64,000 nt of DNA from an uncultured Gammaproteobacteria bacterium. Lineage in GTDB: Bacteria > Pseudomonadota > Gammaproteobacteria > Eutrophobiales > Eutrophobiaceae. Shown here in pieces: positions 1 to 64,000 of this stretch. A program made the translations under genes and the position numbers. The stretch is taken from positions 712,573-776,572 of the forward strand of contig CALSOP010000002.1 in assembly GCA_943788005.1 (NCBI GenBank). Reading direction: 5' to 3'. The first letter of the stretch is position 1. Each line of letters opens with the position of its first letter. A model generated the notes under the pieces. It was given only the letters and a program-made list of their open reading frames with translations. It was not told the DNA's origin and searched no databases.

Positions 1-343
1 TCTCTGTTAAGTCTGCAAGATTTAAATCAGGGTAATTAAAGAGTCGGATCAGCATCGACAGATTTAAACCAGAGATAATATTTATGTTTGCGTATTCATG
101 CAGGCTGTTTGCGATGTTGCTAGGTGTCGAACCATACAGATCCGTTAAAACGAGCACGCCATCACCATTATCGAGCTCCTTTATTAATAATATTGCTGAC
201 TCGTATAAATCATCAACATCACTTTCTCGGTTAGCCGACAGCAGTTTAACGTCAAGCGGACTATCTTTAATCATAAAGTTAGCGGTGCCAAACAAGGCAG
301 CGCCGATTCCGTTGTGTGAAATAATTAAGACGCCTACACTCAT
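1..343 (-). CDS. PTS EIIA component, mannose/ManX type (partial at the window edge)
   Basis: The reading frame starts at the ATG at 343 and runs off the left edge, so about 114 N-terminal residues are visible. It begins MSVGVLIISHNGIGAAL, the start of the EIIA-Man fold, and His10 is the expected phosphorylation site. It later carries DLYGSTPSNIANSL, another conserved stretch of the family. The start is 1 bp from the end of rapZ, so the two are co-transcribed. In proteobacteria that combine hprK, ptsN and this subunit, the protein normally works in a regulatory phosphorelay with HPr and EI and not in sugar import; ptsO/HPr is expected just beyond the left edge. That last point is inference from the usual gene order. 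Confidence 0.9.
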   Translation of the reverse strand, partial: MSVGVLIISHNGIGAALFGTANFMIKDSPLDVKLLSANRESDVDDLYESAILLIKELDNGDGVLVLTDLYGSTPSNIANSLHEYANINIISGLNLSMLIRLFNYPDLNLADLTE

Positions 344-344
344 A

Positions 345-1214
345 TTAAAGGTCCCTGTGTCTCATAATGACCTGTTTTCCTTGTTGCGTAAATTTTTTCG
401 CTAGATGTTCGGCTATAAATACAGATCGATGATGCCCACCTGTACAACCGCAGGCAATGCTTAGATAGCTGCGATTATCCGTTTCAAATTGGGGTATCCA
501 ACGTTCCAGAAAACCTTCGAGATCATTTAACATTTGCATAACGCTGTCTTGTTTTGACAAAAACTCAATGATCGGTTGATCTTTACCTGAGTATTGCCTT
601 AAATGTTTTTTCCAGTATGGGTTTGGCAGGCATCTTAAATCGAACACGAAGTCTGAATCTTTAGGGATTCCGTTTTTATAACCGAAAGAAATAATTTGTA
701 GCGATAGAAGGGCTTTTTCTCTACGAGCAATACGCTCGCGAACAATATCGCGCAATTCATTTAATTGCATAAAACTCGTATCAACACGAAGGTCCGATGC
801 TTGCGCAATTTCGAGCGTGATCTCTCGCTCTTGATGAATTGCATCAAGCAAAGAAACTTTATCGGAAGACAATGGATGTTTACGTCGAGTTTCGCTAAAT
901 CGTTTTGTTAAGACTTCATCATTAGCATCGATGTAAATTAATTCAGTTGATATCTTTTTATCTAAAAGAGACTTGATCCTTTCTGGAAGATAGTCGAGCT
1001 CGCTTTTTTTATTACGTGCATCTATGCCGATTGCTATAAGCTTGGGAAGATCACTATCTTCTTTAGAAAACTGGGTAATTAGTTCACTAAGCAAACTGAT
1101 AGGCAAGTTGTCGATAGTGTAATAAGAAAGATCTTCAAGCGAATTTAATACAACGGTTTTGCCTGCACCGGATAAACCGCTAACGATAATGAGTCGACGA
1201 TCTACTTCTTTCAT
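345..1214 (-). CDS. rapZ: RapZ, RNase adapter / nucleotide-binding protein
   Basis: The 289-residue length is normal for the family. The N-terminal P-loop reads SGLSGAGKT (residues 13-21). The C-terminal domain has SIACGCTGGHHRSVFIAEHL (about 253-272), the RapZ signature. In E. coli RapZ binds the small RNA GlmZ, directs it to RNase E and so controls glucosamine-6-phosphate synthase; whether that target exists here cannot be seen. The start codon abuts the hprK stop and the stop is next to the EIIA gene. This order (hprK-rapZ-EIIA) ties it to the nitrogen PTS operon. Confidence 0.95.
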   Translation of the reverse strand: MKEVDRRLIIVSGLSGAGKTVVLNSLEDLSYYTIDNLPISLLSELITQFSKEDSDLPKLIAIGIDARNKKSELDYLPERIKSLLDKKISTELIYIDANDEVLTKRFSETRRKHPLSSDKVSLLDAIHQEREITLEIAQASDLRVDTSFMQLNELRDIVRERIARREKALLSLQIISFGYKNGIPKDSDFVFDLRCLPNPYWKKHLRQYSGKDQPIIEFLSKQDSVMQMLNDLEGFLERWIPQFETDNRSYLSIACGCTGGHHRSVFIAEHLAKKFTQQGKQVIMRHRDL

Positions 1215-2237
1215 TTATTTTTTGCCTGAAGCTATATGGCTGGTTTGTCTTTTTGCAAATATCTCTGATGCATTATAACCACTGACGCGTAATATGTGAT
1301 TCCGTGCCGCACACTCCATCAGTATGGCGAGGTTACGGCCCGGCGCAACAGGCAGAGTAATTTCCGGAATCTCCATGTCCAGAATATTTCGTGTGTTATA
1401 ACTTCCCTCAAGCCGATCAAGTGCCAGTAAATTTTTATTATCCATCGGTTGTAGCTGCACGATCAACTTAAGGTATTTATTCTTTTTGATCGCACTGTCG
1501 CCAAACAACTCTCGCACATTGATAATGCCAAGACCCCTCACTTCAAGAAAATCCTGCAATGTTTCCGGGCATGTACCATCGATAATGTCGGGGGTGATTC
1601 TGGAAAACAGAGGTGCATCATCGGCAATTAGCCTATGGCCTCGTGATATTAATTCCAGTGCCAGTTCACTTTTTCCAATTCCGCTCGGCCCTGTTATTAG
1701 TACACCTATAGCCATGACTTCCATGTATACCCCATGCAGGGTAAGCATATCTGCAAATAGATTGCTTAGAAAATAACGCAGTACATCGGAGAGTCTGCTA
1801 CCGTTTGTTGGTGTGGAAAATAATGGGATACAGTGTTCATTACTTTTGCGTTTGAGCAAAGTTGGCACATCACAACCATCGGCAATAATGACGCAAGCAG
1901 GTTGGCTACTGAAGATCTGAGCGACGGCATCCTGCATGGAAATATCTCTCAAACCTTCGAGATATTTGATTTCCATATTGCCAATAATTTGTATCTGATG
2001 CGGGTGAATAAGGTTTAAATGCCCAACCAGTGAGAGGCTACGAGGGGTCTCTTCTTCGGTCGCATGTGATTTTTTACTAGTTTTCTTTTTAGATGTTGTT
2101 TTTATTGGCAGCAGTTGTTCGTCACGAATGATGGCGTGTTTGGCTCCTTGCTGTCCGGCTACCCACTCAAGCTCTAGTTTCTCATGATGTATAGTATAGA
2201 GGTCTTCGATGCTTAATTCGTTTGTGAGTCCTGGCAT
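1215..2237 (-). CDS. hprK: HPr kinase/phosphorylase
   Basis: 340 residues. The Walker A motif GPSGIGKS lies at about residues 184-191, followed by ELISRGHRLIADDAP and the HprK signature LEVRGLGIINVRELFG. HprK phosphorylates a serine of HPr with ATP or PPi and reverses the reaction with phosphate. The N-terminal domain contains a lysine/serine-rich insert near residues 47-65 (KTTSKKKTSKKSHATEEE) that looks like a flexible linker and makes the protein slightly longer than typical Gram-positive HprK. It sits 4 bp after ptsN and directly before rapZ. In proteobacteria HprK usually accompanies an incomplete, regulatory PTS. Confidence 0.95.
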   Translation of the reverse strand: MPGLTNELSIEDLYTIHHEKLELEWVAGQQGAKHAIIRDEQLLPIKTTSKKKTSKKSHATEEETPRSLSLVGHLNLIHPHQIQIIGNMEIKYLEGLRDISMQDAVAQIFSSQPACVIIADGCDVPTLLKRKSNEHCIPLFSTPTNGSRLSDVLRYFLSNLFADMLTLHGVYMEVMAIGVLITGPSGIGKSELALELISRGHRLIADDAPLFSRITPDIIDGTCPETLQDFLEVRGLGIINVRELFGDSAIKKNKYLKLIVQLQPMDNKNLLALDRLEGSYNTRNILDMEIPEITLPVAPGRNLAILMECAARNHILRVSGYNASEIFAKRQTSHIASGKK

Positions 2238-2241
2238 ACTG

Positions 2242-2688
2242 TCAGCCTGTTAATATTGAAAAGATTTCCGCCAAAGAACGAGATTGTCTAAGTTTACTTA
2301 TTATTTCTTTATTGCTGAACATCTCTGCCAATGTTGCCAAAGTTTGTAGATGTTCATCGGTCGAATCTTCTGGAACTATCAACGCAAAAATTAAGTCGAC
2401 GGGTGCTTTATCCACCGCATCATAATCAATACCATCATCAAGCTGTAAAAATGCCGCGATTGTTTTTTTACTGTTTTTCAGGCGACCATGCGGAATAGCA
2501 ATGCCATTACCAAGACCTGTACTACCCAATCTTTCCCTAGCACACAAACAATCAAAAACTTCTGTTTGAGATGTAGCGGCATCAGAATCTGCGATAGTCT
2601 TTGCTAGTGTATCCAATGCATCTTTTTTACTATGGCAATCCATATTTAGGGCGACACAATCAGGCGATAAAATATCTGAAATATTCAT
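2242..2688 (-). CDS. ptsN: PTS IIA-like nitrogen-regulatory protein PtsN (EIIA-Ntr)
   Basis: 148 residues with the EIIA-Ntr/fructose fold. The phosphorylatable histidine is His67 in GIAIPHGRLK, and RERLGSTGLGNG precedes it as in the family. The protein receives phosphate from the nitrogen-PTS HPr and regulates potassium handling, envelope stress and nitrogen responses in other proteobacteria. It lies downstream of rpoN and hpf in the same order as in E. coli, with a 40-bp gap to hpf and a 4-bp gap to hprK, so it is probably in one transcript with both. Confidence 0.95.
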   Translation of the reverse strand: MNISDILSPDCVALNMDCHSKKDALDTLAKTIADSDAATSQTEVFDCLCARERLGSTGLGNGIAIPHGRLKNSKKTIAAFLQLDDGIDYDAVDKAPVDLIFALIVPEDSTDEHLQTLATLAEMFSNKEIISKLRQSRSLAEIFSILTG

Positions 2689-2728
2689 TCTAATACAATT
2701 ATTACTAATAAATTTAAAGGGCTGAAGT

Positions 2729-3055
2729 CTATTCGATGTCTTGATCTTTTAAGCCACCTTCCCCACGGTGATGATCGGTTAATTTTTCTTTGTGTTTCTT
2801 TAGCTGTCTGTCCAGTTTATCGGTCAATCCATCTATCGCCGCATACATATCTTCCTGTACATTTTCGGCAAACAGGTTGCCTCGATTGACATGAACAGTT
2901 GCTTCAGCTTTTTGGCGCTCTTTTTCTACGCTTAAAATGACATGAATATTGGTGATATGTTCGAAATGTCGTTCCAAGCGTTCAAATTTAGTATCGACGT
3001 ATGATTTTAGTGAGTCGGTAATGTCAATATGATGACCGGTAATACTAATTTGCAT
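2729..3055 (-). CDS. hpf: Ribosome hibernation-promoting factor, short form
   Basis: 108 residues, the short HPF/YfiA form without the C-terminal dimerisation domain. It starts MQISITGHHIDITDSLKSYV and has the basic segment ERQKAEATVHVNRGN, both typical. It binds the decoding channel of idle ribosomes and promotes 100S dimer formation. Its position between rpoN and ptsN is the conserved gammaproteobacterial arrangement. The acidic C-terminus (GGLKDQDIE) is short, and I see nothing unusual. Confidence 0.93.
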   Translation of the reverse strand: MQISITGHHIDITDSLKSYVDTKFERLERHFEHITNIHVILSVEKERQKAEATVHVNRGNLFAENVQEDMYAAIDGLTDKLDRQLKKHKEKLTDHHRGEGGLKDQDIE

Positions 3056-3085
3056 AATTTACTCCTGGCAATATTTTATTATTAT

Positions 3086-4549
3086 CTAAGCAAGTCTTTT
3101 ACGTTCGTTTGATGGTGGTATGGCCATCGCTTCTCTATATTTTGCAACAGTCCTTCTTGCAACATTAATCCCCTGATCTTCTAGTACTGCAGCAATTTTA
3201 CTATCACTGAGTGGTTTATTAGGTGTTTCAGCACTTATCAATTTTTTAATCAATGCACGTATAGCTGTGGATGAACAGACACCACCATAATTAGTACCAA
3301 CATGACTGGAGAAAAAATATTTGAGTTCAAAAATCCCGCGCGGTGTATGCATATATTTGCGTGTTGTAACTCGGGAGATAGTAGATTCATGCATACCGAG
3401 AATTTCTGCAACATCATGCAATACTAGAGGCTTCATCGCTTCTTCGCCATGTTCAAGAAACGCCCGTTGTCGCTCTACGATGCAGGTTGCTACGCGTAAT
3501 AATGTTTCGCTGCGGCTGCGTATACTTTTTATAAACCAGCGTGCTTCTTGTAAATGAGACTTAAGTGAAGTGTTATCTTCACTATTGTCCGCCCGGCGAA
3601 TCATATGAGCGTAAGCGGAATTAATTCGGAGACTGGGAATACCGTCTGTGTTTAAGTCAACTTTCCATATGCCCTTTACTTTTTTGACATAAACATCAGG
3701 CACGACATATTCAGTATGAGCGTCGCTGACTTCATTGCCAGGCCGGGGATTCATGGACTGTATAAGGCTGACGACTTGGGTTAGCTCTTCCTGATCCAGT
3801 TTCATTTTTCGCATAATCTGGTTGTAATCGTGCGCAGCAAGTAGATCCAAATGATTGTTGATAAGTGTTTTAGCTTCTTCCAGTCGAAATGTATCTACGT
3901 CACATTGTTTTAATTGTAAGCAGAGGCATTCTTTAAGGTCTCTTGACCCGACACCAGTTGGCCCCATGGACTGAATCATTCTTAATACAGCCTCCACTTC
4001 CTCAATACCAACATCTTCCAGATCGTCATCAACAGCCGCCAGTATATCTTCCAAAGTACCCGCTAGATATCCATCATCGTCAAGTGAATCGATAATGGTC
4101 AACGCGATGACTTTGTCGCTATCCGTTATTTGTGCCAGATTTAGTTGCCATTCGAGGTGTTCGCGTAAGGTATTTTTACTGGAATCCTGATTTTCAAAAC
4201 CATCATAGTTACCTTTATCATTATTCGCTTTGGCATAATTAGGCGTATTGTCATAGACATCATCCCAGCCACTGTCTACTGGAAGCTCGTCAGGCATAGT
4301 CTCTTGATTCAAGTCCGTAACATTATCTGTAGAATCTTTTTTTGTTTCGGTCGTTTTAGTTGCTGCTTCTTCAGAAGTCTTTTGCTCTGATTCACCCTCG
4401 TCCATTTCCAGCATCATGTTGGATTCGAGGGCATCTTGAACTTCAGCTTGAAGCTCGACACTGGATAGTTGCAACAAGCGAATCGCTTGTTGCAACTGGG
4501 GTGTCATCGTCAGGCTTTGGCCGATTCTTAATTGTAATGAGGGCTTCAT
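3086..4549 (-). CDS. rpoN: RNA polymerase sigma-54 factor
   Basis: 487 residues. Region I is glutamine/leucine rich (LTMTPQLQQAIRLLQLSSVE, about 13-32). An acidic, low-complexity region II follows (about 48-125, rich in E, D, T and N). The C-terminus carries the RpoN box ARRTVAKYRE (about 467-476) that contacts the -24 promoter element. Sigma-54 needs an AAA+ activator to open promoters; none is encoded in this window. The gene follows lptB in the classic order. The acidic linker is longer than the E. coli one but within family variation. Confidence 0.96.
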   Translation of the reverse strand: MKPSLQLRIGQSLTMTPQLQQAIRLLQLSSVELQAEVQDALESNMMLEMDEGESEQKTSEEAATKTTETKKDSTDNVTDLNQETMPDELPVDSGWDDVYDNTPNYAKANNDKGNYDGFENQDSSKNTLREHLEWQLNLAQITDSDKVIALTIIDSLDDDGYLAGTLEDILAAVDDDLEDVGIEEVEAVLRMIQSMGPTGVGSRDLKECLCLQLKQCDVDTFRLEEAKTLINNHLDLLAAHDYNQIMRKMKLDQEELTQVVSLIQSMNPRPGNEVSDAHTEYVVPDVYVKKVKGIWKVDLNTDGIPSLRINSAYAHMIRRADNSEDNTSLKSHLQEARWFIKSIRSRSETLLRVATCIVERQRAFLEHGEEAMKPLVLHDVAEILGMHESTISRVTTRKYMHTPRGIFELKYFFSSHVGTNYGGVCSSTAIRALIKKLISAETPNKPLSDSKIAAVLEDQGINVARRTVAKYREAMAIPPSNERKRLA

Positions 4550-4606
4550 ATTAATAAGTGTAACTTAAAATCTATCGGTTTGAATTATTACTGATAGGCA
4601 ATAAGT

Positions 4607-5332
4607 TTAAAGTGAAAATTGATCTCCTAAATATACATCCCTGACTTGTTCATTATTTAATATTTCTTCCGGTGATCCTTCGGCAAGAATCTTGCCATCG
4701 TTGACAATATACGCTCGATCACAGGTTCCTAGTGTTTCTCGAACGTTATGATCGGTGATTAGTATGCCTATACCATGCTCACAAAGCCGGTGGATCAAAC
4801 GTTGTATATCATTGATAGATATAGGGTCTATGCCTGCGAAAGGCTCATCTAGCAACAAAAAACGGGGCTCTGAGGCAAGCGCCCTTGCTATCTCCAGACG
4901 CCGTCGTTCTCCGCCTGACAGACTCATTCCCAAGTTGTCTCGTAGATGGGCTATATGAAATTCCTGTAATAGCAGCTCAAGCCTTTGCTTTGCCTTACGT
5001 CGATCATTTGGCATGCGGGTTTCGAGTATTGCCATAATATTATCTTCAACTGTCAATTTTCTGAACACTGAAGCTTCCTGTGGCAAGTAGCCCAGGCCGA
5101 GATGAGATCTTTGATCTATGCTGAGTCTGCTTATCTCTTTATTATCGAGATGTATAGTGCCGCTATCTGATGGCACCAGGCCCACAATCATATAAAAACT
5201 GGTTGTTTTCCCAGCACCGTTTGGGCCAAGCAGGCCAATAGTCTCGCCGCTTTGGACAGAAAGACTTACGTCCGACACGACCTTTCTTGATCGATACGAC
5301 TTTGAGAGATGACGTACAGATAAAATACTCAT
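4607..5332 (-). CDS. lptB: LPS export ABC transporter ATP-binding protein LptB
   Basis: 241 residues with a full ABC ATPase set: Walker A GPNGAGKT (about 36-43), Q-loop in [11 protein letters not shown], signature [15 protein letters not shown] (about 138-152), Walker [13 protein letters not shown], and the switch histidine in [12 protein letters not shown]. It powers extraction of LPS from the inner membrane with LptF/LptG. It is separated from lptA by about 117 bp, wider than in E. coli, which leaves room for a separate promoter; I could not identify a convincing one. Confidence 0.96.
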
Positions 5333-5449
5333 AGCGATATGCTTAGGAAGATATTAGCCAAGAAATTTCTTTTATTATTTCTTAAGAGTACTTATTTGCA
5401 GTGCGCATCAAGGTTTATTGAATGCATGTGTTCCTGTCTCATTTTAATA

Positions 5450-6022
5450 TTACTCTTCTTTTTTATCTTTCTTCTTTTTAATTGTTATTTTCACACGGCC
5501 GTCCGTCTTTTTCTTGCTGCCATCATCCTTGGCCTTGGTTGTTTTGGTAGAGCCCTTGGCTTTCACCTGACTGAGTATCGTGTCATATTCGATACGACTA
5601 CCACTAAAACGCAGCCCTTCCTGAGTTACCAGCGCTTCATCGATCAAGATGACATAATCCTTTAAGGCATAATACTCCATTTGCAATGCCTCGGCTTCAT
5701 CATATATTTTACTATCATCGGGTAGTTGGCGATAGGTTGCCTTCTTGCCTTCCATAATGACAAGCTCTGTCTCGCCATTGGCGTCATTGTAAACAGTCAT
5801 GATATCTCCGGTCATATGGATGCTGCCTTGATCGACAATGACATTACCCCGATAAATAGTAATGCCCTTTATATCATCCATCTCTGCCGTGTCGGCTTCT
5901 ATCTCGATATCTTGTTGCTTGTCCGTTGATAGTGCAAATGCACAATTCATCATCGAGGCAATGATTATAGCTAGAATTAGCTTACTGAACTGCTTGTCTT
6001 GGTTCAATTGTCGTTTGTACAT
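5450..6022 (-). CDS. lptA: LPS transport periplasmic protein LptA
   Basis: I chose the ATG at 6022, not the longer frame open to 6070, because a GGAG lies about 11 bases upstream and the product then starts with a normal signal peptide (MYKRQLNQDKQ, then hydrophobic LILAIIIASMMNCAFA, cleavage before LST). The 190-residue protein has the OstA/LptA beta-jellyroll pattern (DIEIEADTAEMDD, YRGNVIVDQGSIHMTGD). It bridges LPS from LptC to LptD across the periplasm. The gene overlaps the 3' end of lptC by 41 bp, which suggests translational coupling. The C-terminus is very lysine rich (KITIKKKKDKKEE). Confidence 0.92.
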   Translation of the reverse strand: MYKRQLNQDKQFSKLILAIIIASMMNCAFALSTDKQQDIEIEADTAEMDDIKGITIYRGNVIVDQGSIHMTGDIMTVYNDANGETELVIMEGKKATYRQLPDDSKIYDEAEALQMEYYALKDYVILIDEALVTQEGLRFSGSRIEYDTILSQVKAKGSTKTTKAKDDGSKKKTDGRVKITIKKKKDKKEE

Positions 6023-6557
6023 TACTAAGAAACTCCATTCGTTGTTCTTGAAGATAAGCGCGCATCCCAATTGAATTTGTTACGGAACGTTTAGTGATTA
6101 AGGTAGCAGCTTTATCAGTTTCTGCATATTTTTGATCGACTAACACACGCGCATCTTCGGCGATCAATTCAACTTTGAGATTACCAAACTCATCATTTTG
6201 GTGTAGATAAACATTTCCACTTAATAAAATAACGTCATTATTAGATGTCACCCAGCCATTATCCGCTGTGACCATAATAGGCGGTCTGTCTATACGGAAT
6301 ATCTCAAGTTCGGGTTTATGTAATTCACTCGTATTATCATCAGGGTAATGAGCCATATAGACAGCGTTCAGCCGATTCTTTGGTGTGCCATCCTGATTCA
6401 TCGTTAAGGTGGTGAAATTTTCCATGTAATAGTCAGGATAATGCGCTAGTTTATTTAATTTTGCTGCACTATCTTCAGTTAGCTTCTCCAAAGCCCAATA
6501 ACTGAATGCTGCGACAAGAATCAGTACAGATATCAACTTCCATCTATCACTGAACAT
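5982..6557 (-). CDS. lptC: LPS export protein LptC
   Basis: 191 residues. A single N-terminal membrane anchor (about 9-24, LISVLILVAAFSYWAL) precedes a periplasmic LptC domain with HYPDDNTSELHKPELEIF and VMVTADNGWV-like segments. It receives LPS from LptB2FG and passes it to LptA. It lies between kdsC and lptA, with its 3' end overlapping lptA. Sequence conservation in this family is low, so the call rests on length, anchor and gene order together. Confidence 0.93.
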   Translation of the reverse strand: MFSDRWKLISVLILVAAFSYWALEKLTEDSAAKLNKLAHYPDYYMENFTTLTMNQDGTPKNRLNAVYMAHYPDDNTSELHKPELEIFRIDRPPIMVTADNGWVTSNNDVILLSGNVYLHQNDEFGNLKVELIAEDARVLVDQKYAETDKAATLITKRSVTNSIGMRAYLQEQRMEFLSNVQTTIEPRQAVQ

Positions 6558-6586
6558 TAATTTAACTTATCCAAAGTCATAACGAA

Positions 6587-7120
6587 TTACGCAGAGAGAT
6601 ATCTTTTAATTCGATCATCATATTTATTCTGGGCGCGCATTATTAATTCACACACTTCTCTTGCGGCGCCTTGTCCACCTAGATTATCCGTTATCCATGC
6701 AGCGTTATTCTTGACTTCAATATGTGCGTCAGCGACGGCAATTGGCAATCCGACATGAATCATGGCCGGCAAGTCGATCACATCATCGCCCACATAAGCA
6801 ACTTGTTCTCGTTCAAGACCGAGCTCTTCAATAAGTTTCAGCAACCTTGACCCCTTATCTTTTTCACCTTGGAAAACATATTTGATACCTAGAGACTGCA
6901 TTCGTTCCGCAACGATATTAGATGAACGTGCTGTGATAACAGCTATCTTGCAACCAGTCTCTAATAACATAACCAGCCCATGGCCATCGCGAACATGAAA
7001 TGATTTATATTCATTGCCACTCTCGCCGAGAATAAGTTTGCCATCGGTTAATACACCATCAACATCAAATACAACCAATTTGATGTTGGCAGCCTTTTCA
7101 AGGATTAATTTTTTATCCAT
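6587..7120 (-). CDS. kdsC: 3-deoxy-D-manno-octulosonate 8-phosphate phosphatase
   Basis: 177 residues of the C0-type HAD family. The nucleophile motif is VVFDVDGVLTDG (about 17-28), with VITARSS for motif II, a lysine in GEKDKGSRL and the acidic motif YVGDDVIDLPAM. It removes the phosphate from Kdo-8-phosphate before activation to CMP-Kdo. It follows kdsD by 5 bp, as in the E. coli yrb cluster. No cap domain is present, which fits the tetrameric KdsC subgroup. Confidence 0.95.
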   Translation of the reverse strand: MDKKLILEKAANIKLVVFDVDGVLTDGKLILGESGNEYKSFHVRDGHGLVMLLETGCKIAVITARSSNIVAERMQSLGIKYVFQGEKDKGSRLLKLIEELGLEREQVAYVGDDVIDLPAMIHVGLPIAVADAHIEVKNNAAWITDNLGGQGAAREVCELIMRAQNKYDDRIKRYLSA

Positions 7121-7125
7121 CTTCT

Positions 7126-8106
7126 TTAAACAACCCGTGCTCGTAACAAATCATGCATGTTTAATATTCCAATCAACCTTTCTTGATCATCGACAACAAC
7201 CAGTGCATTGATACTGTGTTTTTCCATAAGTGCCAGTGCAGAAGCAGCAAGCGAATTGGCTTTTATGTTTTTCCCATTTTTAGTCATAACGTCTTTTACC
7301 AGACAACTATTAATATCGATGCTTGAATCAAGTGTTCGACGCAAATCACCATCGGTAAAGATACCTAATATACTGTCATTACCATCGACAATAGTTGTAA
7401 CGCCAAGGCCTTTTTGTGTCATCTCAATTAATGCATCGCTTAGTAACGCCGACTCTGAGACTCTTGGTATTTCATCATCGGTATGCATGATATCACCGAC
7501 GTGTAAAAGCAAGCGTCGTCCTAATGTGCCGCCCGGGTGAGATAAGGCAAAATCATTTTCATTAAATCCACGCGCCTCAAGTAACGCTATTGAAATTGCG
7601 TCACCCATAGCAAGTGTTGCTGTAGTGCTAGAGGTTGGTGCCAGACCAAGAGGACAAGCCTCTTTACTGACGCTTACATCGATATTGACTGTAGCAGTAT
7701 TTGCTAGTGTTGAACCCGGTCTCCCGGTTAACGCAATCATGGGGGTATTTAACCTTTTAATGACTGGTAATAGAGCGACAACTTCATCCGTCTCCCCTGA
7801 ATTAGATAACACCATCACAACATCTTTGTTAGTTATCATACCCAGATCACCATGACTGGCTTCACCGGGGTGAACAAAGAAGGCTGGCGTTCCTGTGCTT
7901 GCTAATGTTGCCGCTATCTTGTTGCCAATATGGCCCGATTTGCCCATGCCAATGACAACAACGCGTCCTTCACACTGAAGCAATATATTACAAGCAGTTA
8001 CAAACTTATCATCAATACGATCTATCAATTCTGTAAGTGCTTGCTGCTCGGTCTCAATGACTGCTTTTCCGAGCGCTATATATTTATCAGGGCTAATATC
8101 ATTCAT
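7126..8106 (-). CDS. kdsD: D-arabinose 5-phosphate isomerase
   Basis: 326 residues: an N-terminal SIS domain (about 40-175, with VVIGMGKSGHIGNKIAATLA and HPGEASHGDLGM) followed by two CBS domains (about 205-265 and 272-326). It converts ribulose 5-phosphate to arabinose 5-phosphate, the first committed precursor of Kdo. It sits between the YrbG exchanger gene and kdsC, with only a few bases between genes. All expected parts are present. Confidence 0.95.
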   Translation of the reverse strand: MNDISPDKYIALGKAVIETEQQALTELIDRIDDKFVTACNILLQCEGRVVVIGMGKSGHIGNKIAATLASTGTPAFFVHPGEASHGDLGMITNKDVVMVLSNSGETDEVVALLPVIKRLNTPMIALTGRPGSTLANTATVNIDVSVSKEACPLGLAPTSSTTATLAMGDAISIALLEARGFNENDFALSHPGGTLGRRLLLHVGDIMHTDDEIPRVSESALLSDALIEMTQKGLGVTTIVDGNDSILGIFTDGDLRRTLDSSIDINSCLVKDVMTKNGKNIKANSLAASALALMEKHSINALVVVDDQERLIGILNMHDLLRARVV

Positions 8107-8109
8107 AAT

Positions 8110-9087
8110 CTAGGTCGTCATAATACTTTGTGAAAACAGGACATACTGGTACCCCATAAAGCAGGCTAACAGTATTGCTCCTTCTGTCCTAACCAGTTTA
8201 CCCTTGCTTGATATAAATATCATAGCGCCTAACAATAATGATAGACCGACCATGGCCGGATAATCCCGAGTTAATACTTCGCTGGCAAAATAATCAGGGT
8301 TGATTAATGCGGGAATACCTAAAACGGCAAGGATATTAAACATATTTGAACCAATGATATTCCCAATGGCAATATCGGCTTCCTTTTTTAGAATACTGGC
8401 AATGGATGCAGCAAGTTCTGGCAAGCTGGTACCAATCGCGACGATAGTTAAGCCAATAACTAGATCAGATACCCCGTAGGATTCAGCAATAAATACTGCG
8501 CCACGAACCAGTAAATCTGCTCCCCCGACGAGCAATATCAGCCCTATTAACAGTTTAACCACGGCTATCTTTGTTGGGTCGGGATTGACTTCGCTTAATT
8601 CCTGTTCAAACTCACCGATAAGCGGGTCATTGGCAGATGATTTTTTTGCTATCCAGACGATCCAGCCTATGGATCCAATTAGAGCGACAAGTAATATAAT
8701 GGCATCTATTCGACTCAGGTGACCATCAAGCATCAGCAACAACGCGAGAATGAGAGCGATGCACATCAACCCATACTCTCTTTTTATCGTGCCTGATGCG
8801 ACAGTAATGGGCAGCATTAATACGCTTATACCTAAAACTAGACCGATATTGGTGATATTTGATCCCAGGGCATTGCCAATAGCAATGGCGGTCTTGTCTT
8901 GTAATGCGGAAACAGAGCCAACGAGTATTTCAGGCGCTGAGGTGGCAAAACCGACGATAGTTAAACCAATGATTAGTGGCGGCATACCGAGCTGGCGTGC
9001 AATACTTGATGCGCCATTGACGAACATATCAGCGCCATAAATAAGCAGCGCAAGTCCAATCAAGACAAATATACATGAAACCAGCAT
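8110..9087 (-). CDS. CaCA-family sodium/calcium exchanger, YrbG-like
   Basis: 325 residues, with about ten hydrophobic segments in two inverted halves. Each half carries the alpha-repeat: GFATSAPEILVGSVSAL with GNALGSNITNIGLVLG in the first, and AIGTSLPELAASIASIL with GNIIGSNMFNILAVLG in the second. These are the ion-binding repeats of CaCA exchangers. E. coli YrbG occupies the same place upstream of kdsD. The substrate is not proven for this group; Na+/Ca2+ exchange is the family inference. It is the promoter-proximal gene of the minus-strand cluster. Confidence 0.9.
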   Translation of the reverse strand: MLVSCIFVLIGLALLIYGADMFVNGASSIARQLGMPPLIIGLTIVGFATSAPEILVGSVSALQDKTAIAIGNALGSNITNIGLVLGISVLMLPITVASGTIKREYGLMCIALILALLLMLDGHLSRIDAIILLVALIGSIGWIVWIAKKSSANDPLIGEFEQELSEVNPDPTKIAVVKLLIGLILLVGGADLLVRGAVFIAESYGVSDLVIGLTIVAIGTSLPELAASIASILKKEADIAIGNIIGSNMFNILAVLGIPALINPDYFASEVLTRDYPAMVGLSLLLGAMIFISSKGKLVRTEGAILLACFMGYQYVLFSQSIMTT

Positions 9088-9225
9088 AGGCTAGTTATTC
9101 CCCACAATTAAGTTAACAAGATGATGCCAGATTAAGTCTGCGCTGAAAAATAACGCAAGCAAGTTTTTACCTTATTCTTAAAAAAACATAGACTGTATAC
9201 GATCAAATTTTGAAATACCTTATTT
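9088..9225. promoter_or_regulatory. Divergent intergenic region between yrbG-like and amgK
   Basis: These 138 bases separate two outward-facing transcription units and must hold promoters for both. The stretch is AT rich, with a poly-A run near 9180-9187. I could not assign -10/-35 boxes with confidence and see no palindrome. Confidence 0.4.
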
Positions 9226-10212
9226 ATGTCCCAACGTTTTGAATTTTTACAGCAGTGGTTAAAAGAGACTCTTGATACCAGTGATTTTATTCTAAAGCCC
9301 GCATCAGAAGATGCCAGTTTTCGTTATTACTATCGTTTGTCTATAGAGAACAACACATTTATTGTTATGGATGCGCCTCCAGATCAAGAGGATTGCAAAC
9401 CATTCATCAGAGTAAGCAATATATTACATGCGTGTAACGTCAACGTACCCACCATACATAATATGGATCTGGAACAAGGCTTTATATTGCTTAGTGACTT
9501 TGGTGATGATCACTATTTAAACAAACTCACTAAATTGACCGCGAACAATCTATATTCCGATGCTATCCAGACTATTCTCTCAATGCAGCTAGGTAGCCTT
9601 ACTAAAGGACTAAACAGGTATAACGATACCCTGTTACGTCGTGAGATGAGTCTGTTCACGGATTGGTTACTGGATAAGCATCTAGGGATTGCATTAGATA
9701 CTGATCAAAGCAGTGCGATAGATGCCTTGCTTGATGTATTAGTAACAAATGCATTAGAGCAACCACAAGTCTTTGTACATAGAGACTTTCATTCCAGAAA
9801 CCTGATGTTGACCAAGCACAACAATCCAGGCGTGATCGATTTTCAGGACGCTGTTATTGGCCCTATTACTTATGATTTAGTGTCTTTATTAAAAGACTGT
9901 TATATCAAATGGACAAAAGATGAGATCAATGGCTGGGTTAACTTCTATATAAACGAACTTGCTATGCATGATAGTAAGTTAGATATCGATCGAAAACAGT
10001 TTCAGCGTTGGTTTGACCTAATGGGTGTACAACGACATCTCAAGGCTAGTGGCATCTTTGCACGTTTGTCGCATAGAGATGATAAGCATGGCTTTTTAAA
10101 AGACATCCCCAGAACCTTGTCTTATATAGTGGACCTCAACTCTAGCTATAAAGAATTGTCACCTTTGTGTCAGCTCATAGAAACCTCAGTATTGCCGGAG
10201 CTGGAAAAATGA
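9226..10212 (+). CDS. amgK: N-acetylmuramate/N-acetylglucosamine kinase (AmgK, aminoglycoside-phosphotransferase fold)
   Basis: 328 residues with the APH fold. The Brenner motif VHRDFHSRNLM (about 185-195) provides the catalytic Asp, and VIDFQDAVIGPITYDL (about 204-219) binds magnesium. AmgK phosphorylates recycled MurNAc at C1, bypassing de novo synthesis and fosfomycin-sensitive MurA. The stop codon overlaps the murU start in the form ATGA, the arrangement seen for AmgK-MurU pairs. The start at 9226 gives a normal N-terminus (MSQRFEFLQQWL). In pseudomonads this pair is usually next to lptD/surA; that neighbour is absent here. Confidence 0.92.
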   Translation: MSQRFEFLQQWLKETLDTSDFILKPASEDASFRYYYRLSIENNTFIVMDAPPDQEDCKPFIRVSNILHACNVNVPTIHNMDLEQGFILLSDFGDDHYLNKLTKLTANNLYSDAIQTILSMQLGSLTKGLNRYNDTLLRREMSLFTDWLLDKHLGIALDTDQSSAIDALLDVLVTNALEQPQVFVHRDFHSRNLMLTKHNNPGVIDFQDAVIGPITYDLVSLLKDCYIKWTKDEINGWVNFYINELAMHDSKLDIDRKQFQRWFDLMGVQRHLKASGIFARLSHRDDKHGFLKDIPRTLSYIVDLNSSYKELSPLCQLIETSVLPELEK

Positions 10213-10865
10213 TTGCCATGATCCTAGCCGCAGGCAGAGGAGAACGTATGCGTCCACTGACCGATACTGTACCAAAGCCTTTATTAGAGGTTGCAGGCAA
10301 ACCACTTATCGTTCACCAGATTGAGGCCCTTGGTTTAGCAGGGATAGAGAGGGTAGTCATAAATACTGGTCGCTTGGGAGATCAAATTCAATCTCATCTT
10401 GGAACAGGCGAAAGCCTTGGTGTTTCAATACTCTATTCCGAGGAAGGCGATGAACCGCTAGAGACCGCAGGCGGCATTGTAAAAGCCTTGCCATTATTGG
10501 GTAATCAACCATTCATCGTAACCAATGCCGATATATATAGTGATTTCGATTATCAAGGCTTACCTGAACAGTTGGATTCACATGCGCATTTGGTGCTGGT
10601 CGATAACCCGCCACACAATCCTGATGGGGACTTTGCTCTTATGAATGGTCGGCTAGAAAATGAGGGTTCTCAGAGACTGACTTATAGCGGCATAGGCGTT
10701 TATTCTCCGCATTTCTTTAAAGATTGTGCTCACGGCAAATTGCCACTAGCACCTTTGTTACGTCAATCAGCACAGGAAAACAAACTAAGCGGCCAATATT
10801 TCACCGGTTATTGGAGTGATATCGGAACACCCGAACGCTTAATCGAAGTCAATTATAAGACATAA
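10209..10865 (+). CDS. murU: N-acetylmuramate alpha-1-phosphate uridylyltransferase (MurU)
   Basis: The frame is open from 10167, but the ATG at 10209 overlaps the amgK stop and gives the canonical beginning MIAMILAAGRGERMRPLTD, so I use it (218 residues). LAAGRGERMRPL is the nucleotide-binding loop, PKPLLEVAGKPLI follows, and the metal Asp is in VTNADIY. MurU makes UDP-MurNAc from MurNAc-1-phosphate for peptidoglycan recycling. The shared stop/start shows translational coupling with amgK. Confidence 0.94.
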   Translation: MIAMILAAGRGERMRPLTDTVPKPLLEVAGKPLIVHQIEALGLAGIERVVINTGRLGDQIQSHLGTGESLGVSILYSEEGDEPLETAGGIVKALPLLGNQPFIVTNADIYSDFDYQGLPEQLDSHAHLVLVDNPPHNPDGDFALMNGRLENEGSQRLTYSGIGVYSPHFFKDCAHGKLPLAPLLRQSAQENKLSGQYFTGYWSDIGTPERLIEVNYKT

Positions 10866-10949
10866 ATAGAAAGTAAATGCTAACTAACTATTGTTGGTAC
10901 TTAACTCAAAAGCATTCCGATTTAAATCTTTTCTATAAAATCTATCGCG

Positions 10950-10968
10950 AATGTTGCAACGCAACATT
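10950..10968. promoter_or_regulatory. Perfect palindrome upstream of the lytic transglycosylase gene
   Basis: Two 8-base arms, AATGTTGC and GCAACATT, flank the trinucleotide AAC. It lies about 150 bases ahead of the start at 11120, in an AT-rich 254-base gap with no gene I can support. No T-run follows, so it is more likely an operator or mRNA hairpin than a terminator. No known regulator is assigned. Confidence 0.4.
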
Positions 10969-11119
10969 GTCTGTGTTAATTTTCTTCGAATCTATAGGGT
11001 TGATTTCCTACATCTTGTAGCTCTAAATATTTTTACCACTATATATAGAATAATCACTTGGAACAGGGTATTATTCGCGCGAATTTTCAGCTGCTTAAGC
11101 CAGTTTGATGAGGTCGAGT

Positions 11120-13321
11120 ATGTATTTAATGAAAATTAATCACCCGTTTACTACAAACTCTTATTCAAGAGTCCTTGTCATTGTTTTTACGTTTTTATTT
11201 CCCATCAAACTATTTGCCAGCAATCTTGATGATAAAACGTCGTACCAAAGTTTTTGTGATGCTCCTGTCTCGAAGCTTGAGAATTCAGATGCGACTAACG
11301 TCTTACCTGATAACCATAATCTGTCTGCCATTAAGGAACGTAAAGTACTCCGGGTTCTGCTCCATCAAAACACTAACGAATGTGTCATTAGTCAAACAGA
11401 ACGGCAGTTGATAGAAGAATTTGCGAATCTAAATGACCTAAAGCTAAGCTGGATATATGTAGAAAACCGATGGGAGTTATTGCCTGAACTCATAAAAGGT
11501 AAAGGCGATATTATTGCTGCACAAGATCAAAGCCTGTCTGCTCGTATTCAAGATGAGATCAACTTTACCCATGTCTGGGCAAACGCTACTTTTAAGATAG
11601 TTGAACGTGCTGATAACAGTCGTATTACTCGAAACGAAGATCTTGCTGGTCGGCAGGTTGCAGCGTATAAAAATTCGCCCGTTTGGGATAAGTTACTTGA
11701 GTTATCGAAGACACAGGTTGGCATGGTGCTGCAAGAGATACCTTCAACTGTTTCTCATGATGAGATCATGCAACGCGTAAAAACAGCTCAGTATGATTTA
11801 GTAGTTGCTGACAGTTTATTTCTTGATAAATATTTACCCTCAAACTCTGAGCTTCAAGCTAACTTTAGTTTGTCTGAGCAAAAAAGAATGGCCTGGGCGG
11901 TGAATAGTGATGCAGAAGAGTTACATAAAACATTAAATCAATACCTAAATCAACAACACCTGACTCACGATATCGCATCGGTTTATTTTGAAGATTTTCC
12001 TTCTATCAAAGATAGAGGCGTATTGCGTGTTATTACTTATGCAACCCCATCTCATTACTATCTACTCAATGGCAAATTATATGGGTTTGAATATGAACTA
12101 TTGAAACAATTTGCTTCACGTTACAGGTTGCGTTTGGATGTTGTTTTAGCAAGTACTCAGGAAGAGATGTTTGAACTACTTAAAAGCGGGAAGGGCGATG
12201 TCATAGCTGCATCATTACCGAGCAGCATTATTAATGAAAATAAATTGGTGCAATACACAGCGCCGTATAATTATGCAAGCCCGGTATTAATTGGACGTGA
12301 GAATGAAGAATCAATTATAGATCTGCGTGAACTTGCTGGAAGAAGAATTACTCTGGCACAAGACAGCCCATACTGGGATTTTATGCAAAACCTTAAAGAT
12401 CAGGGTTTGGAATTCGAGTTAGTTAAAGCAGATGATGGCGTCAACCTTGAAGGCACTATGCTAATGGTCGCGCTTGGCATGTATGACTTGACCGTTGTCG
12501 GCAATCACCAGATTACAACAGAAAAAGCAGCAAGCGTGGGAATTAAATCGCAGTTTATTTTATCTGAACCTCAAGCACATCGATGGGCAGTAAGAGCAGA
12601 TGATCAACAGATCTTTGACTCTTTGAATAATTTTCTTGAAAAGGGATTTCGCAGTGAAAAGTATAATGTCCTACACGCAAAATATTTTGAACAACCGCAA
12701 ATAAAAAATACCGGGAAGAACAGATTAACTCAAGTCACATCTTTATCGCCTTACGATGACATGACACAGCAGTATTCTGCTGAGTATGGTTTCGACTGGC
12801 GTTTAATAACAGCATTGATGTTTCAAGAAAGTCAGTTCAACCCGAAGGCTAATTCATATGCCGGTGCACAAGGATTGATGCAGATGATCCCCGCGACAGC
12901 TGAACTGATGGGTGTTAGCGATATAAACAACCCAGAAAGCAGTATCGATGGTGGTGTTCGATATTTAAATTATTTAAGAACCAAGTTCGAAGACTCTATA
13001 CTTTTGCAAGACAGGATGTGGTTTACACTCGCGTCTTACAATGCCGGTTATGGCAGGGTAAAACGAGCACGTCAACTCGCAGAAAAGATGAGTTTAGATA
13101 AAAATAAATGGTTTGATAATGTTGAAGTGGCCATGATGGGGTTGGGGAAATCTTATAGCAAAAATGGCGAGCAGGTGCCTTATTGCCAATGCGGTCAAAC
13201 AGTTGTCTACGTTAGGGAAATCCGCACACGTTATTTTAATTACATCCGATTAATTGAAACACAAAAACTAGCAGCCCTATCGCCAACTATTACTATGAAT
13301 CAATCCACCAGGTTAAACTAA
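11120..13321 (+). CDS. Membrane-associated lytic murein transglycosylase with two solute-binding domains (MltF-like)
   Basis: About 733 residues from the ATG at 11120, chosen because an AGG sits about 7 bases upstream; in-frame ATGs at 11108 and 11129 are alternatives. A signal peptide (VLVIVFTFLFPIKLFA) is followed by two type-3 periplasmic binding domains, at about 60-285 (KVLRVLLHQNTN) and about 290-525 (GVLRVITYATPSHYYLLNG). An SLT lysozyme-like domain follows, with catalytic Glu570 in FQESQFNPKA and GAQGLMQMIPATAELMG. E. coli MltF has one binding domain and 518 residues, so the extra domain is notable. It cleaves the MurNAc-GlcNAc bond, releasing anhydro-muropeptides. Its place beside amgK-murU suits murein turnover. 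Confidence 0.9.
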   Translation: MYLMKINHPFTTNSYSRVLVIVFTFLFPIKLFASNLDDKTSYQSFCDAPVSKLENSDATNVLPDNHNLSAIKERKVLRVLLHQNTNECVISQTERQLIEEFANLNDLKLSWIYVENRWELLPELIKGKGDIIAAQDQSLSARIQDEINFTHVWANATFKIVERADNSRITRNEDLAGRQVAAYKNSPVWDKLLELSKTQVGMVLQEIPSTVSHDEIMQRVKTAQYDLVVADSLFLDKYLPSNSELQANFSLSEQKRMAWAVNSDAEELHKTLNQYLNQQHLTHDIASVYFEDFPSIKDRGVLRVITYATPSHYYLLNGKLYGFEYELLKQFASRYRLRLDVVLASTQEEMFELLKSGKGDVIAASLPSSIINENKLVQYTAPYNYASPVLIGRENEESIIDLRELAGRRITLAQDSPYWDFMQNLKDQGLEFELVKADDGVNLEGTMLMVALGMYDLTVVGNHQITTEKAASVGIKSQFILSEPQAHRWAVRADDQQIFDSLNNFLEKGFRSEKYNVLHAKYFEQPQIKNTGKNRLTQVTSLSPYDDMTQQYSAEYGFDWRLITALMFQESQFNPKANSYAGAQGLMQMIPATAELMGVSDINNPESSIDGGVRYLNYLRTKFEDSILLQDRMWFTLASYNAGYGRVKRARQLAEKMSLDKNKWFDNVEVAMMGLGKSYSKNGEQVPYCQCGQTVVYVREIRTRYFNYIRLIETQKLAALSPTITMNQSTRLN

Positions 13322-13383
13322 TCCACACTTATTCTTTTAAATAAACTGGCTTTTAGTTTGAAAATTTATTAATTTTCTTAAAG

Positions 13384-13797
13384 TTATCTTTTTTGTGTAA
13401 GTGGGATGGAATATGTCCCAACAGCATGCGCAACAGGTTCTTCATTCCCTTCGGAATAGAGTGATACTTCACCAACAGCTAATGTCCGACCAAGCTTTAT
13501 TATTTTACATACTCCAATAATGTCATCATCTGGCGAAGGTTTTCTGAGAAAGTTAATGTTAAGGCTTGTTGTTACGGCAAGTGGAACGATACCAATCTCT
13601 CCAAGAATAGCGACATAAAGCGCAACATCCGCAACGGTCATTAACACTGGCCCAGAAACAGTACCGCCCGGACGCAGTTCATCAATACCTATTTTGTGTC
13701 TTATGGTTGCAGTTTTCTTGCCGATCTCCTCAACAATACATTTATTTTGAGGAAACTCTTTTACAAGAAACTCGATGAGTTTTTCTTTATTAGTCAT
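13384..13797 (-). CDS. PaaI-family hotdog thioesterase
   Basis: 137 residues of the hotdog fold. RPGGTVSGPVLMTVADVALY (about 42-61) is the PaaI-type helix with its conserved Gly and Asp, and LNINFLRKP is the typical beta strand. These enzymes hydrolyse acyl-CoA thioesters; the substrate cannot be told. The gene converges on the transglycosylase gene and is 27 bp downstream of the unknown 273-residue gene, possibly in one transcript with it. No terminator is evident in the 62-base convergent gap. Confidence 0.85.
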   Translation of the reverse strand: MTNKEKLIEFLVKEFPQNKCIVEEIGKKTATIRHKIGIDELRPGGTVSGPVLMTVADVALYVAILGEIGIVPLAVTTSLNINFLRKPSPDDDIIGVCKIIKLGRTLAVGEVSLYSEGNEEPVAHAVGTYSIPLTQKR

Positions 13798-13824
13798 GCG
13801 AATAAATTCCGACTTAAATTATGA

Positions 13825-14646
13825 TTAACCTACTAGTCCTTGTATTTCATTTTCATATAGCTCGAGTGCCGTTTGTCCCTCAAACTTAATCGATGTCATT
13901 TGCTCAAAAGGCACATCAGGCGCGGATACTGATACGGGGATGTATTTAATTTTTGTGCTTTCCAAGGGCACTTCTCGAGCAGGAAATACGCTGATGAATT
14001 TTTCTGTTTGCGGACTTATAACAGTAAAATAATCCGAACGTGGTACATTAATGTTTTGCAAGTGTGCACAATACCCCTCAGAAATAACATCCTCTATTTC
14101 AGCTTCAATAATTTTATTTGCTTCAGCGCAAATAAACGGTGCAACATAGTTTGTTTCAGCTTCAGAGAAAGAGTGTAACGATAGGGTTACATCGACGACA
14201 TAGAATGGTGGCACTACCAGCCAAACGTGTGCAGTTGTGAAACCATCGTGATCTAAAGACCAAAAGTATCGCGTATCGATTTCAGATTCCGCAGGAAAAT
14301 TTATTGTCATCGATCCTTTAACAACATAATTCCAGATATTCATTTTTTCTAGGGCCTTGGAAATCAAGGCAACTACGCTAGTGTCAGGTTTTAAACCACC
14401 ATGTTCTATGAGCTTCTTATGAAATATCTTTGCAACAAGCGGTACAACAGATTTTACATAGTCATCATAAGATTGTTCTCTTGGTCGATAATCAACGAAC
14501 TTTGCGTAGTTACTTAGGTAACTGGCATTCTTTTCCTCAATCTTCATAAAATTGGGATGATCGTAAAACCCAGGTGTGTCGATAGGTATATTTCTGTTAG
14601 CGAAATCTTCTATCAGGTCCGTATATGTTATTGATTTTTTTATCAT
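13825..14646 (-). CDS. Uncharacterised 273-residue protein
   Basis: I do not recognise the family. There is no signal peptide or membrane segment. The central part DTRYFWSLDHDGFTTAHVWL followed by VVPPFYVVDVTLSLHS (about 124-159) resembles the His...Asp strands of transglutaminase-like or arylamine N-acetyltransferase folds, where a histidine in HVWL and an aspartate in VVDVTL would be part of a triad. I find no convincing catalytic Cys at the matching helix (the helix reads VVKGSMTI). It could be a degenerate or non-enzymatic member; this is only a resemblance. It sits between the PaaI thioesterase and the GFA gene on the same strand. Confidence 0.75.
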   Translation of the reverse strand: MIKKSITYTDLIEDFANRNIPIDTPGFYDHPNFMKIEEKNASYLSNYAKFVDYRPREQSYDDYVKSVVPLVAKIFHKKLIEHGGLKPDTSVVALISKALEKMNIWNYVVKGSMTINFPAESEIDTRYFWSLDHDGFTTAHVWLVVPPFYVVDVTLSLHSFSEAETNYVAPFICAEANKIIEAEIEDVISEGYCAHLQNINVPRSDYFTVISPQTEKFISVFPAREVPLESTKIKYIPVSVSAPDVPFEQMTSIKFEGQTALELYENEIQGLVG

Positions 14647-14743
14647 GTAGATTCCATATGAGCCACTCCAATAAATGGGGTGATTTGAATAATTGCTTAC
14701 GGTATTGAATTAGATAGAATATTAAAATACTACAAAGTATGAC

Positions 14744-15157
14744 TTAATCACTTGGCGGGAGAATATCATACTTTGGAATTCCTTCAGGAAAAGTAGCCCA
14801 GTCAGGTGCTACAGAAGTATAAATAAGCATCTTGGGTAATAGCTTATCGCCACCGTCAATCGTGCTAGCCGATAATGAATACATATCAAAACCATCACAC
14901 TTAAGACCTATTGGTGTTGCACAGTTGCTACAAAACAAACGGTGTGTCTCCTTGCCAGAATCACCAAGTGCCGTAAAGCTGGATGGCGAACCTTTAACAA
15001 ATTTGAACTTGTCCTCAGCGACCCAAACGCCAAACCACTTGTCAGAATTCGTATGTAATTGACAGGTTTTACAATAACAAAAAACCGTATTCATAGGTTC
15101 GTCTTGAAACTCATATTCTAATTCCCCGCAATCACAGCGGCCATGATTTGTACTCAT
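14744..15157 (-). CDS. GFA/CENP-V-fold zinc protein
   Basis: 137 residues. The zinc-binding cysteines are visible: CDCGELEY at the N-terminus, CYCKTCQLHT (about 27-36) and FCSNCATPIGLKC (about 74-86). This matches the glutathione-dependent formaldehyde-activating (GFA) fold. The family covers many proteins of unknown reaction, so formaldehyde activation should not be assumed. The residue after the second cluster reads HTNSDKWFGVWVAED, where most members have a small-residue/AF motif. It stands alone with about 90 bases on each side. Confidence 0.88.
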   Translation of the reverse strand: MSTNHGRCDCGELEYEFQDEPMNTVFCYCKTCQLHTNSDKWFGVWVAEDKFKFVKGSPSSFTALGDSGKETHRLFCSNCATPIGLKCDGFDMYSLSASTIDGGDKLLPKMLIYTSVAPDWATFPEGIPKYDILPPSD

Positions 15158-15246
15158 AACTGAGCTCCTATCATTAGATTAATTAGTGAACGCTCATTCT
15201 AGTATAAATAACAGTTTTTTTGCACTGTTCGTAATTTAAGGAAGTA

Positions 15247-15927
15247 TCAGCGTTGATAATGAGTTGGATCAGTAAGTTTTGCCGACTTAAAACCTTCTTT
15301 TCTAAAACGGCAGGAATCACAAACGCCGCAAGCGCGCCCAGCTTCATCCGCTTGATAGCAAGAGACTGTCATAGCGTAATCAACACCTAATTGAACACCC
15401 TGTTTAATAATGTCCGCTTTGCTCAAGTCGATTAGTGGGGTGTGTATTTTAAATGAAGCACCCTCAACACCTGCTTTAGTCGCAAGTGTGGCGAGATGTT
15501 CATAGGCTTGAATATATTCTGGTCTACAATCTGGGTAGCCGGAGTAATCAACAGCATTGACCCCGATAAAGATATCATTCGCGTTGAGTACCTCTGCCCA
15601 AGCCAATGCATAAGACAGGAAAAGTGTATTACGAGCAGGCACATAAGTTACCGGGATGCCTTCTGAGGGAGACTCAGGCACGTCGATCGCATTATCTGTT
15701 AATGCAGAACCACCAATCTGCCCAAGATCTATACGGATGATCTTGTGATCTTTAGCAGCAAATGATTTTGCGACGCGACTAGCAGCGTGTAGTTCTGCAA
15801 TATGACGTTGGCCATAATCAAAGCTTAATGCATAGCATTCAAAACCAAGGTTTTTTGCGATAGCGAGTGTCGCAGTTGAATCCAAGCCGCCGGATACCAG
15901 GACAATCGCTTTATTGAAATCTGTCAC
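15247..15927 (-). CDS. queC: 7-cyano-7-deazaguanine synthase
   Basis: 226 residues. The PP-loop motif [12 protein letters not shown] (about 10-21) binds ATP, and the zinc site is C-X8-C-X2-C-X2-C in [18 protein letters not shown] (about 190-207). QueC turns 7-carboxy-7-deazaguanine and ammonia into preQ0 in queuosine synthesis. It lies downstream of queE, which makes its substrate, with a 160-base gap that includes a probable queE terminator, so it may have its own promoter. Confidence 0.96.
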
Positions 15928-16041
15928 TATTCTTAAATAATATAATTTAGTTTAATAAAATTGAGAATTAGAGATTTTTTCTGATCACGAAGCATAGTGT
16001 TTTTGAGAAGCACAATTTACATTATAGTAAATGAGCCTTGG

Positions 16042-16066
16042 AAAAAACGCTATAACGAAGTTAGCG
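16042..16066 (-). terminator. Possible intrinsic terminator after queE
   Basis: Read on the minus strand, CGCTAAC pairs with GTTA-TA-GCG around a TTC loop (seven pairs with a two-base bulge), and a run of six T follows. It sits shortly downstream of the queE stop at 16088. The stem is imperfect, so confidence is moderate. Confidence 0.5.
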
Positions 16067-16087
16067 GGGAAAAGATCCATTCTCAGT

Positions 16088-16774
16088 TTATTTACCAGGA
16101 ACATTGCCCCAAAGGTATTTATGTAGTTGCACCTGCATGCGAACATTCAATTTATCTTCCAGTATCCAATTGGCTAAATCGGTTGGACTTAGCGCCTCGT
16201 GCTCCGGCGAAAATAGTACTTCGCAAAGATCTGTTAATTTAAGTTCATTCATTTTTTTAACTGACCATTCATAATCGGGTCGATCACCGATAACAAATTT
16301 TAATTGATCTTTAGTTGTTATATAAGTGAGGTTATCAAAATTATTCTTAGACTCTTCTGTAGAGCTGGGTGTTTTAAGATCCATTATCTTCATGACGCGG
16401 TCATCAACGTTAGCAACATCAATTGCACCGCTGGTTTCTAATGAGACTTGATATCCTTCGTCACATAATCTTGCTAATAGCTCATAACATGATTTTTGCG
16501 CAAGTGGTTCGCCGCCAGTAACAGTGACATGTTTTGTGCGGTATTGGCTGATATCCTGGATGATGGCATCAACCGACATCTTTTCGCCATCATGAAATGC
16601 ATAGGCGGTATCGCAATAGCTGCAACGAAGTGGACAACCAGTTAGCCGTATAAATATGGTTGGCAGACCAACCTTTATTGACTCACCTTGCAATGAGAAA
16701 AATATTTCATTAATACGACACTCAGCTTGCGCGTTTTGTCGTGCTAATGAACCAGCCCGTGTATCAGAATCCAT
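16088..16774 (-). CDS. queE: 7-carboxy-7-deazaguanine synthase (radical SAM)
   Basis: The radical-SAM cluster motif is CPLRCSYCDTAYAF, where the three Cys bind the 4Fe-4S cluster; FFSLQGESIKVG and VTVTGGEPLAQ are also typical of QueE. The enzyme contracts the ring of 6-carboxytetrahydropterin to 7-carboxy-7-deazaguanine. I use the ATG at 16774, one base after the cpoB stop, giving 228 residues. A GTG at 16801 would extend the protein by nine residues into cpoB and cannot be excluded. The tight cpoB-queE spacing matches other gammaproteobacteria. Confidence 0.93.
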   Translation of the reverse strand: MDSDTRAGSLARQNAQAECRINEIFFSLQGESIKVGLPTIFIRLTGCPLRCSYCDTAYAFHDGEKMSVDAIIQDISQYRTKHVTVTGGEPLAQKSCYELLARLCDEGYQVSLETSGAIDVANVDDRVMKIMDLKTPSSTEESKNNFDNLTYITTKDQLKFVIGDRPDYEWSVKKMNELKLTDLCEVLFSPEHEALSPTDLANWILEDKLNVRMQVQLHKYLWGNVPGK

Positions 16775-16775
16775 T

Positions 16776-17669
16776 TCAAGTGTTGGACTCTTTGGCAGCA
16801 CTTATTTTTCGTAAACGTTCATCTGCGAGTCGTGCAGCAGTAGTCCCTGGATATTGTTTCATTACTTCAGTTAAGGTTTTTTCAGCATCGGAGGCGTTAC
16901 CAAGTTCTGCGTAACTGTAACCAATTTTTAGTAAAGCGTGAGAAACCTTTTTACTATCCGGGAATGTGTTTAGTAAAGTCTGATACTCATTTATGGCAAT
17001 GTCGTACTTTTGCATGACGTAGTTGGTTTCACCTAGCCAATACTGTGCATTGTCAGAAAAGGCAGTATCAGGGTAGTCCTTTAAAAATTCTTTAAATGCT
17101 TTTTCTGCCTGATCATACTGAGATTCTTTTAGCAGCTTGAATGCACGTTGATATACTGCTTCCGCTTTTTGTGGGTCGACTGGTTTTTTTTCAGCAATGG
17201 CCTCTTCATTGTTATTGTTGATGAGTTCACTATCGGTCTCAACAACAAGGCCTTGTTCTCCGCTGGGAGTCTCCGTAACGGTATCATCCTGATTGACGAC
17301 AGTATCTAGTACTTCCAGATCGGTTGATGAGCTTACTGTGGACTTATTTAACTCAAGTCGTTGTAAGCGACGATCTATATCTGTGTAGAGTTCACGTTGC
17401 TTTTGTTTAAGCTGTTCAACAGTATGTGTTTGTACTTCGATGTCGCCACGCAAGGAATTAACTTCTGTCTTCAGCGATTCAAGCAACTCGAGCATATCGA
17501 GAAGTGCACGGTTATCGAGAATCTTTTCAACTCTAGCAAGGCGTCCGCTAAGATCTTGTGTAATAGGTTCATACACTGGAGCCTTATCTCCCGAAGTCCT
17601 TGCTTCCTCAGCGGAGACGGCTGTGATTAAAACAAGGCTTAGAACAAATAGTCGCATACTAAAATCCAT
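16776..17669 (-). CDS. cpoB: Cell division coordinator CpoB (YbgF), TPR protein of the Tol-Pal system
   Basis: 297 residues: a signal peptide (MDFSMRLFVLSLVLITAVSA), an N-terminal coiled coil (about 36-110, LLESLKTEVNSLRGDIEVQT), an acidic Thr/Glu linker, and three TPR-like repeats (about 170-290, QYDQAEKAFKEFLKDYPDTA and two relatives). CpoB trimerises through the coiled coil and links PBP1B to Tol during constriction in E. coli. An AGGA about ten bases upstream supports the start at 17669. It follows pal by 11 bp. Confidence 0.94.
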   Translation of the reverse strand: MDFSMRLFVLSLVLITAVSAEEARTSGDKAPVYEPITQDLSGRLARVEKILDNRALLDMLELLESLKTEVNSLRGDIEVQTHTVEQLKQKQRELYTDIDRRLQRLELNKSTVSSSTDLEVLDTVVNQDDTVTETPSGEQGLVVETDSELINNNNEEAIAEKKPVDPQKAEAVYQRAFKLLKESQYDQAEKAFKEFLKDYPDTAFSDNAQYWLGETNYVMQKYDIAINEYQTLLNTFPDSKKVSHALLKIGYSYAELGNASDAEKTLTEVMKQYPGTTAARLADERLRKISAAKESNT

Positions 17670-17680
17670 TTATAAAATTC

Positions 17681-18220
17681 CTAATATAAAATTTCAACAC
17701 GGCGATTTTGTTGCCAGGAAGCTTCATCGTGACCATCGACTTCAGGTCGCTCTTCACCATAACTGACTAATCTAATCTGGCTTGACGAGGCACCCAATAA
17801 CAACATTTGCTGTTTGATAGATTGTGCACGACGTTCACCAAGAGCCAGGTTGTATTCACGTGAACCACGTTCGTCGGCATGCCCTTCAAGGGTAATCGTG
17901 GTATCTGCATTTTGGCTAAGGTAAGCAGCATGTGCCTCAATAGCAGAACGGTATTCTGAACGTATTTCACTGCTGTCATACTCAAAGTAAATAACTCGAA
18001 CAGAGAGTGGGCTTTGTGGGTCATCTAACTGGCTAAAGCCTGAAGTTGAACTATCATCTGTGCCATACGCTTGCGCGTTACTATCTTCAGTCCCACCCGT
18101 ATTTGCTTGCTGACTAGTGAGGTCTTCGACAGCTGCAGGCGCATCATCTTTAACCTTGTCTGAACTACAGCCAAATAGCAGTGCTGTAAGACTGATTACC
18201 AGTAATAAACGTATAGTCAT
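17681..18220 (-). CDS. pal: Peptidoglycan-associated lipoprotein Pal
   Basis: 179 residues from the ATG at 18220, which has a GGAG upstream; the frame is open further, but this start gives the normal lipoprotein signal with lipobox LLFGC (Cys19). The C-terminal OmpA-like domain carries VIYFEYDSSEIRSEY, TLEGHADERGSREYNLALGE and SYGEERPE, which bind meso-diaminopimelate in peptidoglycan. Pal anchors the outer membrane and is recruited to the septum by TolQRAB. It follows tolB with an 83-base gap that contains a small hairpin. Confidence 0.96.
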   Translation of the reverse strand: MTIRLLLVISLTALLFGCSSDKVKDDAPAAVEDLTSQQANTGGTEDSNAQAYGTDDSSTSGFSQLDDPQSPLSVRVIYFEYDSSEIRSEYRSAIEAHAAYLSQNADTTITLEGHADERGSREYNLALGERRAQSIKQQMLLLGASSSQIRLVSYGEERPEVDGHDEASWQQNRRVEILY

Positions 18221-18235
18221 ATCTTTTCTCCTTAT

Positions 18236-18253
18236 CAGCATTTAACAATGCTG
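18236..18253. promoter_or_regulatory. Small hairpin between tolB and pal
   Basis: CAGCAT and ATGCTG (6-base arms) flank a six-base loop in the tolB-pal gap, about 16 bases before the pal start codon. It could tune pal expression or stabilise a processed transcript. The short arms make chance a real possibility. Confidence 0.25.
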
Positions 18254-18303
18254 TTATATAAATAGCATAACATTCAATAGTGTATCTGCATAAGCCAGAT
18301 GAT

Positions 18304-19599
18304 TTATTTCAAAAACGGACCCCATGCGGGCTCACGAACATCACCCTGCTGTAAACCAAGACGTTGATGAATTCGTCCATCAGTCGAAACGGCGGCTAAT
18401 TGTGCACCACGCACACCGGTTGTTGCATAAATAATCATGCCTCCATTCGGTGCAAAACTCGGTGATTCATCCAATTTTGCATTGGTTAATGTGTTTATGT
18501 AGCCATTACTAAGATCAAGTAGGCCGATATGATACGAACCATTAACCGCGTGTACTAGAGTAATAAATTTACCGTCTGGCGAATAGGCAGGACGTACATT
18601 GTAATTGCCTTCAAAGCTGACACGTTTGGGTCGGCCGCCGCGTATATCCATCTCATAGATTTGTGGACCACCACTGCGGTCAGATGTAAATGCCAATTTT
18701 CGTCCGTCGGGAGACCATGTTGGCTCTGTATCGATACCACTATGATTGGTCATGCGTGTTAAAGACTTTGAGTGCAAACTCATTATGTAGATTTCAGTAT
18801 TTCCATCTTTAGACAAAGTCATTGCTAATCGCGATCCCTCAGGGGACCAGTCTGGCGCGCTGTTGATTCCTTCAAATGCCGCAACTCGCTCGCGTTTACC
18901 CGTCAAAATATCTTGAACATAAATTGCTGAGTTCCTTCCTTCAAAGGACACATAGGCGATTTTCTTTCCATTGGGAGACCAAGCAGGAGACAGTAATGGC
19001 TCCGGAGATTCGAGTAATATCTGTGCATTGTAACCATCCGCATCAGCGATTTGCAGCGTGTGAATCTTTTTATTTTTAACCTTTTTTACTGTTATATAGG
19101 CAACGCGCGTATCAAACGCACCTGCTGTGCCCGTGAGTTTTTCAAAAACGATATCGCTTATTTGGTGAGCAACTCGGCGTAATAAATTTGGTTTGGCTGG
19201 AATTCTAAACCCGGCTATTTGTTTTCCACGGTAAACATCGATCAATCGAAAGCTAACATCGTAATCACCGTTCTCTGTTTGAGTTAGATTGCCAATAAGG
19301 ATATTTTCCATACCCAATTTGCGCCAGTCATTAAAATTGATAGCATCAAACTCAGTCGGGCGTTGTGGCAGATCAAGATCATCCATGACATCAAAACGGC
19401 CGCTTCTTTTCAGATCATCAGTAATTACTTTAGTTAAATCGACAGGAGCTACACTACCAGCTTGTGACCAACTAAAAGGTACTATGGCGATTGGTAACGC
19501 CTGCTCAATTCCCTGAGTGATTTTAATATCAAGCACCGCTTGTGCTTGTAACGATACAAACATCAAACCAGCAATTAATAGTTTAAACATGGCTTTCAT
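18304..19599 (-). CDS. tolB: Tol-Pal system periplasmic protein TolB
   Basis: 431 residues with a signal peptide (LLIAGLMFVSLQAQA). An N-terminal TolB domain (about 25-165) is followed by a six-bladed beta-propeller; the blade motifs are easy to see as LSPAWSPNGKKIAYVSF, SAPDWSPEGSRLAM, TEPTWSPDGRKLAFTS, VRPAYSPDGKFITLV and ESPSFAPNGGMIIYA. TolB releases Pal for relocation to the division site. It sits between tolA and pal in the standard order. Confidence 0.97.
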   Translation of the reverse strand: MKAMFKLLIAGLMFVSLQAQAVLDIKITQGIEQALPIAIVPFSWSQAGSVAPVDLTKVITDDLKRSGRFDVMDDLDLPQRPTEFDAINFNDWRKLGMENILIGNLTQTENGDYDVSFRLIDVYRGKQIAGFRIPAKPNLLRRVAHQISDIVFEKLTGTAGAFDTRVAYITVKKVKNKKIHTLQIADADGYNAQILLESPEPLLSPAWSPNGKKIAYVSFEGRNSAIYVQDILTGKRERVAAFEGINSAPDWSPEGSRLAMTLSKDGNTEIYIMSLHSKSLTRMTNHSGIDTEPTWSPDGRKLAFTSDRSGGPQIYEMDIRGGRPKRVSFEGNYNVRPAYSPDGKFITLVHAVNGSYHIGLLDLSNGYINTLTNAKLDESPSFAPNGGMIIYATTGVRGAQLAAVSTDGRIHQRLGLQQGDVREPAWGPFLK

Positions 19600-19614
19600 A
19601 ATCTAGGTATTTTC

Positions 19615-20496
19615 CTATGGCTCAAATGTAAATCGAATATTGCGCATTTTTTCAAATAAACGAATCTCTTCAGGAACTGGCAATGGTGATGCTAAATAAA
19701 CAGATTTTTGAGCACGGGTATCAAATAAATCATTGCCACTGGATTTTACAATAGAAGCTTCAACAACTTTACCACCTTCAAGCATCCGAATCAGGATAAT
19801 GCACGACAGACCATCAGGCAGATTGAGTTTATTAAAATTATTTTCAACTGCTCTTATTATTAGTCCCTGATATTTTTGAATCGTCGTCAGATCGCGTTCT
19901 TGTTGTTCTACCTCTAACTCGGCATCAAGCTGATCTTGTAATGCCTTTTCTTGTTCTTTACGTTTTTTCTCTTCTGCCGCTTTCCGTTTATCTTCTTCTT
20001 TTTTCTTTTGATCGGCTTCCTGCTTTTTCTTTTCAGCTTCTATTTTCCTGGTCTCTTCTTCAACTTTCTTTTTCTTTTCTTCTTCGAGTTTTGTTTTTTT
20101 CTCAAGTTCCTTTTTTTCTTTTTCCAGCTTTTTAATACGCGCTTCTTCTATTTTCCGTTTATTGGTTTCCTGTTCTTTTTTCTTTTTTATATCTTTCAGC
20201 TTTTTTTCTTCTGCCAGTCGTTTTTTCTTTGCATCATCTGCTTTTTTCTCAAGATCCTTCTGGCGTTTTATCTCTTTTGCTATTTTTTCATCGTCCTGTT
20301 TTTTTAAACGCTTGAGTTCTAACTCAACTTGTTTTTTGTCAACCGCCGCCGCTTTGACAATATTAACAATAGGTTTTGGTGGCGGTGTAGGTTTCGGTGA
20401 GAACTCAAAACTGAATACCAAGACTGCACCTAAAACAAGATGCAGAATAATTGATAGTACTAATGACCTGGAAGTCAGAAACCAGTTTGCTTGCAT
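19615..20496 (-). CDS. tolA: Tol-Pal system protein TolA
   Basis: 293 residues. One N-terminal membrane helix (about 11-29, LVLSIILHLVLGAVLVFSF) precedes a long Lys/Glu/Ala-rich helical domain (about 50-205) and a C-terminal TonB-like domain (about 210-293, with SCIILIRMLEGGKVVEASIV and GNDLFDTRAQKSVY). TolA spans the periplasm and transmits force from TolQR to TolB/Pal. The helical domain is encoded by almost pure purine on the coding strand, which produces long spurious open frames on the other strand. Confidence 0.94.
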   Translation of the reverse strand: MQANWFLTSRSLVLSIILHLVLGAVLVFSFEFSPKPTPPPKPIVNIVKAAAVDKKQVELELKRLKKQDDEKIAKEIKRQKDLEKKADDAKKKRLAEEKKLKDIKKKKEQETNKRKIEEARIKKLEKEKKELEKKTKLEEEKKKKVEEETRKIEAEKKKQEADQKKKEEDKRKAAEEKKRKEQEKALQDQLDAELEVEQQERDLTTIQKYQGLIIRAVENNFNKLNLPDGLSCIILIRMLEGGKVVEASIVKSSGNDLFDTRAQKSVYLASPLPVPEEIRLFEKMRNIRFTFEP

Positions 20497-20497
20497 A

Positions 20498-20920
20498 TTA
20501 ATTTTCAGGAGGATCAGTGATCATGCCAACAGACGGCACACCGGCCTGCTGGAGCAAGGTCATAACTTGAACAACATGACCGTAGGCAACATTTGTATCA
20601 CCGCCGATAAGGACTGGTATACCAGGCTGGTATTTTAATAAGGCACTCACACGATTTAATAATACGTCTGCAGCTATGGGTTTGTCTTGATCTTCGCCAT
20701 AGTTAATAAAATAATTTCCATCTTTATCAACATTTACAATTACGGGTTCTTTCTCATTAGGTAGCAATGGTGATGATGGCGCCTGTGGTAGATCTACTTT
20801 TACACCCTGACTTAGCAATGGTGCTGTCACCATGAAAATAATCAATAACACCAACATAACATCAATGTAGGGAACAACATTGATCTCAGACATCGGCCGT
20901 TTTTTAATTCGTTGTCTCAT
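20498..20920 (-). CDS. tolR: Tol-Pal system protein TolR
   Basis: 140 residues of the ExbD/TolR family. The N-terminal helix (about 13-37, INVVPYIDVMLVLLIIFMVT) carries the conserved Asp that handles protons together with TolQ. The periplasmic domain has the usual VNVDKDGNYFIN and VLIGGDTNVAYGHVV strands. It is one base from tolA and 9 bp after tolQ, so it is tightly coupled. Confidence 0.96.
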   Translation of the reverse strand: MRQRIKKRPMSEINVVPYIDVMLVLLIIFMVTAPLLSQGVKVDLPQAPSSPLLPNEKEPVIVNVDKDGNYFINYGEDQDKPIAADVLLNRVSALLKYQPGIPVLIGGDTNVAYGHVVQVMTLLQQAGVPSVGMITDPPEN

Positions 20921-20929
20921 GGGTTTTTA

Positions 20930-21604
20930 TTAACTATGCGCATGCCTATTCAAGATTGACGCAAACTCTTCCATAAAGTTGTCATAACGATTAATCAATC
21001 GCTCAACATCATAGGAGTATCGGTTATAGGCAATAACAGCCGGTATTGCAGCAAACAAGCCCATTGCTGTTGCAATCAAGGCTTCACTAATACCCGGCGC
21101 CACCATAGATATAGTCGCTTGTTGAACTGTACCAAGCGCCTGAAAACTGTTCATGATTCCCCAGACGGTCCCAAATAGACCGATGTACGGACTGGTTGAG
21201 CCAACCGTTGCGAGGAAAGAAAGGTTTGTTTCAAGATGATCCATTTCTTTATTCATGGCTATACGCATGGCGCGCTGCGAACTATCTACAATGTTTTCCG
21301 GGTCAATTTTATCCTGATTACGAGAACGCGCGAATTCTTTGAAGCCCGCTTCAAATATCTTTTCCATACCACTCGGCTCATAACGTTTTGCGGAGACACG
21401 TGTATACAAGGGGCTGAGATCTTCAACAGACCAGAAACGTTCTTCAAATAAATCGGCATCATTTCTTGCCCGTTTAAGCAAGAGTCGTTTATTAAATATC
21501 ATGGTCCAAGAAACCAACGATGCTAATACAAGTATTAACATAACAAATTGAACTAGAAGACTAGCGTTCAGGATTAAATCAATGAATGAATGATCAGGTG
21601 TCAT
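20930..21604 (-). CDS. tolQ: Tol-Pal system protein TolQ
   Basis: 224 residues of the MotA/TolQ/ExbB family, with three membrane helices (about 12-35, 130-155 and 168-190). The conserved proton-channel region is GLFGTVWGIMNSFQALG, followed by ISEALIATAMGLFAAIPAVI. TolQ and TolR form the proton-driven stator for TolA. It is three bases downstream of ybgC, matching the E. coli operon. Confidence 0.96.
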   Translation of the reverse strand: MTPDHSFIDLILNASLLVQFVMLILVLASLVSWTMIFNKRLLLKRARNDADLFEERFWSVEDLSPLYTRVSAKRYEPSGMEKIFEAGFKEFARSRNQDKIDPENIVDSSQRAMRIAMNKEMDHLETNLSFLATVGSTSPYIGLFGTVWGIMNSFQALGTVQQATISMVAPGISEALIATAMGLFAAIPAVIAYNRYSYDVERLINRYDNFMEEFASILNRHAHS

Positions 21605-21607
21605 TAG

Positions 21608-22009
21608 TTAAGCTAACTCCATAAGTAATTTTTCAGGCATTGCCGATGCTTTTAATGTTATTGCGTTCAGGCAGGCAACTTTCACCTCTGCTTCTATTAA
21701 CAATTCGTTGTTCTTATTTTTTATTGCTTGTTTAAAGATCAAGCTTGCACCGCGTTTTTTTAATAAAGACGATGAGACCGTCAACAGGTCGTCTAAACAT
21801 GCCGGTTTAACATATTCTATACTTACATTTTTTACAGCGAATAAAATACCATGTGTATTCTTAAGCATCTCATGTTCATAGCCAACACTTCTTAACCATT
21901 CAGTGCGCGCGCGTTCCATGTAGCGTAAATAGTTTGCATAAAATACGATGCCCGCAGCGTCGGTATCTTCATAATAGACGCGTACCTGCCAATTAAATTT
22001 ACCAGGCAT
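21608..22009 (-). CDS. ybgC: Tol-Pal associated acyl-CoA thioesterase YbgC
   Basis: 133 residues of the 4-hydroxybenzoyl-CoA thioesterase-type hotdog fold. The catalytic Asp lies in YYEDTDAAGIVFYANYLRYM (about 11-30). The enzyme hydrolyses short acyl-CoA or acyl-ACP thioesters and heads the tol operon in most gammaproteobacteria, with an unclear link to envelope lipid. Here it lies between ruvB and tolQ, so the ruv and tol clusters read as one long minus-strand run. Confidence 0.94.
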   Translation of the reverse strand: MPGKFNWQVRVYYEDTDAAGIVFYANYLRYMERARTEWLRSVGYEHEMLKNTHGILFAVKNVSIEYVKPACLDDLLTVSSSLLKKRGASLIFKQAIKNKNNELLIEAEVKVACLNAITLKASAMPEKLLMELA

Positions 22010-22014
22010 ATCGT

Positions 22015-23070
22015 TTACTGGTCCTCTTCTTCAGCATCTTTAAATAAATCTGTATATTGAGGTGAGTCTTTAGGCATCTCCATGCCAAAATGCAACCAAG
22101 CCGTTTTTGTCGCCATTCTGCCTCTGGCAGTCCTCATCAAAAAACCCTGTTGGATTAAATAAGGTTCAAGGACATCTTCAATCGTGTCACGTTCTTCACT
22201 AATTGCGGCGGCCAAGCTATCAACACCTACTGGGCCACCATCAAATTTTTGTAGTATCGCTAACAATAACTTACGATCCATCATGTCAAAACCATGCGCA
22301 TCTACATTTAACATATCTAATGCTCGCGAGGATATGTCGTCGTTTATTTTGCCGTCCGCTTTTACCTGAGCGTAATCACGTACGCGTCGGAGTAAACGGT
22401 TTGCAATCCGAGGAGTGCCGCGAGATCGTGCTGCAATTTCTCCAGCGCCCTTACTATCAATTTCAACTTCAAGAATTCTCGCCGAGCGCCTGACGATTTC
22501 GCTTAACTCTTGTACAGAATAGAATTCTAGTCGTTGCACGATGCCAAAACGGTCGCGTAAAGGCGACGTTAATAATCCGGCACGCGTCGTTGCGCCGACT
22601 AAGGTAAATGGCGGCACGTCTAACTTAATCGCTCTTGCGGCGGGACCTTCACCAATCATGATGTCGATTTGATAGTCTTCCATCGCTGGATATAACACCT
22701 CTTCGACGACGGGACTTAATCGATGTATCTCATCTATGAATAACACATCATTGGGCTCAAGGTTGGTTAACAAGGCAGCCAGATCTCCTGGCCGTTCTAA
22801 TACGGGACCAGAAGTCTGCCGCATATTGACATTCATCTCATTGGCAATGATATGAGCTAGTGTCGTTTTACCCAAGCCGGGCGGACCAAAGATTAATACA
22901 TGGTCTAGCGATTCTGCACGTTGCCTGGCAGCGCCAATAAAAATCTCCATTTGTTCATGCACAGATATTTGCCCGAGATAATCTTGCAGGTACTTTGGGC
23001 GTAAAGCATTATCAGCAACATCGTCTTCGGCTGAGTTTTGGGGTGAAATAACTTCGTTTGGTTCGACCAT
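22015..23070 (-). CDS. ruvB: Holliday junction branch migration DNA helicase RuvB
   Basis: 351 residues of AAA+ type. Walker A is [12 protein letters not shown] (about 61-72), Walker B is [11 protein letters not shown], sensor I is [20 protein letters not shown] (contains the arginine finger), and the C-terminal winged helix has [16 protein letters not shown]. RuvB pumps DNA through the RuvA-bound junction. The gene is separated from ruvA by 140 bases with an inverted repeat, so it may be transcribed partly on its own. Confidence 0.97.
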
Positions 23071-23097
23071 GTCGGGTGCCTATTTTCCCTGTAAACG

Positions 23098-23125
23098 GAT
23101 CATTACGCCAGTCGGGTTAATGATC
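23098..23125. promoter_or_regulatory. Inverted repeat upstream of ruvB
   Basis: GATCATTA and TAATGATC form perfect 8-base arms around a 12-base spacer, 28 bases ahead of the ruvB start in the ruvA-ruvB gap. It could be an operator or a leader hairpin. It does not match the LexA box CTGT-N8-ACAG. Confidence 0.3.
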
Positions 23126-23210
23126 TCTATTTAAAACTCAAAAAATGACAAAGTTGTGCCTAGAAAAGGGCAATCTACTGAATATTACTCTTGATCAACT
23201 TTAATCCGAT

Positions 23211-23810
23211 TTATTTTTTAACCGAGCTTTTTAATGCCTCGCGTATTAGTTCTTCACTACTCATGTCATCACTAGCTACGGCGAGTACGAAACGACTGGC
23301 CTCTGGCGGCTTGTAGCCCAGACCGATCAATGCGCTAACTGCCTCATTGACTGGATCATTCGCAATGCTCGGGGTGTCGCTATTTCGTGAAACTGACATT
23401 GTTGGCAGCCCATCAAGACGATCACGCATCTCAACGATTAAACGCTCAGCTGTCTTTTTACCGACCCCCGGTAATTTAGTAAGTCTTGCAGAATCATTAT
23501 TCTGCACACATTGGGCAAACTCATCTGCCTCAATGCCAGACAAGATAGTCAGCCCCATTTTAGCGCCAACGCCATTTACCTTTATCAAGGTGCGAAACAA
23601 GTGGCGTTCATCTTCAGTCGCAAAACCAAACAGTAAATGGGCATCATCTCGGATAACTAGATGAGTGAATATCTCAACTTCATTTTTAACTTCAGGCAGC
23701 GCATAAAATGTTGTCATCGGTGCTTCAATTTCATAACCGACACCCTGGACATCCAATAACAACAGCGGCGGCTGTTTTTTTATGATGATGCCACGCAGAA
23801 AGCCGATCAT
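23211..23810 (-). CDS. ruvA: Holliday junction branch migration complex subunit RuvA
   Basis: 199 residues. Domain I is an OB fold ([20 protein letters not shown]), domain II has two helix-hairpin-helix motifs (NGVGAKMGLTILSG, LPGVGKKTAERLIVEMRDRL), and domain III (about 150-199) contacts RuvB (ALIGLGYKPPEASRFV). RuvA tetramers hold the four-way junction. Its start overlaps the ruvC stop by 4 bp. Confidence 0.96.
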   Translation of the reverse strand: MIGFLRGIIIKKQPPLLLLDVQGVGYEIEAPMTTFYALPEVKNEVEIFTHLVIRDDAHLLFGFATEDERHLFRTLIKVNGVGAKMGLTILSGIEADEFAQCVQNNDSARLTKLPGVGKKTAERLIVEMRDRLDGLPTMSVSRNSDTPSIANDPVNEAVSALIGLGYKPPEASRFVLAVASDDMSSEELIREALKSSVKK

Positions 23811-24325
23811 TGTAGTCTTCCATAGCGTATGCCCGCCACGCCTTGCATGCGTAACAAGCCTTCACGTGAGTTTGCATGGCAAAGCGCAATCGCTAATGCA
23901 TCAGCCGCATCGGCTTTGGGTTTTTTATCTAGGCATAGCAGAATTTTAATCATGTGCTGCACCTGTTCTTTTGCGGCATGTCCTTTACCAACAGTGGCTT
24001 GTTTAACTTGATTGGCCGTATATTCATAAACCGGCAAATCCTGTATTGCACTAGCTGCAATAGCCACACCGCGTGCCTGACCAAGTTTAATCGCAGAATC
24101 CGCATTACGGTTCATGAATATTTTTTCAATTGATACTTCTGCGGGTTGATATTCATGAATTACATTTACAATACCTTCATGAATCATTCTTAGTTTATCG
24201 GCAAGTGTTTCGCCGCTGATTTTGATGACACCATTGCCAATGTGTTTAGCGTGGTTTCCTTGCGAGTCTATAATCCCATAACCTGTGTTAATTGAGCCGG
24301 GGTCTATTCCTAAAATGCGAATCAA
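23807..24325 (-). CDS. ruvC: Crossover junction endodeoxyribonuclease RuvC
   Basis: 172 residues of the RNase H-like resolvase fold. The first catalytic Asp is in [14 protein letters not shown] (Asp8), a Glu lies in [20 protein letters not shown], and the C-terminal acidic pair lies in [15 protein letters not shown] (about 136-150). RuvC cuts Holliday junctions symmetrically. It overlaps yebC and ruvA by 4 bp each, so yebC-ruvC-ruvA form one translational chain. Confidence 0.96.
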
Positions 24326-25068
24326 TTTAACTCAGCCAGCACTTCATCAGGTATCTCTGCATTTGAATAAACCTTTTGGACATCATCCAGATCTTCCAGT
24401 ACATCCAGCAGTTTTAACATGCTTTCTGCGCCTTTTTTATCAAGGTCGCATGAGGTCGAGGCACGCATAGTGATTTCTGCATTTTCTGGTTCTAAACCAC
24501 CTGCTATTAGGGCGTCTTTGGTGTCAACAAAACTATCTGGTTCAGTAATCACCTCAATGGACCCATCGTCATTCGTAATAATGTCATCTGCCCCGCCATC
24601 TAATGCAACTTCCATGACGGTGTCTTCATCAAGGCCGCTAGCAAATGAGATTAGCCCCACTTTTGTAAAGAGATAGGCGACGGAACCGTCAGTACCCAGA
24701 TTGCCTCCGTGCTTGGAAAAGGCATGACGAACTTCAGAGACGGTTCGGTTTTTATTATCGGTCATGGTTTCGACTAAAACAGCAACACCGCCTGGGCCAT
24801 AACCTTCATATCGAAGTTCTTCTACATTATCGCTTTCGCTATCCCCCGCCCCGCGACTGACAGCCCGTTCGATGGTATCTTTGGGCATGCTTAGGGATTT
24901 AGCGGTATCAATTGCCGCTCGTAGTCTGGGGTTAGCATCAGGATCGCCACCGCCCAGCTTTGCAGCGATGGTGACTTCGCGAATGAGTTTTGTGAAAAGT
25001 TTGCCGCGTTTGGCATCTTGTTTGCCTTTGCGGTGCTGGATGTTAGCCCACTTACTATGACCTGCCAT
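24322..25068 (-). CDS. yebC: YebC/PmpR-family protein (DUF28)
   Basis: 248 residues starting [20 protein letters not shown], the family signature, with [20 protein letters not shown] in the middle. Members were first described as transcriptional regulators, and more recent work on some links them to relief of ribosome stalling. Heading yebC-ruvCAB is the common gammaproteobacterial arrangement. It diverges from ppk2 across a 216-base gap. Confidence 0.95.
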
Positions 25069-25284
25069 TAATAAATTCCGTGCTGATTGAGTTTTTTGTA
25101 GAAAGAGATTCTAACATTCATGTTCAATATGCCCAAGACGCGTCTGGTAGCTTTAGGTCGAATAAAACATAATTACACAATGAATTGTCTAGTTTTGTTC
25201 TAGATCAATTTTCGGACCTTCGGATCGAAGTATTATTCATCGATGAATTTTTAAATATTTTATAAATTGGAAGAGGAATTGGTT

Positions 25285-26277
25285 ATGGCAAACGGGAAAG
25301 CAAAAATTAAACAAGAAAATGAAACTCTGGCAAGCGCTGAAAAAGTGACAAACACTAAGAAACCCAAGAAAAGTGTTTCCCGTGCGCGTACCGGCGCGGT
25401 TTTACATGAGCTTGCTGAAAAACGCCATAACCCTGATGAGATTCGCCGGGCATTTGAGACAGGCGAATACCCTTATAGCTCCAAAATGGGCAGAGCGGCT
25501 TATGAAAAACAAAAAGCAATGCTGCAGGTTGAATTGATTAAAGCTCAGCAATGGGTGAAAGAGTCAGGGCAAAAGATAGTTTTATTATTTGAAGGACGCG
25601 ATGCCGCAGGAAAAGGGGGCACCATTAAGCGTTATATGGAACATATGAACCCGCGAAGTGCACGTGTTGTGGCGCTAGAAAAACCCACGGCAGAAGAAAG
25701 CGGTCAATGGTATTTCCAACGTTATATTAATAATTTGCCAACAACAGGAGAGATTGTGCTGTTTGATCGCTCTTGGTACAACCGGGCTGGCGTCGAGCGC
25801 GTAATGGGGTTTTGTAAACCCACAGAATATCTTGAATTCATGCGTCAAACGCCTCAACTAGAGCAAATGTTTGTACGTAGTGGTGTCCGCATGTTCAAGT
25901 ACTGGTTTTCAATTACCCGTGAGGAGCAGGCTCGTCGTTTTGCTTCTCGTAGTGGCGACCCACTTAAACAGTGGAAACTGTCACCAATTGATAAGGCCTC
26001 CGTTGACCGTTGGGATGATTACACTGAGGCCAAAGAGGCTATGTTTTTTTACACAGATACGGCAGATGCGCCTTGGCATATTGTTAAGTCAGATGATAAA
26101 AAACGCGCGCGTTTGAACTGTATGCGGCATTTCCTCTGGAATCTGCCTTATCCTGATAAGGATCCTCATGTAGTGCATCAGCCAGATCCATTAATTGTAG
26201 GTTCAGGCAGTCATGTTGTGCATGCCAGCGAACATATACTCGGCAAGAGTCTGCATCCAGAAACTCGACGCAAATAG
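25285..26277 (+). CDS. ppk2: Polyphosphate kinase 2, class I type
   Basis: 330 residues from the ATG at 25285, which has AGAGGA about nine bases upstream; the frame extends to a TTG at 25267. Walker A is FEGRDAAGKGGTIKRYMEHM, followed by QWYFQRYINNLPTTGEIVLF and the lid/Walker B region DRSWYNRAGVERVMGFC. PPK2 class I enzymes phosphorylate nucleoside diphosphates with polyphosphate. The basic N-terminus (first 50 residues) looks disordered. It converges with nadA. With the PPi-PFK and H+-PPase further on, it fits a cell that makes broad use of phosphoanhydrides other than ATP (inference). Confidence 0.93.
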   Translation: MANGKAKIKQENETLASAEKVTNTKKPKKSVSRARTGAVLHELAEKRHNPDEIRRAFETGEYPYSSKMGRAAYEKQKAMLQVELIKAQQWVKESGQKIVLLFEGRDAAGKGGTIKRYMEHMNPRSARVVALEKPTAEESGQWYFQRYINNLPTTGEIVLFDRSWYNRAGVERVMGFCKPTEYLEFMRQTPQLEQMFVRSGVRMFKYWFSITREEQARRFASRSGDPLKQWKLSPIDKASVDRWDDYTEAKEAMFFYTDTADAPWHIVKSDDKKRARLNCMRHFLWNLPYPDKDPHVVHQPDPLIVGSGSHVVHASEHILGKSLHPETRRK

Positions 26278-26330
26278 TTTAGAGTGCTTGGTTATTGTAA
26301 TATTTTGATGCTGGGGGCGTTTAGTGCTAA

Positions 26331-27404
26331 TTAAGCGTCCCCCGCCAGCTTCTTCTGTTCCTTGGTAAAATCAAGCAAGCGTTGGATAGAGCGTTGAGCT
26401 CGCTGGGCGATATCAACTTCTACGAATACTTCATTTTCCCCGGATTCTAAAACCTGAGACAATTTGCGAAGACTATTCATCGCCATCCAGGGACAGTGTG
26501 CACAACTAATACAGGTTGCGCTTTTCCCTGCGGTTGGGGCTTCTATTAATATTTTATCGGGAGCAGCCTGCTTCATCTTATGGAAAATGCCGTTATCCGT
26601 CGCCACAATAAATTCTTTCGCATCCATCTCGGTTACGGCCTTAATGATACCTGTGGTGGAACTAACCAGATCCGCCTGCGCAATAACAGAAGCTGGTGAT
26701 TCGGGATGGACGAGTACTTTTGCATCGGGATGATGCTCTCTTAATGCTTCCAGTTCTTTTCCCTTGAATTCTTCATGGACGATACAAGCACCTTGCCAGA
26801 TCATCATGTCTGCCCCCGTTTCTTTCTGGACATAATCGCCAAGGTATTTATCTGGCGCCCAAATTATTTTTTTACCTTCTGCTGCGAGATGTTTAATAAC
26901 GTCTACGGCGCTACCTGAAGTGACCATCCAGTCTGCACGGGCCTTGACTGCAGCACTGGTATTGGCATAAACGACAACGGTATGATCTGGATGCGCATCA
27001 CAAAAGGCGGAGAACTCATCTCCTGGGCAACCAAGGTCTAATGAACAGTTGGCATTTAAATCCGGCATTAAAATGCGTTTTTCAGGATTAAGTATTTTTG
27101 CTGTCTCACCCATAAATTTCACGCCACAAACGACGAGGGTTTTTGCATCCGATTCATGACCAAATCGAGCCATATCCAGTGAGTCGGAAACATAACCGCC
27201 GGTTTCATCGGCCAGGATTTGCAGATCAGGCTCAGTGTAATAGTGCGCAACTAATACTGCGTTTCGTTGTTTAAGCTGTGATTTGATTTTTTGAGTTAAT
27301 ACAGCACGTTCGTCATCGCTGATCTCTTCAACGACCGTGACAGGAATCTGCTCTTTTGGCAGACTGTAAGAACGATTGATTGTGGTTTCAGAGGTCATAC
27401 TCAA
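26331..27404 (-). CDS. nadA: Quinolinate synthase A
   Basis: 357 residues, the long proteobacterial form. The 4Fe-4S ligands are visible in [37 protein letters not shown] and [34 protein letters not shown] near the N-terminus binds substrate. NadA condenses iminoaspartate and DHAP to quinolinate. The 3' end overlaps a G/C-rich inverted repeat shared with the ppk2 3' side. The ATG at 27404 or the one at 27398 may be used. Confidence 0.95.
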
Positions 27405-27463
27405 AACTTTGGCTCACGTAATCTCGTTAAACAAGCAAAGGCGCTATTGTAGTTGGTTTGGAA

Positions 27464-29242
27464 TTATTCTGGTTTGTTTGGTTTTGCCAATTTAATTCCT
27501 AATTCTTTCAATTGCCTTGGGTTGGCCTTCGATGGTGCTGAAGTAAGCGGACAGCTCGCGCTTTGCGTTTTTGGAAAGGCAATCACATCGCGAATTGAAT
27601 CACTCCCTGACATCAGCATAACAGTACGATCTAGACCAAAAGCGATACCACCATGTGGCGGACAACCGTAACCTAACGCTTCTAATAGAAAGCCAAATTT
27701 TTCCTGAGCTTCTTCTTCACCAATACCCAGCAATTCCAATACTGCAGATTGCATTTCAGCATTGTGGATACGAATAGAACCGCCACCTAGCTCTGTGCCG
27801 TTAAGCACCAAGTCATAAGCGCGTGATAACGTTTTTCCTGGATTTTGTTTAATCGCATCAATATCGGTTGTATTGGGTGCGGTGAAGGGGTGATGTAATG
27901 AGTCCCAACGTTTTTCATCTTCGTTATAGTCAAACATTGGAAAGTCGATAACCCACATAGGTGCCCATTCGCTCTGGAGCAAATCAAGGTCGTGACCCAA
28001 CTTATTTCGAAGCGCGCCAAGTGCGTCATTAACAACCTTGGTTTTATCTGCACCAAAGAAGATTAAATCACCGTCAGTGGCATTAGTGCGTTCGACGATC
28101 TTTGCCGCAACTTCATCTGGCAAAAATTTAAGAATAGGTGATTGTAAACCTTCTGCACCTGCCGCTACGTCGTTTACTTTGATGTAAGCAAGGCCTCTGG
28201 CACCAAACTGTGCGATATAATTTGTGTAATCATCGATCTGTTTACGAGAGAGCTTACTGCCGCCAGGCACATGTAGTGTTGCAACACGACCATCTTCCAT
28301 GTTTGCTGGGCCAGAGAAGACTTTGAATTCGACAGCCTTCATTAAATCGCTGACATCGATTAATTCAAGCGGGTTTCTAAGATCAGGTCTATCACTACCA
28401 AATCGTTCCATCGCCTCAGCATAGGTCATGCGTGGAAAAGGTGAAGGCAGATCGATATTCATTATCTTTTTAAAGAGCGAATGGATCATCTCTTCCATCA
28501 TGCCTGTTATTTCGTTCTCGTTCATGAATGAGGTCTCGATATCTAACTGCGTGAATTCGGGCTGACGATCAGCACGCAAATCTTCATCACGAAAACAACG
28601 CACTATCTGATAATAGCGATCCATGCCGGACATCATTAATAATTGTTTAAATAACTGCGGCGATTGTGGCAGGGCAAAGAAATTTCCCGGATGTGTGCGG
28701 CTGGGCACTAGATAATCCCGCGCACCTTCTGGGGTTGCTTTAGTCAGCATCGGTGTTTCGATATCGAGAAACCCTCTATCGTCTAGGAAATCCCGCATTT
28801 CTTTAACGACCTGTGATCGCAACCGGAGGTTGTTTTGCATTGCAGGACGACGCAGATCGACATAGCGATATTTTAATTTGACATCGTCATGGACATTTTC
28901 ATCATCCAACTGGAAAGGAGGTGTTTTAGCCTTATTCAGGATCTCTATGGTATGGCCCAAGATTTCAACTTCGCCTGTGGGCATATCAGGATTAACAGTA
29001 CCTTCTGGCCTGTTACGGATTTTACCGGTGATACGAATGACGAATTCATTGCGGACAGAATCAGCAATTGCAAATGGCTCTGCACGGTCTGGATCAAATA
29101 CGATCTGAGCTATGCCTTCGCGATCACGAAGATCGATAAAAATGACGCCACCGTGGTCACGACGACGATGTACCCAACCGCAAAGCTCAACTTCTTGGTC
29201 GATATGGCTGCTATTTAGTTTTCCGCAATAATCACTGCGCAT
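27464..29242 (-). CDS. aspS: Aspartyl-tRNA synthetase, bacterial type
   Basis: 592 residues: an OB-fold anticodon domain (about 1-105, [20 protein letters not shown]), a class II core with motif 2 [20 protein letters not shown] and motif 3 [13 protein letters not shown], and the bacterial GAD insertion (about 285-420). It charges tRNA-Asp. Whether it is discriminating cannot be decided here, since no gatCAB lies in the window. A 251-base gap with a repeat element separates it from the upstream DUF502 gene. Confidence 0.96.
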
Positions 29243-29306
29243 GTGTATATTCCATCTGGCCTGAACAAGGGGCGGAATAGTACGAGCCAGCAGTCAATTA
29301 CGCAAC

Positions 29307-29495
29307 AAGGATGCCTCTGAAAATGCACTTTTTTCACTATAGCAGCGTCATTTCGTGCTCAAATACCCGAAGAGCGGGGCAGGCTCTCCTCATGTATTGT
29401 ATATATATTGCGGTTCTGCGCGCGCTACTCACCCCTCAAGGGGATACCGAGGTCCTTACTCTAACGAAAAAATCACTATTTTCAGAGGCATCCTT
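29307..29495. repeat. 189-bp element with perfect 18-bp terminal inverted repeats (MITE-like)
   Basis: Left end AAGGATGCCTCTGAAAAT (29307-29324) recurs as its exact reverse complement at 29478-29495, and similarity continues inward (a C/G-poor stretch ending in TTTTTTC on both sides). The interior has no open frame I can support. The right end contains the first two bases of the stop codon of the DUF502 gene as read from the minus strand. No clear target duplication is visible. It is too short for a transposase, so a miniature element or a dispersed intergenic repeat is the best guess. Confidence 0.6.
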
Positions 29496-30120
29496 ATTTA
29501 CGTGTTAATTCGGTTCTAATTGGGCCATCGGGGATAATTACGCCCATCGAGATGATAAATTTAAAGCCTTCTTCTACGGACATATCAAGTTCGGTGACGT
29601 CATCGCGAGGCGCCATCATGATAAACCCAGAAGTTGGGTTGGGTGTCGTGGGCACAAATACAGCGACTAAGTCTTCATTAAGCCCATCTATATCGGTACT
29701 AACATCCTCGTTGGTTAAAAAACCAATGCTCCATATTCCTTTTCTAGGGTATTGAAGCATAACGACTTTACGAAAAGATTTGCCATTAGAATCCAAAATA
29801 GTGGTGGAGATTTGTTTTACACTATTATAAATCGACCTTACTAATGGAATACGATTGAGGATAGCCTCCCAAAACTCAACTAAACGCCGGCCGAATAAAT
29901 TAGCAGCGAGCATTCCGGTGACTAAGAGAATACTGATGGCTAGGACTATGCCAAATCCGGGGACAGAAAAGCCTAGCACTGTTGCCGGTTGGTACTCAGG
30001 TGGCAATAAGAGAATGATATTGTCGAGTAAATCGACGACTAGCTTCACAATGACGACTGTTGCGGCAAGCGGCAGCCAGACTAAAAGGCCGGCAATAATG
30101 TATTTCCTAAGCGTGCCCAT
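29494..30120 (-). CDS. DUF502-family membrane protein
   Basis: 208 residues. Two N-terminal membrane helices (about 6-30 and 48-72, YIIAGLLVWLPLAATVVIVK and PGFGIVLAISILLVTGMLAA) precede a soluble domain with IYNSVKQISTTI, VMLQYPRKGIWSIGFLTN and VFVPTTPNPTSGFIMMAPRD, the DUF502 signatures. Function is unknown. In many proteobacteria this gene lies between an FmdB zinc ribbon and aspS, exactly as here, so the three may share a transcript. The stop codon lies within the terminal repeat of the adjacent 189-bp element. Confidence 0.92.
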   Translation of the reverse strand: MGTLRKYIIAGLLVWLPLAATVVIVKLVVDLLDNIILLLPPEYQPATVLGFSVPGFGIVLAISILLVTGMLAANLFGRRLVEFWEAILNRIPLVRSIYNSVKQISTTILDSNGKSFRKVVMLQYPRKGIWSIGFLTNEDVSTDIDGLNEDLVAVFVPTTPNPTSGFIMMAPRDDVTELDMSVEEGFKFIISMGVIIPDGPIRTELTRK

Positions 30121-30133
30121 TTATCGGGGAATT

Positions 30134-30460
30134 TTAACTAGTATTGGCCGAGGGCTTTGGCGATTCTTTTTTTACAGATGATTTACTGCTGTCGCCTGTC
30201 TTTTTAGTGTCTGAACCGTCTGTTTTCTTACTGTCTGGTTTATTGCCGTTGCTAGTTTTAGCGTCTTTGCTTGGTTTTTTGTCTTTAAAATCGGTTTCAT
30301 ACCAGCCTGTGCCTTTTAATTTGAATGCCGCAGCTGAAACTAGTTTCTGAAGGCTGTCTTCCCCACACTCAGGGCAAGTTTTAGCGGGATCGTCACTGAT
30401 TTTTTGTAGTTTTTCCAAGCGATGCTCACAATGATTGCATCGATATTCATAAATAGGCAC
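30134..30460 (-). CDS. FmdB-family zinc ribbon protein
   Basis: 108 residues. It starts PIYEYRCNHCEHRLEKLQ and continues with TCPECGEDSLQKLVSAAAF, so two CXXC pairs form a zinc ribbon. The C-terminal half is a low-complexity Lys/Ser/Asp tail (about 58-108). Start is a GTG at 30460 with a strong GGAGG upstream. Function is unknown; its place upstream of DUF502 and aspS is widely conserved. Confidence 0.92.
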   Translation of the reverse strand: MPIYEYRCNHCEHRLEKLQKISDDPAKTCPECGEDSLQKLVSAAAFKLKGTGWYETDFKDKKPSKDAKTSNGNKPDSKKTDGSDTKKTGDSSKSSVKKESPKPSANTS

Positions 30461-30651
30461 TGATTAAAACCTCCAAAATTAATATTCACTAGAATACAGC
30501 AGAAAATGGGGCTATGACCAACTAATATCAAGATCTTGCCAACCTTGATACAGTTTATGTTTTACGCACAGCCATTTCTTGGGTATCATCGCCGCCTTTG
30601 CTGCAGAGGGCTTCTGATCTTTACCTTTGCAATATTCTGAAATATCACACC

Positions 30652-30727
30652 GGGCCGTTAGCTCAGCCGGTAGAGCAGTGGATTTTTAATCCATTGGTCG
30701 GGCGTTCGAATCGCCCACGGCCCACCA
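30652..30727 (+). tRNA. tRNA-Lys (anticodon UUU)
   Basis: A full cloverleaf can be drawn: acceptor GGGCCGT pairs with ACGGCCC, D arm GCTCAGCCGGTAGAGC, anticodon stem GTGGA/TCCAT around loop TTTTTAA (anticodon TTT), T arm GGGCG-TTCGAAT-CGCCC, discriminator A and an encoded CCA. It is the only tRNA I find in the window. The accessory oxyanion cassette begins directly after it, but I see no direct repeat of the tRNA 3' end that would mark an integrated island. Confidence 0.97.
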
Positions 30728-30739
30728 TTTCATTGTCTC

Positions 30740-31816
30740 TTAAGCATTTGGTATCGACAATAGCTTGTGCGCGTGAATAACTTTGCCTGTTAGTTTTGTA
30801 CTATAGCCGGGTAATTTATTGATTTTGCCTTTAAGTTTTTTGTCTTTCATTATTGAGCGAATTTCACTTAATATTTCTTTTCCTAAAGACCTTTGCATGG
30901 CCAGGACATAACTTTCAGTAATCATTGGCAGAAATGATAGCTCGAATTGAGTTGCTGCGGCTTTTAAACCAAAGCCAACATCAGCATGACCGCTGGATAT
31001 TAAGGCGGCTACAGCAGAATGCGTAAACTCTTCGTTTTGATAACCATTAATATCTTTTTTATTTATTCCATTTTGTTTGATTAATTCATCAAAGATTGCC
31101 CGAGTACCCGATCCTGGTTGTCGATTAACAAACCTCAAGGAACGACGGGTGAGATCGTTAATTGACGTAACATGCTCTGCTATTGAGGGCTTAACAATCA
31201 AGCCTTGTTCACGTGATGCCAGTTGTAGCAATACATGTTTCTCGTCATCTAACCACTGTGAATACGTAGGGGCGAGATTTTCTATTAGCGCACCTTCTGG
31301 AAAATGAAACCCGGCAATGTCTATTTGGCGTTTATTTAATAGCTTCAGGTTTTCAAGACTACCCCGCGATTGAAATTCTATAGGGTATTGTCCCGTCCTT
31401 TTACAAATGGACTGTAGATGGTTAATGGCCAAATCATGGCTACAAGATGCTATGCACTTTTTAGCGCTGACATTTTGACCAATTAATGCTTTGATTTCAT
31501 TATTTAGCTTGTCTGCGATGGGTAGCAGTGTCTTTGAGTAGTCAGCATCTATGTTTCGTTTTGTTTCTATAAGCTTTTGTCCGAGTGGACTGAGCTTTGA
31601 ACCGCGTCCGCGTTCCTTAATACACAATGGCGTATGAAAGGCCTCATCCCAGTAGCGTATAAGCTCCCAGGCAGTACGATATGAAACTTTGATTTCCTTT
31701 GCAGCTGCCTGCAGTGACCCGCATTGATGTATTTCTTCAAGCAACGGTAGCAAGCGTTGGTTCAGTTCCTGATTGGCACCGGTAGTTTGCCACTGGACAT
31801 TAAATTCAATTCGCAT
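30740..31816 (-). CDS. ModE-like regulator with a PBP-like sensor domain
   Basis: About 358 residues from the ATG at 31816 (AGG upstream); the frame remains open to 31864, but that stretch overlaps the operator. N-terminal winged helix-turn-helix (about 18-85): CGSLQAAAKEIKVSYRTAWE and ERGRGSKLSPLGQKLI, as in ModE. The C-terminal part (about 120-320) is a periplasmic-binding-protein-like domain with CIASCSHDLAINHLQSIC, NRQPGSGTRAIFDELI and SGHADVGFGLKAAATQFEL. This architecture occurs in regulators of molybdate/tungstate genes. It is divergent from the porin/TupA-like genes, which are the likely targets; the ligand is inferred from them. Confidence 0.88.
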   Translation of the reverse strand: MRIEFNVQWQTTGANQELNQRLLPLLEEIHQCGSLQAAAKEIKVSYRTAWELIRYWDEAFHTPLCIKERGRGSKLSPLGQKLIETKRNIDADYSKTLLPIADKLNNEIKALIGQNVSAKKCIASCSHDLAINHLQSICKRTGQYPIEFQSRGSLENLKLLNKRQIDIAGFHFPEGALIENLAPTYSQWLDDEKHVLLQLASREQGLIVKPSIAEHVTSINDLTRRSLRFVNRQPGSGTRAIFDELIKQNGINKKDINGYQNEEFTHSAVAALISSGHADVGFGLKAAATQFELSFLPMITESYVLAMQRSLGKEILSEIRSIMKDKKLKGKINKLPGYSTKLTGKVIHAHKLLSIPNA

Positions 31817-31846
31817 AAGCCAGCCTGTTTTATATGTAATAAAAAG

Positions 31847-31869
31847 CATATTTGTACAATACAAATATG
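31847..31869. promoter_or_regulatory. Palindromic operator candidate 1
   Basis: Perfect 10-base arms CATATTTGTA and TACAAATATG flank CAA. It lies about 30 bases upstream of the regulator start, in the divergent gap to the porin gene, and would suit autoregulation by the ModE-like protein. The half site TACAAATAT recurs at 31911-31919. Confidence 0.65.
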
Positions 31870-31914
31870 ATGCTATAAAGCCGATTAAATATAACTATAA
31901 AATAAATAAATACA

Positions 31915-31940
31915 AATATATGTAAATATTTGCATATATT
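31915..31940. promoter_or_regulatory. Palindromic operator candidate 2
   Basis: Perfect 8-base arms AATATATG and CATATATT separated by 10 bases, ending 14 bases before the porin ATG. It overlaps the half site TACAAATAT shared with the first palindrome, so the same regulator could bind both. The AT richness lowers the significance somewhat. Confidence 0.5.
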
Positions 31941-31954
31941 CCTTTCGAGGCATT

Positions 31955-33325
31955 ATGAAAAATCATAAATTAATCTTGTATGTCCTGTCGTATCTTTTTT
32001 ATTGTTCATCTGTGTTTGCGGTCAGTGGTGACAAGCCATGGCGTTTGAATAGCGCGTTAAACTTGCCGGAAGTTTTTTCAATTTCAGGACACCATCGAAC
32101 ACGGTTTGAAAATGTTGATGAACAGTATCGAGGCAATCAAAATGGTGGCGATCAGGCGCTGGTATTTCGAACAGTTGTTTTGGCTAAACTTGATTTTAAG
32201 CATATTAAGTTTGCCGCTGAAATGCTGGATTCGCGAGTTGAATTAGCGGACTCGGGCACGCCTTTATCTGGTAGCGTTGTTAATCCATTAGAGCTCTTGC
32301 AGGCCTATGTCGAAGTGCCGTTGGATAATGTGTTAGGGCAAGGAAGCAAAAGTATGGCCCGCGGCGGCCGAATCACTATGGACATGGGCAGCCGTCGTTT
32401 AGTGGCAAGGAATCGTTTCCGAAATACGATAAATGGGTTTACTGGTATTGATTGGCATTGGCAAGGCGCTGACAAACAGAAGTTTCGATTTTTTTATACT
32501 CTACCCGTACAGCGTTTGTTCAGTGGTAGCGCCTTGGACAATGAAGCGAGATTTGACAAGGAACATGAAGAGGTTCGTTTTTGGGGTATCTATTATGCTC
32601 CAGATAAATTGCCATGGGGCGACCAGCTTGAATTTTATTTCCTGGGTTTGAATGAAGAAGATGTGGCGGGAGTGTTAAACACACGTGATCGAGACTTGTA
32701 CACACCAGGTTTACGGCTCTATAGAAAACCGAAAAAGAGTCAGTTTGATTATCAAGTTGAATCGATCTTTCAATTTGGCGAATCTCGTTCATCAACGACT
32801 TCACCAACCGAGCTGGATCACTTCGCCTACTTTCATCATGCTGAAATTGGATATAGTTTTGATGCAAGGTGGTCGCCGAGATTAATCCTTCAATATGATT
32901 ATGCTAGCGGAGATGATGATCCAAATGATGGTGACAATAACCGTTTTGATACTCTTTATGGAGCGCGACGTTTTGATTTTGGCCCAACCGGTATTTATGG
33001 TCCCTTTGCTAGAGCTAACCTGAGCACACCGGGCGTACGCTTAAAATTAAAACCCGCCTCTAACGTTACTAGTTTTCTTGCACTACGTGGTTATTGGCTA
33101 GCCTCTGATAACGATGCGTGGACAACGGCGCGAATTTCCAATGCTACAGGTCAATCAGACAACTATATCGGGACGCAGATTGAGACGCGAGTGCGTTGGG
33201 AAGTGTTGCCGAAAAATATTCGGATAGAAGCCGGCGCAGCACATTTATTTGCCGGTGATGTAATGGATGGTGCGGGTAAGAGTGATGCAACTTATTTATA
33301 TTCACAGGCTGTTTTTTGGTTTTAA
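31955..33325 (+). CDS. Outer-membrane beta-barrel, alginate-export (AlgE-like) family porin
   Basis: 456 residues with a signal peptide (LILYVLSYLFYCSSVFA) and alternating amphipathic strands to the end (VFWF, with the terminal Phe usual for barrels). Motifs typical of this family are SISGHHRTRFENVDEQYRG and GGRITMDMGSRRLVARNRFR. Members form anion-selective or substrate channels of many kinds; alginate is not implied. A GAGG precedes the ATG. It is 23 bp upstream of the TupA-like gene, so the two are co-transcribed, which suggests a channel for the same oxyanion. Confidence 0.85.
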   Translation: MKNHKLILYVLSYLFYCSSVFAVSGDKPWRLNSALNLPEVFSISGHHRTRFENVDEQYRGNQNGGDQALVFRTVVLAKLDFKHIKFAAEMLDSRVELADSGTPLSGSVVNPLELLQAYVEVPLDNVLGQGSKSMARGGRITMDMGSRRLVARNRFRNTINGFTGIDWHWQGADKQKFRFFYTLPVQRLFSGSALDNEARFDKEHEEVRFWGIYYAPDKLPWGDQLEFYFLGLNEEDVAGVLNTRDRDLYTPGLRLYRKPKKSQFDYQVESIFQFGESRSSTTSPTELDHFAYFHHAEIGYSFDARWSPRLILQYDYASGDDDPNDGDNNRFDTLYGARRFDFGPTGIYGPFARANLSTPGVRLKLKPASNVTSFLALRGYWLASDNDAWTTARISNATGQSDNYIGTQIETRVRWEVLPKNIRIEAGAAHLFAGDVMDGAGKSDATYLYSQAVFWF

Positions 33326-33348
33326 ATTAATTAACAAAGGTTATAAAA

Positions 33349-34161
33349 ATGAACATGAAAACAATATTTCAATTATTACTCACGTGTCTGATTTTATTAT
33401 CCGGGGCTGTCTCTGCAGAAGAAGTAAGGCTTAAGATGGCAACAACAACTAGCACTGACAACTCAGGCTTGTTGGCTGTATTAAACCCGCCCTTTGAAAA
33501 TAAATATAATGTGAAGCTAGATGTTATTTCGGTAGGTACAGGGAAGGCTATTCGTTTAGGTAAAAATGGTGATGTTGATCTGATTTTTGTGCATGCGCCA
33601 GGAGCAGAAAAGGAATTTGTTGCCGAGGGATCGGGAATTGAACGAGAACCAGTTATGCATAATGATTTTGTCCTCGTCGGCCCGGATACTGATCCGGCCG
33701 GTCTTAAAAATGCAAATAATATTGTCGATGCAATGTCAAAACTGATTGAAGCAAAACATGTTTTTGTTTCACGTGGTGATGATTCTGGTACACATAAAAA
33801 AGAGAAGCGTCTTTGGAAAATGACAGGAAAAGAAGTCTCTGGTGATTGGTATCTTGCAGTTGGCCAAGGAATGGGCGTCGTGTTAAGAATAGCTGATGAT
33901 AAAGAAGCGTATACGTTGACCGATAGGGGCACCTATCTGGCTTATAAAGATAAGTTGAAATTAAGAGTAGTATTTGAAAACGATCCAGGACTCTTTAATC
34001 CTTATCATGTGATTATGGTAAACCCTGAAAAACATCCTCATACAAAAATTGAAATGGCGAGAAAATATTCTGCCTTTATTCGTAGTAATGAAGGCCAGGA
34101 CTTAATTAGAAATTTTAAGGTGAATGGTGAAATATTATTTCACCCAGATGTCATAAAGTAA
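33349..34161 (+). CDS. TupA-like tungstate/molybdate substrate-binding protein
   Basis: 270 residues with a signal peptide (LLLTCLILLSGAVSAEEV). The family start LKMATTTSTDNSGLLAVLNP is followed by ISVGTGKAIRLGKNGDVDLI and FVSRGDDSGTHKKEKRLWK, the oxyanion-binding residues of TupA/PBP domains (Thr/Ser and Arg/Asp/Ser-Gly-Thr). Tungstate is the usual ligand of this family, with molybdate or other oxyanions possible. The permease (TupB) and ATPase (TupC) that normally follow are absent: the next genes are a 48-residue reading frame and an unrelated protease. Confidence 0.88.
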   Translation: MNMKTIFQLLLTCLILLSGAVSAEEVRLKMATTTSTDNSGLLAVLNPPFENKYNVKLDVISVGTGKAIRLGKNGDVDLIFVHAPGAEKEFVAEGSGIEREPVMHNDFVLVGPDTDPAGLKNANNIVDAMSKLIEAKHVFVSRGDDSGTHKKEKRLWKMTGKEVSGDWYLAVGQGMGVVLRIADDKEAYTLTDRGTYLAYKDKLKLRVVFENDPGLFNPYHVIMVNPEKHPHTKIEMARKYSAFIRSNEGQDLIRNFKVNGEILFHPDVIK

Positions 34162-34281
34162 GAAATTATTAGTTACCGAAATCATCAGAGCAGTGAAAAC
34201 TATAATAGTTTATGTTTATAATATATCTTCAATAACACATACAGTTTGTTGTTAGTCATTCAATAAAAGAGGAAGCTGCTG

Positions 34282-34428
34282 ATGAACGAAGATCATATCA
34301 TTGCTGCAATTCTTGCGGCCGGGTTAATTTCGCAAAATAAAGATGATGCTATCGAACCTAAAGATGCTGTCGGTTTGTATGGACTATGCCTGTCAGAGCT
34401 GATTGCATCTAATCGTGCCCCCAAGTAG
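34282..34428 (+). CDS. Small protein of 48 residues, unknown
   Basis: ATG at 34282 with GAGGA about 10 bases upstream and a TAG stop. The product starts MNEDHIIAAILAAGLISQNK and contains AVGLYGLCLSELIASN. It is weakly amphipathic, with no membrane segment or metal cluster and one Cys. It lies 120 bases after the TupA-like gene. The good ribosome site and normal codon use support a real gene, but I recognise no family. Confidence 0.5.
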   Translation: MNEDHIIAAILAAGLISQNKDDAIEPKDAVGLYGLCLSELIASNRAPK

Positions 34429-34472
34429 CAAGCATGGGTTTTGCGCTGCTTTATCTGTGAGCAGAGTATAAA

Positions 34473-35363
34473 TTAAATGCTGGTTTTATTTGGTGCACCA
34501 GAATTAAGCTTCACGAAATAGAAAATCGTACACAGTAAGATAACGACAAAGCTTATCCAGCCAAAAGTTGAATTGTATTGGCTTACGAGATAATCAAAAC
34601 TGCTGTTATGAGTACGGTTTGTAAAGTAATCCGAGAGCTTGATTAACATCACTATGCCCGCATGAACGCCTATACAGGCAGCAATGCTACGATGTTTTAA
34701 TCGCAACAAGCCGAGCAACACACCAAAAATAAATAACGTTAAAAAGTAATCTACAATAGACCACTCATGAAAGCGTCGGAATGCTTCAGGCATCATACTG
34801 ATTCCGGTTAACCAGCTGATATCAGTATCTGTGGGCAGATCACGATATCTAATAAAGTGTACTGTTGAATAAACCAGGCTCGAAAAGAACACTGTAATTA
34901 CCGCACCTGTCTGTTTGTATAAGCCAGTAAATAATGCGCCTCTGAAAATTGACTCTTCAACAAGGCCAATTAATAAGCCAGCAAGCAAAGCCTTTGTAAG
35001 ACGCTCCATCACCAGAGCCATTGAAACACTGCGGCTCGTATCAATCTCATGAATACCAAGAACTAATAATAAAACCTCAATTATTAACATAATAATCATG
35101 CCGTAGACAAAACCATTAAGCATACCATTCAAAAACTTGAAAAGTTTTCCGCTATAGCCAAACGCCTTGAGTGAGAGTGAGTTGTATAGTTGTAAATAAA
35201 CACCGCTTATAATCAAACCGCTGATCAGTGTGGCGTATGTCAAATACTTACGAAAGGCCAGACCCAGCACAGGATCTAGCAAAAGTTTTAATGGATAAGC
35301 GATTACTGCGCCGACAAAAAACGTAAGCACAACAAATAAACAGAATATTATTATCGCACGCAT
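34473..35363 (-). CDS. CPBP-family intramembrane metalloprotease
   Basis: 296 residues, about eight hydrophobic segments. The CPBP/Abi motif I is GLVEESIFRGALFTGLYK (EExxxR, about 139-156). Motif II is probably VYSTVHFI (about 165-172), and ACIGVHAGIVMLIKL (about 230-244) is the later His-containing helix. These glutamyl proteases process prenyl-type or regulatory membrane proteins; the substrate is unknown. It reads in the same direction as soxYZ, which lies 31 bases upstream. Confidence 0.88.
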   Translation of the reverse strand: MRAIIIFCLFVVLTFFVGAVIAYPLKLLLDPVLGLAFRKYLTYATLISGLIISGVYLQLYNSLSLKAFGYSGKLFKFLNGMLNGFVYGMIIMLIIEVLLLVLGIHEIDTSRSVSMALVMERLTKALLAGLLIGLVEESIFRGALFTGLYKQTGAVITVFFSSLVYSTVHFIRYRDLPTDTDISWLTGISMMPEAFRRFHEWSIVDYFLTLFIFGVLLGLLRLKHRSIAACIGVHAGIVMLIKLSDYFTNRTHNSSFDYLVSQYNSTFGWISFVVILLCTIFYFVKLNSGAPNKTSI

Positions 35364-35394
35364 GGATTTAGAGCAATGTTATTTTGGAAGTGAA

Positions 35395-35709
35395 CTATTC
35401 AATTCGTGTTTCAATCGAATCGGAATTGTTTTCATTATCACGCCAGGTTAGCTCAAGCTTGTCACCAGCATCAGCGCCTTTGAACATAAAAGATAAATAG
35501 GGGTTTTTTGAAACAGCCCGACTCCAGTCACATGACATAACTACGTTGCCATTATGTTTAACTATAACTTCATTAATGTAATGTACCGGCACCAGCTCGC
35601 TGGTTTCGCTATCAATTCGAAAGCCAGTTTCCATAGGGTGTCTAATGATGGCGCGTACTGTTGTGACACCATCGTTGGTTTTTGTTTTTAGACGTATGGT
35701 TGATGCCAT
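35395..35709 (-). CDS. soxZ: Thiosulfate-oxidation carrier subunit SoxZ
   Basis: 104 residues of the SoxZ immunoglobulin-like fold. It has VRAIIRHPMETGFRIDSETS and YINEVIVKHNGNVVMSCDWS, both characteristic, and no signal peptide, since it is exported with SoxY. SoxZ pairs with SoxY to carry the sulfur intermediate. It begins directly after the soxY stop. Other sox genes (XA, B, CD) are absent from the window. Confidence 0.95.
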   Translation of the reverse strand: MASTIRLKTKTNDGVTTVRAIIRHPMETGFRIDSETSELVPVHYINEVIVKHNGNVVMSCDWSRAVSKNPYLSFMFKGADAGDKLELTWRDNENNSDSIETRIE

Positions 35710-36162
35710 TTAGCCACAGCCTCCTTCATGTACTTCTATGAATGTACGCGCACTGAATATCATGCCATCACTTTTTACCATCACGATGATATTCGATGCT
35801 TGCTGTATTTTTATTCGCGTTGATATAAAACCCACGCAACTAGGGGAAAGATCAAAGTTTGCAATTAATGGGTTAGGGTTTTTATCAACAAAAATGGCAA
35901 TAGATTCTATATTTGGTAAATCCGTTTTAACCTTGATCGGAACTACGGCGCCATTTTCTACAACAGCGTGTACCCCGATGCTGATCTGTTCAGATTCTTT
36001 TATTTTTTGATTTGGATAATAAGTGGCAATGGCTTCGTCATAATCGACCGCAGAAAAGGCAGCCTCATTCCATTTAGCAAGGGCAGCTATGGGTTTCAAT
36101 AAACCTGAAACTAGAACCATTGCTCCTGATGCTAAATATTTAAATGTGTCTCTGCGTAACAT
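35710..36162 (-). CDS. soxY: Thiosulfate-oxidation carrier subunit SoxY
   Basis: 150 residues. The N-terminus MLRRDTFKYLASGAMVLVSG has a twin-arginine-like signal. The C-terminus ends in VHEGGCG, the flexible arm whose Cys carries the thiosulfate-derived sulfane on a swinging thiol. SoxYZ is the carrier of the periplasmic Sox pathway, and an incomplete Sox set (no CD) usually means sulfur globule formation or transfer to rDsr. The gene follows the BepA-like protease gene by about 20 bp, an uncommon neighbour. Confidence 0.95.
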   Translation of the reverse strand: MLRRDTFKYLASGAMVLVSGLLKPIAALAKWNEAAFSAVDYDEAIATYYPNQKIKESEQISIGVHAVVENGAVVPIKVKTDLPNIESIAIFVDKNPNPLIANFDLSPSCVGFISTRIKIQQASNIIVMVKSDGMIFSARTFIEVHEGGCG

Positions 36163-36183
36163 AAGCTTTTTAAAATTTAGTGA

Positions 36184-37647
36184 TTACCTGAGGCCTTCTT
36201 CAAGCTCAAGCTCATATTTAAATTCTTCCATACGTGCGTTAATGCGTTGCTCTTGATAATAATCAATTTTATATTGTTGCTTTATGAATGTGAGTTTATC
36301 CAAAGCGAGTCGTGTTTGCGCTGCAAGATAATAATATTCTGATTGGATAATTGCAGTTTCGATTTCATTGCCTAGCATAGCCTCTGCTTGTCCGAGCAGG
36401 CTGTAACTTTCCAGATCATGTTGATGATGGCGTTCATAGTTTTTTAAAACATCTCTGGCTGCTTTTCCATTATTTACATCAAGCAATGCTTTGCTATAAG
36501 CCATCACGACCGGTCTATAATCGGGATAAAGGCCATAGGCTTTATTGAATACAGCAAATGCGCCATTGTAGTTTGATTGAGCCGTCTCAAGCTTTGCCGC
36601 TAACAATAAATAGGCAACATCATCAGGATCATCTTTTAAAAGATAATCGACTTGTTGTTTTGCACGAGCAAACTCCAAATTACCTATATAGGCATAAGCT
36701 AGCCCATATCTAATTGGTAAACTTTCCTTTGCTGAGCCTTTATTTTCATTAAGCGCTTGTAGTAAAACTTTGGCTGATTCCTTTGGTGTTTTTGATGTTT
36801 GTACGAAAAGCTTATATCGAATCAGATCGTAGGAATGTGTATTCGTGAACTCATCCTTTGGAAATTCTTCTGCGCGTGCACGTGAATCAGAAATTCGAGA
36901 TGTTGTTAAAGGATGTGTGCGCACGAATTCTGGCGCCGCACTTTGAGAGTATCTTGAAAGTTGTTGTAATTTTTCAAAGAAGGAAGGCATGCCCCTTGGG
37001 TCATAACCAGCTCTTGCTAATAGTTGCATCCCTATGCGATCAGCTTCTTGCTCATTGGCACGTGTAAAGTTGGCTTGGCTTTGTGCCGCCAAGCCGCCTA
37101 CGCCAGCAATAGCTGCGGCACCGGCCTCTGAGTTTTGCATACCAATAAGGATCGCTCCAATTAACGCTGCAGTTTGAATCAAACTGTACTTGCTTGCTTC
37201 TTCGAATTGACGCGCAAGATGTCGTTGGGTGACATGTGATATTTCATGCGCCATTACGGCAGCTAACTCACTTTCGTTACTGGAATTTAAAATTACACCA
37301 CTATTCATACCGATTATGCCACCAGGTCCTGCAAAGGCGTTGATGCCCGTGTCATTAACCACAAAAAAAGTAAACGGCTGCTCATTATTATCACTATGAG
37401 AAGCCAATTTATATCCGAGCGATTGGATATAAGACTCAACCTCAGGATCTTTGCTCACACTGGCGAAATGACGCACCTGATTTAAAAATATTTTGCCGAG
37501 CCGACGTTCATATTCTGGTGAGACTACGCTGCCAGCAGAATCACCAAAATCAGGTAGACCTTCGGCGATTGCAAGAAAAGGCAATAACACAAGAAAGAAA
37601 ATAAATATCTTGTTAATTATTTGTCGGCAGGGCTTTAAAAAAGTCAT
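36184..37647 (-). CDS. bepA: BepA-like M48 family metalloprotease with TPR domain
   Basis: 487 residues, the same length as E. coli BepA. The signal peptide is at about 13-29. The M48 zinc site is MAHEISHVTQRHLARQ (about 133-148) with the third ligand in NEQEADRIGMQLLARAGYDP. A TPR-rich C-terminal half (about 290-480) follows. BepA acts as a chaperone and protease for LptD assembly in the outer membrane. It is upstream of soxYZ on the same strand; a functional link with Sox is doubtful. Confidence 0.92.
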   Translation of the reverse strand: MTFLKPCRQIINKIFIFFLVLLPFLAIAEGLPDFGDSAGSVVSPEYERRLGKIFLNQVRHFASVSKDPEVESYIQSLGYKLASHSDNNEQPFTFFVVNDTGINAFAGPGGIIGMNSGVILNSSNESELAAVMAHEISHVTQRHLARQFEEASKYSLIQTAALIGAILIGMQNSEAGAAAIAGVGGLAAQSQANFTRANEQEADRIGMQLLARAGYDPRGMPSFFEKLQQLSRYSQSAAPEFVRTHPLTTSRISDSRARAEEFPKDEFTNTHSYDLIRYKLFVQTSKTPKESAKVLLQALNENKGSAKESLPIRYGLAYAYIGNLEFARAKQQVDYLLKDDPDDVAYLLLAAKLETAQSNYNGAFAVFNKAYGLYPDYRPVVMAYSKALLDVNNGKAARDVLKNYERHHQHDLESYSLLGQAEAMLGNEIETAIIQSEYYYLAAQTRLALDKLTFIKQQYKIDYYQEQRINARMEEFKYELELEEGLR

Positions 37648-37787
37648 TTAAAATTTATTTTGATGATATCAAATACAACACATTATCTTTTGTTTGCTTT
37701 ATTATTAGCAGTTTAGCATAACTAATATAGACCCGGGCTCATGCAGTTCGGTTTCATATTTAATTCATAATTAGGGAGAAATACTTT

Positions 37788-39053
37788 ATGGCAGCGGCCA
37801 AAAATGCTTTTTATGCGCAGTCTGGGGGTGTTACAGCGGTAATCAATGCCAGTGCATGTGGCGTTATAGAAACCGCAAGGCAACATCCAGCAAAGATCGC
37901 TAATGTCTATGCTGGGCGTAACGGTATTATTGGTGCATTAACCGAAGACTTAATTGACACCAGTCTGGAGTCTGATGCTGATATAGCAGGATTACGCTAT
38001 ACGCCTTCAGGAGCATTTGGTTCTTGTCGTTTTAAATTGAAAGGACTGGAAGAGAGCAAAGCTGAGTATGAACGCCTAATCGAGGTGTTCAAGGCACATA
38101 ATATTGCCTACTTCTTCTACAATGGCGGTGGTGACTCAGCAGATACTTGTCATAAAGTCTCGCAGATATCTGAAAAGATGGGGTTTCCTATTCAGGCCAT
38201 ACATGTGCCAAAAACCGTCGATAATGATTTGCCTATTACAGATGTATGCCCAGGTTTTGGCTCCGTTGCTAAATATATTGCGATCTCTACCCGTGAGGCC
38301 TCCTATGATGTTTGTTCAATGGCCAAGACTTCAACCAAGGTGTTTGTCCTCGAAGTAATGGGACGTCATGCTGGCTGGATTGCAGCCGCTGGCGGTTTGG
38401 CGGCTGATGAAGATAACGATATTCCAATCTTGATTTTATTCCCTGAAGTCGAATTTAATCAGGACGCATTCATTAGTAAAGTTAAAGAAAAGGTTGAAAC
38501 CCAAGGGTATTGCTCAATCGTAGTTTCCGAGGGTGCACATTGGCCAGATGGTAAGTTTCTGGCTGAACAAGGAACCCAGGATGCCTTTGGTCATGCCCAG
38601 TTAGGTGGTGCTGCTCCAGTTGTCGCTAATATGATTAAAGATGCATTAGGTTATAAATATCATTGGGCAGTTGCAGATTATCTTCAGCGCGCCGCACGAC
38701 ATATCGCTTCAAAGACGGACGTCGAACAAGCCTATGCATTAGGTAAGGCGGCAGTTGAAATGGCTATTGCCGGAGAGAATGCAGTCATGCCAACAGTGCA
38801 TCGCATATCGGATGAGCCTTATGTTTGGGAAATAGGCAAAGCAAAGCTGGAAGATGTTGCGAATGTTGAAAAGATGATGCCAAAAGATTTTATTACCGAG
38901 GATGGTTTTGGTATCACCGAGGCTTGTCGCCAATATCTAAGTCCTTTAATTGAGGGAGAAGATTATCCGCCGTATGAAAAGGGTTTGCCAAAATATGTGA
39001 CGCTTAAAAATAATCCTGTAGAAAAAATATTAAATACAGAATTTAAACTCTGA
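37788..39053 (+). CDS. Pyrophosphate-dependent 6-phosphofructokinase
   Basis: 421 residues. The active-site loops carry PPi-type residues: NGGGDSADT (Asp116, where ATP enzymes have Gly) and VPKTVDNDLP (Lys142, where ATP enzymes have Gly). CSMAKTSTKVFVLEVMGRHAGWIAAA and IVVSEGAHWPDG follow as in the family. The reaction is reversible, so it serves glycolysis, gluconeogenesis and, in some autotrophs, the Calvin cycle in place of fructose bisphosphatase. It has an AGGGAG ribosome site at 37771-37776 and a 19-base gap to the DsbA-family gene. Confidence 0.94.
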   Translation: MAAAKNAFYAQSGGVTAVINASACGVIETARQHPAKIANVYAGRNGIIGALTEDLIDTSLESDADIAGLRYTPSGAFGSCRFKLKGLEESKAEYERLIEVFKAHNIAYFFYNGGGDSADTCHKVSQISEKMGFPIQAIHVPKTVDNDLPITDVCPGFGSVAKYIAISTREASYDVCSMAKTSTKVFVLEVMGRHAGWIAAAGGLAADEDNDIPILILFPEVEFNQDAFISKVKEKVETQGYCSIVVSEGAHWPDGKFLAEQGTQDAFGHAQLGGAAPVVANMIKDALGYKYHWAVADYLQRAARHIASKTDVEQAYALGKAAVEMAIAGENAVMPTVHRISDEPYVWEIGKAKLEDVANVEKMMPKDFITEDGFGITEACRQYLSPLIEGEDYPPYEKGLPKYVTLKNNPVEKILNTEFKL

Positions 39054-39072
39054 TTTATTAAGCAAGCCAATC

Positions 39073-39693
39073 GTGTCGGTCAAACTTTATTATGCCCATG
39101 ATCCTATGTGCAGCTGGTGCTGGGCATTCAGACCATCATTGCTTTCTTTATCTAAAGGCCTGCCAGATGAAATAGTAGTCGTTCGTATCCTGGGTGGTTT
39201 AGCGCCCGATAGTGAAGAACCCATGCCAGATGAAACACGACAGCTTGTTCAGGGCCACTGGCAAGCTATTGAGAAGCAAGTCCCCGCAACACAATTTAAT
39301 CATGACTTTTGGGTTGATTGTGAGCCACGGCGTAGCACTTATCCTTCCTGTCGTGCTGTGATTGCAGCACGTAATCAAGGTCAGGAGTTTGATGCTGAAA
39401 TGACTTTTGCGATTCAGCAGGCATATTACTTACATGCACGAAATCCGTCTGATTACTCAACCTTAATCGAGTTGTCTGATGAACTGGGGTTAGATAAAGA
39501 CAGATTTGCCCAGGATATTAAGTCATTGGAGATAAATGAAACATTACATGAAGAAATAAAACAGTCGCGAGGTTTGGGTTTAAATAGTTTTCCTGGCCTA
39601 CTTTTGGACAATGGAGAAAAACAGCTAAGGATCAATCCAGATTATATAAATGCAGATGCAATGCTAGAGAAAACCCACGAATTTAATGAGTAA
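39073..39693 (+). CDS. DsbA-family (FrnE-like) thioredoxin-fold protein
   Basis: 206 residues. The active CXXC is in YYAHDPMCSWCWAFRPS (CSWC), and the Pro-containing strand is NSFPGLLLDNGEKQLRIN. It has no signal peptide, so it is cytoplasmic, like FrnE. The start is a GTG at 39073, 19 bases after pfp, probably in the same transcript. FrnE-like proteins are linked to oxidative-stress or 2-hydroxychromene isomerase-type activity; the substrate is not predictable. Confidence 0.88.
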   Translation: MSVKLYYAHDPMCSWCWAFRPSLLSLSKGLPDEIVVVRILGGLAPDSEEPMPDETRQLVQGHWQAIEKQVPATQFNHDFWVDCEPRRSTYPSCRAVIAARNQGQEFDAEMTFAIQQAYYLHARNPSDYSTLIELSDELGLDKDRFAQDIKSLEINETLHEEIKQSRGLGLNSFPGLLLDNGEKQLRINPDYINADAMLEKTHEFNE

Positions 39694-39776
39694 CAAAATT
39701 AATACACATGTGCACTCTGTCTGTTTATTAAATGATATTGTGTGTTCTTCGCATCAAAAATTTTCAAACCTAGACC

Positions 39777-41402
39777 ATGATACATTTTATCCACGGCTTT
39801 TCACTCAATAACCTGCGAGGCGATATCTACGGTGGGCTTACAGCTGCGGTAGTTGCACTTCCGCTTGCACTTGCCTTCGGCGTTACGTCCGGCGTTGGTC
39901 CTTTGGCCGGAATGTACGGTGCGATCATTGTTGGTTTCTTTGCTGCAATTTTCGGTGGCACTCCAGCGCAAGTATCGGGTCCAACGGGTCCGATGACCGT
40001 TGTTATGACAGCGATTGTTATACATTTTGTACATAATCCAGCAATAGCTTTCACCATCGTTATGCTGGGCGGCGCGTTTCAAATACTCTTTAGCGTGCTT
40101 AAGTTTGGTCGTTATATCAACCTAGTACCTTATCCGGTCATCTCCGGTTTTATGAGTGGAATTGGTTGCATCATTATTATTTTGCAATTGGCACCTTTTG
40201 TTGGAGAGGTTGGTGCTGGTGGGCCATTAAAATCGATCTTGGCGCTACCAAAATTATTGAGTCAGATTCATTCGAGCGCCTTAATGCTTGGCGTCGTTGC
40301 TCTTGCGACAGTCTGTTTTATTCCCCACCGTATAAATCGTTATATACCCGGGCCATTACTCGCACTGTTATTAGGCACGGTGCTTAGCTACTTTTTTCTG
40401 AGAGATGTAAGCATCATTGGTGAGATACCTAGTGGCCTTCCCAGTATTCAACTTCCGGTTTTTTCTATTGAAGAATTTGCGGTGATTGTAAAGTATTCAT
40501 TGGTACTTGCCTTTCTCGGTTCCATTGATTCTTTATTAACATCATTGATAGCGGATAGCATTACGCGCACACACCATAAGTCTGATCGTGAATTATTCGG
40601 TCAAGGTATAGGCAATATTGTCAGCGGCTTGTTTGGTGGTTTGCCGGGTGCAGGCGCAACTATGCGCACTGTCGTTAATGTCCGGGCGGGCGGGCGAACT
40701 CCAATTTCAGGTGCATTGCATGCCCTTGTTTTATTATTAATGGTCTTGGGCCTAGGCGCACTTGCAGAACATATACCGCATGCCGTGCTTGCAGGGATAT
40801 TGATTAAAGTGGGGTTCGATATCGTTGACTGGAAATACTTAAGTCGGATTCGGAGTGCGCCTCGTTCCGGCATGTTGATAATGCTGACCACTTTTCTATT
40901 AACTGTATTGGTCGACCTCATTACTGCCGTTGCCGTTGGAACAGTTATGGCTAGCCTACTCTTTGTTAAGCGTATGTCTGATTCGCAAGCTGGGAGTATG
41001 AAAATTGTTGGAAACCCCGACGACTGGAATGAATTGACAGAAATAGAAGCTGAAATCCTTGAGAGAGCAGACGGACACATTGTCCTGTTTCATATTGAAG
41101 GGCCAATGAGCTTTGGCTCCGCCAAGGGCATCGTTCAGAGACTAAACGCTGACCGCGAGCAAGATGTGTTGATAATCGATTTTTCAGATGTGCCGTTTAT
41201 TGATAGCACCGCGTCGATGGCAATAGAAGAAGTTATACTCAAAGCACAAAGCGACAATGATTATGTTGTTCTATGTGGCATGTGCCCATCGGTAGAGAAC
41301 GTATTACGTCAAATTGGTGTAGCCAAACTATTGCCCGACAATCAAATAACGCAAACTCGATTACAGGCATTGAAAATATCAGAGCTGATGTTGGATAAAT
41401 AG
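39777..41402 (+). CDS. SulP-family inorganic anion transporter with STAS domain
   Basis: 541 residues. The membrane part (about 12-400) has SulP motifs AAVVALPLALAFGVTSGVGP, GTPAQVSGPTGPMTVV and GQGIGNIVSGLFGGLPGAGA. The C-terminal STAS domain (about 430-535) has IVLFHIEGPMSFGSAKGI and VLIIDFSDVPFIDSTASMAIE. Substrates in the family include sulfate, bicarbonate and other anions; this subgroup cannot be fixed from sequence. With SoxYZ nearby, sulfate export/import is possible, and bicarbonate uptake also fits an autotroph (inference). Confidence 0.92.
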   Translation: MIHFIHGFSLNNLRGDIYGGLTAAVVALPLALAFGVTSGVGPLAGMYGAIIVGFFAAIFGGTPAQVSGPTGPMTVVMTAIVIHFVHNPAIAFTIVMLGGAFQILFSVLKFGRYINLVPYPVISGFMSGIGCIIIILQLAPFVGEVGAGGPLKSILALPKLLSQIHSSALMLGVVALATVCFIPHRINRYIPGPLLALLLGTVLSYFFLRDVSIIGEIPSGLPSIQLPVFSIEEFAVIVKYSLVLAFLGSIDSLLTSLIADSITRTHHKSDRELFGQGIGNIVSGLFGGLPGAGATMRTVVNVRAGGRTPISGALHALVLLLMVLGLGALAEHIPHAVLAGILIKVGFDIVDWKYLSRIRSAPRSGMLIMLTTFLLTVLVDLITAVAVGTVMASLLFVKRMSDSQAGSMKIVGNPDDWNELTEIEAEILERADGHIVLFHIEGPMSFGSAKGIVQRLNADREQDVLIIDFSDVPFIDSTASMAIEEVILKAQSDNDYVVLCGMCPSVENVLRQIGVAKLLPDNQITQTRLQALKISELMLDK

Positions 41403-41785
41403 GCGAAATTATTTAAACCCGATTGTCCAAGACGAAATGCACCAATAATTTATATTTCGCTAGCTAAGCAGTATAATTGCAACCCTAAATCCCTTCGTTT
41501 ATTAGGATCAATATAGTCAGAAATGAAGACATAACCCCCTGAATTTTAATCTAATCAAAGAGTTTGTAGCTTGTGTGAAGCTATTAATCTGGTAAAAACG
41601 ATATACTCAAGAGGCCTCTCTTAAATTAACAATTGCTAACTAGTTCCAAAAAGAGTAGAGACTTTTAGGAAACTTTCTTTATAATGCCTATAAATGAACC
41701 ATGTAGTTAAACCATCGTCTTATGTACGTTAGAAGTTTTCCTGCCAAGTTAAACTCAAAACCACACGAATTAATAATTTAAAAGT
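41403..41785. other. Non-coding stretch of 383 bases
   Basis: I see no gene here: every ATG on the plus strand is followed by a stop within a few codons. It holds a 10-bp palindrome AGAGGCCTCT near 41611 and the promoter-like box described separately. It is AT rich and otherwise featureless. Confidence 0.6.
41656..41685 (+). promoter_or_regulatory. Candidate sigma-70 promoter of the RhlA-like/JmjC pair
   Basis: A perfect -10 box TATAAT lies at 41680-41685, with TAGAGA (4 of 6 consensus bases) 18 bases upstream. Transcription would begin about 95 bases ahead of the ATG at 41786. The weak -35 leaves this tentative. Confidence 0.35.
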
Positions 41786-42595
41786 ATGAAGATTGTAAAA
41801 GGAGAATTAAGCCTCGGGCGATTTCTAGTGCCTTACCGCATTTATGGTGAAGCAGAGAAGACTATCGTCTGTATTAGCGGGGCAAAACAGACGATGGCAG
41901 CATGGCGATCATTCGTCAGTCACTTTGTTTCTGATTATTCCGTTGTTGTGTTTGACTTGCCGGGCCAAGGGCGTGGAAAAGTACTCTCTGGCGCACCAGG
42001 TATAACATTTGACGAACAGATTGATGTATTACATAACGTAATCAATGAAACCAACAGAAATGGCACGGTAATTTTAGCGGCTGCTTCATGGGGAACGATC
42101 ATCTCCGTTGCATTAGCCGCACGTTATCCCGAATTAGTAGATAAAATGATCTTGGGCAGTTTTGGTGCAAAACCTAATAAGGCAGTGATCGAAGTAATCA
42201 AAGAAGGAAAAGAGCTGTTCGATACTAACAATAGCGATGATATAGCGCCTTTGATGATAGAAAAATTTGGTCAGCACATCCCTGATACCCATAAAAAGCA
42301 GATTATCGAGCAGTTTCGTGGCATGAGTCGTGAACAATTCCTTAGCTTCTATGACCATTGTGAATTTGTTGAACAGGCATCAGATATCGAAGATTTTATC
42401 GATCTAGGAAATATCACTGCGTCTACTCTTATATTGAGTGGCGAGTTTGATGCGATTTTAGATCCGGGCGATATAGAAAAAGCCTCTTCCCGAATTCCTG
42501 ATTGTGAATTCAAGATGATCCCTGGCGCTGGGCATTTCCTGCACTGGGAACAAGCAGACATTCTTCATACCTATAGTGAGTTCCTCGCCAGATAA
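41786..42595 (+). CDS. RhlA-like alpha/beta-hydrolase (putative hydroxyacyl-ACP O-acyltransferase)
   Basis: 269 residues of alpha/beta-hydrolase fold. The triad is Ser101 in LAAASWGTI, Asp222 in GEFDAI and His250 in GAGHFLHWE. Spacing and surrounding motifs (VVFDLPGQGRG, ASWG, GSFGAKPNKAVIEVI, GHFL) match Pseudomonas RhlA as I recall it, better than generic esterases. RhlA joins two 3-hydroxyacyl-ACP units to give 3-(3-hydroxyalkanoyloxy)alkanoates. No rhamnosyltransferase follows; a JmjC/cupin oxygenase does, overlapping by 20 bp. The family match is from memory; the product is inference. Confidence 0.8.
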   Translation: MKIVKGELSLGRFLVPYRIYGEAEKTIVCISGAKQTMAAWRSFVSHFVSDYSVVVFDLPGQGRGKVLSGAPGITFDEQIDVLHNVINETNRNGTVILAAASWGTIISVALAARYPELVDKMILGSFGAKPNKAVIEVIKEGKELFDTNNSDDIAPLMIEKFGQHIPDTHKKQIIEQFRGMSREQFLSFYDHCEFVEQASDIEDFIDLGNITASTLILSGEFDAILDPGDIEKASSRIPDCEFKMIPGAGHFLHWEQADILHTYSEFLAR

Positions 42596-43466
42596 TAATT
42601 TGGTGGGCTCTGACCTTCCTGAGTCTAAACTTGATTTGAAGCCGATTGATAAGGTTTCTAATATTGAGTCCACAGAATTCTCAAAATCCTATTTCAAGCC
42701 GCTCCGGCCGTTGGTGATTCAGGACATGGCAAAAGCCTGGCCTGCATTAGATAAATGGAGCCCTGAATTCTTCAAAAAACAGCACGGCGATAAACAAGTT
42801 AAAGTCTATGACTCAAGTTTCGTCTCTGCCGGCAAGAATTACATGTCAAAGTCAAAGAGCATCTCCTTTAGGGACTATATCGATGCGGTTGTAACTAAAG
42901 AGCAAGACCTGCGAATGTTTCTCTATAATATCAAATCTGAGATCCCGGAATTAGTCGACGACATCACCTTTCCCTCGATATTAAAGGGCATATCACGAAA
43001 TTTTGTTTTTATGTTTTTTGGTTGTAAGGGTTCAGTAACCCAGATGCACTTTGATATCGACATGTCACATGTGCTTCACACAGCCCTCTACGGTAAAAAA
43101 ACGGTTTATCTGTTCCCTTATGAGCAAGGAAAGAATCTACATGGCTATCCATTTACTTGTAGAAGCTATGTTGATGTTGAGAAACCAGATTTCAAGCAGT
43201 TTCCTGGCTTAAAGAATGTGGAAGGCTATAAGGTGGTGCTTGAAAGAGGAGAAACATTGTATATCCCTAGCGGTTATTGGCACCATTTTGTCTACGATGA
43301 ACCTAGTTATGCGATTTCATTACGCTGTACCAGTCAAACCTGGACGGGTAAATTACATGGCGCTTTTAATCTGCTGGTTATGTCTCCGATTGATAGATTA
43401 ATGAATAAAATATCGCCACAGGGTTGGTTTAATTGGAAACAACAACAAGCTCTTAAAACACATTAG
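42576..43466 (+). CDS. JmjC/cupin-8 type Fe(II)/2-oxoglutarate oxygenase
   Basis: 296 residues. The Fe(II) facial triad is H158-F-D160 in TQMHFDIDMSHV and His236 in IPSGYWHHFV, and LYGKKTVYLFPYEQG supplies the usual 2-oxoglutarate Lys. LRPLVIQDMAKAWPALDKWS near the N-terminus is the classic cupin-8 opening. Start is a GTG at 42576 within the RhlA-like gene; a GTG at 42603 just after its stop is an alternative, and neither has a strong ribosome site. Family members hydroxylate proteins or small molecules. Coupling to an RhlA-like enzyme suggests a lipid or lipid-linked substrate (inference). Confidence 0.85.
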   Translation: MSSSPDNNLVGSDLPESKLDLKPIDKVSNIESTEFSKSYFKPLRPLVIQDMAKAWPALDKWSPEFFKKQHGDKQVKVYDSSFVSAGKNYMSKSKSISFRDYIDAVVTKEQDLRMFLYNIKSEIPELVDDITFPSILKGISRNFVFMFFGCKGSVTQMHFDIDMSHVLHTALYGKKTVYLFPYEQGKNLHGYPFTCRSYVDVEKPDFKQFPGLKNVEGYKVVLERGETLYIPSGYWHHFVYDEPSYAISLRCTSQTWTGKLHGAFNLLVMSPIDRLMNKISPQGWFNWKQQQALKTH

Positions 43467-43525
43467 TTCACGATTAGATTATTTATCCCCGTTTAGTCTT
43501 TTGAGTTTTGTCGGCCACTCTATTT

Positions 43526-44035
43526 CTATAAAAAACGTTTTATTACTTCCCATTGCAATAATTTTTGTTCGAATGTAAGTGCTGCATGCGCAGGGCTGGT
43601 GGATGGCAGTCTGAAAAAGGACAGGTTTTGCTGTGCTTGATCCAGAGTCTTTAAACTATTCTTCTTAAAGAGTTGCTCGGCTTTTGCGCCATTAAAGAAA
43701 ACAGCGTTAACGTCCTTATGCTTTGAGAAGAATTCTTTAAAATCATTCGTCTCTATGGTGGATTGATCAATATCAGAATCAAGACTACCTTCGCGACAAC
43801 AACTTTTTAAGACATCCCATAACGCAATATTATTTTTTAATAATAGCGTTTTGCGTTCGTCATAAGTCAGCTCATTACCTGTTTTAAGTAACTTGAGCAT
43901 AATGGGCCAAAAACTATTACGTGGGTGCGCATAGTATTGGTTTTCCACAAGCGACTTTTGTCCTGGCATGGACCCTAGTATCAGGATCTTTGTATCAGGA
44001 GCTGCAATAGGCGGAAAACCGTGATTAGTAGACAT
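43526..44035 (-). CDS. Hypoxanthine-DNA glycosylase (UDG superfamily family 6)
   Basis: 169 residues. Motif I is ILILGSMPGQKSL (about 17-29), followed by YYAHPRNSFWPIML, and motif II is RLPSTSPAH near the C-terminus (about 142-150). These are the marks of family 6 (DNA-deoxyinosine glycosylase). It removes hypoxanthine left by adenine deamination. It converges with the JmjC gene and diverges from hppA. Confidence 0.9.
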   Translation of the reverse strand: MSTNHGFPPIAAPDTKILILGSMPGQKSLVENQYYAHPRNSFWPIMLKLLKTGNELTYDERKTLLLKNNIALWDVLKSCCREGSLDSDIDQSTIETNDFKEFFSKHKDVNAVFFNGAKAEQLFKKNSLKTLDQAQQNLSFFRLPSTSPAHAALTFEQKLLQWEVIKRFL

Positions 44036-44098
44036 AATTCAGAAATTACTGTTTCTAATTGCAACACCTCAAGAAATTATTGCAAAAAAGGGTGTGTA

Positions 44099-44178
44099 AG
44101 ATTTTGCACTTGCCGGATATGCAAGTACAATCTGCACCACTTTTTGGCACCGGCAAGGCAGAGGGGACATTGCCGGTG
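44099..44178 (+). promoter_or_regulatory. Structured leader upstream of hppA
   Basis: Two hairpins lie in the 200-base gap before hppA. The first pairs AGATT/AATCT outside and ACTTGC/GCAAGT inside (44099-44133). The second pairs CACCGGCAA with TTGCCGGTG, perfect 9-base arms at 44148-44156 and 44170-44178, followed by a T-rich stretch. It may be an attenuator or a cis-regulatory RNA. It does not match a riboswitch class I know. Confidence 0.4.
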
Positions 44179-44235
44179 ATTCTTTTGCTCTTTTGTCCTT
44201 CAAATCAATAACTTATAGAAGTTAGGGGAATTTAT

Positions 44236-46362
44236 ATGTCAGGCATAACAATATGGGTAACTACAATCCTGTCGCTGATGGGCTTGGGAATAGCCTTCTT
44301 TTACATGAAGAAGGTTGTAAGTATACCACTTGATCTTGGGCTGGATGAAGCTCAGGCAAAGAAGCTAACCTTCATCCACGGCGCTATTGCCGAAGGAGCC
44401 ATGGCTTTCTTGAAGCAGGAATACAAAGTCCTGACGATATTCATGGTGGTATTTGCCGCCATTATCGCCATTCTGATCAACGATACTCATACCCCTGATA
44501 TTCATGAGGGTATCTATACCGCTATCGCTTTCCTCTTTGGTGGCGCGATATCCATCGCTTCTGGCTATATCGGCATGAAGGTAGCGACTCAAGGCAACGC
44601 TCGAACTACGGTTTCTGCGAAGAAAGACATTTCCGCAGCTTACGATGTGGCCATTAACTCTGGTGCGGTAATGGGATTTGCCCTTGTAGGACTAGCGACC
44701 CTCGGACTGGTTATCATCTATGTGGTGATGAGCACCTTGCTTGCTGACCTTGGTCCTGAGAATAACCACATCCTTATGGAAGTGATTGCTGGCTTTGGAC
44801 TAGGTGGTTCTACAATCGCTTTATTTGCACGAGTTGGCGGCGGTATCTTCACTAAGGCTGCAGACGTTGGTGCTGACCTGGTAGGTAAGGTTGAGCAGGG
44901 CATCCCAGAGGATGATCCCCGTAACCCTGCCGTGATCGCAGACAACGTTGGCGACAACGTGGGTGATGTTGCTGGCATGGGCGCTGACCTTTTCGGTTCT
45001 TGTGCAGAAAGCACCTGTGCTGCAATGGTTATAAGTGCGGTAGTTTTTGCCGGCAACCCAGATGCAATGCTGTTCCCAATTTTGATCAGTGCTGTAGGTA
45101 TTCCAATAGCCTTGCTCACTAAACTCTTAGTTGGCGTAAAGACTGAAGACGACGTGGCGCCAGCGCTGATGAAGCTACTAATTATATCCAGCGCCATTAT
45201 GGCAGTGGTTATGTACTTCGTTACTATTGCTCTGATTCCAGAGCAATTCGAATTGAACGGCGCTGACTATACCAATCTCGGTGTTTACCTCTGCTTCTTG
45301 GCTGGATTGGTTTCAGGCTTGGCGGTTGGCTTATTAACTGGCTACTACACTTCTGAAAAATTCGGCCCCGTAAAAGAAGTCGCAAAGTCTTGTGAGACTG
45401 GTGTTGCTACTAACATCATCTACGGCCTTGCACTCGGCTATAAGAGTACAGTGCTTCCTTATATTGCCATCGCGATAAGCATCTTCATCTCTTGGGAGCT
45501 CGCAGGCATGTACGGCATCGCTATTGCCTCTCTAGGTATGCTGGGTAGCTTGGTGCTCACTCTTACTATTGATGCTTACGGGCCTGTTGCAGACAACGCC
45601 GGCGGTATTGCTGAGATGGTGGGCCTAGAGTCAGAAGTTAGACGTAGAACTGACATCTTAGACTCTGCTGGCAATACTACTGCAGCGATTGGTAAAGGAT
45701 TTGCCATCGGTGCTGCAATATTGACTTCTCTAGCTTTGTTCGCGGCCTTTATTACGACTGCCGAAACATTGCGCGGTGAGCCTATCTCCATGAGCTTGTT
45801 GGAGCCTCTGGTTTTCACTTTCTTGTTTGTTGGTGCAGTTTTGCCTTTCTTGTTCTCTGCCATGACTATGAAGTCAGTTGGTATAGCGGCATTCGCGATG
45901 ATCGAAGAAGTGCGTCATCAGTTCAAGACGATTCCAGGCATCATGGAAGGCACAGGTACTCCTGACTATGCGAAATGCGTAGCCATCTCAACGCAGGCGG
46001 CTCTAAAAGAAATGATAGCTCCTGGTGTGTTGATCATGGGTTCGCCAATCGTCGTTGGCTATCTGTTCGGTGTTGAGGCAGTTGCCGCTATGTTGATCGG
46101 TTCATTGGTCACCGGTGGTGTACTTGCGATCTCTTCCTCTAACAGTGGCGGCGCTTGGGATAATGCTAAGAAATATATCGAAGCAGGTAACCACGGTGGC
46201 AAGGGCTCTGATGAGCACACTGCAGCTGTTGTTGGTGATACGGTTGGTGATCCGATGAAAGATACTTCAGGTCCTTCACTGAACATTCTTATCAAGCTAT
46301 CTGCAATTCTTAGCTTAGTATTTGCTCCATTCTTCGTACAGTACGGCGGCATCTTGATGTAA
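44236..46362 (+). CDS. hppA: Membrane-bound H+-translocating pyrophosphatase, K+-dependent type
   Basis: 708 residues, about 16 membrane helices. The PPi site is [20 protein letters not shown], then [32 protein letters not shown] has Ala where K+-independent enzymes have Lys, so it is of the K+-dependent class. [10 protein letters not shown] has its Glu one helical turn later than sodium pumps (DLFES), as in plant H+-PPases. The protein couples PPi hydrolysis, probably reversibly, to proton pumping. A GGGG precedes the ATG. The codon use looks that of a highly expressed gene. It would serve the PPi-PFK encoded 6 kb upstream. Confidence 0.95.
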
Positions 46363-46381
46363 GAAGAGTTAAAATTGTTCG

Positions 46382-46411
46382 AAAAAAGGGAGTCAATTGA
46401 CTCCCTTTTTT
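46382..46411. terminator. Intrinsic terminator after hppA
   Basis: A perfect 30-base palindrome: AAAAAAGGGAGTCAA and its reverse complement TTGACTCCCTTTTTT. The A-run and T-run make it work on both strands. It starts 20 bases after the hppA stop. Confidence 0.93.
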
Positions 46412-46450
46412 AATGGTAGGGAATTGTCATAATTCTCTGCGAGATTCGAA

Positions 46451-47064
46451 GTGGAACAGAATCCAGACGAGAAATTCCGTAACATTACTGATCCACTTGA
46501 TGCAGTAGGTAACACCACTAAAGGTTACGCAATCGGGTCTGCAGCGTTAGCCGCATTGGTTCTTTTTGCTGATTATACGCATGGTCTGGAAATGGCAGGT
46601 AAAGCGTCGGAGCTCTCTTTGTCTAATCCGACGGTAATTATCGGCCTGTTCATTGGCGGCATGATTGCTTTTCTGTTTGCTGCAATGGGCATGGAATCAG
46701 TGGGTAGAACAGCAGTATCTGTTGTGTTGGAAGTGCGCAGACAGTTCAACGAAATCCCGGGCATTATGAAAGGTATCGGCAAACCTGATTACTCGCGTGC
46801 AGTTGATCTACTTACTGCATCAGCGATTAAGGAAATGGTCGTGCCATCATTATTGCCAGTGCTTGCGCCGGTGGTGACGCATGGGATAACGCGAAGAAAT
46901 ACATCGAAGACGGAAACTGTGGCGGCAAGGGTTCAGAAGCCCATATGGCAGCAGTAACGGGTGATACCGTAGATGATCCGTATAAAGATACAGCGGGTCC
47001 TGCGATTAACCCTTTGATCAAGATCATTAATATTGTTGCATTATCCATCATTCCATTGATCTAA
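46451..47064 (+). pseudogene. Remnant of a K+-independent-type membrane pyrophosphatase
   Basis: An open frame of 168 residues (46451-46957, GTG start) matches only the C-terminal third of HppA ([58 protein letters not shown]). The GNTTK signature is that of the K+-independent class, unlike the intact upstream gene. Four codons seem lost after GNTTK. Near 46860 the frame breaks and about 40 residues are missing; the C-terminal end then resumes in another frame ([20 protein letters not shown] ... [14 protein letters not shown]) to a TAA at 47062-47064. It is a decayed separate paralogue, not a duplicate of the neighbour. Confidence 0.85.
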
Positions 47065-47089
47065 TAGTAGTTCTTCATTTAAAGTAATA

Positions 47090-47119
47090 CGCCATGGGTA
47101 ACCCTATGGCGCATTTTTT
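47090..47119 (+). terminator. Intrinsic terminator after the pyrophosphatase remnant
   Basis: CGCCATGGG and CCCTATGGCG pair around TAA with one mismatch bulge, followed by CATTTTTTC. It lies 25 bases after the remnant's stop and argues that the remnant was once a transcribed gene. Confidence 0.75.
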
Positions 47120-47156
47120 CATGTTCATGGATGAACTGTACGTTGCGGGTGCATGG

Positions 47157-47636
47157 ATGCACAAGAGCAACGTTCTTCAACGGAAAATAATAATTTTATT
47201 ATCCTCTATCTTCATTTGTTCAAATGTCTCAGCTGAATCATTGCGCGAATTTCACCAACGACAATGCAAACAAGAAAGCTGCGAACGTGCCGCTGATATG
47301 TTGGAAGGCGAACAACACGCAGAGCGTATTGTGATGTTGGGTGATCGCTTTGCAGCAGCGCTTGACCGTTTAACGGTGGAAGAAGATAACAAACCAATGT
47401 TAGGCGATGCCTACTTACTTGTACTTGATGATTATTTCAAACGAGAAGCCAATAATGGAATAAAAAAAGGCATGACCGATTACATGCTTGCTCTTTGTGC
47501 AGATCATTATCATGATTATTGGCGCAACAGAAAGATGTGGTGGCCTTCTGATGATGCGGGCAGACCGGATTGGTCAACAATTTATTATTACATTGTTGAC
47601 CATTATTATGGCTATTGCTTAAGACAGTCTCTTTAA
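47157..47636 (+). CDS. Small exported protein of unknown function
   Basis: 159 residues from the ATG at 47157. The frame stays open to 47094, but that would start inside a terminator hairpin; this start gives a signal peptide instead (KIIILLSSIFICSNVSA, cleaved before ESLREF). The mature part (about 133 residues) has four Cys, is rich in charged residues and aromatic residues (DHYHDYWRNRKMWW, IYYYIVDHYYGYC) and contains CKQESCERAADMLEGEQHAE. I recognise no family. The spacing and Cys suggest a disulfide-bonded periplasmic protein. Confidence 0.65.
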   Translation: MHKSNVLQRKIIILLSSIFICSNVSAESLREFHQRQCKQESCERAADMLEGEQHAERIVMLGDRFAAALDRLTVEEDNKPMLGDAYLLVLDDYFKREANNGIKKGMTDYMLALCADHYHDYWRNRKMWWPSDDAGRPDWSTIYYYIVDHYYGYCLRQSL

Positions 47637-47648
47637 ATCGCCGATGTG

Positions 47649-48404
47649 TTAAGCAGCTTTAGCTTCATCAAGCTTCTTTATTGCTATACCAACATCAAGT
47701 GCTTCAAACCAATCGAGGAAACGCTTTACATCGTCGCCTTTAAATATCCGGCCATGTTGTGGCGCCATCATGTCTATATCCAGCTTTCGAACCCGCGCAA
47801 TCCAATCATTTTTCGCTTCGTTAGAAGGCATCCAGCGTTGATGGAAAAGTGTCATATTTTCAGTATGGGCCTTGAAGTCTTCAACAAACATTCCCGATTC
47901 GGGTGGTTCAAGTGCCGCGCCAACATCGCCACTCATTAGTATTTTAGCTTTTGCATCATAAACGTGATAATTACCCGAAGCGTGCAAATAATGCGCAGGA
48001 ATAAAAACCAGCTTGGTTTTGTTTAAGACAAGTTCAGAGCCTTCATCTGGAATACCTACATATTGAATATTGTTACAACCGAAATGACGAATAAACCCTT
48101 CCCATAACCAAGGGGCATGTAAACGGGTATGCGGCAATGCCTTATCCCATAGACCTAAGGAAGAAATAATGTCCGGATCTTGATGTGAGGCAAAAATTTC
48201 AGTGATATCTTCCAGACGAACATGTCGGGTTACTGACGCCAACATCGCGGAGAAGGTCTCTATGCCACCAGGATCAAGCAACAAACAACGATTCCCGTCC
48301 TTAACCAGGTATTGATTTGTATCAATGATCTTTTCAGGCTTGTCCGCGTCACGTCCAAAGAAGATCCATTTATAACCATCATCAAACAATATAGTGTCTT
48401 TCAT
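47649..48404 (-). CDS. Diiron metallo-beta-lactamase-fold protein, ODP-like
   Basis: 251 residues from the ATG at 48404, which has an AGGA upstream (a GTG at 48419 is the alternative). The diiron ligands of flavodiiron proteins are present: H74-Q-D76-P-D78, His141 in AHYLHASGNY, Asp160 in LMSGDVG and His217 in PQHGRI. The flavodoxin domain is absent. Stand-alone proteins of this kind (ODP) sense oxygen or bind peroxo-iron in the chemotaxis system of Treponema. Its partner here, 18 bases upstream, is a miniature chemoreceptor tip, which strengthens the reading as a sensor. Hydrolase activity is unlikely. Confidence 0.85.
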   Translation of the reverse strand: MKDTILFDDGYKWIFFGRDADKPEKIIDTNQYLVKDGNRCLLLDPGGIETFSAMLASVTRHVRLEDITEIFASHQDPDIISSLGLWDKALPHTRLHAPWLWEGFIRHFGCNNIQYVGIPDEGSELVLNKTKLVFIPAHYLHASGNYHVYDAKAKILMSGDVGAALEPPESGMFVEDFKAHTENMTLFHQRWMPSNEAKNDWIARVRKLDIDMMAPQHGRIFKGDDVKRFLDWFEALDVGIAIKKLDEAKAA

Positions 48405-48422
48405 TCTATTATTCCTCACACA

Positions 48423-49028
48423 TCAATGGTGCGCCAATAAGTCGTCGCAGTCGTTAACAATCATGGTAATTTTTTTCGACGCAGCGTCTACATTTTCAGA
48501 CACTACCTGTAAACTGGTTTCATACTCTTCAGCCTGTGTTGCTTCCACTCTGGAGCAGGTCGAAATCACTGCTGAAGCGCGCATCTGGTTTTTAATTTCC
48601 TCTAATAAATGAATAAGTCTGGCCTTATCTTTTTCTAATTCTATTGTGTGTTCCGATAATCTTTCTGATGCTTCTTGTATTAACTTTTCTACTGATACCG
48701 GGACGTCTTCACCAATATATTCTTTGGCCGACAGTAGTTTTTGATAGACTTCTTTTGCGCGCAGTTCATTTACGGCAATCCGTGACACCTCCAACGCTTC
48801 TTTATTTATGGCATTGACCAGCGACATCGTTTCGTAGCCCATCTCGTCTATGTAGTCCGTTATTGGCCGGAAACCATTTGCCTTTTCACCGGCACGTTCT
48901 GCAATAGCCTTGGCATTTTTTGCCGCAAGAGAAATCTCCTTTGCGATATGCATGACAGAGACAAGATTGCCTGCAACAGTAGCGGCTGACACAAAAAAGG
49001 GGCGTTTATATGTATTATATTTTTCCAT
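48423..49028 (-). CDS. Miniature methyl-accepting-type signalling protein
   Basis: 201 residues, all helical coiled coil, with no membrane segment and no sensor domain. Residues 20-66 follow the chemoreceptor tip pattern: HIAKEISLAAKNAKAIAERA then GEKANGFRPITDYIDEMGYE align with the receptor hairpin (IAxQTNLLALNAAIEAARAGExGRGFAVVADEVR) at the I-A, L-A, N-A, R-A-G-E and G-F positions, though degenerate. The rest (about 95-190) is a second coiled coil (LIQEASERLSEHTIELEKDK). It could present a CheA/CheW-like contact to the ODP-like protein encoded next. No che gene is in the window. Confidence 0.75.
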   Translation of the reverse strand: MEKYNTYKRPFFVSAATVAGNLVSVMHIAKEISLAAKNAKAIAERAGEKANGFRPITDYIDEMGYETMSLVNAINKEALEVSRIAVNELRAKEVYQKLLSAKEYIGEDVPVSVEKLIQEASERLSEHTIELEKDKARLIHLLEEIKNQMRASAVISTCSRVEATQAEEYETSLQVVSENVDAASKKITMIVNDCDDLLAHH

Positions 49029-49120
49029 GTTGATGTAATTGCAAATATTGTGCCCGATATACTTTTTGCGAAGTTTTGAAGAATGCTGCGAGCTGATCAG
49101 AGAATATGCGCTGTGAAATG

Positions 49121-49681
49121 TTATGTTTTTGAGGTTTGTAACAATAAGTTCATGGTTTCATAGAGAGGCAAGCCCATGACGCCGCTATAACTTCCTTCCA
49201 GTCTTTTTATAAATACGGCTGCTTTACCCTGAATAGCGTAACCTCCGGCTTTGCCAATCGGTTCATCTGTGCCGCAATAATCTATTATTTCGCTTAATGA
49301 TAATTCCTTAAAGGTAACCTTGCTGGTGCTTAATAGCGTTTTCTCCTCTGAGTGAATCAAACTTACTGCAGAAAGCACCGTGTGAGTTTTACCAGACAAC
49401 TTTTTAAGCATTGTTTCAGCGTCTTTCTTATTCTCGGCCTTTCCCAGTATCTCTTTTTCTAAAACAACAGCCGTATCAGCAGCTAAAACAGGGTAATCTT
49501 CATCGCTGAACGCATTACCTGCGCGAGCTTTTTCCAAAGCGATGCGTCTAACGTAAAGCTCGGGTTTTTCTTTGCCATTCCAGCTCTCATCAATATCAAT
49601 ATCAACGATCTCGAAATCCATCCCAATTTGATTAAGCAATTCACTCCGGCGAGGTGATCTTGAGGCAAGATATATTTTCAT
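49121..49681 (-). CDS. maf: Maf-like nucleotide pyrophosphatase, dTTP/UTP type
   Basis: 186 residues from the ATG at 49681; the frame extends upstream into rdgC, but MKIYLASRSPRRSELLNQIG is the family start. AADTAVVLEKEILGKAENKK and LSGKTHTVLSAVSLIH resemble YhdE more than YceF, so the dTTP/UTP-hydrolysing class is likelier. It removes non-canonical or modified pyrimidine nucleotides. It partly shares the rdgC 3' neighbourhood with 10 bases between them. Confidence 0.93.
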   Translation of the reverse strand: MKIYLASRSPRRSELLNQIGMDFEIVDIDIDESWNGKEKPELYVRRIALEKARAGNAFSDEDYPVLAADTAVVLEKEILGKAENKKDAETMLKKLSGKTHTVLSAVSLIHSEEKTLLSTSKVTFKELSLSEIIDYCGTDEPIGKAGGYAIQGKAAVFIKRLEGSYSGVMGLPLYETMNLLLQTSKT

Positions 49682-49691
49682 GGAGGTCAGC

Positions 49692-50597
49692 CTAGTCAGA
49701 TTTCTCCAGCCCACCAAACTCTTCGAGCAATTCTTTTATGAATTCGTGAATTTGCAAGGTCATCACGGCAAAGTCCTGATCAAACTGCGTTGCCCTATCA
49801 TTATTATCATCCTCGGCCTGTTCCTGAATTATGTCTTCAAAGCGTAAGCGTTTAATCGAGAAATCATCAGCAAAGACAAAGCGAATCGCATCGCGCCAGA
49901 TCAAAGCAAGCTGAATAACTCTTTTACCTGCTTTTAAATGGCTCATTATCTCAGCGCTTTCCAGTTCCTGATTTTTGCAACGGACAATATTTTTACTTTC
50001 GCGTGGGTTTTGTAACTCACATTCATTATCAAGCTCAAAATTATCGGGGGACTTGTCTTGTAGCCAATGGGTCATGACGTTTGCAGCATCACCATGGCAC
50101 TTTAGCGGCACCACCGGCAAACTGCCTAAAGTCGCACGTAGGTGATCCATAAATTCTTCCGCTTTATTTGAGCTGGCAGAATCAATAATCAACAATTTAT
50201 TTTTTTGGTCAAAGTAAGCATAAACGAGATACGATCGTGTTAGCGCACGTGGCAGCAATGTATGTATCACATCTTCCTTGATCGTGCGTTTTTCATTTCG
50301 ATAAACACTGCGAGCCTGAGCCGCTTCAAAATCGATGACTTTTTCCTCAACCATCTCATTGATAGCCGCTGGCGGTAATATCTTTTCCTGTTTACGCGCA
50401 CAGATCATAGTGTAGCCACCACAACTGTGTGTATATTGCTCGCTATCCTTGCCTAAGGGTGGTACCCAGCCGTAGCGGGAAAAATCCATATTTGTACAAG
50501 GCGTGAAATCTTGTTGATGCAGGGCGATTTCCAGCGTGTCAGGCGTCAGGTCAATGTCTTTGGTAAAGCGATATATTCGAAGGTTTTTGAACCACAT
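49692..50597 (-). CDS. rdgC: Recombination-associated protein RdgC
   Basis: 301 residues, the usual RdgC length (303 in E. coli). It starts MWFKNLRIYRFTKDIDLTPD and has FSRYGWVPPLGKDSEQYTHS and GKRVIQLALIWRDAIRFVFAD. RdgC forms a DNA ring that blocks RecA. It diverges from a small unknown gene across about 120 bases and is followed by maf. Confidence 0.95.
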   Translation of the reverse strand: MWFKNLRIYRFTKDIDLTPDTLEIALHQQDFTPCTNMDFSRYGWVPPLGKDSEQYTHSCGGYTMICARKQEKILPPAAINEMVEEKVIDFEAAQARSVYRNEKRTIKEDVIHTLLPRALTRSYLVYAYFDQKNKLLIIDSASSNKAEEFMDHLRATLGSLPVVPLKCHGDAANVMTHWLQDKSPDNFELDNECELQNPRESKNIVRCKNQELESAEIMSHLKAGKRVIQLALIWRDAIRFVFADDFSIKRLRFEDIIQEQAEDDNNDRATQFDQDFAVMTLQIHEFIKELLEEFGGLEKSD

Positions 50598-50734
50598 GTT
50601 ATTTTTATGCCATAAAAAAGAGACGGATTATCCCGCACCTATCATTGCACAAGCAAGGATATTTATTTGTGTCTTTCGTTGCAGACAGGACAGTGTGATA
50701 ATCATTTAAATATAGTTTGAAATGTTTGAACAGC

Positions 50735-51016
50735 ATGAAATCACCGGTCGATAAGTTATTAAATAAAAATCGAGAGTTAATTCATTCGGAAATGATGAAA
50801 GTTAACTCGCACGTGCAAAGAGAAGAAAAAAATACCGACTGGATTATCAACACCATCACGCTTGAGGGTTACGATGTGCCGTTTAGATTCAAACGCAAAA
50901 AAGGCTACCGCAATCTCAAAGGCGCGCGGGTAAACTTAACTTATTATGCCGGCGTAGAAAATGTCGCCGGTTTTGATATGGAAGTAATGAATGTCGTTCG
51001 CATAAGAATGGCTTAG
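50735..51016 (+). CDS. Conserved-looking small protein, unknown
   Basis: 93 residues from the ATG at 50735 (an in-frame TTG at 50717 would add six). It is basic, with KNTDWIINTITLEGYDVPFR, FKRKKGYRNLKGARVNLTYY and NVAGFDMEVMNVVRIRMA; the composition and repeated beta strands suggest a small globular or nucleic-acid-binding fold. It lies between divergently oriented rdgC and the hydroxy-acid oxidase, 35 bases before the latter. No family recognised. Confidence 0.6.
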   Translation: MKSPVDKLLNKNRELIHSEMMKVNSHVQREEKNTDWIINTITLEGYDVPFRFKRKKGYRNLKGARVNLTYYAGVENVAGFDMEVMNVVRIRMA

Positions 51017-51050
51017 TCTAAACACCAATAAACAGGCGTTATATTTAAAA

Positions 51051-52223
51051 ATGACAATAAAGCGTAAATACTATTCAGGAAAAGATTTTCGTCGAACACT
51101 CTCTATTGAAGAGCTGCATCTTGTTGCCCGTCGTTGTGTACCAAATTTTGCTTTGGAATATGTAGAGGGCGGTTCAGAGACGGAAAGAACACTGCAATGG
51201 AATAGCGAAGCGCTGGATTCTATCCGGTTAGTGCCGAGCACTTTGGTCGACACTAGTTCTCGACATTTACGCACTAACTTATTTGGGCAAGAAATAAACG
51301 CGCCATTATTGATTGCGCCGACGGGACTCAATGGCATGTTATCTAACCGAGGTGATATAGCACTTGCCCGTGCTGCTGAAAAGCTAGGTATCCCATTTAA
51401 TCTAAGCACCCTATCAAATGCGCGTCTTGAAGATGTTGCAACAGAAGTTGGTGGACGCCTATGGATGCAGCTCTATGTAATGAGTGATCGTGAACTGACG
51501 CGTAATATTATCTCGCGTGCCGATAAAGCAGGATATGAAGCATTAGTCTTCACTTCTGATGCTAATGTGTTCGGATATCGTGAGTGGGATCAGCGAAATT
51601 ATCGAAAGCCTGCAAAGCTCAATTTACGAAATATGATTGATGTAGCAAGGCATCCCAAATGGTTGTTAGATGTGTTAATTCCACATGGCGTTCCTCGATT
51701 TGAAAATATCATTGATTTTATGCCGCCAGAGGGTCGGACTGCCCAAGGCGGTGTAGCATTTGTACCAAAATTGTTTGATGCAAAGATCTCTTGGGAAGAT
51801 GTTGAATGGCTACGTGAATTGTGGCCTAGAAAGTTAATCTTAAAGGGCGTCTTAAATGTTGCCGACGCCAAACGTGCGGCTAGATCAGGTTGTGATGGGA
51901 TAGTCGTCTCCAATCATGGTGGTAGGCAACTCGACAGCGCAGTATCGACGATTGAAGTCTTGCCCGATATAGCACAAGCGGTTGGAGATCAGATGACGGT
52001 GTTGATTGATAGTGGCTTTTATCGCGGCACCGATATCGTGAAAGCAGTAGCTATGGGGGCCGATGCAGTAATGATTGGAAGGGCAACATTATTTGGCTTG
52101 GCTGCGGGAGGAGAAGCGGGCGTGAGCCACGCACTTTCTATACTTACTAGTGAAATAGACCGTGTGCTTGGCCAAACCGGATGTCGATCAATCGATGATG
52201 TTGGACCACATTTGCTAGCGTAG
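51051..52223 (+). CDS. FMN-dependent alpha-hydroxy-acid oxidase/dehydrogenase
   Basis: 390 residues of the lactate/glycolate oxidase fold (TIM barrel). FMN and substrate residues are recognisable in LLIAPTGLNGMLSNRGDIAL, LFDAKISWEDVEWLRE and the active-site segment GIVVSNHGGRQLDSA (catalytic His in SNHGGRQ). It oxidises an L-2-hydroxy acid. Whether it passes electrons to oxygen or to quinone cannot be read, but a catalase gene follows in the same direction 137 bases later, which would suit an H2O2-producing oxidase. The specific substrate (lactate, glycolate, mandelate) is open. Confidence 0.92.
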   Translation: MTIKRKYYSGKDFRRTLSIEELHLVARRCVPNFALEYVEGGSETERTLQWNSEALDSIRLVPSTLVDTSSRHLRTNLFGQEINAPLLIAPTGLNGMLSNRGDIALARAAEKLGIPFNLSTLSNARLEDVATEVGGRLWMQLYVMSDRELTRNIISRADKAGYEALVFTSDANVFGYREWDQRNYRKPAKLNLRNMIDVARHPKWLLDVLIPHGVPRFENIIDFMPPEGRTAQGGVAFVPKLFDAKISWEDVEWLRELWPRKLILKGVLNVADAKRAARSGCDGIVVSNHGGRQLDSAVSTIEVLPDIAQAVGDQMTVLIDSGFYRGTDIVKAVAMGADAVMIGRATLFGLAAGGEAGVSHALSILTSEIDRVLGQTGCRSIDDVGPHLLA

Positions 52224-52360
52224 AATTTGATGTTTCATCAATTAATCTGGCTATTAAAATCTAATAGTATTTTTCTATCAATATGAAACAAACAATCAAT
52301 TATTAATATGGCATCCCTTTCTGTAATATTCCTGCCTGATAACAACCATGGAGATTATTA

Positions 52361-53794
52361 ATGCATAAGAAACTTACAACAGCGGCGGGATGTCCGGTCG
52401 CTGATAATCAAAACGTTATGACGGCTGGGCCACGCGGACCACAATTATTACAAGATGTCTGGTTTCTAGAAAAGCTGGCTCACTTCGATCGTGAAGTCAT
52501 TCCTGAACGACGCATGCATGCCAAGGGCTCTGGCGCCTACGGTACATTCACCGTCACAAACGATATTACAAAATACACACGTGCCAAGATCTTCTCAGAT
52601 GTCGGTAAAAAGACCGATCTATTTGCTCGTTTCACGACTGTTGCGGGTGAGCGCGGTGCGGCGGATGCTGAACGTGATATTCGTGGTTTTGCGGTTAAGT
52701 TTTATACCGAAGAAGGTAACTGGGATCTGGTCGGTAATAATACGCCGGTATTCTTTTTACGTGATCCATTGAAATTCCCTGATTTGAACCACGCAGTTAA
52801 GCGTGATCCGCGCACCAATATGCGTAGCGCACAAAACAACTGGGATTTCTGGACATCACTGCCTGAAGCCTTACATCAAGTGACCATCGTTATGAGTGAA
52901 CGTGGTATACCAAGAACCTATCGTCATATGCACGGTTTTGGTAGTCATACCTTTAGTATGATCAATGCCGATAACGAACGCGTCTGGGTTAAGTTTCACT
53001 TCGATTGTAACCAAGGTATCGAAAACCTAACTGGAGAAGAATCTGAAGTGCTGATAGGTCAAGACCGTGAGAGTCATCAAAAAGATCTCTATGAGTCGAT
53101 TGAGAATGGTGATAACCCATCATGGACTTTAAAGATTCAGGTTATGACAGATGAGCAGGCAGAGAATTGTCCGTTTAACCCGTTTGATTTAACCAAGGTG
53201 TGGCCACATGGCGATTACCCGAAGATTGAAGTCGGTACGATGGAACTGAACAGAAACCCTGAAAACTTCTTTGCCGAAGTTGAACAATCAGCATTCAACC
53301 CGGCCAGCGTGGTTCCGGGTATCAGTTTCTCTCCTGATAAAATGCTACAAGGCAGATTATTCTCTTATGGTGATGCTCAACGCTATCGCCTGGGTGTGAA
53401 CCATAATCAGATTCCGGTTAATGCTCCACGTTGTCCAGTAAATAGCTACCATCGTGATGGCGCTATGCGGGTTGATGGCAATCAGGGTGGGACCATTGGT
53501 TATGAACCAAACAGTAAAGGTGAGTGGGCTGAACAACCTGATTTTTCTGAGCCACCACTTTCATTGTCTGGCGCAGCGGATCATTGGAATCATCGTGAAG
53601 ATGATGATGACTACTACTCACAACCAGGAGCCTTGTTCCGTCTGATGGCATCGGAGCAGCAGCAAACGCTGTTTAACAACACCGGTGATGCAATGGCTGA
53701 TGTTTTTGATGATGTAAAAAAACGTCATATTGATAACTGTACAAAAGCTGATCCAGCTTATGGAGCAGGTGTAGCAAAAGCATTAGGCATGTAA
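52361..53794 (+). CDS. Monofunctional haem catalase, small-subunit type
   Basis: 477 residues. The distal His is in [16 protein letters not shown] (His53), Asn in HFDCNQG and [13 protein letters not shown], and the haem Tyr is in [14 protein letters not shown] (Tyr337). The 477-residue length fits clade 3 small-subunit catalases. It disproportionates hydrogen peroxide. It has a GGAG ribosome site before the ATG and its own terminator at 53817, so it is probably a separate transcription unit, perhaps with a peroxide-responsive promoter that I cannot identify. Confidence 0.95.
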
Positions 53795-53816
53795 TTTTTA
53801 TTTGTATCTTTAATTG

Positions 53817-53841
53817 ACGCCCCAAGTAGAGCTTGGGGCGT
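53817..53841 (+). terminator. Intrinsic terminator after the catalase gene
   Basis: ACGCCCCAAG and CTTGGGGCGT form perfect 10-base arms with a five-base loop, then ATTTGTA. The U-tract is weak, but the stem is very stable. Confidence 0.8.
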
Positions 53842-54023
53842 ATTTGTAAGCATGCTCACACTAGTCTTGTTCATAATAACTTTTTAACATTGATTTAATC
53901 CTTAAGCGGCAAACAGCTTAATTTAAAATATCTTGGTAGAATTAAAAAACACTTTTTTCTTTGAATTCCGTTCATAGAAAATTATATTAATCGAATGAAA
54001 TAATAAAACATGGATTACATTCA

Positions 54024-55436
54024 TTGAATAAAAATATTGTTATCCATTGGTTCAGACAAGACCTAAGACTTTATGACAACCCTTCTTTGACTGAAGCTGC
54101 TCAACAAGGGTCCGTACTACCAATTTATATTCTAGATGATAATAATGCTGGTGAACATAAATTGGGTGGGGCGAGTCGTTGGTGGCTACATTACTCCTTA
54201 CAAGCATTGAATAAATCATTAAACGGCAAGCTTTCTGTTTATATTGGTGATCCAGAAAAAATCCTTATTGATTTAGCCGAAGAAAATAATATTGAAGGTG
54301 TGTATTGGAACCGTTGTTATGAGCCATGGAGAATTCGTCGGGACAAGAAGATAAAAAAAGTGTTAGAAGCGCGGAATATTAAAGCTAAAAGCTTTAATGG
54401 TTCGTTGCTTTGGGAACCATGGGATGTTCTTAAAAAAGATGGTACACCCTATAAAGTATTTACGCCTTATTATCGTAAAGGTTGTTTAAGTGCTATAGCA
54501 CCTAGAACCCCATTATCTGAACCTAAGTATTTAGGCTTGTATGATGGCCTTTTAAATAAATTAACAATTGCCGATTTAAAATTATTGCCTGCTATTAACT
54601 GGAATAAGCAGTTAGAGCCTCATTGGGATATAGGCGAAATAAGTGCACAATATAAATTAGAAAAATTTATCTATAATCGTTTAGAAAACTATAAGCAAGG
54701 CAGAGATTTCCCATCATTAAATAGTGTTTCTCGCCTGTCTCCACATCTTCATTTTGGAGAGATCTCTCCAAATCAAGTTTGGTATGCTGCTAAGTTGAAT
54801 GAAGAAACTGATGATTTAGATCACTTTTTAAGTGAAATCGGTTGGAGAGAGTTTTCTCACAGTCTTCTCTATCATTTTCCCGAGCTACCACGCAATAATC
54901 TGCAAACTAAGTTTGATAATTTTCCATGGTTACAAAATACAAAGCACTTGCGATGCTGGCAAAAAGGCGAAACTGGTCACCCATTAGTAGATGCCGGCAT
55001 GCGAGAACTTTGGCAAACCGGTTATATGCATAACCGCGTGCGTATGGTTGTAGGCTCGTTTTTAGTAAAAAATCTATTGTTGCACTGGCATCATGGCGAA
55101 AAATGGTTTTGGGATTGTTTATTAGACGCGAACTTGGCAAACAATAGTGCGGGTTGGCAATGGATCGCCGGGTGTGGTGCAGATGCAGCGCCCTACTTTC
55201 GAATATTTAATCCCTGCACACAAGGCCAAAAGTTTGATCCTGATGGTGAGTATACAAAGCGATTTGTTCCAGAGTTAAAAGAAATGCCTAGTAAATATCT
55301 TTTCAACCCATGGGAAGCCCCTGAGAAGATTCTGCAAAAAGCAGGGGTTACATTAGGCGAAAATTACCCCGCGCCTATTGTTAACTTAAAACAGTCACGA
55401 GTGCGTGCATTAGATGCTTTCAAGTCGATGAAGTAA
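54024..55436 (+). CDS. phrB: Class I deoxyribodipyrimidine photolyase
   Basis: 470 residues from a TTG at 54024, since the upstream ATG at 54010 runs into a stop after five codons. An N-terminal alpha/beta domain (about 1-130, VIHWFRQDLRLYDNPSLTEA) binds the antenna. The FAD domain carries GHPLVDAGMRELWQTGYMHN and GADAAPYFRIFNPCTQGQKF, with the electron-relay Trp residues in the family positions (WFWDCLLD, GWQWIAG). It repairs cyclobutane pyrimidine dimers with light. The closest match is E. coli PhrB-type class I. Confidence 0.94.
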   Translation: MNKNIVIHWFRQDLRLYDNPSLTEAAQQGSVLPIYILDDNNAGEHKLGGASRWWLHYSLQALNKSLNGKLSVYIGDPEKILIDLAEENNIEGVYWNRCYEPWRIRRDKKIKKVLEARNIKAKSFNGSLLWEPWDVLKKDGTPYKVFTPYYRKGCLSAIAPRTPLSEPKYLGLYDGLLNKLTIADLKLLPAINWNKQLEPHWDIGEISAQYKLEKFIYNRLENYKQGRDFPSLNSVSRLSPHLHFGEISPNQVWYAAKLNEETDDLDHFLSEIGWREFSHSLLYHFPELPRNNLQTKFDNFPWLQNTKHLRCWQKGETGHPLVDAGMRELWQTGYMHNRVRMVVGSFLVKNLLLHWHHGEKWFWDCLLDANLANNSAGWQWIAGCGADAAPYFRIFNPCTQGQKFDPDGEYTKRFVPELKEMPSKYLFNPWEAPEKILQKAGVTLGENYPAPIVNLKQSRVRALDAFKSMK

Positions 55437-55490
55437 GACTGTTATTTATGAATGTCTAACTATGATCGATATTAGAAGTCACATAAATAA

Positions 55491-55928
55491 ATGATTAAAT
55501 CACTGGAAGATGTTCTACATTCTGAAATTCCGTTAACGAAAGAGATTGGTATAACGGTTACAGAATACACAGGTAATTCTTTAACACTACAGGCACCGCT
55601 TAAGAATAACCTGAATCATAAATGCACCGCGTTTGGTGGCAGTCTTTATTCTGTATCTGTTTTATCAGGCTGGGGATTGCTTTATTTACTTTTAAAAGAA
55701 CATGACTTAGTGGGGCACATTGTTATTCAGGAGAGCAACACCAAGTTTAATAAACCCGTTGAGTCAAACCTTTCTGCTACATGTTCTTTTGAATCTGTTG
55801 AACAAAAAGATAAATTTATAAAGATGTTTAAACGGAAGGGTGTCGCCAGAATTAGATTAGAGTCGCGTATTGAATTTAATAACGACGACTATGTTATCTT
55901 TGAGGGTTCTTATGTTGCGCATACTTAA
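55491..55928 (+). CDS. YiiD C-terminal-type thioesterase-fold protein
   Basis: 145 residues of the hotdog fold known from the C-terminal domain of YiiD. KCTAFGGSLYSVSVLSGWGL is the conserved helix and VIQESNTKFNKPVESNLSAT the following strands. It starts at an ATG 54 bases after the photolyase. The enzyme class is thioesterase by fold only; the substrate is unknown. It converges with rlmH, with three bases between the stops and no terminator visible. Confidence 0.85.
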   Translation: MIKSLEDVLHSEIPLTKEIGITVTEYTGNSLTLQAPLKNNLNHKCTAFGGSLYSVSVLSGWGLLYLLLKEHDLVGHIVIQESNTKFNKPVESNLSATCSFESVEQKDKFIKMFKRKGVARIRLESRIEFNNDDYVIFEGSYVAHT

Positions 55929-55931
55929 ACT

Positions 55932-56402
55932 TTACTCTCTATGGTAGGGATGATTTTGAGTGATCGTCCACGCTCTATAGATCTGCTCAACTACCATCAC
56001 TCTAACTAATCCATGTGGCAACGTCATTGTCGATAATGACCATATTTGATTAGCTTTCTTCCTTAATGGTTCACTTAAACCATCTGCGCCGCCGATGATG
56101 ACGCTGATGTGTTGCTGCTCGTCATTCCATGTTTGTAGTTGTTCAGCGAGTTGTTGGCTGTTGATTGTCTTACCTCGTTCATCTAGTGCAATAATAATGC
56201 TTTTAGGAGACAGTGCTGCCTCTATATTTTCTTGCTCTTTTTGTTTGTAGTTATCAACGTTATTATTTTTTCCGCGAACTGCAGGTGTAATTTCAATTAA
56301 TTTAAACTGGATGTTTTTCGGTAAGCGTTTAGAGTATTCCTTAACAGCGGTTTCGATCCATGCGGGCATGCGTTTACCGACAGCGACGAGATTAATTTGC
56401 AT
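55932..56402 (-). CDS. rlmH: 23S rRNA pseudouridine-1915 N3-methyltransferase
   Basis: 156 residues of the SPOUT family: MQINLVAVGKRMPAWIETAV at the start, SIIIALDERGKTINSQQLAE, VIIGGADGLSEPLRKKANQI (SAM site knot) and LPHGLVRVMVVEQIYRAW. It methylates pseudouridine 1915 in helix 69. It is the last gene of the leuS-lptE-holA-proA-nadD-rsfS run, with a 132-base gap containing an inverted repeat after rsfS. Confidence 0.96.
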   Translation of the reverse strand: MQINLVAVGKRMPAWIETAVKEYSKRLPKNIQFKLIEITPAVRGKNNNVDNYKQKEQENIEAALSPKSIIIALDERGKTINSQQLAEQLQTWNDEQQHISVIIGGADGLSEPLRKKANQIWSLSTMTLPHGLVRVMVVEQIYRAWTITQNHPYHRE

Positions 56403-56411
56403 AATTGACCT

Positions 56412-56505
56412 GCCACAGAGGTCCCAGAGAAGAACAAAAGATCATTGTAGAAAACGTTTTTTCATTTAGTTTTTTGCACTAGCCTTTCTCTGTGTGCTCC
56501 GTGGC
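56412..56505. repeat. Imperfect inverted repeat in the rsfS-rlmH gap
   Basis: GCCACAGAGGTCCCAGAGAA (from 56412) and the reverse complement GCCACGGAGCACACAGAGAA (from 56505) match at 16 of 20 positions, spaced by about 55 bases. The motif type (GCCACAGAGG...ACAGAGAA) resembles a palindromic repeat found scattered in many environmental bacterial genomes, as far as I recall. It could act as a small mobile or RNA-processing element. Confidence 0.55.
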
Positions 56506-56534
56506 TAATGTTTTATTTTAAGAAACTATCTTGA

Positions 56535-56888
56535 TTAGTTATTTTCGGCTTGTTCTGCTTCTAACGTTTCTGCGCTCCACAGTTTCTCAAGTTGGTAGTA
56601 CTCGCGCGTGTCGGGATGCATGATATGAACGATGATATCGCCTAGATCGACTAACACCCAATCACCTTCTTTCTTTCCTTCCGTGCCTAATGGCTTTAAG
56701 CCATTTTCTTTTGCTGCTTCGACAACTTTTTCAGCCATTGAGTTTACCTGACGACTTGAGCGCCCGCTGGCGATAATCATGTAATCAGAGATGCTGGTAA
56801 GCTTGCTTACTTCGAAGACGATGACATCGAGTGCCTTGGCGTCATCTAATGTTTTGAGAATTACGTCTATAATTTTTTTAATATTCAT
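56535..56888 (-). CDS. rsfS: Ribosomal silencing factor RsfS
   Basis: 117 residues of the RsfS/Iojap family: IKKIIDVILKTLDDAKALDV, SDYMIIASGRSSRQVNSMAE and WVLVDLGDIIVHIMHPDTRE are all signature segments. It binds uL14 and blocks subunit joining under starvation. The start overlaps the nadD stop by 4 bp. Confidence 0.95.
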   Translation of the reverse strand: MNIKKIIDVILKTLDDAKALDVIVFEVSKLTSISDYMIIASGRSSRQVNSMAEKVVEAAKENGLKPLGTEGKKEGDWVLVDLGDIIVHIMHPDTREYYQLEKLWSAETLEAEQAENN

Positions 56889-57535
56889 GCAGTATCCAGG
56901 TAAAGGTGATTGTCTTTAATATAACTTAGTGTTGATGGTGGTAAAAATTCGTCGATAGTTTCATGTTGATTGTTTTTCTGTCTAATCATGCTCGATGAAA
57001 TATCGAGCATGGGTATATCGATAAAATAGATGGCGCCTGATAGATTTTCTTTTAGCGATGAAAATCGATTAGACTGATGTTGTTTAATCCATTGTTCAAG
57101 ATCTTGTGATTCCACTTTATCTGATTCGCCCGGACGATTTGCGACAATGATATGTGCATAATCCAAGAGTTCTTCCCAGTCCTTCCAGCTATCAATCTTA
57201 TTGAAGGCATCTCTGCCGAGAATTAAACATAATGCATCATCAGCAAACTCTTGTCGTAATGATTGAAGCGTATTGATCGAATATGAGATTTCATTGCTGT
57301 CTATTTCACGTACATCAATACAAAGGTTTTCTTCATTGCTAATCGCCAACTCTATCATGGCACGCCTGTGGTCAGCGCTAGCAACAGGTGTGGAACGATG
57401 TGGTGGAAAATTTAACGGTATTAATCTCACCTGATCGAGACTAAGTTGTTCTTTGGCTTCGAGTGCGAGCCGTATATGTCCATTATGGATCGGATCAAAT
57501 GTGCCACCCAAGATACCGATTAATGGCATGTGCAA
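56885..57535 (-). CDS. nadD: Nicotinate-nucleotide adenylyltransferase
   Basis: 216 residues. The nucleotidyltransferase motif is GILGGTFDPIHNGHIRLALE (about 7-26), with FDPIHNGH the HxGH ATP site, followed by RLIPLNFPPHRSTP and DISSSMIRQK. It makes nicotinate adenine dinucleotide. It lies downstream of proA and overlaps rsfS, giving the conserved nadD-rsfS-rlmH order. Either M1 or M3 could start it. Confidence 0.95.
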   Translation of the reverse strand: MHMPLIGILGGTFDPIHNGHIRLALEAKEQLSLDQVRLIPLNFPPHRSTPVASADHRRAMIELAISNEENLCIDVREIDSNEISYSINTLQSLRQEFADDALCLILGRDAFNKIDSWKDWEELLDYAHIIVANRPGESDKVESQDLEQWIKQHQSNRFSSLKENLSGAIYFIDIPMLDISSSMIRQKNNQHETIDEFLPPSTLSYIKDNHLYLDTA

Positions 57536-57595
57536 AAGAATACAGACATTGGATTAAGTATGGTAAGAAATAACGTAATAATCAACATGCATTAT

Positions 57596-58852
57596 TTACG
57601 TTCGTATATGCCCATCCCCGAGTACGATGTATTTTTTTGAGGTGAGTCCTTCTAGTCCGACCGGCCCACGTGCATGAAATTTATCGGTACTGATCCCGAT
57701 TTCCGCGCCGAGGCCGTATTCAAAACCATCAGCAAAACGGGTTGAAGCATTGACCATGACTGAGCTTGAGTCAACCTCTCTTAAAAACCGGCGTGATTTT
57801 GTAATACTTTCAGTCACAATAGCGTCGGTATGTTGTGACCCAAACTTCGCAATATGTTGCATGGCTTCATCAACATCCGCGACAATCTTTAACGACATGA
57901 TAGGTGCCAGATATTCAGTACCGTAGTCTTCATCAGTGGCGATTTTAATATTGCCAAGTATTTTGGCTGAATCTTCACAGCCGCGGATCTCAACACCGGC
58001 CTCTTTATAAAGAGGTGCTAATCTATCCAATACTTCAGGAGCAACAGAACGCGCGACCAGTAAACACTCCATGGTGTTACAGGTGCCGTAACGTTGGGTC
58101 TTCGCATTCAAGGCGATACTCACGGCTTTTTCAATATCCGCATCGCTATCGATATAGACATGGCAGATGCCGTCCAGATGTTTTATGACAGGCATACGGG
58201 CTTCAGCACTGACGCGTTCAATCAGACTTTTGCCGCCACGTGGCACGATAACATCAACGTATTCTGGCATAGTGAGTAATTCGCCAACGGCTGCGCGGTC
58301 TATCGTAGAAATAACTTGCACGGCTTCTTGCGGTAAGTCGGCGGCAACCAATCCCATATGAATACACTTAGCGATGGCCTGATTTGAATTTAAGGCCTCT
58401 GAACCGCCGCGCAAGATTGTTGCGTTGCCTGATTTCAGACAAAGACCCGCCGCGTCTGCCGTCACATTTGGGCGTGATTCATAAATTATTCCAACAACGC
58501 CTAAAGGCACGCGCATATTGCCTACCTGAATACCGGTTGGACGCATGGCTAGATCAGTTATGGTACCGATTGGATCAGAAAGGGACGCGATCTGATTCAA
58601 GCCATCAGTCATATCATTGATGCGACTATCTGTTAGCTCAAGACGGTCAACCAATGCAGATTCAAGATTCTTTTCTTTAGCGAGAGTTAAGTCTTCTTCA
58701 TTTGCCTTGGTCAAAACAGCACGATGTTTTTGTATATTTTCAGCAATAGCGATTAATGCGTTATTTTTTTGTGCCGTTGTTGCGCGTGCCATTAGCCCGG
58801 CCGATGCTCTGGCGAGCTGACCAAGGCCTTGCATGTATTGTTTTATATCCAT
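57596..58852 (-). CDS. proA: Gamma-glutamyl phosphate reductase
   Basis: 418 residues. The catalytic Cys is in [20 protein letters not shown] (Cys257), as in all ProA, and [20 protein letters not shown] and [20 protein letters not shown] are family segments. It reduces gamma-glutamyl phosphate to the semialdehyde in proline synthesis. Its place between holA and nadD matches Pseudomonas; E. coli has none there. proB is not in the window. Confidence 0.96.
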
Positions 58853-58878
58853 TTCTTTACTTTCTTTGTTTGCGTTGA

Positions 58879-59910
58879 TTATACGTGTTGAAATTTAGTC
58901 GTATTAATACCAGCAATTGCCAATAACAATGTATTAAATTGATCCCATGCTTGTAATTTTTGACTGCTTTTTAAGTTCTTATCGATTGCCGCACAATAAT
59001 TTAATAGCTGATCCAAAGATTTACTTGAATGACGTTTTAAAACCGCATTCATCGGCCGTTTCTTTTGATCCCATATTCGGTAAGAATTAAAAAGTCTGTC
59101 CAGACTTGTTCCAGACTCGTGTTGATGAGCAATGGTGCACAGACGACGAAACTCCCACATCAGGGCGCCAAACAGAGCCATCGGCTCAGTGCCTTCATTT
59201 TTCAAACCATTTAACATCATTAAGGTTCGGTCTGAATTACCAAGGAACGCACTTTCAATCATGTCGAAAACATCAAAACGTGAACTGTCGGCAACGGCAT
59301 TAATGACATCTTCAATATCGATATCGTCTTTATCGACGAGCAGCACCAGTTTTTCAATTTCTTGTTTTGCTGCAAGCAAATTACCCTCTACGCGCTGTGC
59401 GATTAACCTTGCAGCATCAAGCGAGAGACGTTTTTGTTTGGCCTGAACACGTGATTGTATCCAGCCGGGTAATTGCGCTGGATTAATCGGCCAGACTTGA
59501 ATGACGGCGCTTACCTTTTCAACTGCTTTAAACCATTTAGTATTCTGTACACTTTTGTCCATTTTCTCAGAACTGATGATCAGTAAATTATCTTCATCTA
59601 ACTGTTCAGCATATTCTAATAAAACACGACCACCTTCTTTGCCGGGTTTGGGCGACACCATACGCAACTCAATAATTCGACGATTGGAAAATAATGATAA
59701 GTTACCGGTTGCCTGATTGATTGAATCCCAATCAAAGGACTTGTCGACATTAAATACCAGTCGTTCATCATAGCCTTGAGCACGACCGGCTATTCGTATT
59801 TGGTCGATACATTCCAGTTTTTGTAGCGGCTCGTCGCCGCTAACAAAATAGATCGGTGACAACGTTGAGCGTTGCAAGTGCATCTCAAGTTGTTCGGGCC
59901 GCAGTCGCAT
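58879..59910 (-). CDS. holA: DNA polymerase III delta subunit (clamp loader)
   Basis: 343 residues. It starts [20 protein letters not shown] and has [40 protein letters not shown] and the helical C-terminal domain with [20 protein letters not shown], which are HolA features. The Walker A site is degenerate, as expected for delta. It sits 12 bases after lptE and 26 before proA. Confidence 0.94.
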
Positions 59911-59921
59911 TTTATTCGGGC

Positions 59922-60419
59922 TTACTTACTGGCAGGCAATAAAGCTTGTAGTCGTCGCAGAACCTTATTTGCGGCGCTGCGAATCAAGTCGTCTTCAAGG
60001 ACGCCTTCTTCTGAAAATTTACCCAACACTGCATTCTCGTCAAAAGTGAAATTGTTAGTTACTCTGACTCGGTCATTTTCTACAATGCTACGTCCATCAG
60101 GATGTGCGGCATCCATCTTGGCAGTAAGGACAATTTGAAACTCCTGGACCTTACCGGTATCTGCAGAAACACTAAGCACAGATTTTTCAAAGCGCTCCTC
60201 TTTTAAGGTGATGATGTAAGAGGCACTGTCAACCGAACTGGCTAATGAACCACCTGAACCTGCTAATTGAGATTTAACTTCTTTGGTGAGTCGTGGCGCA
60301 CTGGACGGGTTGATATAGAGATTGTTGATATCAAACTTGCTTATCTGTGATCCACGCAGATGAAATCCACACGCTGTGGTTAATAACAGCAGGCATATTA
60401 ATATCAGGCGTGTTTTCAT
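59922..60419 (-). CDS. lptE: LPS-assembly lipoprotein LptE
   Basis: 165 residues with a lipoprotein signal and lipobox LLTTAC (Cys17), followed by the typical GFHLRGS of LptE. The remainder is the family beta/alpha sandwich, low in conservation. LptE plugs the LptD barrel. Its position between leuS and holA is diagnostic. The other Lpt genes are 54 kb away in this window (lptABC). Confidence 0.94.
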   Translation of the reverse strand: MKTRLILICLLLLTTACGFHLRGSQISKFDINNLYINPSSAPRLTKEVKSQLAGSGGSLASSVDSASYIITLKEERFEKSVLSVSADTGKVQEFQIVLTAKMDAAHPDGRSIVENDRVRVTNNFTFDENAVLGKFSEEGVLEDDLIRSAANKVLRRLQALLPASK

Positions 60420-60468
60420 TAAATGTCCTCGTCCAGATGGCTTATTTCATAATTTCCTGCATATTACC

Positions 60469-62922
60469 CTATGACACCACGATGTTCACTAAACGTCCGG
60501 GGATTACGATGGTTTTTCTGACAGTTTTGCCTTCAATATGCTGTTGGATTTTTTCATCCGTCATAGCCAAGGCTTCAATTTGTTTTTGATCAGCGGTTTT
60601 CGCGACTGTGATCTTGCTGCGAAGCTTGCCATTAACCTGTACCACCATTTCAATTTCATTCTGCTCAAGTGCCTCAGGATCAGATTTTGGCCAGGCAGCA
60701 TCGATTAGCGCTTCTTCATGACCCAGGGCCTTCCAGAGTGCGTCTGTAATGTGGGGAACTATTGGTGATAGCAGTAATACGGCTGTCTCTATACCTTCGC
60801 GCATGATGGCATGGTCATTAGACTCTTTTAGCTCAGCGCGCGACAAAGCGTTGATCATTTCCATGACCGCAGCGATTGCAGTATTAAAAGTATAACGTCG
60901 GCCGATATCGTCGTTAACCTTATCGATGGTCAAGTGGATCTTGCGGCGTAACTCTCGCTGACTATTAGTCATCGAACTTTTTTCAAGAACACCTGTTTTG
61001 CCATCATTGATGTGAGCGCTGGATAATTTCCATAATCGTTTTAGAAAACGAAAAGAGCCTTCAACGCCAGTATCCGACCATTCCAGACTTTGCTCAGGTG
61101 GCGACGCGAACATCATAAATAAGCGAACTGTGTCAGCTCCGTATTCATCTATAAGCGGTTGTGGGTCGACAGTATTGCCCTTTGATTTTGACATCTTGGA
61201 GCCATCTTTAAGAACCATGCCCTGTGTCAGTAAATTGGTAAAAGGCTCATCACTTTTTAACAAACCCAAATCACGCATCAGCTTGGTAAAGAATCTGGCA
61301 TACAGCAGGTGCAAAATGGCATGTTCAATACCTCCGATATATTGATCGACCGGGAGCCAGTAATCAGCACGTTCATCTAACATAGCTTGATCATTATCCG
61401 GGCAACAATATCGCGCGAAATACCATGACGATTCAAAAAAGGTATCAAAAGTATCTGTTTCTCTTTCGCCTGGTCCGCTACCATCGGGCGCATCGATATT
61501 AATAAATTCCGACATGGATTTTATAGGCGAACTGATGCCTTCAAATTCGATGTCTACTGGCAAGACAACGGGTAATTGATCTGCTGGAACGGCTAGTGCC
61601 TCACCATTTTTATTATTTATGATTGGGATGGGACAGCCCCAATAACGTTGGCGAGATATACCCCAATCTCTGAGCCGATAATTAACCTTGCGATTACCGC
61701 ATCTATTTTTTTCTACGAAATCAGCAATAGCGTTGAACGCATCAGCTGAATTTAACCCATCAAATTGAGCTGAATTATTTAATAGTCCTTTATCAGTAAA
61801 GGCGGATTCGCTTAAATCGTGATCCGAACCATCTGACGGCACAATGACTTGCTTGATCGGCAGGTCATATTTATGGGCAAATTCCCAGTCACGTTGGTCA
61901 TGTCCAGGAACGGCCATAACGGCGCCCGTGCCGTAACCCATTAAGACAAAGTTTGATACCCATAATGGAATGAGTTCATCAGTGATGGGATGTCGGACAT
62001 TAATATTAAGCGGCAAACCCTTCTTTTCCATGGTCTCCATTTCAACTTCCGTCGTGCCGCCACTTTTGCATTCTTGAATAAAGGCTCGTAGGACCGCATC
62101 ATTTTCAGATGCAGCTTTGGCTAGTGGATGTTCCGCTGCTACTGCCATGTAAGTAATGCCCATGATGGTGTCAGGCCGTGTTGTATAGATGCGCAAGGCA
62201 TCTTCTGAATCCTCTACTTTAAAATCAACCTCGAGACCTTCAGAACGACCAATCCAATTTGCTTGCATAGTACGAACGGCATCGGGCCAACCCGGTAGCT
62301 TTTCCAAATCGGCCAATAACTCATCCGCATAGTCAGTGATCCGTAAAAACCATTGCGGTATTTCTCTACGCTCAACTACTGCACCTGAGCGCCAGCCCTT
62401 GCCTTCAATAACCTGTTCATTTGCTAATACGGTTTGATCAACCGGGTCCCAATTTACGATGGATGTCTTTTTGTAAACTAAACCTTTTTCATAGAGTTGT
62501 GTAAAGAACCACTGCTCCCATCGATAATACTCAGGGCTGCAGGTTGCCAACTCACGATCCCAGTCATAAGCAAAACCCAGACGCTTTAATTGTCCACGCA
62601 TGTAATCGATGTTCTCATACGTCCATTTTGCCGGTGGCACATTATTTTTAATGGCCGCGCCTTCAGCAGGCAAACCAAATGCATCCCAACCCATAGGCTG
62701 CATGACATTCTTGCCTTGCATGCGTTGATAACGACTGATGACATCGCCAATAGCGTAATTTCGAACATGTCCCATGTGTAATTTGCCACTGGGATAAGGG
62801 AACATAGAAAGACAATAAAACTTTTCTTTATTCGGATCTTCCGTCACGTGGAAAGCGTTGCTGTCTTCCCATTTCTTTTGTACGCCGGATTCTATTTTCC
62901 CGGGATTGTATTCATTGTCCAT
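60469..62922 (-). CDS. leuS: Leucyl-tRNA synthetase
   Basis: 817 residues from the ATG at 62922; the frame is open to a TTG at 62955, but [20 protein letters not shown] is the normal start. The HIGH motif is [18 protein letters not shown], the KMSKS is [17 protein letters not shown], and the CP1 editing domain (about 225-415) is present with TTRPDTIMG. The C-terminal TGS-like tail is present. The gene starts the leuS-rlmH block. No clear ribosome site is seen for either start. Confidence 0.96.
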
Positions 62923-63064
62923 GTTTTGATTTTGTTCATTTATAAAATGCAGCAAGCATACATAGGGTAGGCCAAACGAACAAGAAACTTGCTTACAACT
63001 TCATTGGTTAAGAATTAAATTGTTTAGCTTTTACCGAAACAAATAAAGTAATTATTAAAAATGA

Positions 63065-64000
63065 TTAATTATTATTAATACTTTCACTAATGCCCAGTTT
63101 TTCCAGGTTAGCCGTTGCGGCATCAAAGTTAGTCTGTGCTACTTCACGTTGAAGCCCTGCGAGGAAAAAGCGCACTTTAGCTTCGGCCGCAGTATTTTCT
63201 CTAATGTTTACCAGAAAAAAGTCACTAGCGCCTTTCTTAAAACGTCGTATTTCTGCTTTGCGTAATGCTTCTGATTGATTTACCTCGTCTTTCGCAAGCA
63301 AAAGAAGCTTTTCAGCAGTTCTAAGATCAATAAGAATGTTCCGTACCTCAAGCTGTATTTGATCTTGCATCAGTCTTTCTTCTTGTTTTAGCGCATCTAG
63401 TTTTGCCTCATTCTCAGCCAATGCACCTCGCGCTGCACGCTGTTCAAGTGGGACTGTAAATTTAAGCCCAATTATCACATCGGTTTCATCACGAGAAAAA
63501 CCACCTTCTCCGATTGTCCCTAGAGGCTGAGAGATCCCAAAGTCCAAATCCAGTCTCGGTAGCAAAGAGTTTTGATTGATCTCAATACGACGCATTGCCC
63601 GAGTAATGCTATTTCTAAGTTGTTTTAGTTCCGGCCTTGACGCATATAAAGCATTCAAATCCTGTAGTTCATAGAATTTATCAATAGGGTTTATGACTGG
63701 ATCGTAATCAGGTAAATCCTTCTCTGAGACAATGGCCGGGCTGCCTGTGTCATCGCGATAAAATAGGCTCAGTTCATTTGCAGCGATTGCAAAATCGCGC
63801 TCAGCATTTGCTAATAATGACTTTCTTTGGGTAATGTTCTGCAGGCTTTCTGTCAAAACAATCGCTGCGCGAGCACCCTGCTCAACTTCCTTTTTCAAGC
63901 CTATTTCCCGTTCCAGTGCGATAGATAGCAGATTACTGTATACCTGTATTTTTTGCCCTAATGCAACCCAACGCCAATAAGCAATCATGGCTTTTTGTGC
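63065..64000 (-). CDS. TolC-family outer-membrane efflux protein (partial)
   Basis: Reading frame open to the right edge, so the N-terminus, about a third of the protein, is outside. The ATG at 63988 lies inside the gene and is probably not the start, because the codons before it remain in frame (Ala-Gln-Lys-Ala). The visible 310 residues are long helices with the OEP pattern: IVLTESLQNITQRKSLLANA, GLKFTVPLEQRAARGALAEN and VRFFLAGLQREVAQTNFDAA. Such proteins are exit channels for efflux or secretion; partner genes would lie to the right. It is transcribed toward leuS with about 140 bases between. Confidence 0.85.
   Translation of the reverse strand, partial: AQKAMIAYWRWVALGQKIQVYSNLLSIALEREIGLKKEVEQGARAAIVLTESLQNITQRKSLLANAERDFAIAANELSLFYRDDTGSPAIVSEKDLPDYDPVINPIDKFYELQDLNALYASRPELKQLRNSITRAMRRIEINQNSLLPRLDLDFGISQPLGTIGEGGFSRDETDVIIGLKFTVPLEQRAARGALAENEAKLDALKQEERLMQDQIQLEVRNILIDLRTAEKLLLLAKDEVNQSEALRKAEIRRFKKGASDFFLVNIRENTAAEAKVRFFLAGLQREVAQTNFDAATANLEKLGISESINNN

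Follow-up and report, generated by a model that had tools for sequence, protein, structure and literature searches.

The closest described counterpart of the locus analysed here is found in Treponema denticola where, according to the available excerpts of its description, the oxygen-binding diiron protein (ODP) senses oxygen for chemotaxis; its partner is a receptor that has no sensing module and is able to modulate CheA (PMC7666581). The accessible part of a review adds that ODP directly interacts with its cognate receptors (PMC6978683). Like ODP (TDE2498) and TDE2496 of T. denticola, as far as those excerpts describe them (PMC7666581), our locus genetically couples an ODP to a receptor homologue devoid of transmembrane and sensing modules. 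Another family of chemosensory systems enters through its gene neighbourhoods: according to the available text of PMC7184735, it is not clear what early-stage F7 arrays do. We report here that many gammaproteobacteria, methanotrophs among them, have an ODP gene paired with a two-tip receptor gene, an arrangement that probably feeds oxygen information to a chemosensory array.

The pair was found in a 64,000-nucleotide stretch of DNA (hereafter the window; C2:712573-776572, GenBank contig CALSOP010000002.1 of assembly GCA_943788005.1) from an uncultured gammaproteobacterium of the Eutrophobiaceae. Both genes lie on the minus strand with 18 nt between them, the receptor-like (tip) gene first, and a first-pass annotation of the bare sequence had their coordinates, strand, lengths and spacing right:

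48423 to 49028, minus strand: first gene of the pair, a miniature two-tip chemoreceptor-like protein (201 aa), assigned from its family profile against PDB receptor tips, MCPsignal matches and ODP adjacency.
47649 to 48404, minus strand: second gene of the pair, a member of the oxygen-binding diiron protein family (251 aa), assigned from PF19583, PDB entries 6qrq and 6qnm, six ligands and its place on the tip-linked side of the ODP tree.

The ODP reading frame encodes 251 aa counted from an ATG, or 256 aa from a GTG start 15 nt upstream. Its product scored 246.5 bits against Pfam PF19583 (cut-off 27.2), and its nearest solved structures, 6qrq (E 4.1e-63; 'Oxygen-binding diiron protein') and 6qnm (E 1.3e-53), are both named as oxygen-binding di-iron proteins. 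All six diiron ligands (H74, D76, D78, H141, D160 and H217, in the HxDxD form) are present, carried by the motifs ASHQDPDI (HQDPDI being residues 74-79), HYLHA, SGDVG and PQHGR, and the flavodoxin domain is absent, the only Pfam matches at E ≤ 1 being the ODP and Lactamase_B profiles; on both counts the first-pass annotation was borne out. Among tip-linked ODPs, the window's included, all six ligands are kept in 66 of 79. D160S is found in 11 (L123, L134, L135, L141, L145, L148, L152, L153, L157, L159 and L162), and H74N occurs together with H141Y in a further two (L119 and L124). All 13 of these proteins sit in loci linked to che genes, where one would expect function to be best preserved, so even che-linked ODPs do not always retain the full diiron site. 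The substitutions argue that some members may sense through another metal state or may be losing function. As natural variants, they could be used to separate the metal site from signalling.

The tip protein gave a single-sequence match to chemoreceptor tips in PDB over residues 22-82 (E 6.7e-4). A profile of 41 aligned members of its family reached receptor tips at E 4e-10, with the ten best matches all receptors, and both halves aligned to receptor tips by hhalign; the first-pass annotation had seen the likeness to the signalling hairpin in residues 20-66. Pfam MCPsignal was matched at E ≤ 0.01 by 30 of the 41 members, not including the window protein, which fell under the Pfam cut-off (10.9 vs 34.6 bits). 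Matches of the profile to unrelated PDB proteins, which begin at E ~0.002, and Pfam hits of single members were taken for coiled-coil noise. No sensor module, HAMP or transmembrane region was found in the tip protein among Pfam domains at E ≤ 1; two short hairpins take up its 201 aa, a length that leaves little room for methylation helices.

The annotation had described a receptor reduced to its tip; the homology to receptor tips held, and the single tip did not, there being two in tandem:

48810 to 48971, minus strand: first tip, residues ~20-73 (NAKAIAERAGEKANGF at 38-53), placed by matching residues 10-108 to a receptor profile and by invariant positions.
48693 to 48734, minus strand: variable loop between the hairpins, residues ~99-112, the only internal insertion site.
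48459 to 48596, minus strand: second tip, residues ~145-190 (CSRVEATQAEEYETSLQVVSENV at 158-180), placed by matching residues 109-201 to the receptor profile and by conserved positions.

Against a profile built from 13 ordinary receptor tips, residues 10-108 matched with an hhalign probability of 94.8 (E 5.5e-8) and residues 109-201 with 95.2 (E 2.9e-8), both with a score of 48.9. Column shuffling (100 per half) brought the scores to at most 24.2 and 20.8, and reversal of the two alignments to 13.0 and 15.6; this loss of the receptor match rules out an ordinary coiled coil. The likeness of the two halves to each other is weak (probability 31, E 5e-4; score 24.0, vs at most 15.1 in 100 shuffles of one half and 16.4 on reversal). 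Since each half matches receptor tips alone, the tip protein probably mimics a dimer of chemoreceptor tips within a single chain.

The two tips have diverged in different ways. Tip 1 carries N38, A39, A46, G47, F53, T57 and I60 in all 83 aligned sequences, and tip 2 carries R160, E162 and L173, each in 82. Both tips align without gaps to residues 371-404 of Tsr. At the equivalent positions tip 1 keeps N381 (83/83), R388 (81/83) and F396 (83/83), while E385 has become I in 72 of 83. Tip 2 keeps E385 (82/83), E391 (68/83) and G390 (66/83), has mostly lost R388 (Q in 54, R in 21) and has L for F396 in 82. Several residues that make trimer contacts in Tsr are lost in one tip or the other. Relative to the window protein, the single internal site with an insertion in at least 5 sequences lies after residue 109 (78/83), and the four segments taken as helices have hydrophobicity periods of 3.4-3.6. 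From these patterns we infer that the chain may fold into one four-helix bundle in which the two tips sit side by side, much as they do in a receptor dimer. Very divergent tip proteins of 171 and 197 aa were also seen at L055 (7062-8314) and L071 (9677-11007), where the RAG motif of tip 1 is lost and an ODP is still downstream.

The pairing itself is highly conserved. A scan of named genomes gave 161 tip relatives, 80 of which were taken into the counts; these 80 loci include near-copies (31 are left at <80% identity, minus tips >230 aa and those identical to the first set), and some are the same records as genomes of our related-genome set (e.g. L088 is G003 and L089 is G011). An ODP lies downstream on the same strand within 400 nt in 78 of the 80 (77 within 300 nt; L108 at 389 nt), and the two loci without one end at contig ends 111 and 142 nt past the tip gene. 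This rejects chance pairing and agrees with the first reading of the two genes as a dedicated pair. So far as sequence can decide, none of the findings that the first-pass annotation had named as refuting it was seen. Within a set of 144 genomes, the window's own included, a strong tip relative (E ≤ 3.2e-29) was present in eight others, each with an ODP directly downstream, and so was a ninth, weak one (G127; E 5.5e-5) with the same arrangement; three further matches, in open frames of 574-659 aa, were read as ordinary receptors. One genome, G085, has two different tip-ODP pairs.

The association is a property of one ODP clade. Among stop-to-stop reading frames in loci of the related genomes, 31 distinct ODPs of ≥180 aa matched the window ODP (E ≤ 1e-12): 12 of the tip clade with a tip gene upstream, and 19 others without any within 600 nt. 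A tree of 59 rows has a single branch (support 92/94) that separates the 40 tip-linked ones, the window's included, from the rest; the program warned of long branches among the rows that are not tip-linked. A link of all ODPs to tips was rejected, 0 of 19 outside the clade having one; by eye, the neighbours of 12 such loci are mixed. Pair loci come from Gammaproteobacteria including Methylotuvimicrobium, Methylobacter, Methylomonas, Chromatiales and Immundisolibacteraceae, from a Bathymodiolus endosymbiont and from some records labelled only 'proteobacterium'. In a class-wide profile search a strong tip (E ≤ 5.2e-30) was found in 22 of 369 genomes, followed by a gap to 5.6e-12. Most of the weaker matches listed belong to longer open frames, and most span profile positions ~14-80 (tip 1) or 60-110 to ~204 (tip 2), the pattern that ordinary receptors would give by matching one tip or the other.

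Of 12 genomes in the window's genus, three carry the pair and six have CheW; G001, G007 and G009 have che genes and no pair. Purifying selection seems to act on both genes in this genus, with dN/dS of 0.10 (window vs G003, dS 1.8) and 0.19 (G003 vs G011) for the tip gene and 0.05 (window vs G003, dS 1.5) and 0.06 (G003 vs G011) for ODP; at dS 1.2-2.0 synonymous sites are close to saturation or beyond it, and one of the ODP values, with dS 27, is useless. The convergent gene at 47094-47636 was rejected as a member of the system, as it lies on the opposite strand and matched no Pfam or NCBIfam family at E ≤ 1; it encodes a 180-aa protein, by eye perhaps secreted, that stays beside the pair in G003 and G011. 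Further along, a partial second copy of an H+-pyrophosphatase gene (46451-47051; profile positions 419-560) stands just after the 708-aa gene at 44236-46362. By eye its frame seems shifted near 46.9 kb, as an antisense ORF (46827-47051) resembles the ORF found opposite the C-terminal region of the complete H+-pyrophosphatase gene.

The first-pass annotation had seen no che genes nearby. This holds for the window as far as MCPsignal, CheA-dimerisation and CheW go, which gave zero matches there, but not for the family: cheR, cheD and/or cheB lie upstream on the same strand in the examined flanks of 34 of the 80 loci, or in 31 when only the 61 with 3.5 kb or more of upstream sequence are counted. 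L132, with only a 110-residue receiver-domain match, was left out of this count. The other 46 loci have no clear che gene in the flanks examined, and 19 of the 80 flanks have <3.5 kb upstream. Given the che genes beside the pair in those 34 loci, the pair is not a che-independent module by design.

Two methanotrophs, Methylotuvimicrobium buryatense 5G and Methylobacter tundripaludum, give the fullest arrangement, with all genes in one direction: cheY-cheA-cheW-MCP-cheW-...-cheR-cheD-cheB-...-tip-ODP. M. tundripaludum has parA between the second cheW and cheR, and M. buryatense has genes for an McpA-like receptor, a STAS protein and a HATPase-like protein between cheB and the tip gene. CheR, CheD, CheB, the receptor and STAS of M. 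buryatense were confirmed against Pfam, with a weak HATPase match, and the remaining methanotroph labels were assigned through similarity to G003 genes. An endosymbiont locus (L146) has a SpoIIE-type phosphatase (Pfam) at the position of the HATPase-like gene, and G141 has a divergent tip-ODP pair flanked by cheW and cheR. In the window's genus, the F7-like operon of G003 encodes a receptor (L086, 9464-12283) whose domains are Globin (60.3 bits), PAS, HAMP and MCPsignal; a haem sensor may thus serve this array alongside the ODP pair.

For 50 of the 80 the pair genome was examined for CheA, which was present in 49; the exception, G145, is the same genome as G011. With a score of at least 450 bits against the CheA of the F7-like operon of G003 as a proxy for F7, nine of the 10 pair genomes and 21 of the 134 others have F7-like CheA (Fisher p 2.2e-6, without phylogeny correction and with G141 counted as pair-less); 21 genomes therefore carry it without the pair. 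Outside the window's family (G053 and up) the counts were 7 of 7 vs 17 of 84 (p 4.3e-5, again without phylogeny correction). G011 carries the pair and flagellin, and CheA and CheW matches are absent from its 87% complete genome.

The window's own genome has an intact tip-ODP pair and, as assembled, a fragmentary chemosensory complement. Its sole MCPsignal match is at C2:258874 and its sole H-kinase_dim match at C8:10214; flagellin gave no match. The cheA product is 85% identical to its G003 counterpart over ~454 of 691 residues, after which an insertion-sequence copy follows (cheY is also present), and the lone receptor gene stands directly after another copy. The sole CheW match is a fragment (C3:259864; 73% to the F6-type CheW of G003 over 63 residues) that adjoins a copy at a contig end. 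This insertion sequence is 1358 bp long, and the 2.4 Mb genome contains no fewer than 40 full-length copies that hardly differ from one another; the count is a lower bound, as 40 of 59 candidates were scored and two copies in L171 were outside the list; examples are C8:10722-12079 (L075) and C2:776712-778069, which begins 140 bases past the window end. Either the chemosensory systems of this genome are decaying, with a recent insertion-sequence burst, or the assembly (85.5% complete) joins and ends at these repeats. With the F7-like cheA truncated at an insertion sequence, the pair could be an orphan in this organism, unless part of its genome is missing from the assembly.

We favour, with moderate confidence, the reading that the pair is a compact two-protein gas or redox input for a CheA-type chemosensory array, most likely of the F7 class. 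ODP, with the flavodiiron-type beta-lactamase fold that its homologues suggest, would bind O2 (or NO, or would report Fe(II) or redox state) at its diiron site and would touch the 200-residue single-chain receptor with its tandem tips. This chain would be a four-helix bundle whose two tip hairpins lie opposite the H2-H3 loop, and it would take the place of a receptor dimer next to CheA/CheW. The state of ODP would shift the ability of the bundle to hold or control the kinase; by analogy with T. denticola, the signal would pass from ODP through the two-tip protein to CheA/CheW, which would be controlled or recruited. The ligand may be NO rather than O2, and the role may be that of a brake or decoy rather than an input. 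More tentatively, in that it could well be wrong, we suggest that a natural single-chain pseudo-dimer with specialised tips (N381/R388/F396 in tip 1; E385 and mostly E391 in tip 2) and a dedicated diiron ODP is among the smallest receptor units known, taking an O2/NO signal to F7 arrays.

Three other accounts were weighed against this one. The pair could act as a scaffold or brake, the two-tip protein binding CheW/CheA or capping receptor tips as a decoy under ODP control; O2 or redox state would then alter how the array is assembled instead of signalling along a receptor-like path. We regard this as unlikely, though it draws on the degeneracy of the tips, each short of a different part of the consensus (E385 in tip 1; mostly R388, and F396, in tip 2), and on the report that ODP deletion altered CheA ordering in T. 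denticola, where the available excerpts judge ODP possibly not integral to the array (PMC7666581). The changed positions are, however, strongly conserved in the family, and a specialised receptor fits them just as well. Less probable still is a che-independent O2, NO or Fe regulator with another output, its tips being relics. The 46 loci without a clear che gene near the pair and the absence of CheA and CheW matches from G011 speak for it, as does the window's own genome, where the sole cheA match is truncated but the pair is intact and seems to be under purifying selection. Yet CheA is present in 49 of 50 pair genomes, the pair co-occurs with F7-like CheA, and che-operon placement recurs in divergent lineages; moreover, completeness is 85.5% for the window's own genome and 87% for G011, the latter with flagellin.

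To the notion that ODP is an enzyme, an O2/NO scavenger or a zinc hydrolase with the coiled coil as its scaffold, we give very little credence. Relatives of the ODP fold among flavodiiron proteins are reductases, and the window ODP matches PF00753 Lactamase_B (63.6 bits) and, weakly, the flavorubredoxin model NF008887 (36.3 of 635 bits). There is, however, no flavodoxin domain to supply electrons, and the partner is a homologue of receptor tips. Zinc-dependent hydrolases of the metallo-beta-lactamase fold carry an HxHxDH metal motif; a check of the window ODP sequence did not find it, HxDxD standing in its place. Motif and domain content, together with the oxygen-binding diiron proteins as closest solved structures, argue against the window ODP being a flavodiiron reductase or zinc hydrolase.

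Should the sensory-input reading be true, the natural two-tip receptor would show the minimum that a chemoreceptor needs to reach CheA/CheW, and which subunit each contact needs. Methanotrophs need O2 yet live at low O2, and a diiron gas sensor feeding a chemosensory array would be ecologically meaningful for them. With the O2-sensor pair at the ends of F7-like operons in cultivated methanotrophs, what at least one such group of arrays senses could be put to a direct test.

We found no description of a tandem-tip receptor with ODP, or of its F7 linkage, in the open-licence literature searched, which is weak evidence of absence. In the available text of PMC7184735 the words ODP, lactamase, globin and STAS have no hits. 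By the stage-1 F7 order given in that text, the M. buryatense operon comes close, with genes for cheY, cheA, cheW, a receptor, cheR, cheD, cheB, an McpA-like receptor and STAS; it differs in having one cheW after the receptor and in the addition of the tip and ODP genes at the operon end (PMC7184735). Our loci also resemble the ODP-MCP operons of Muok et al. 2019, known here through the available part of PMC7319448, in which ODP genes lie beside MCP genes in two gene orders; that text makes no mention of a tandem-tip receptor for them. Natural and synthetic single-chain receptors likewise have two receptor signalling domains per chain according to the accessible text of PMC4692393, but each unit here is little more than a tip, both units are divergent, and the gene is tied to ODP.

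The annotation had held that the pair would be a new compact module, a claim that needs narrowing: since ODP-receptor operons and single-chain receptors are already known, including, in the excerpts on T. denticola, an ODP with a sensorless cytoplasmic MCP (PMC7666581), the novelty lies in the miniaturised two-tip receptor and its link to F7. Unlike TDE2496, which the same excerpts describe as a sensorless MCP homologue, the partner of ODP here is a protein of ~200 residues with two degenerate tips in tandem and with ties to F7-like operons in gammaproteobacteria.
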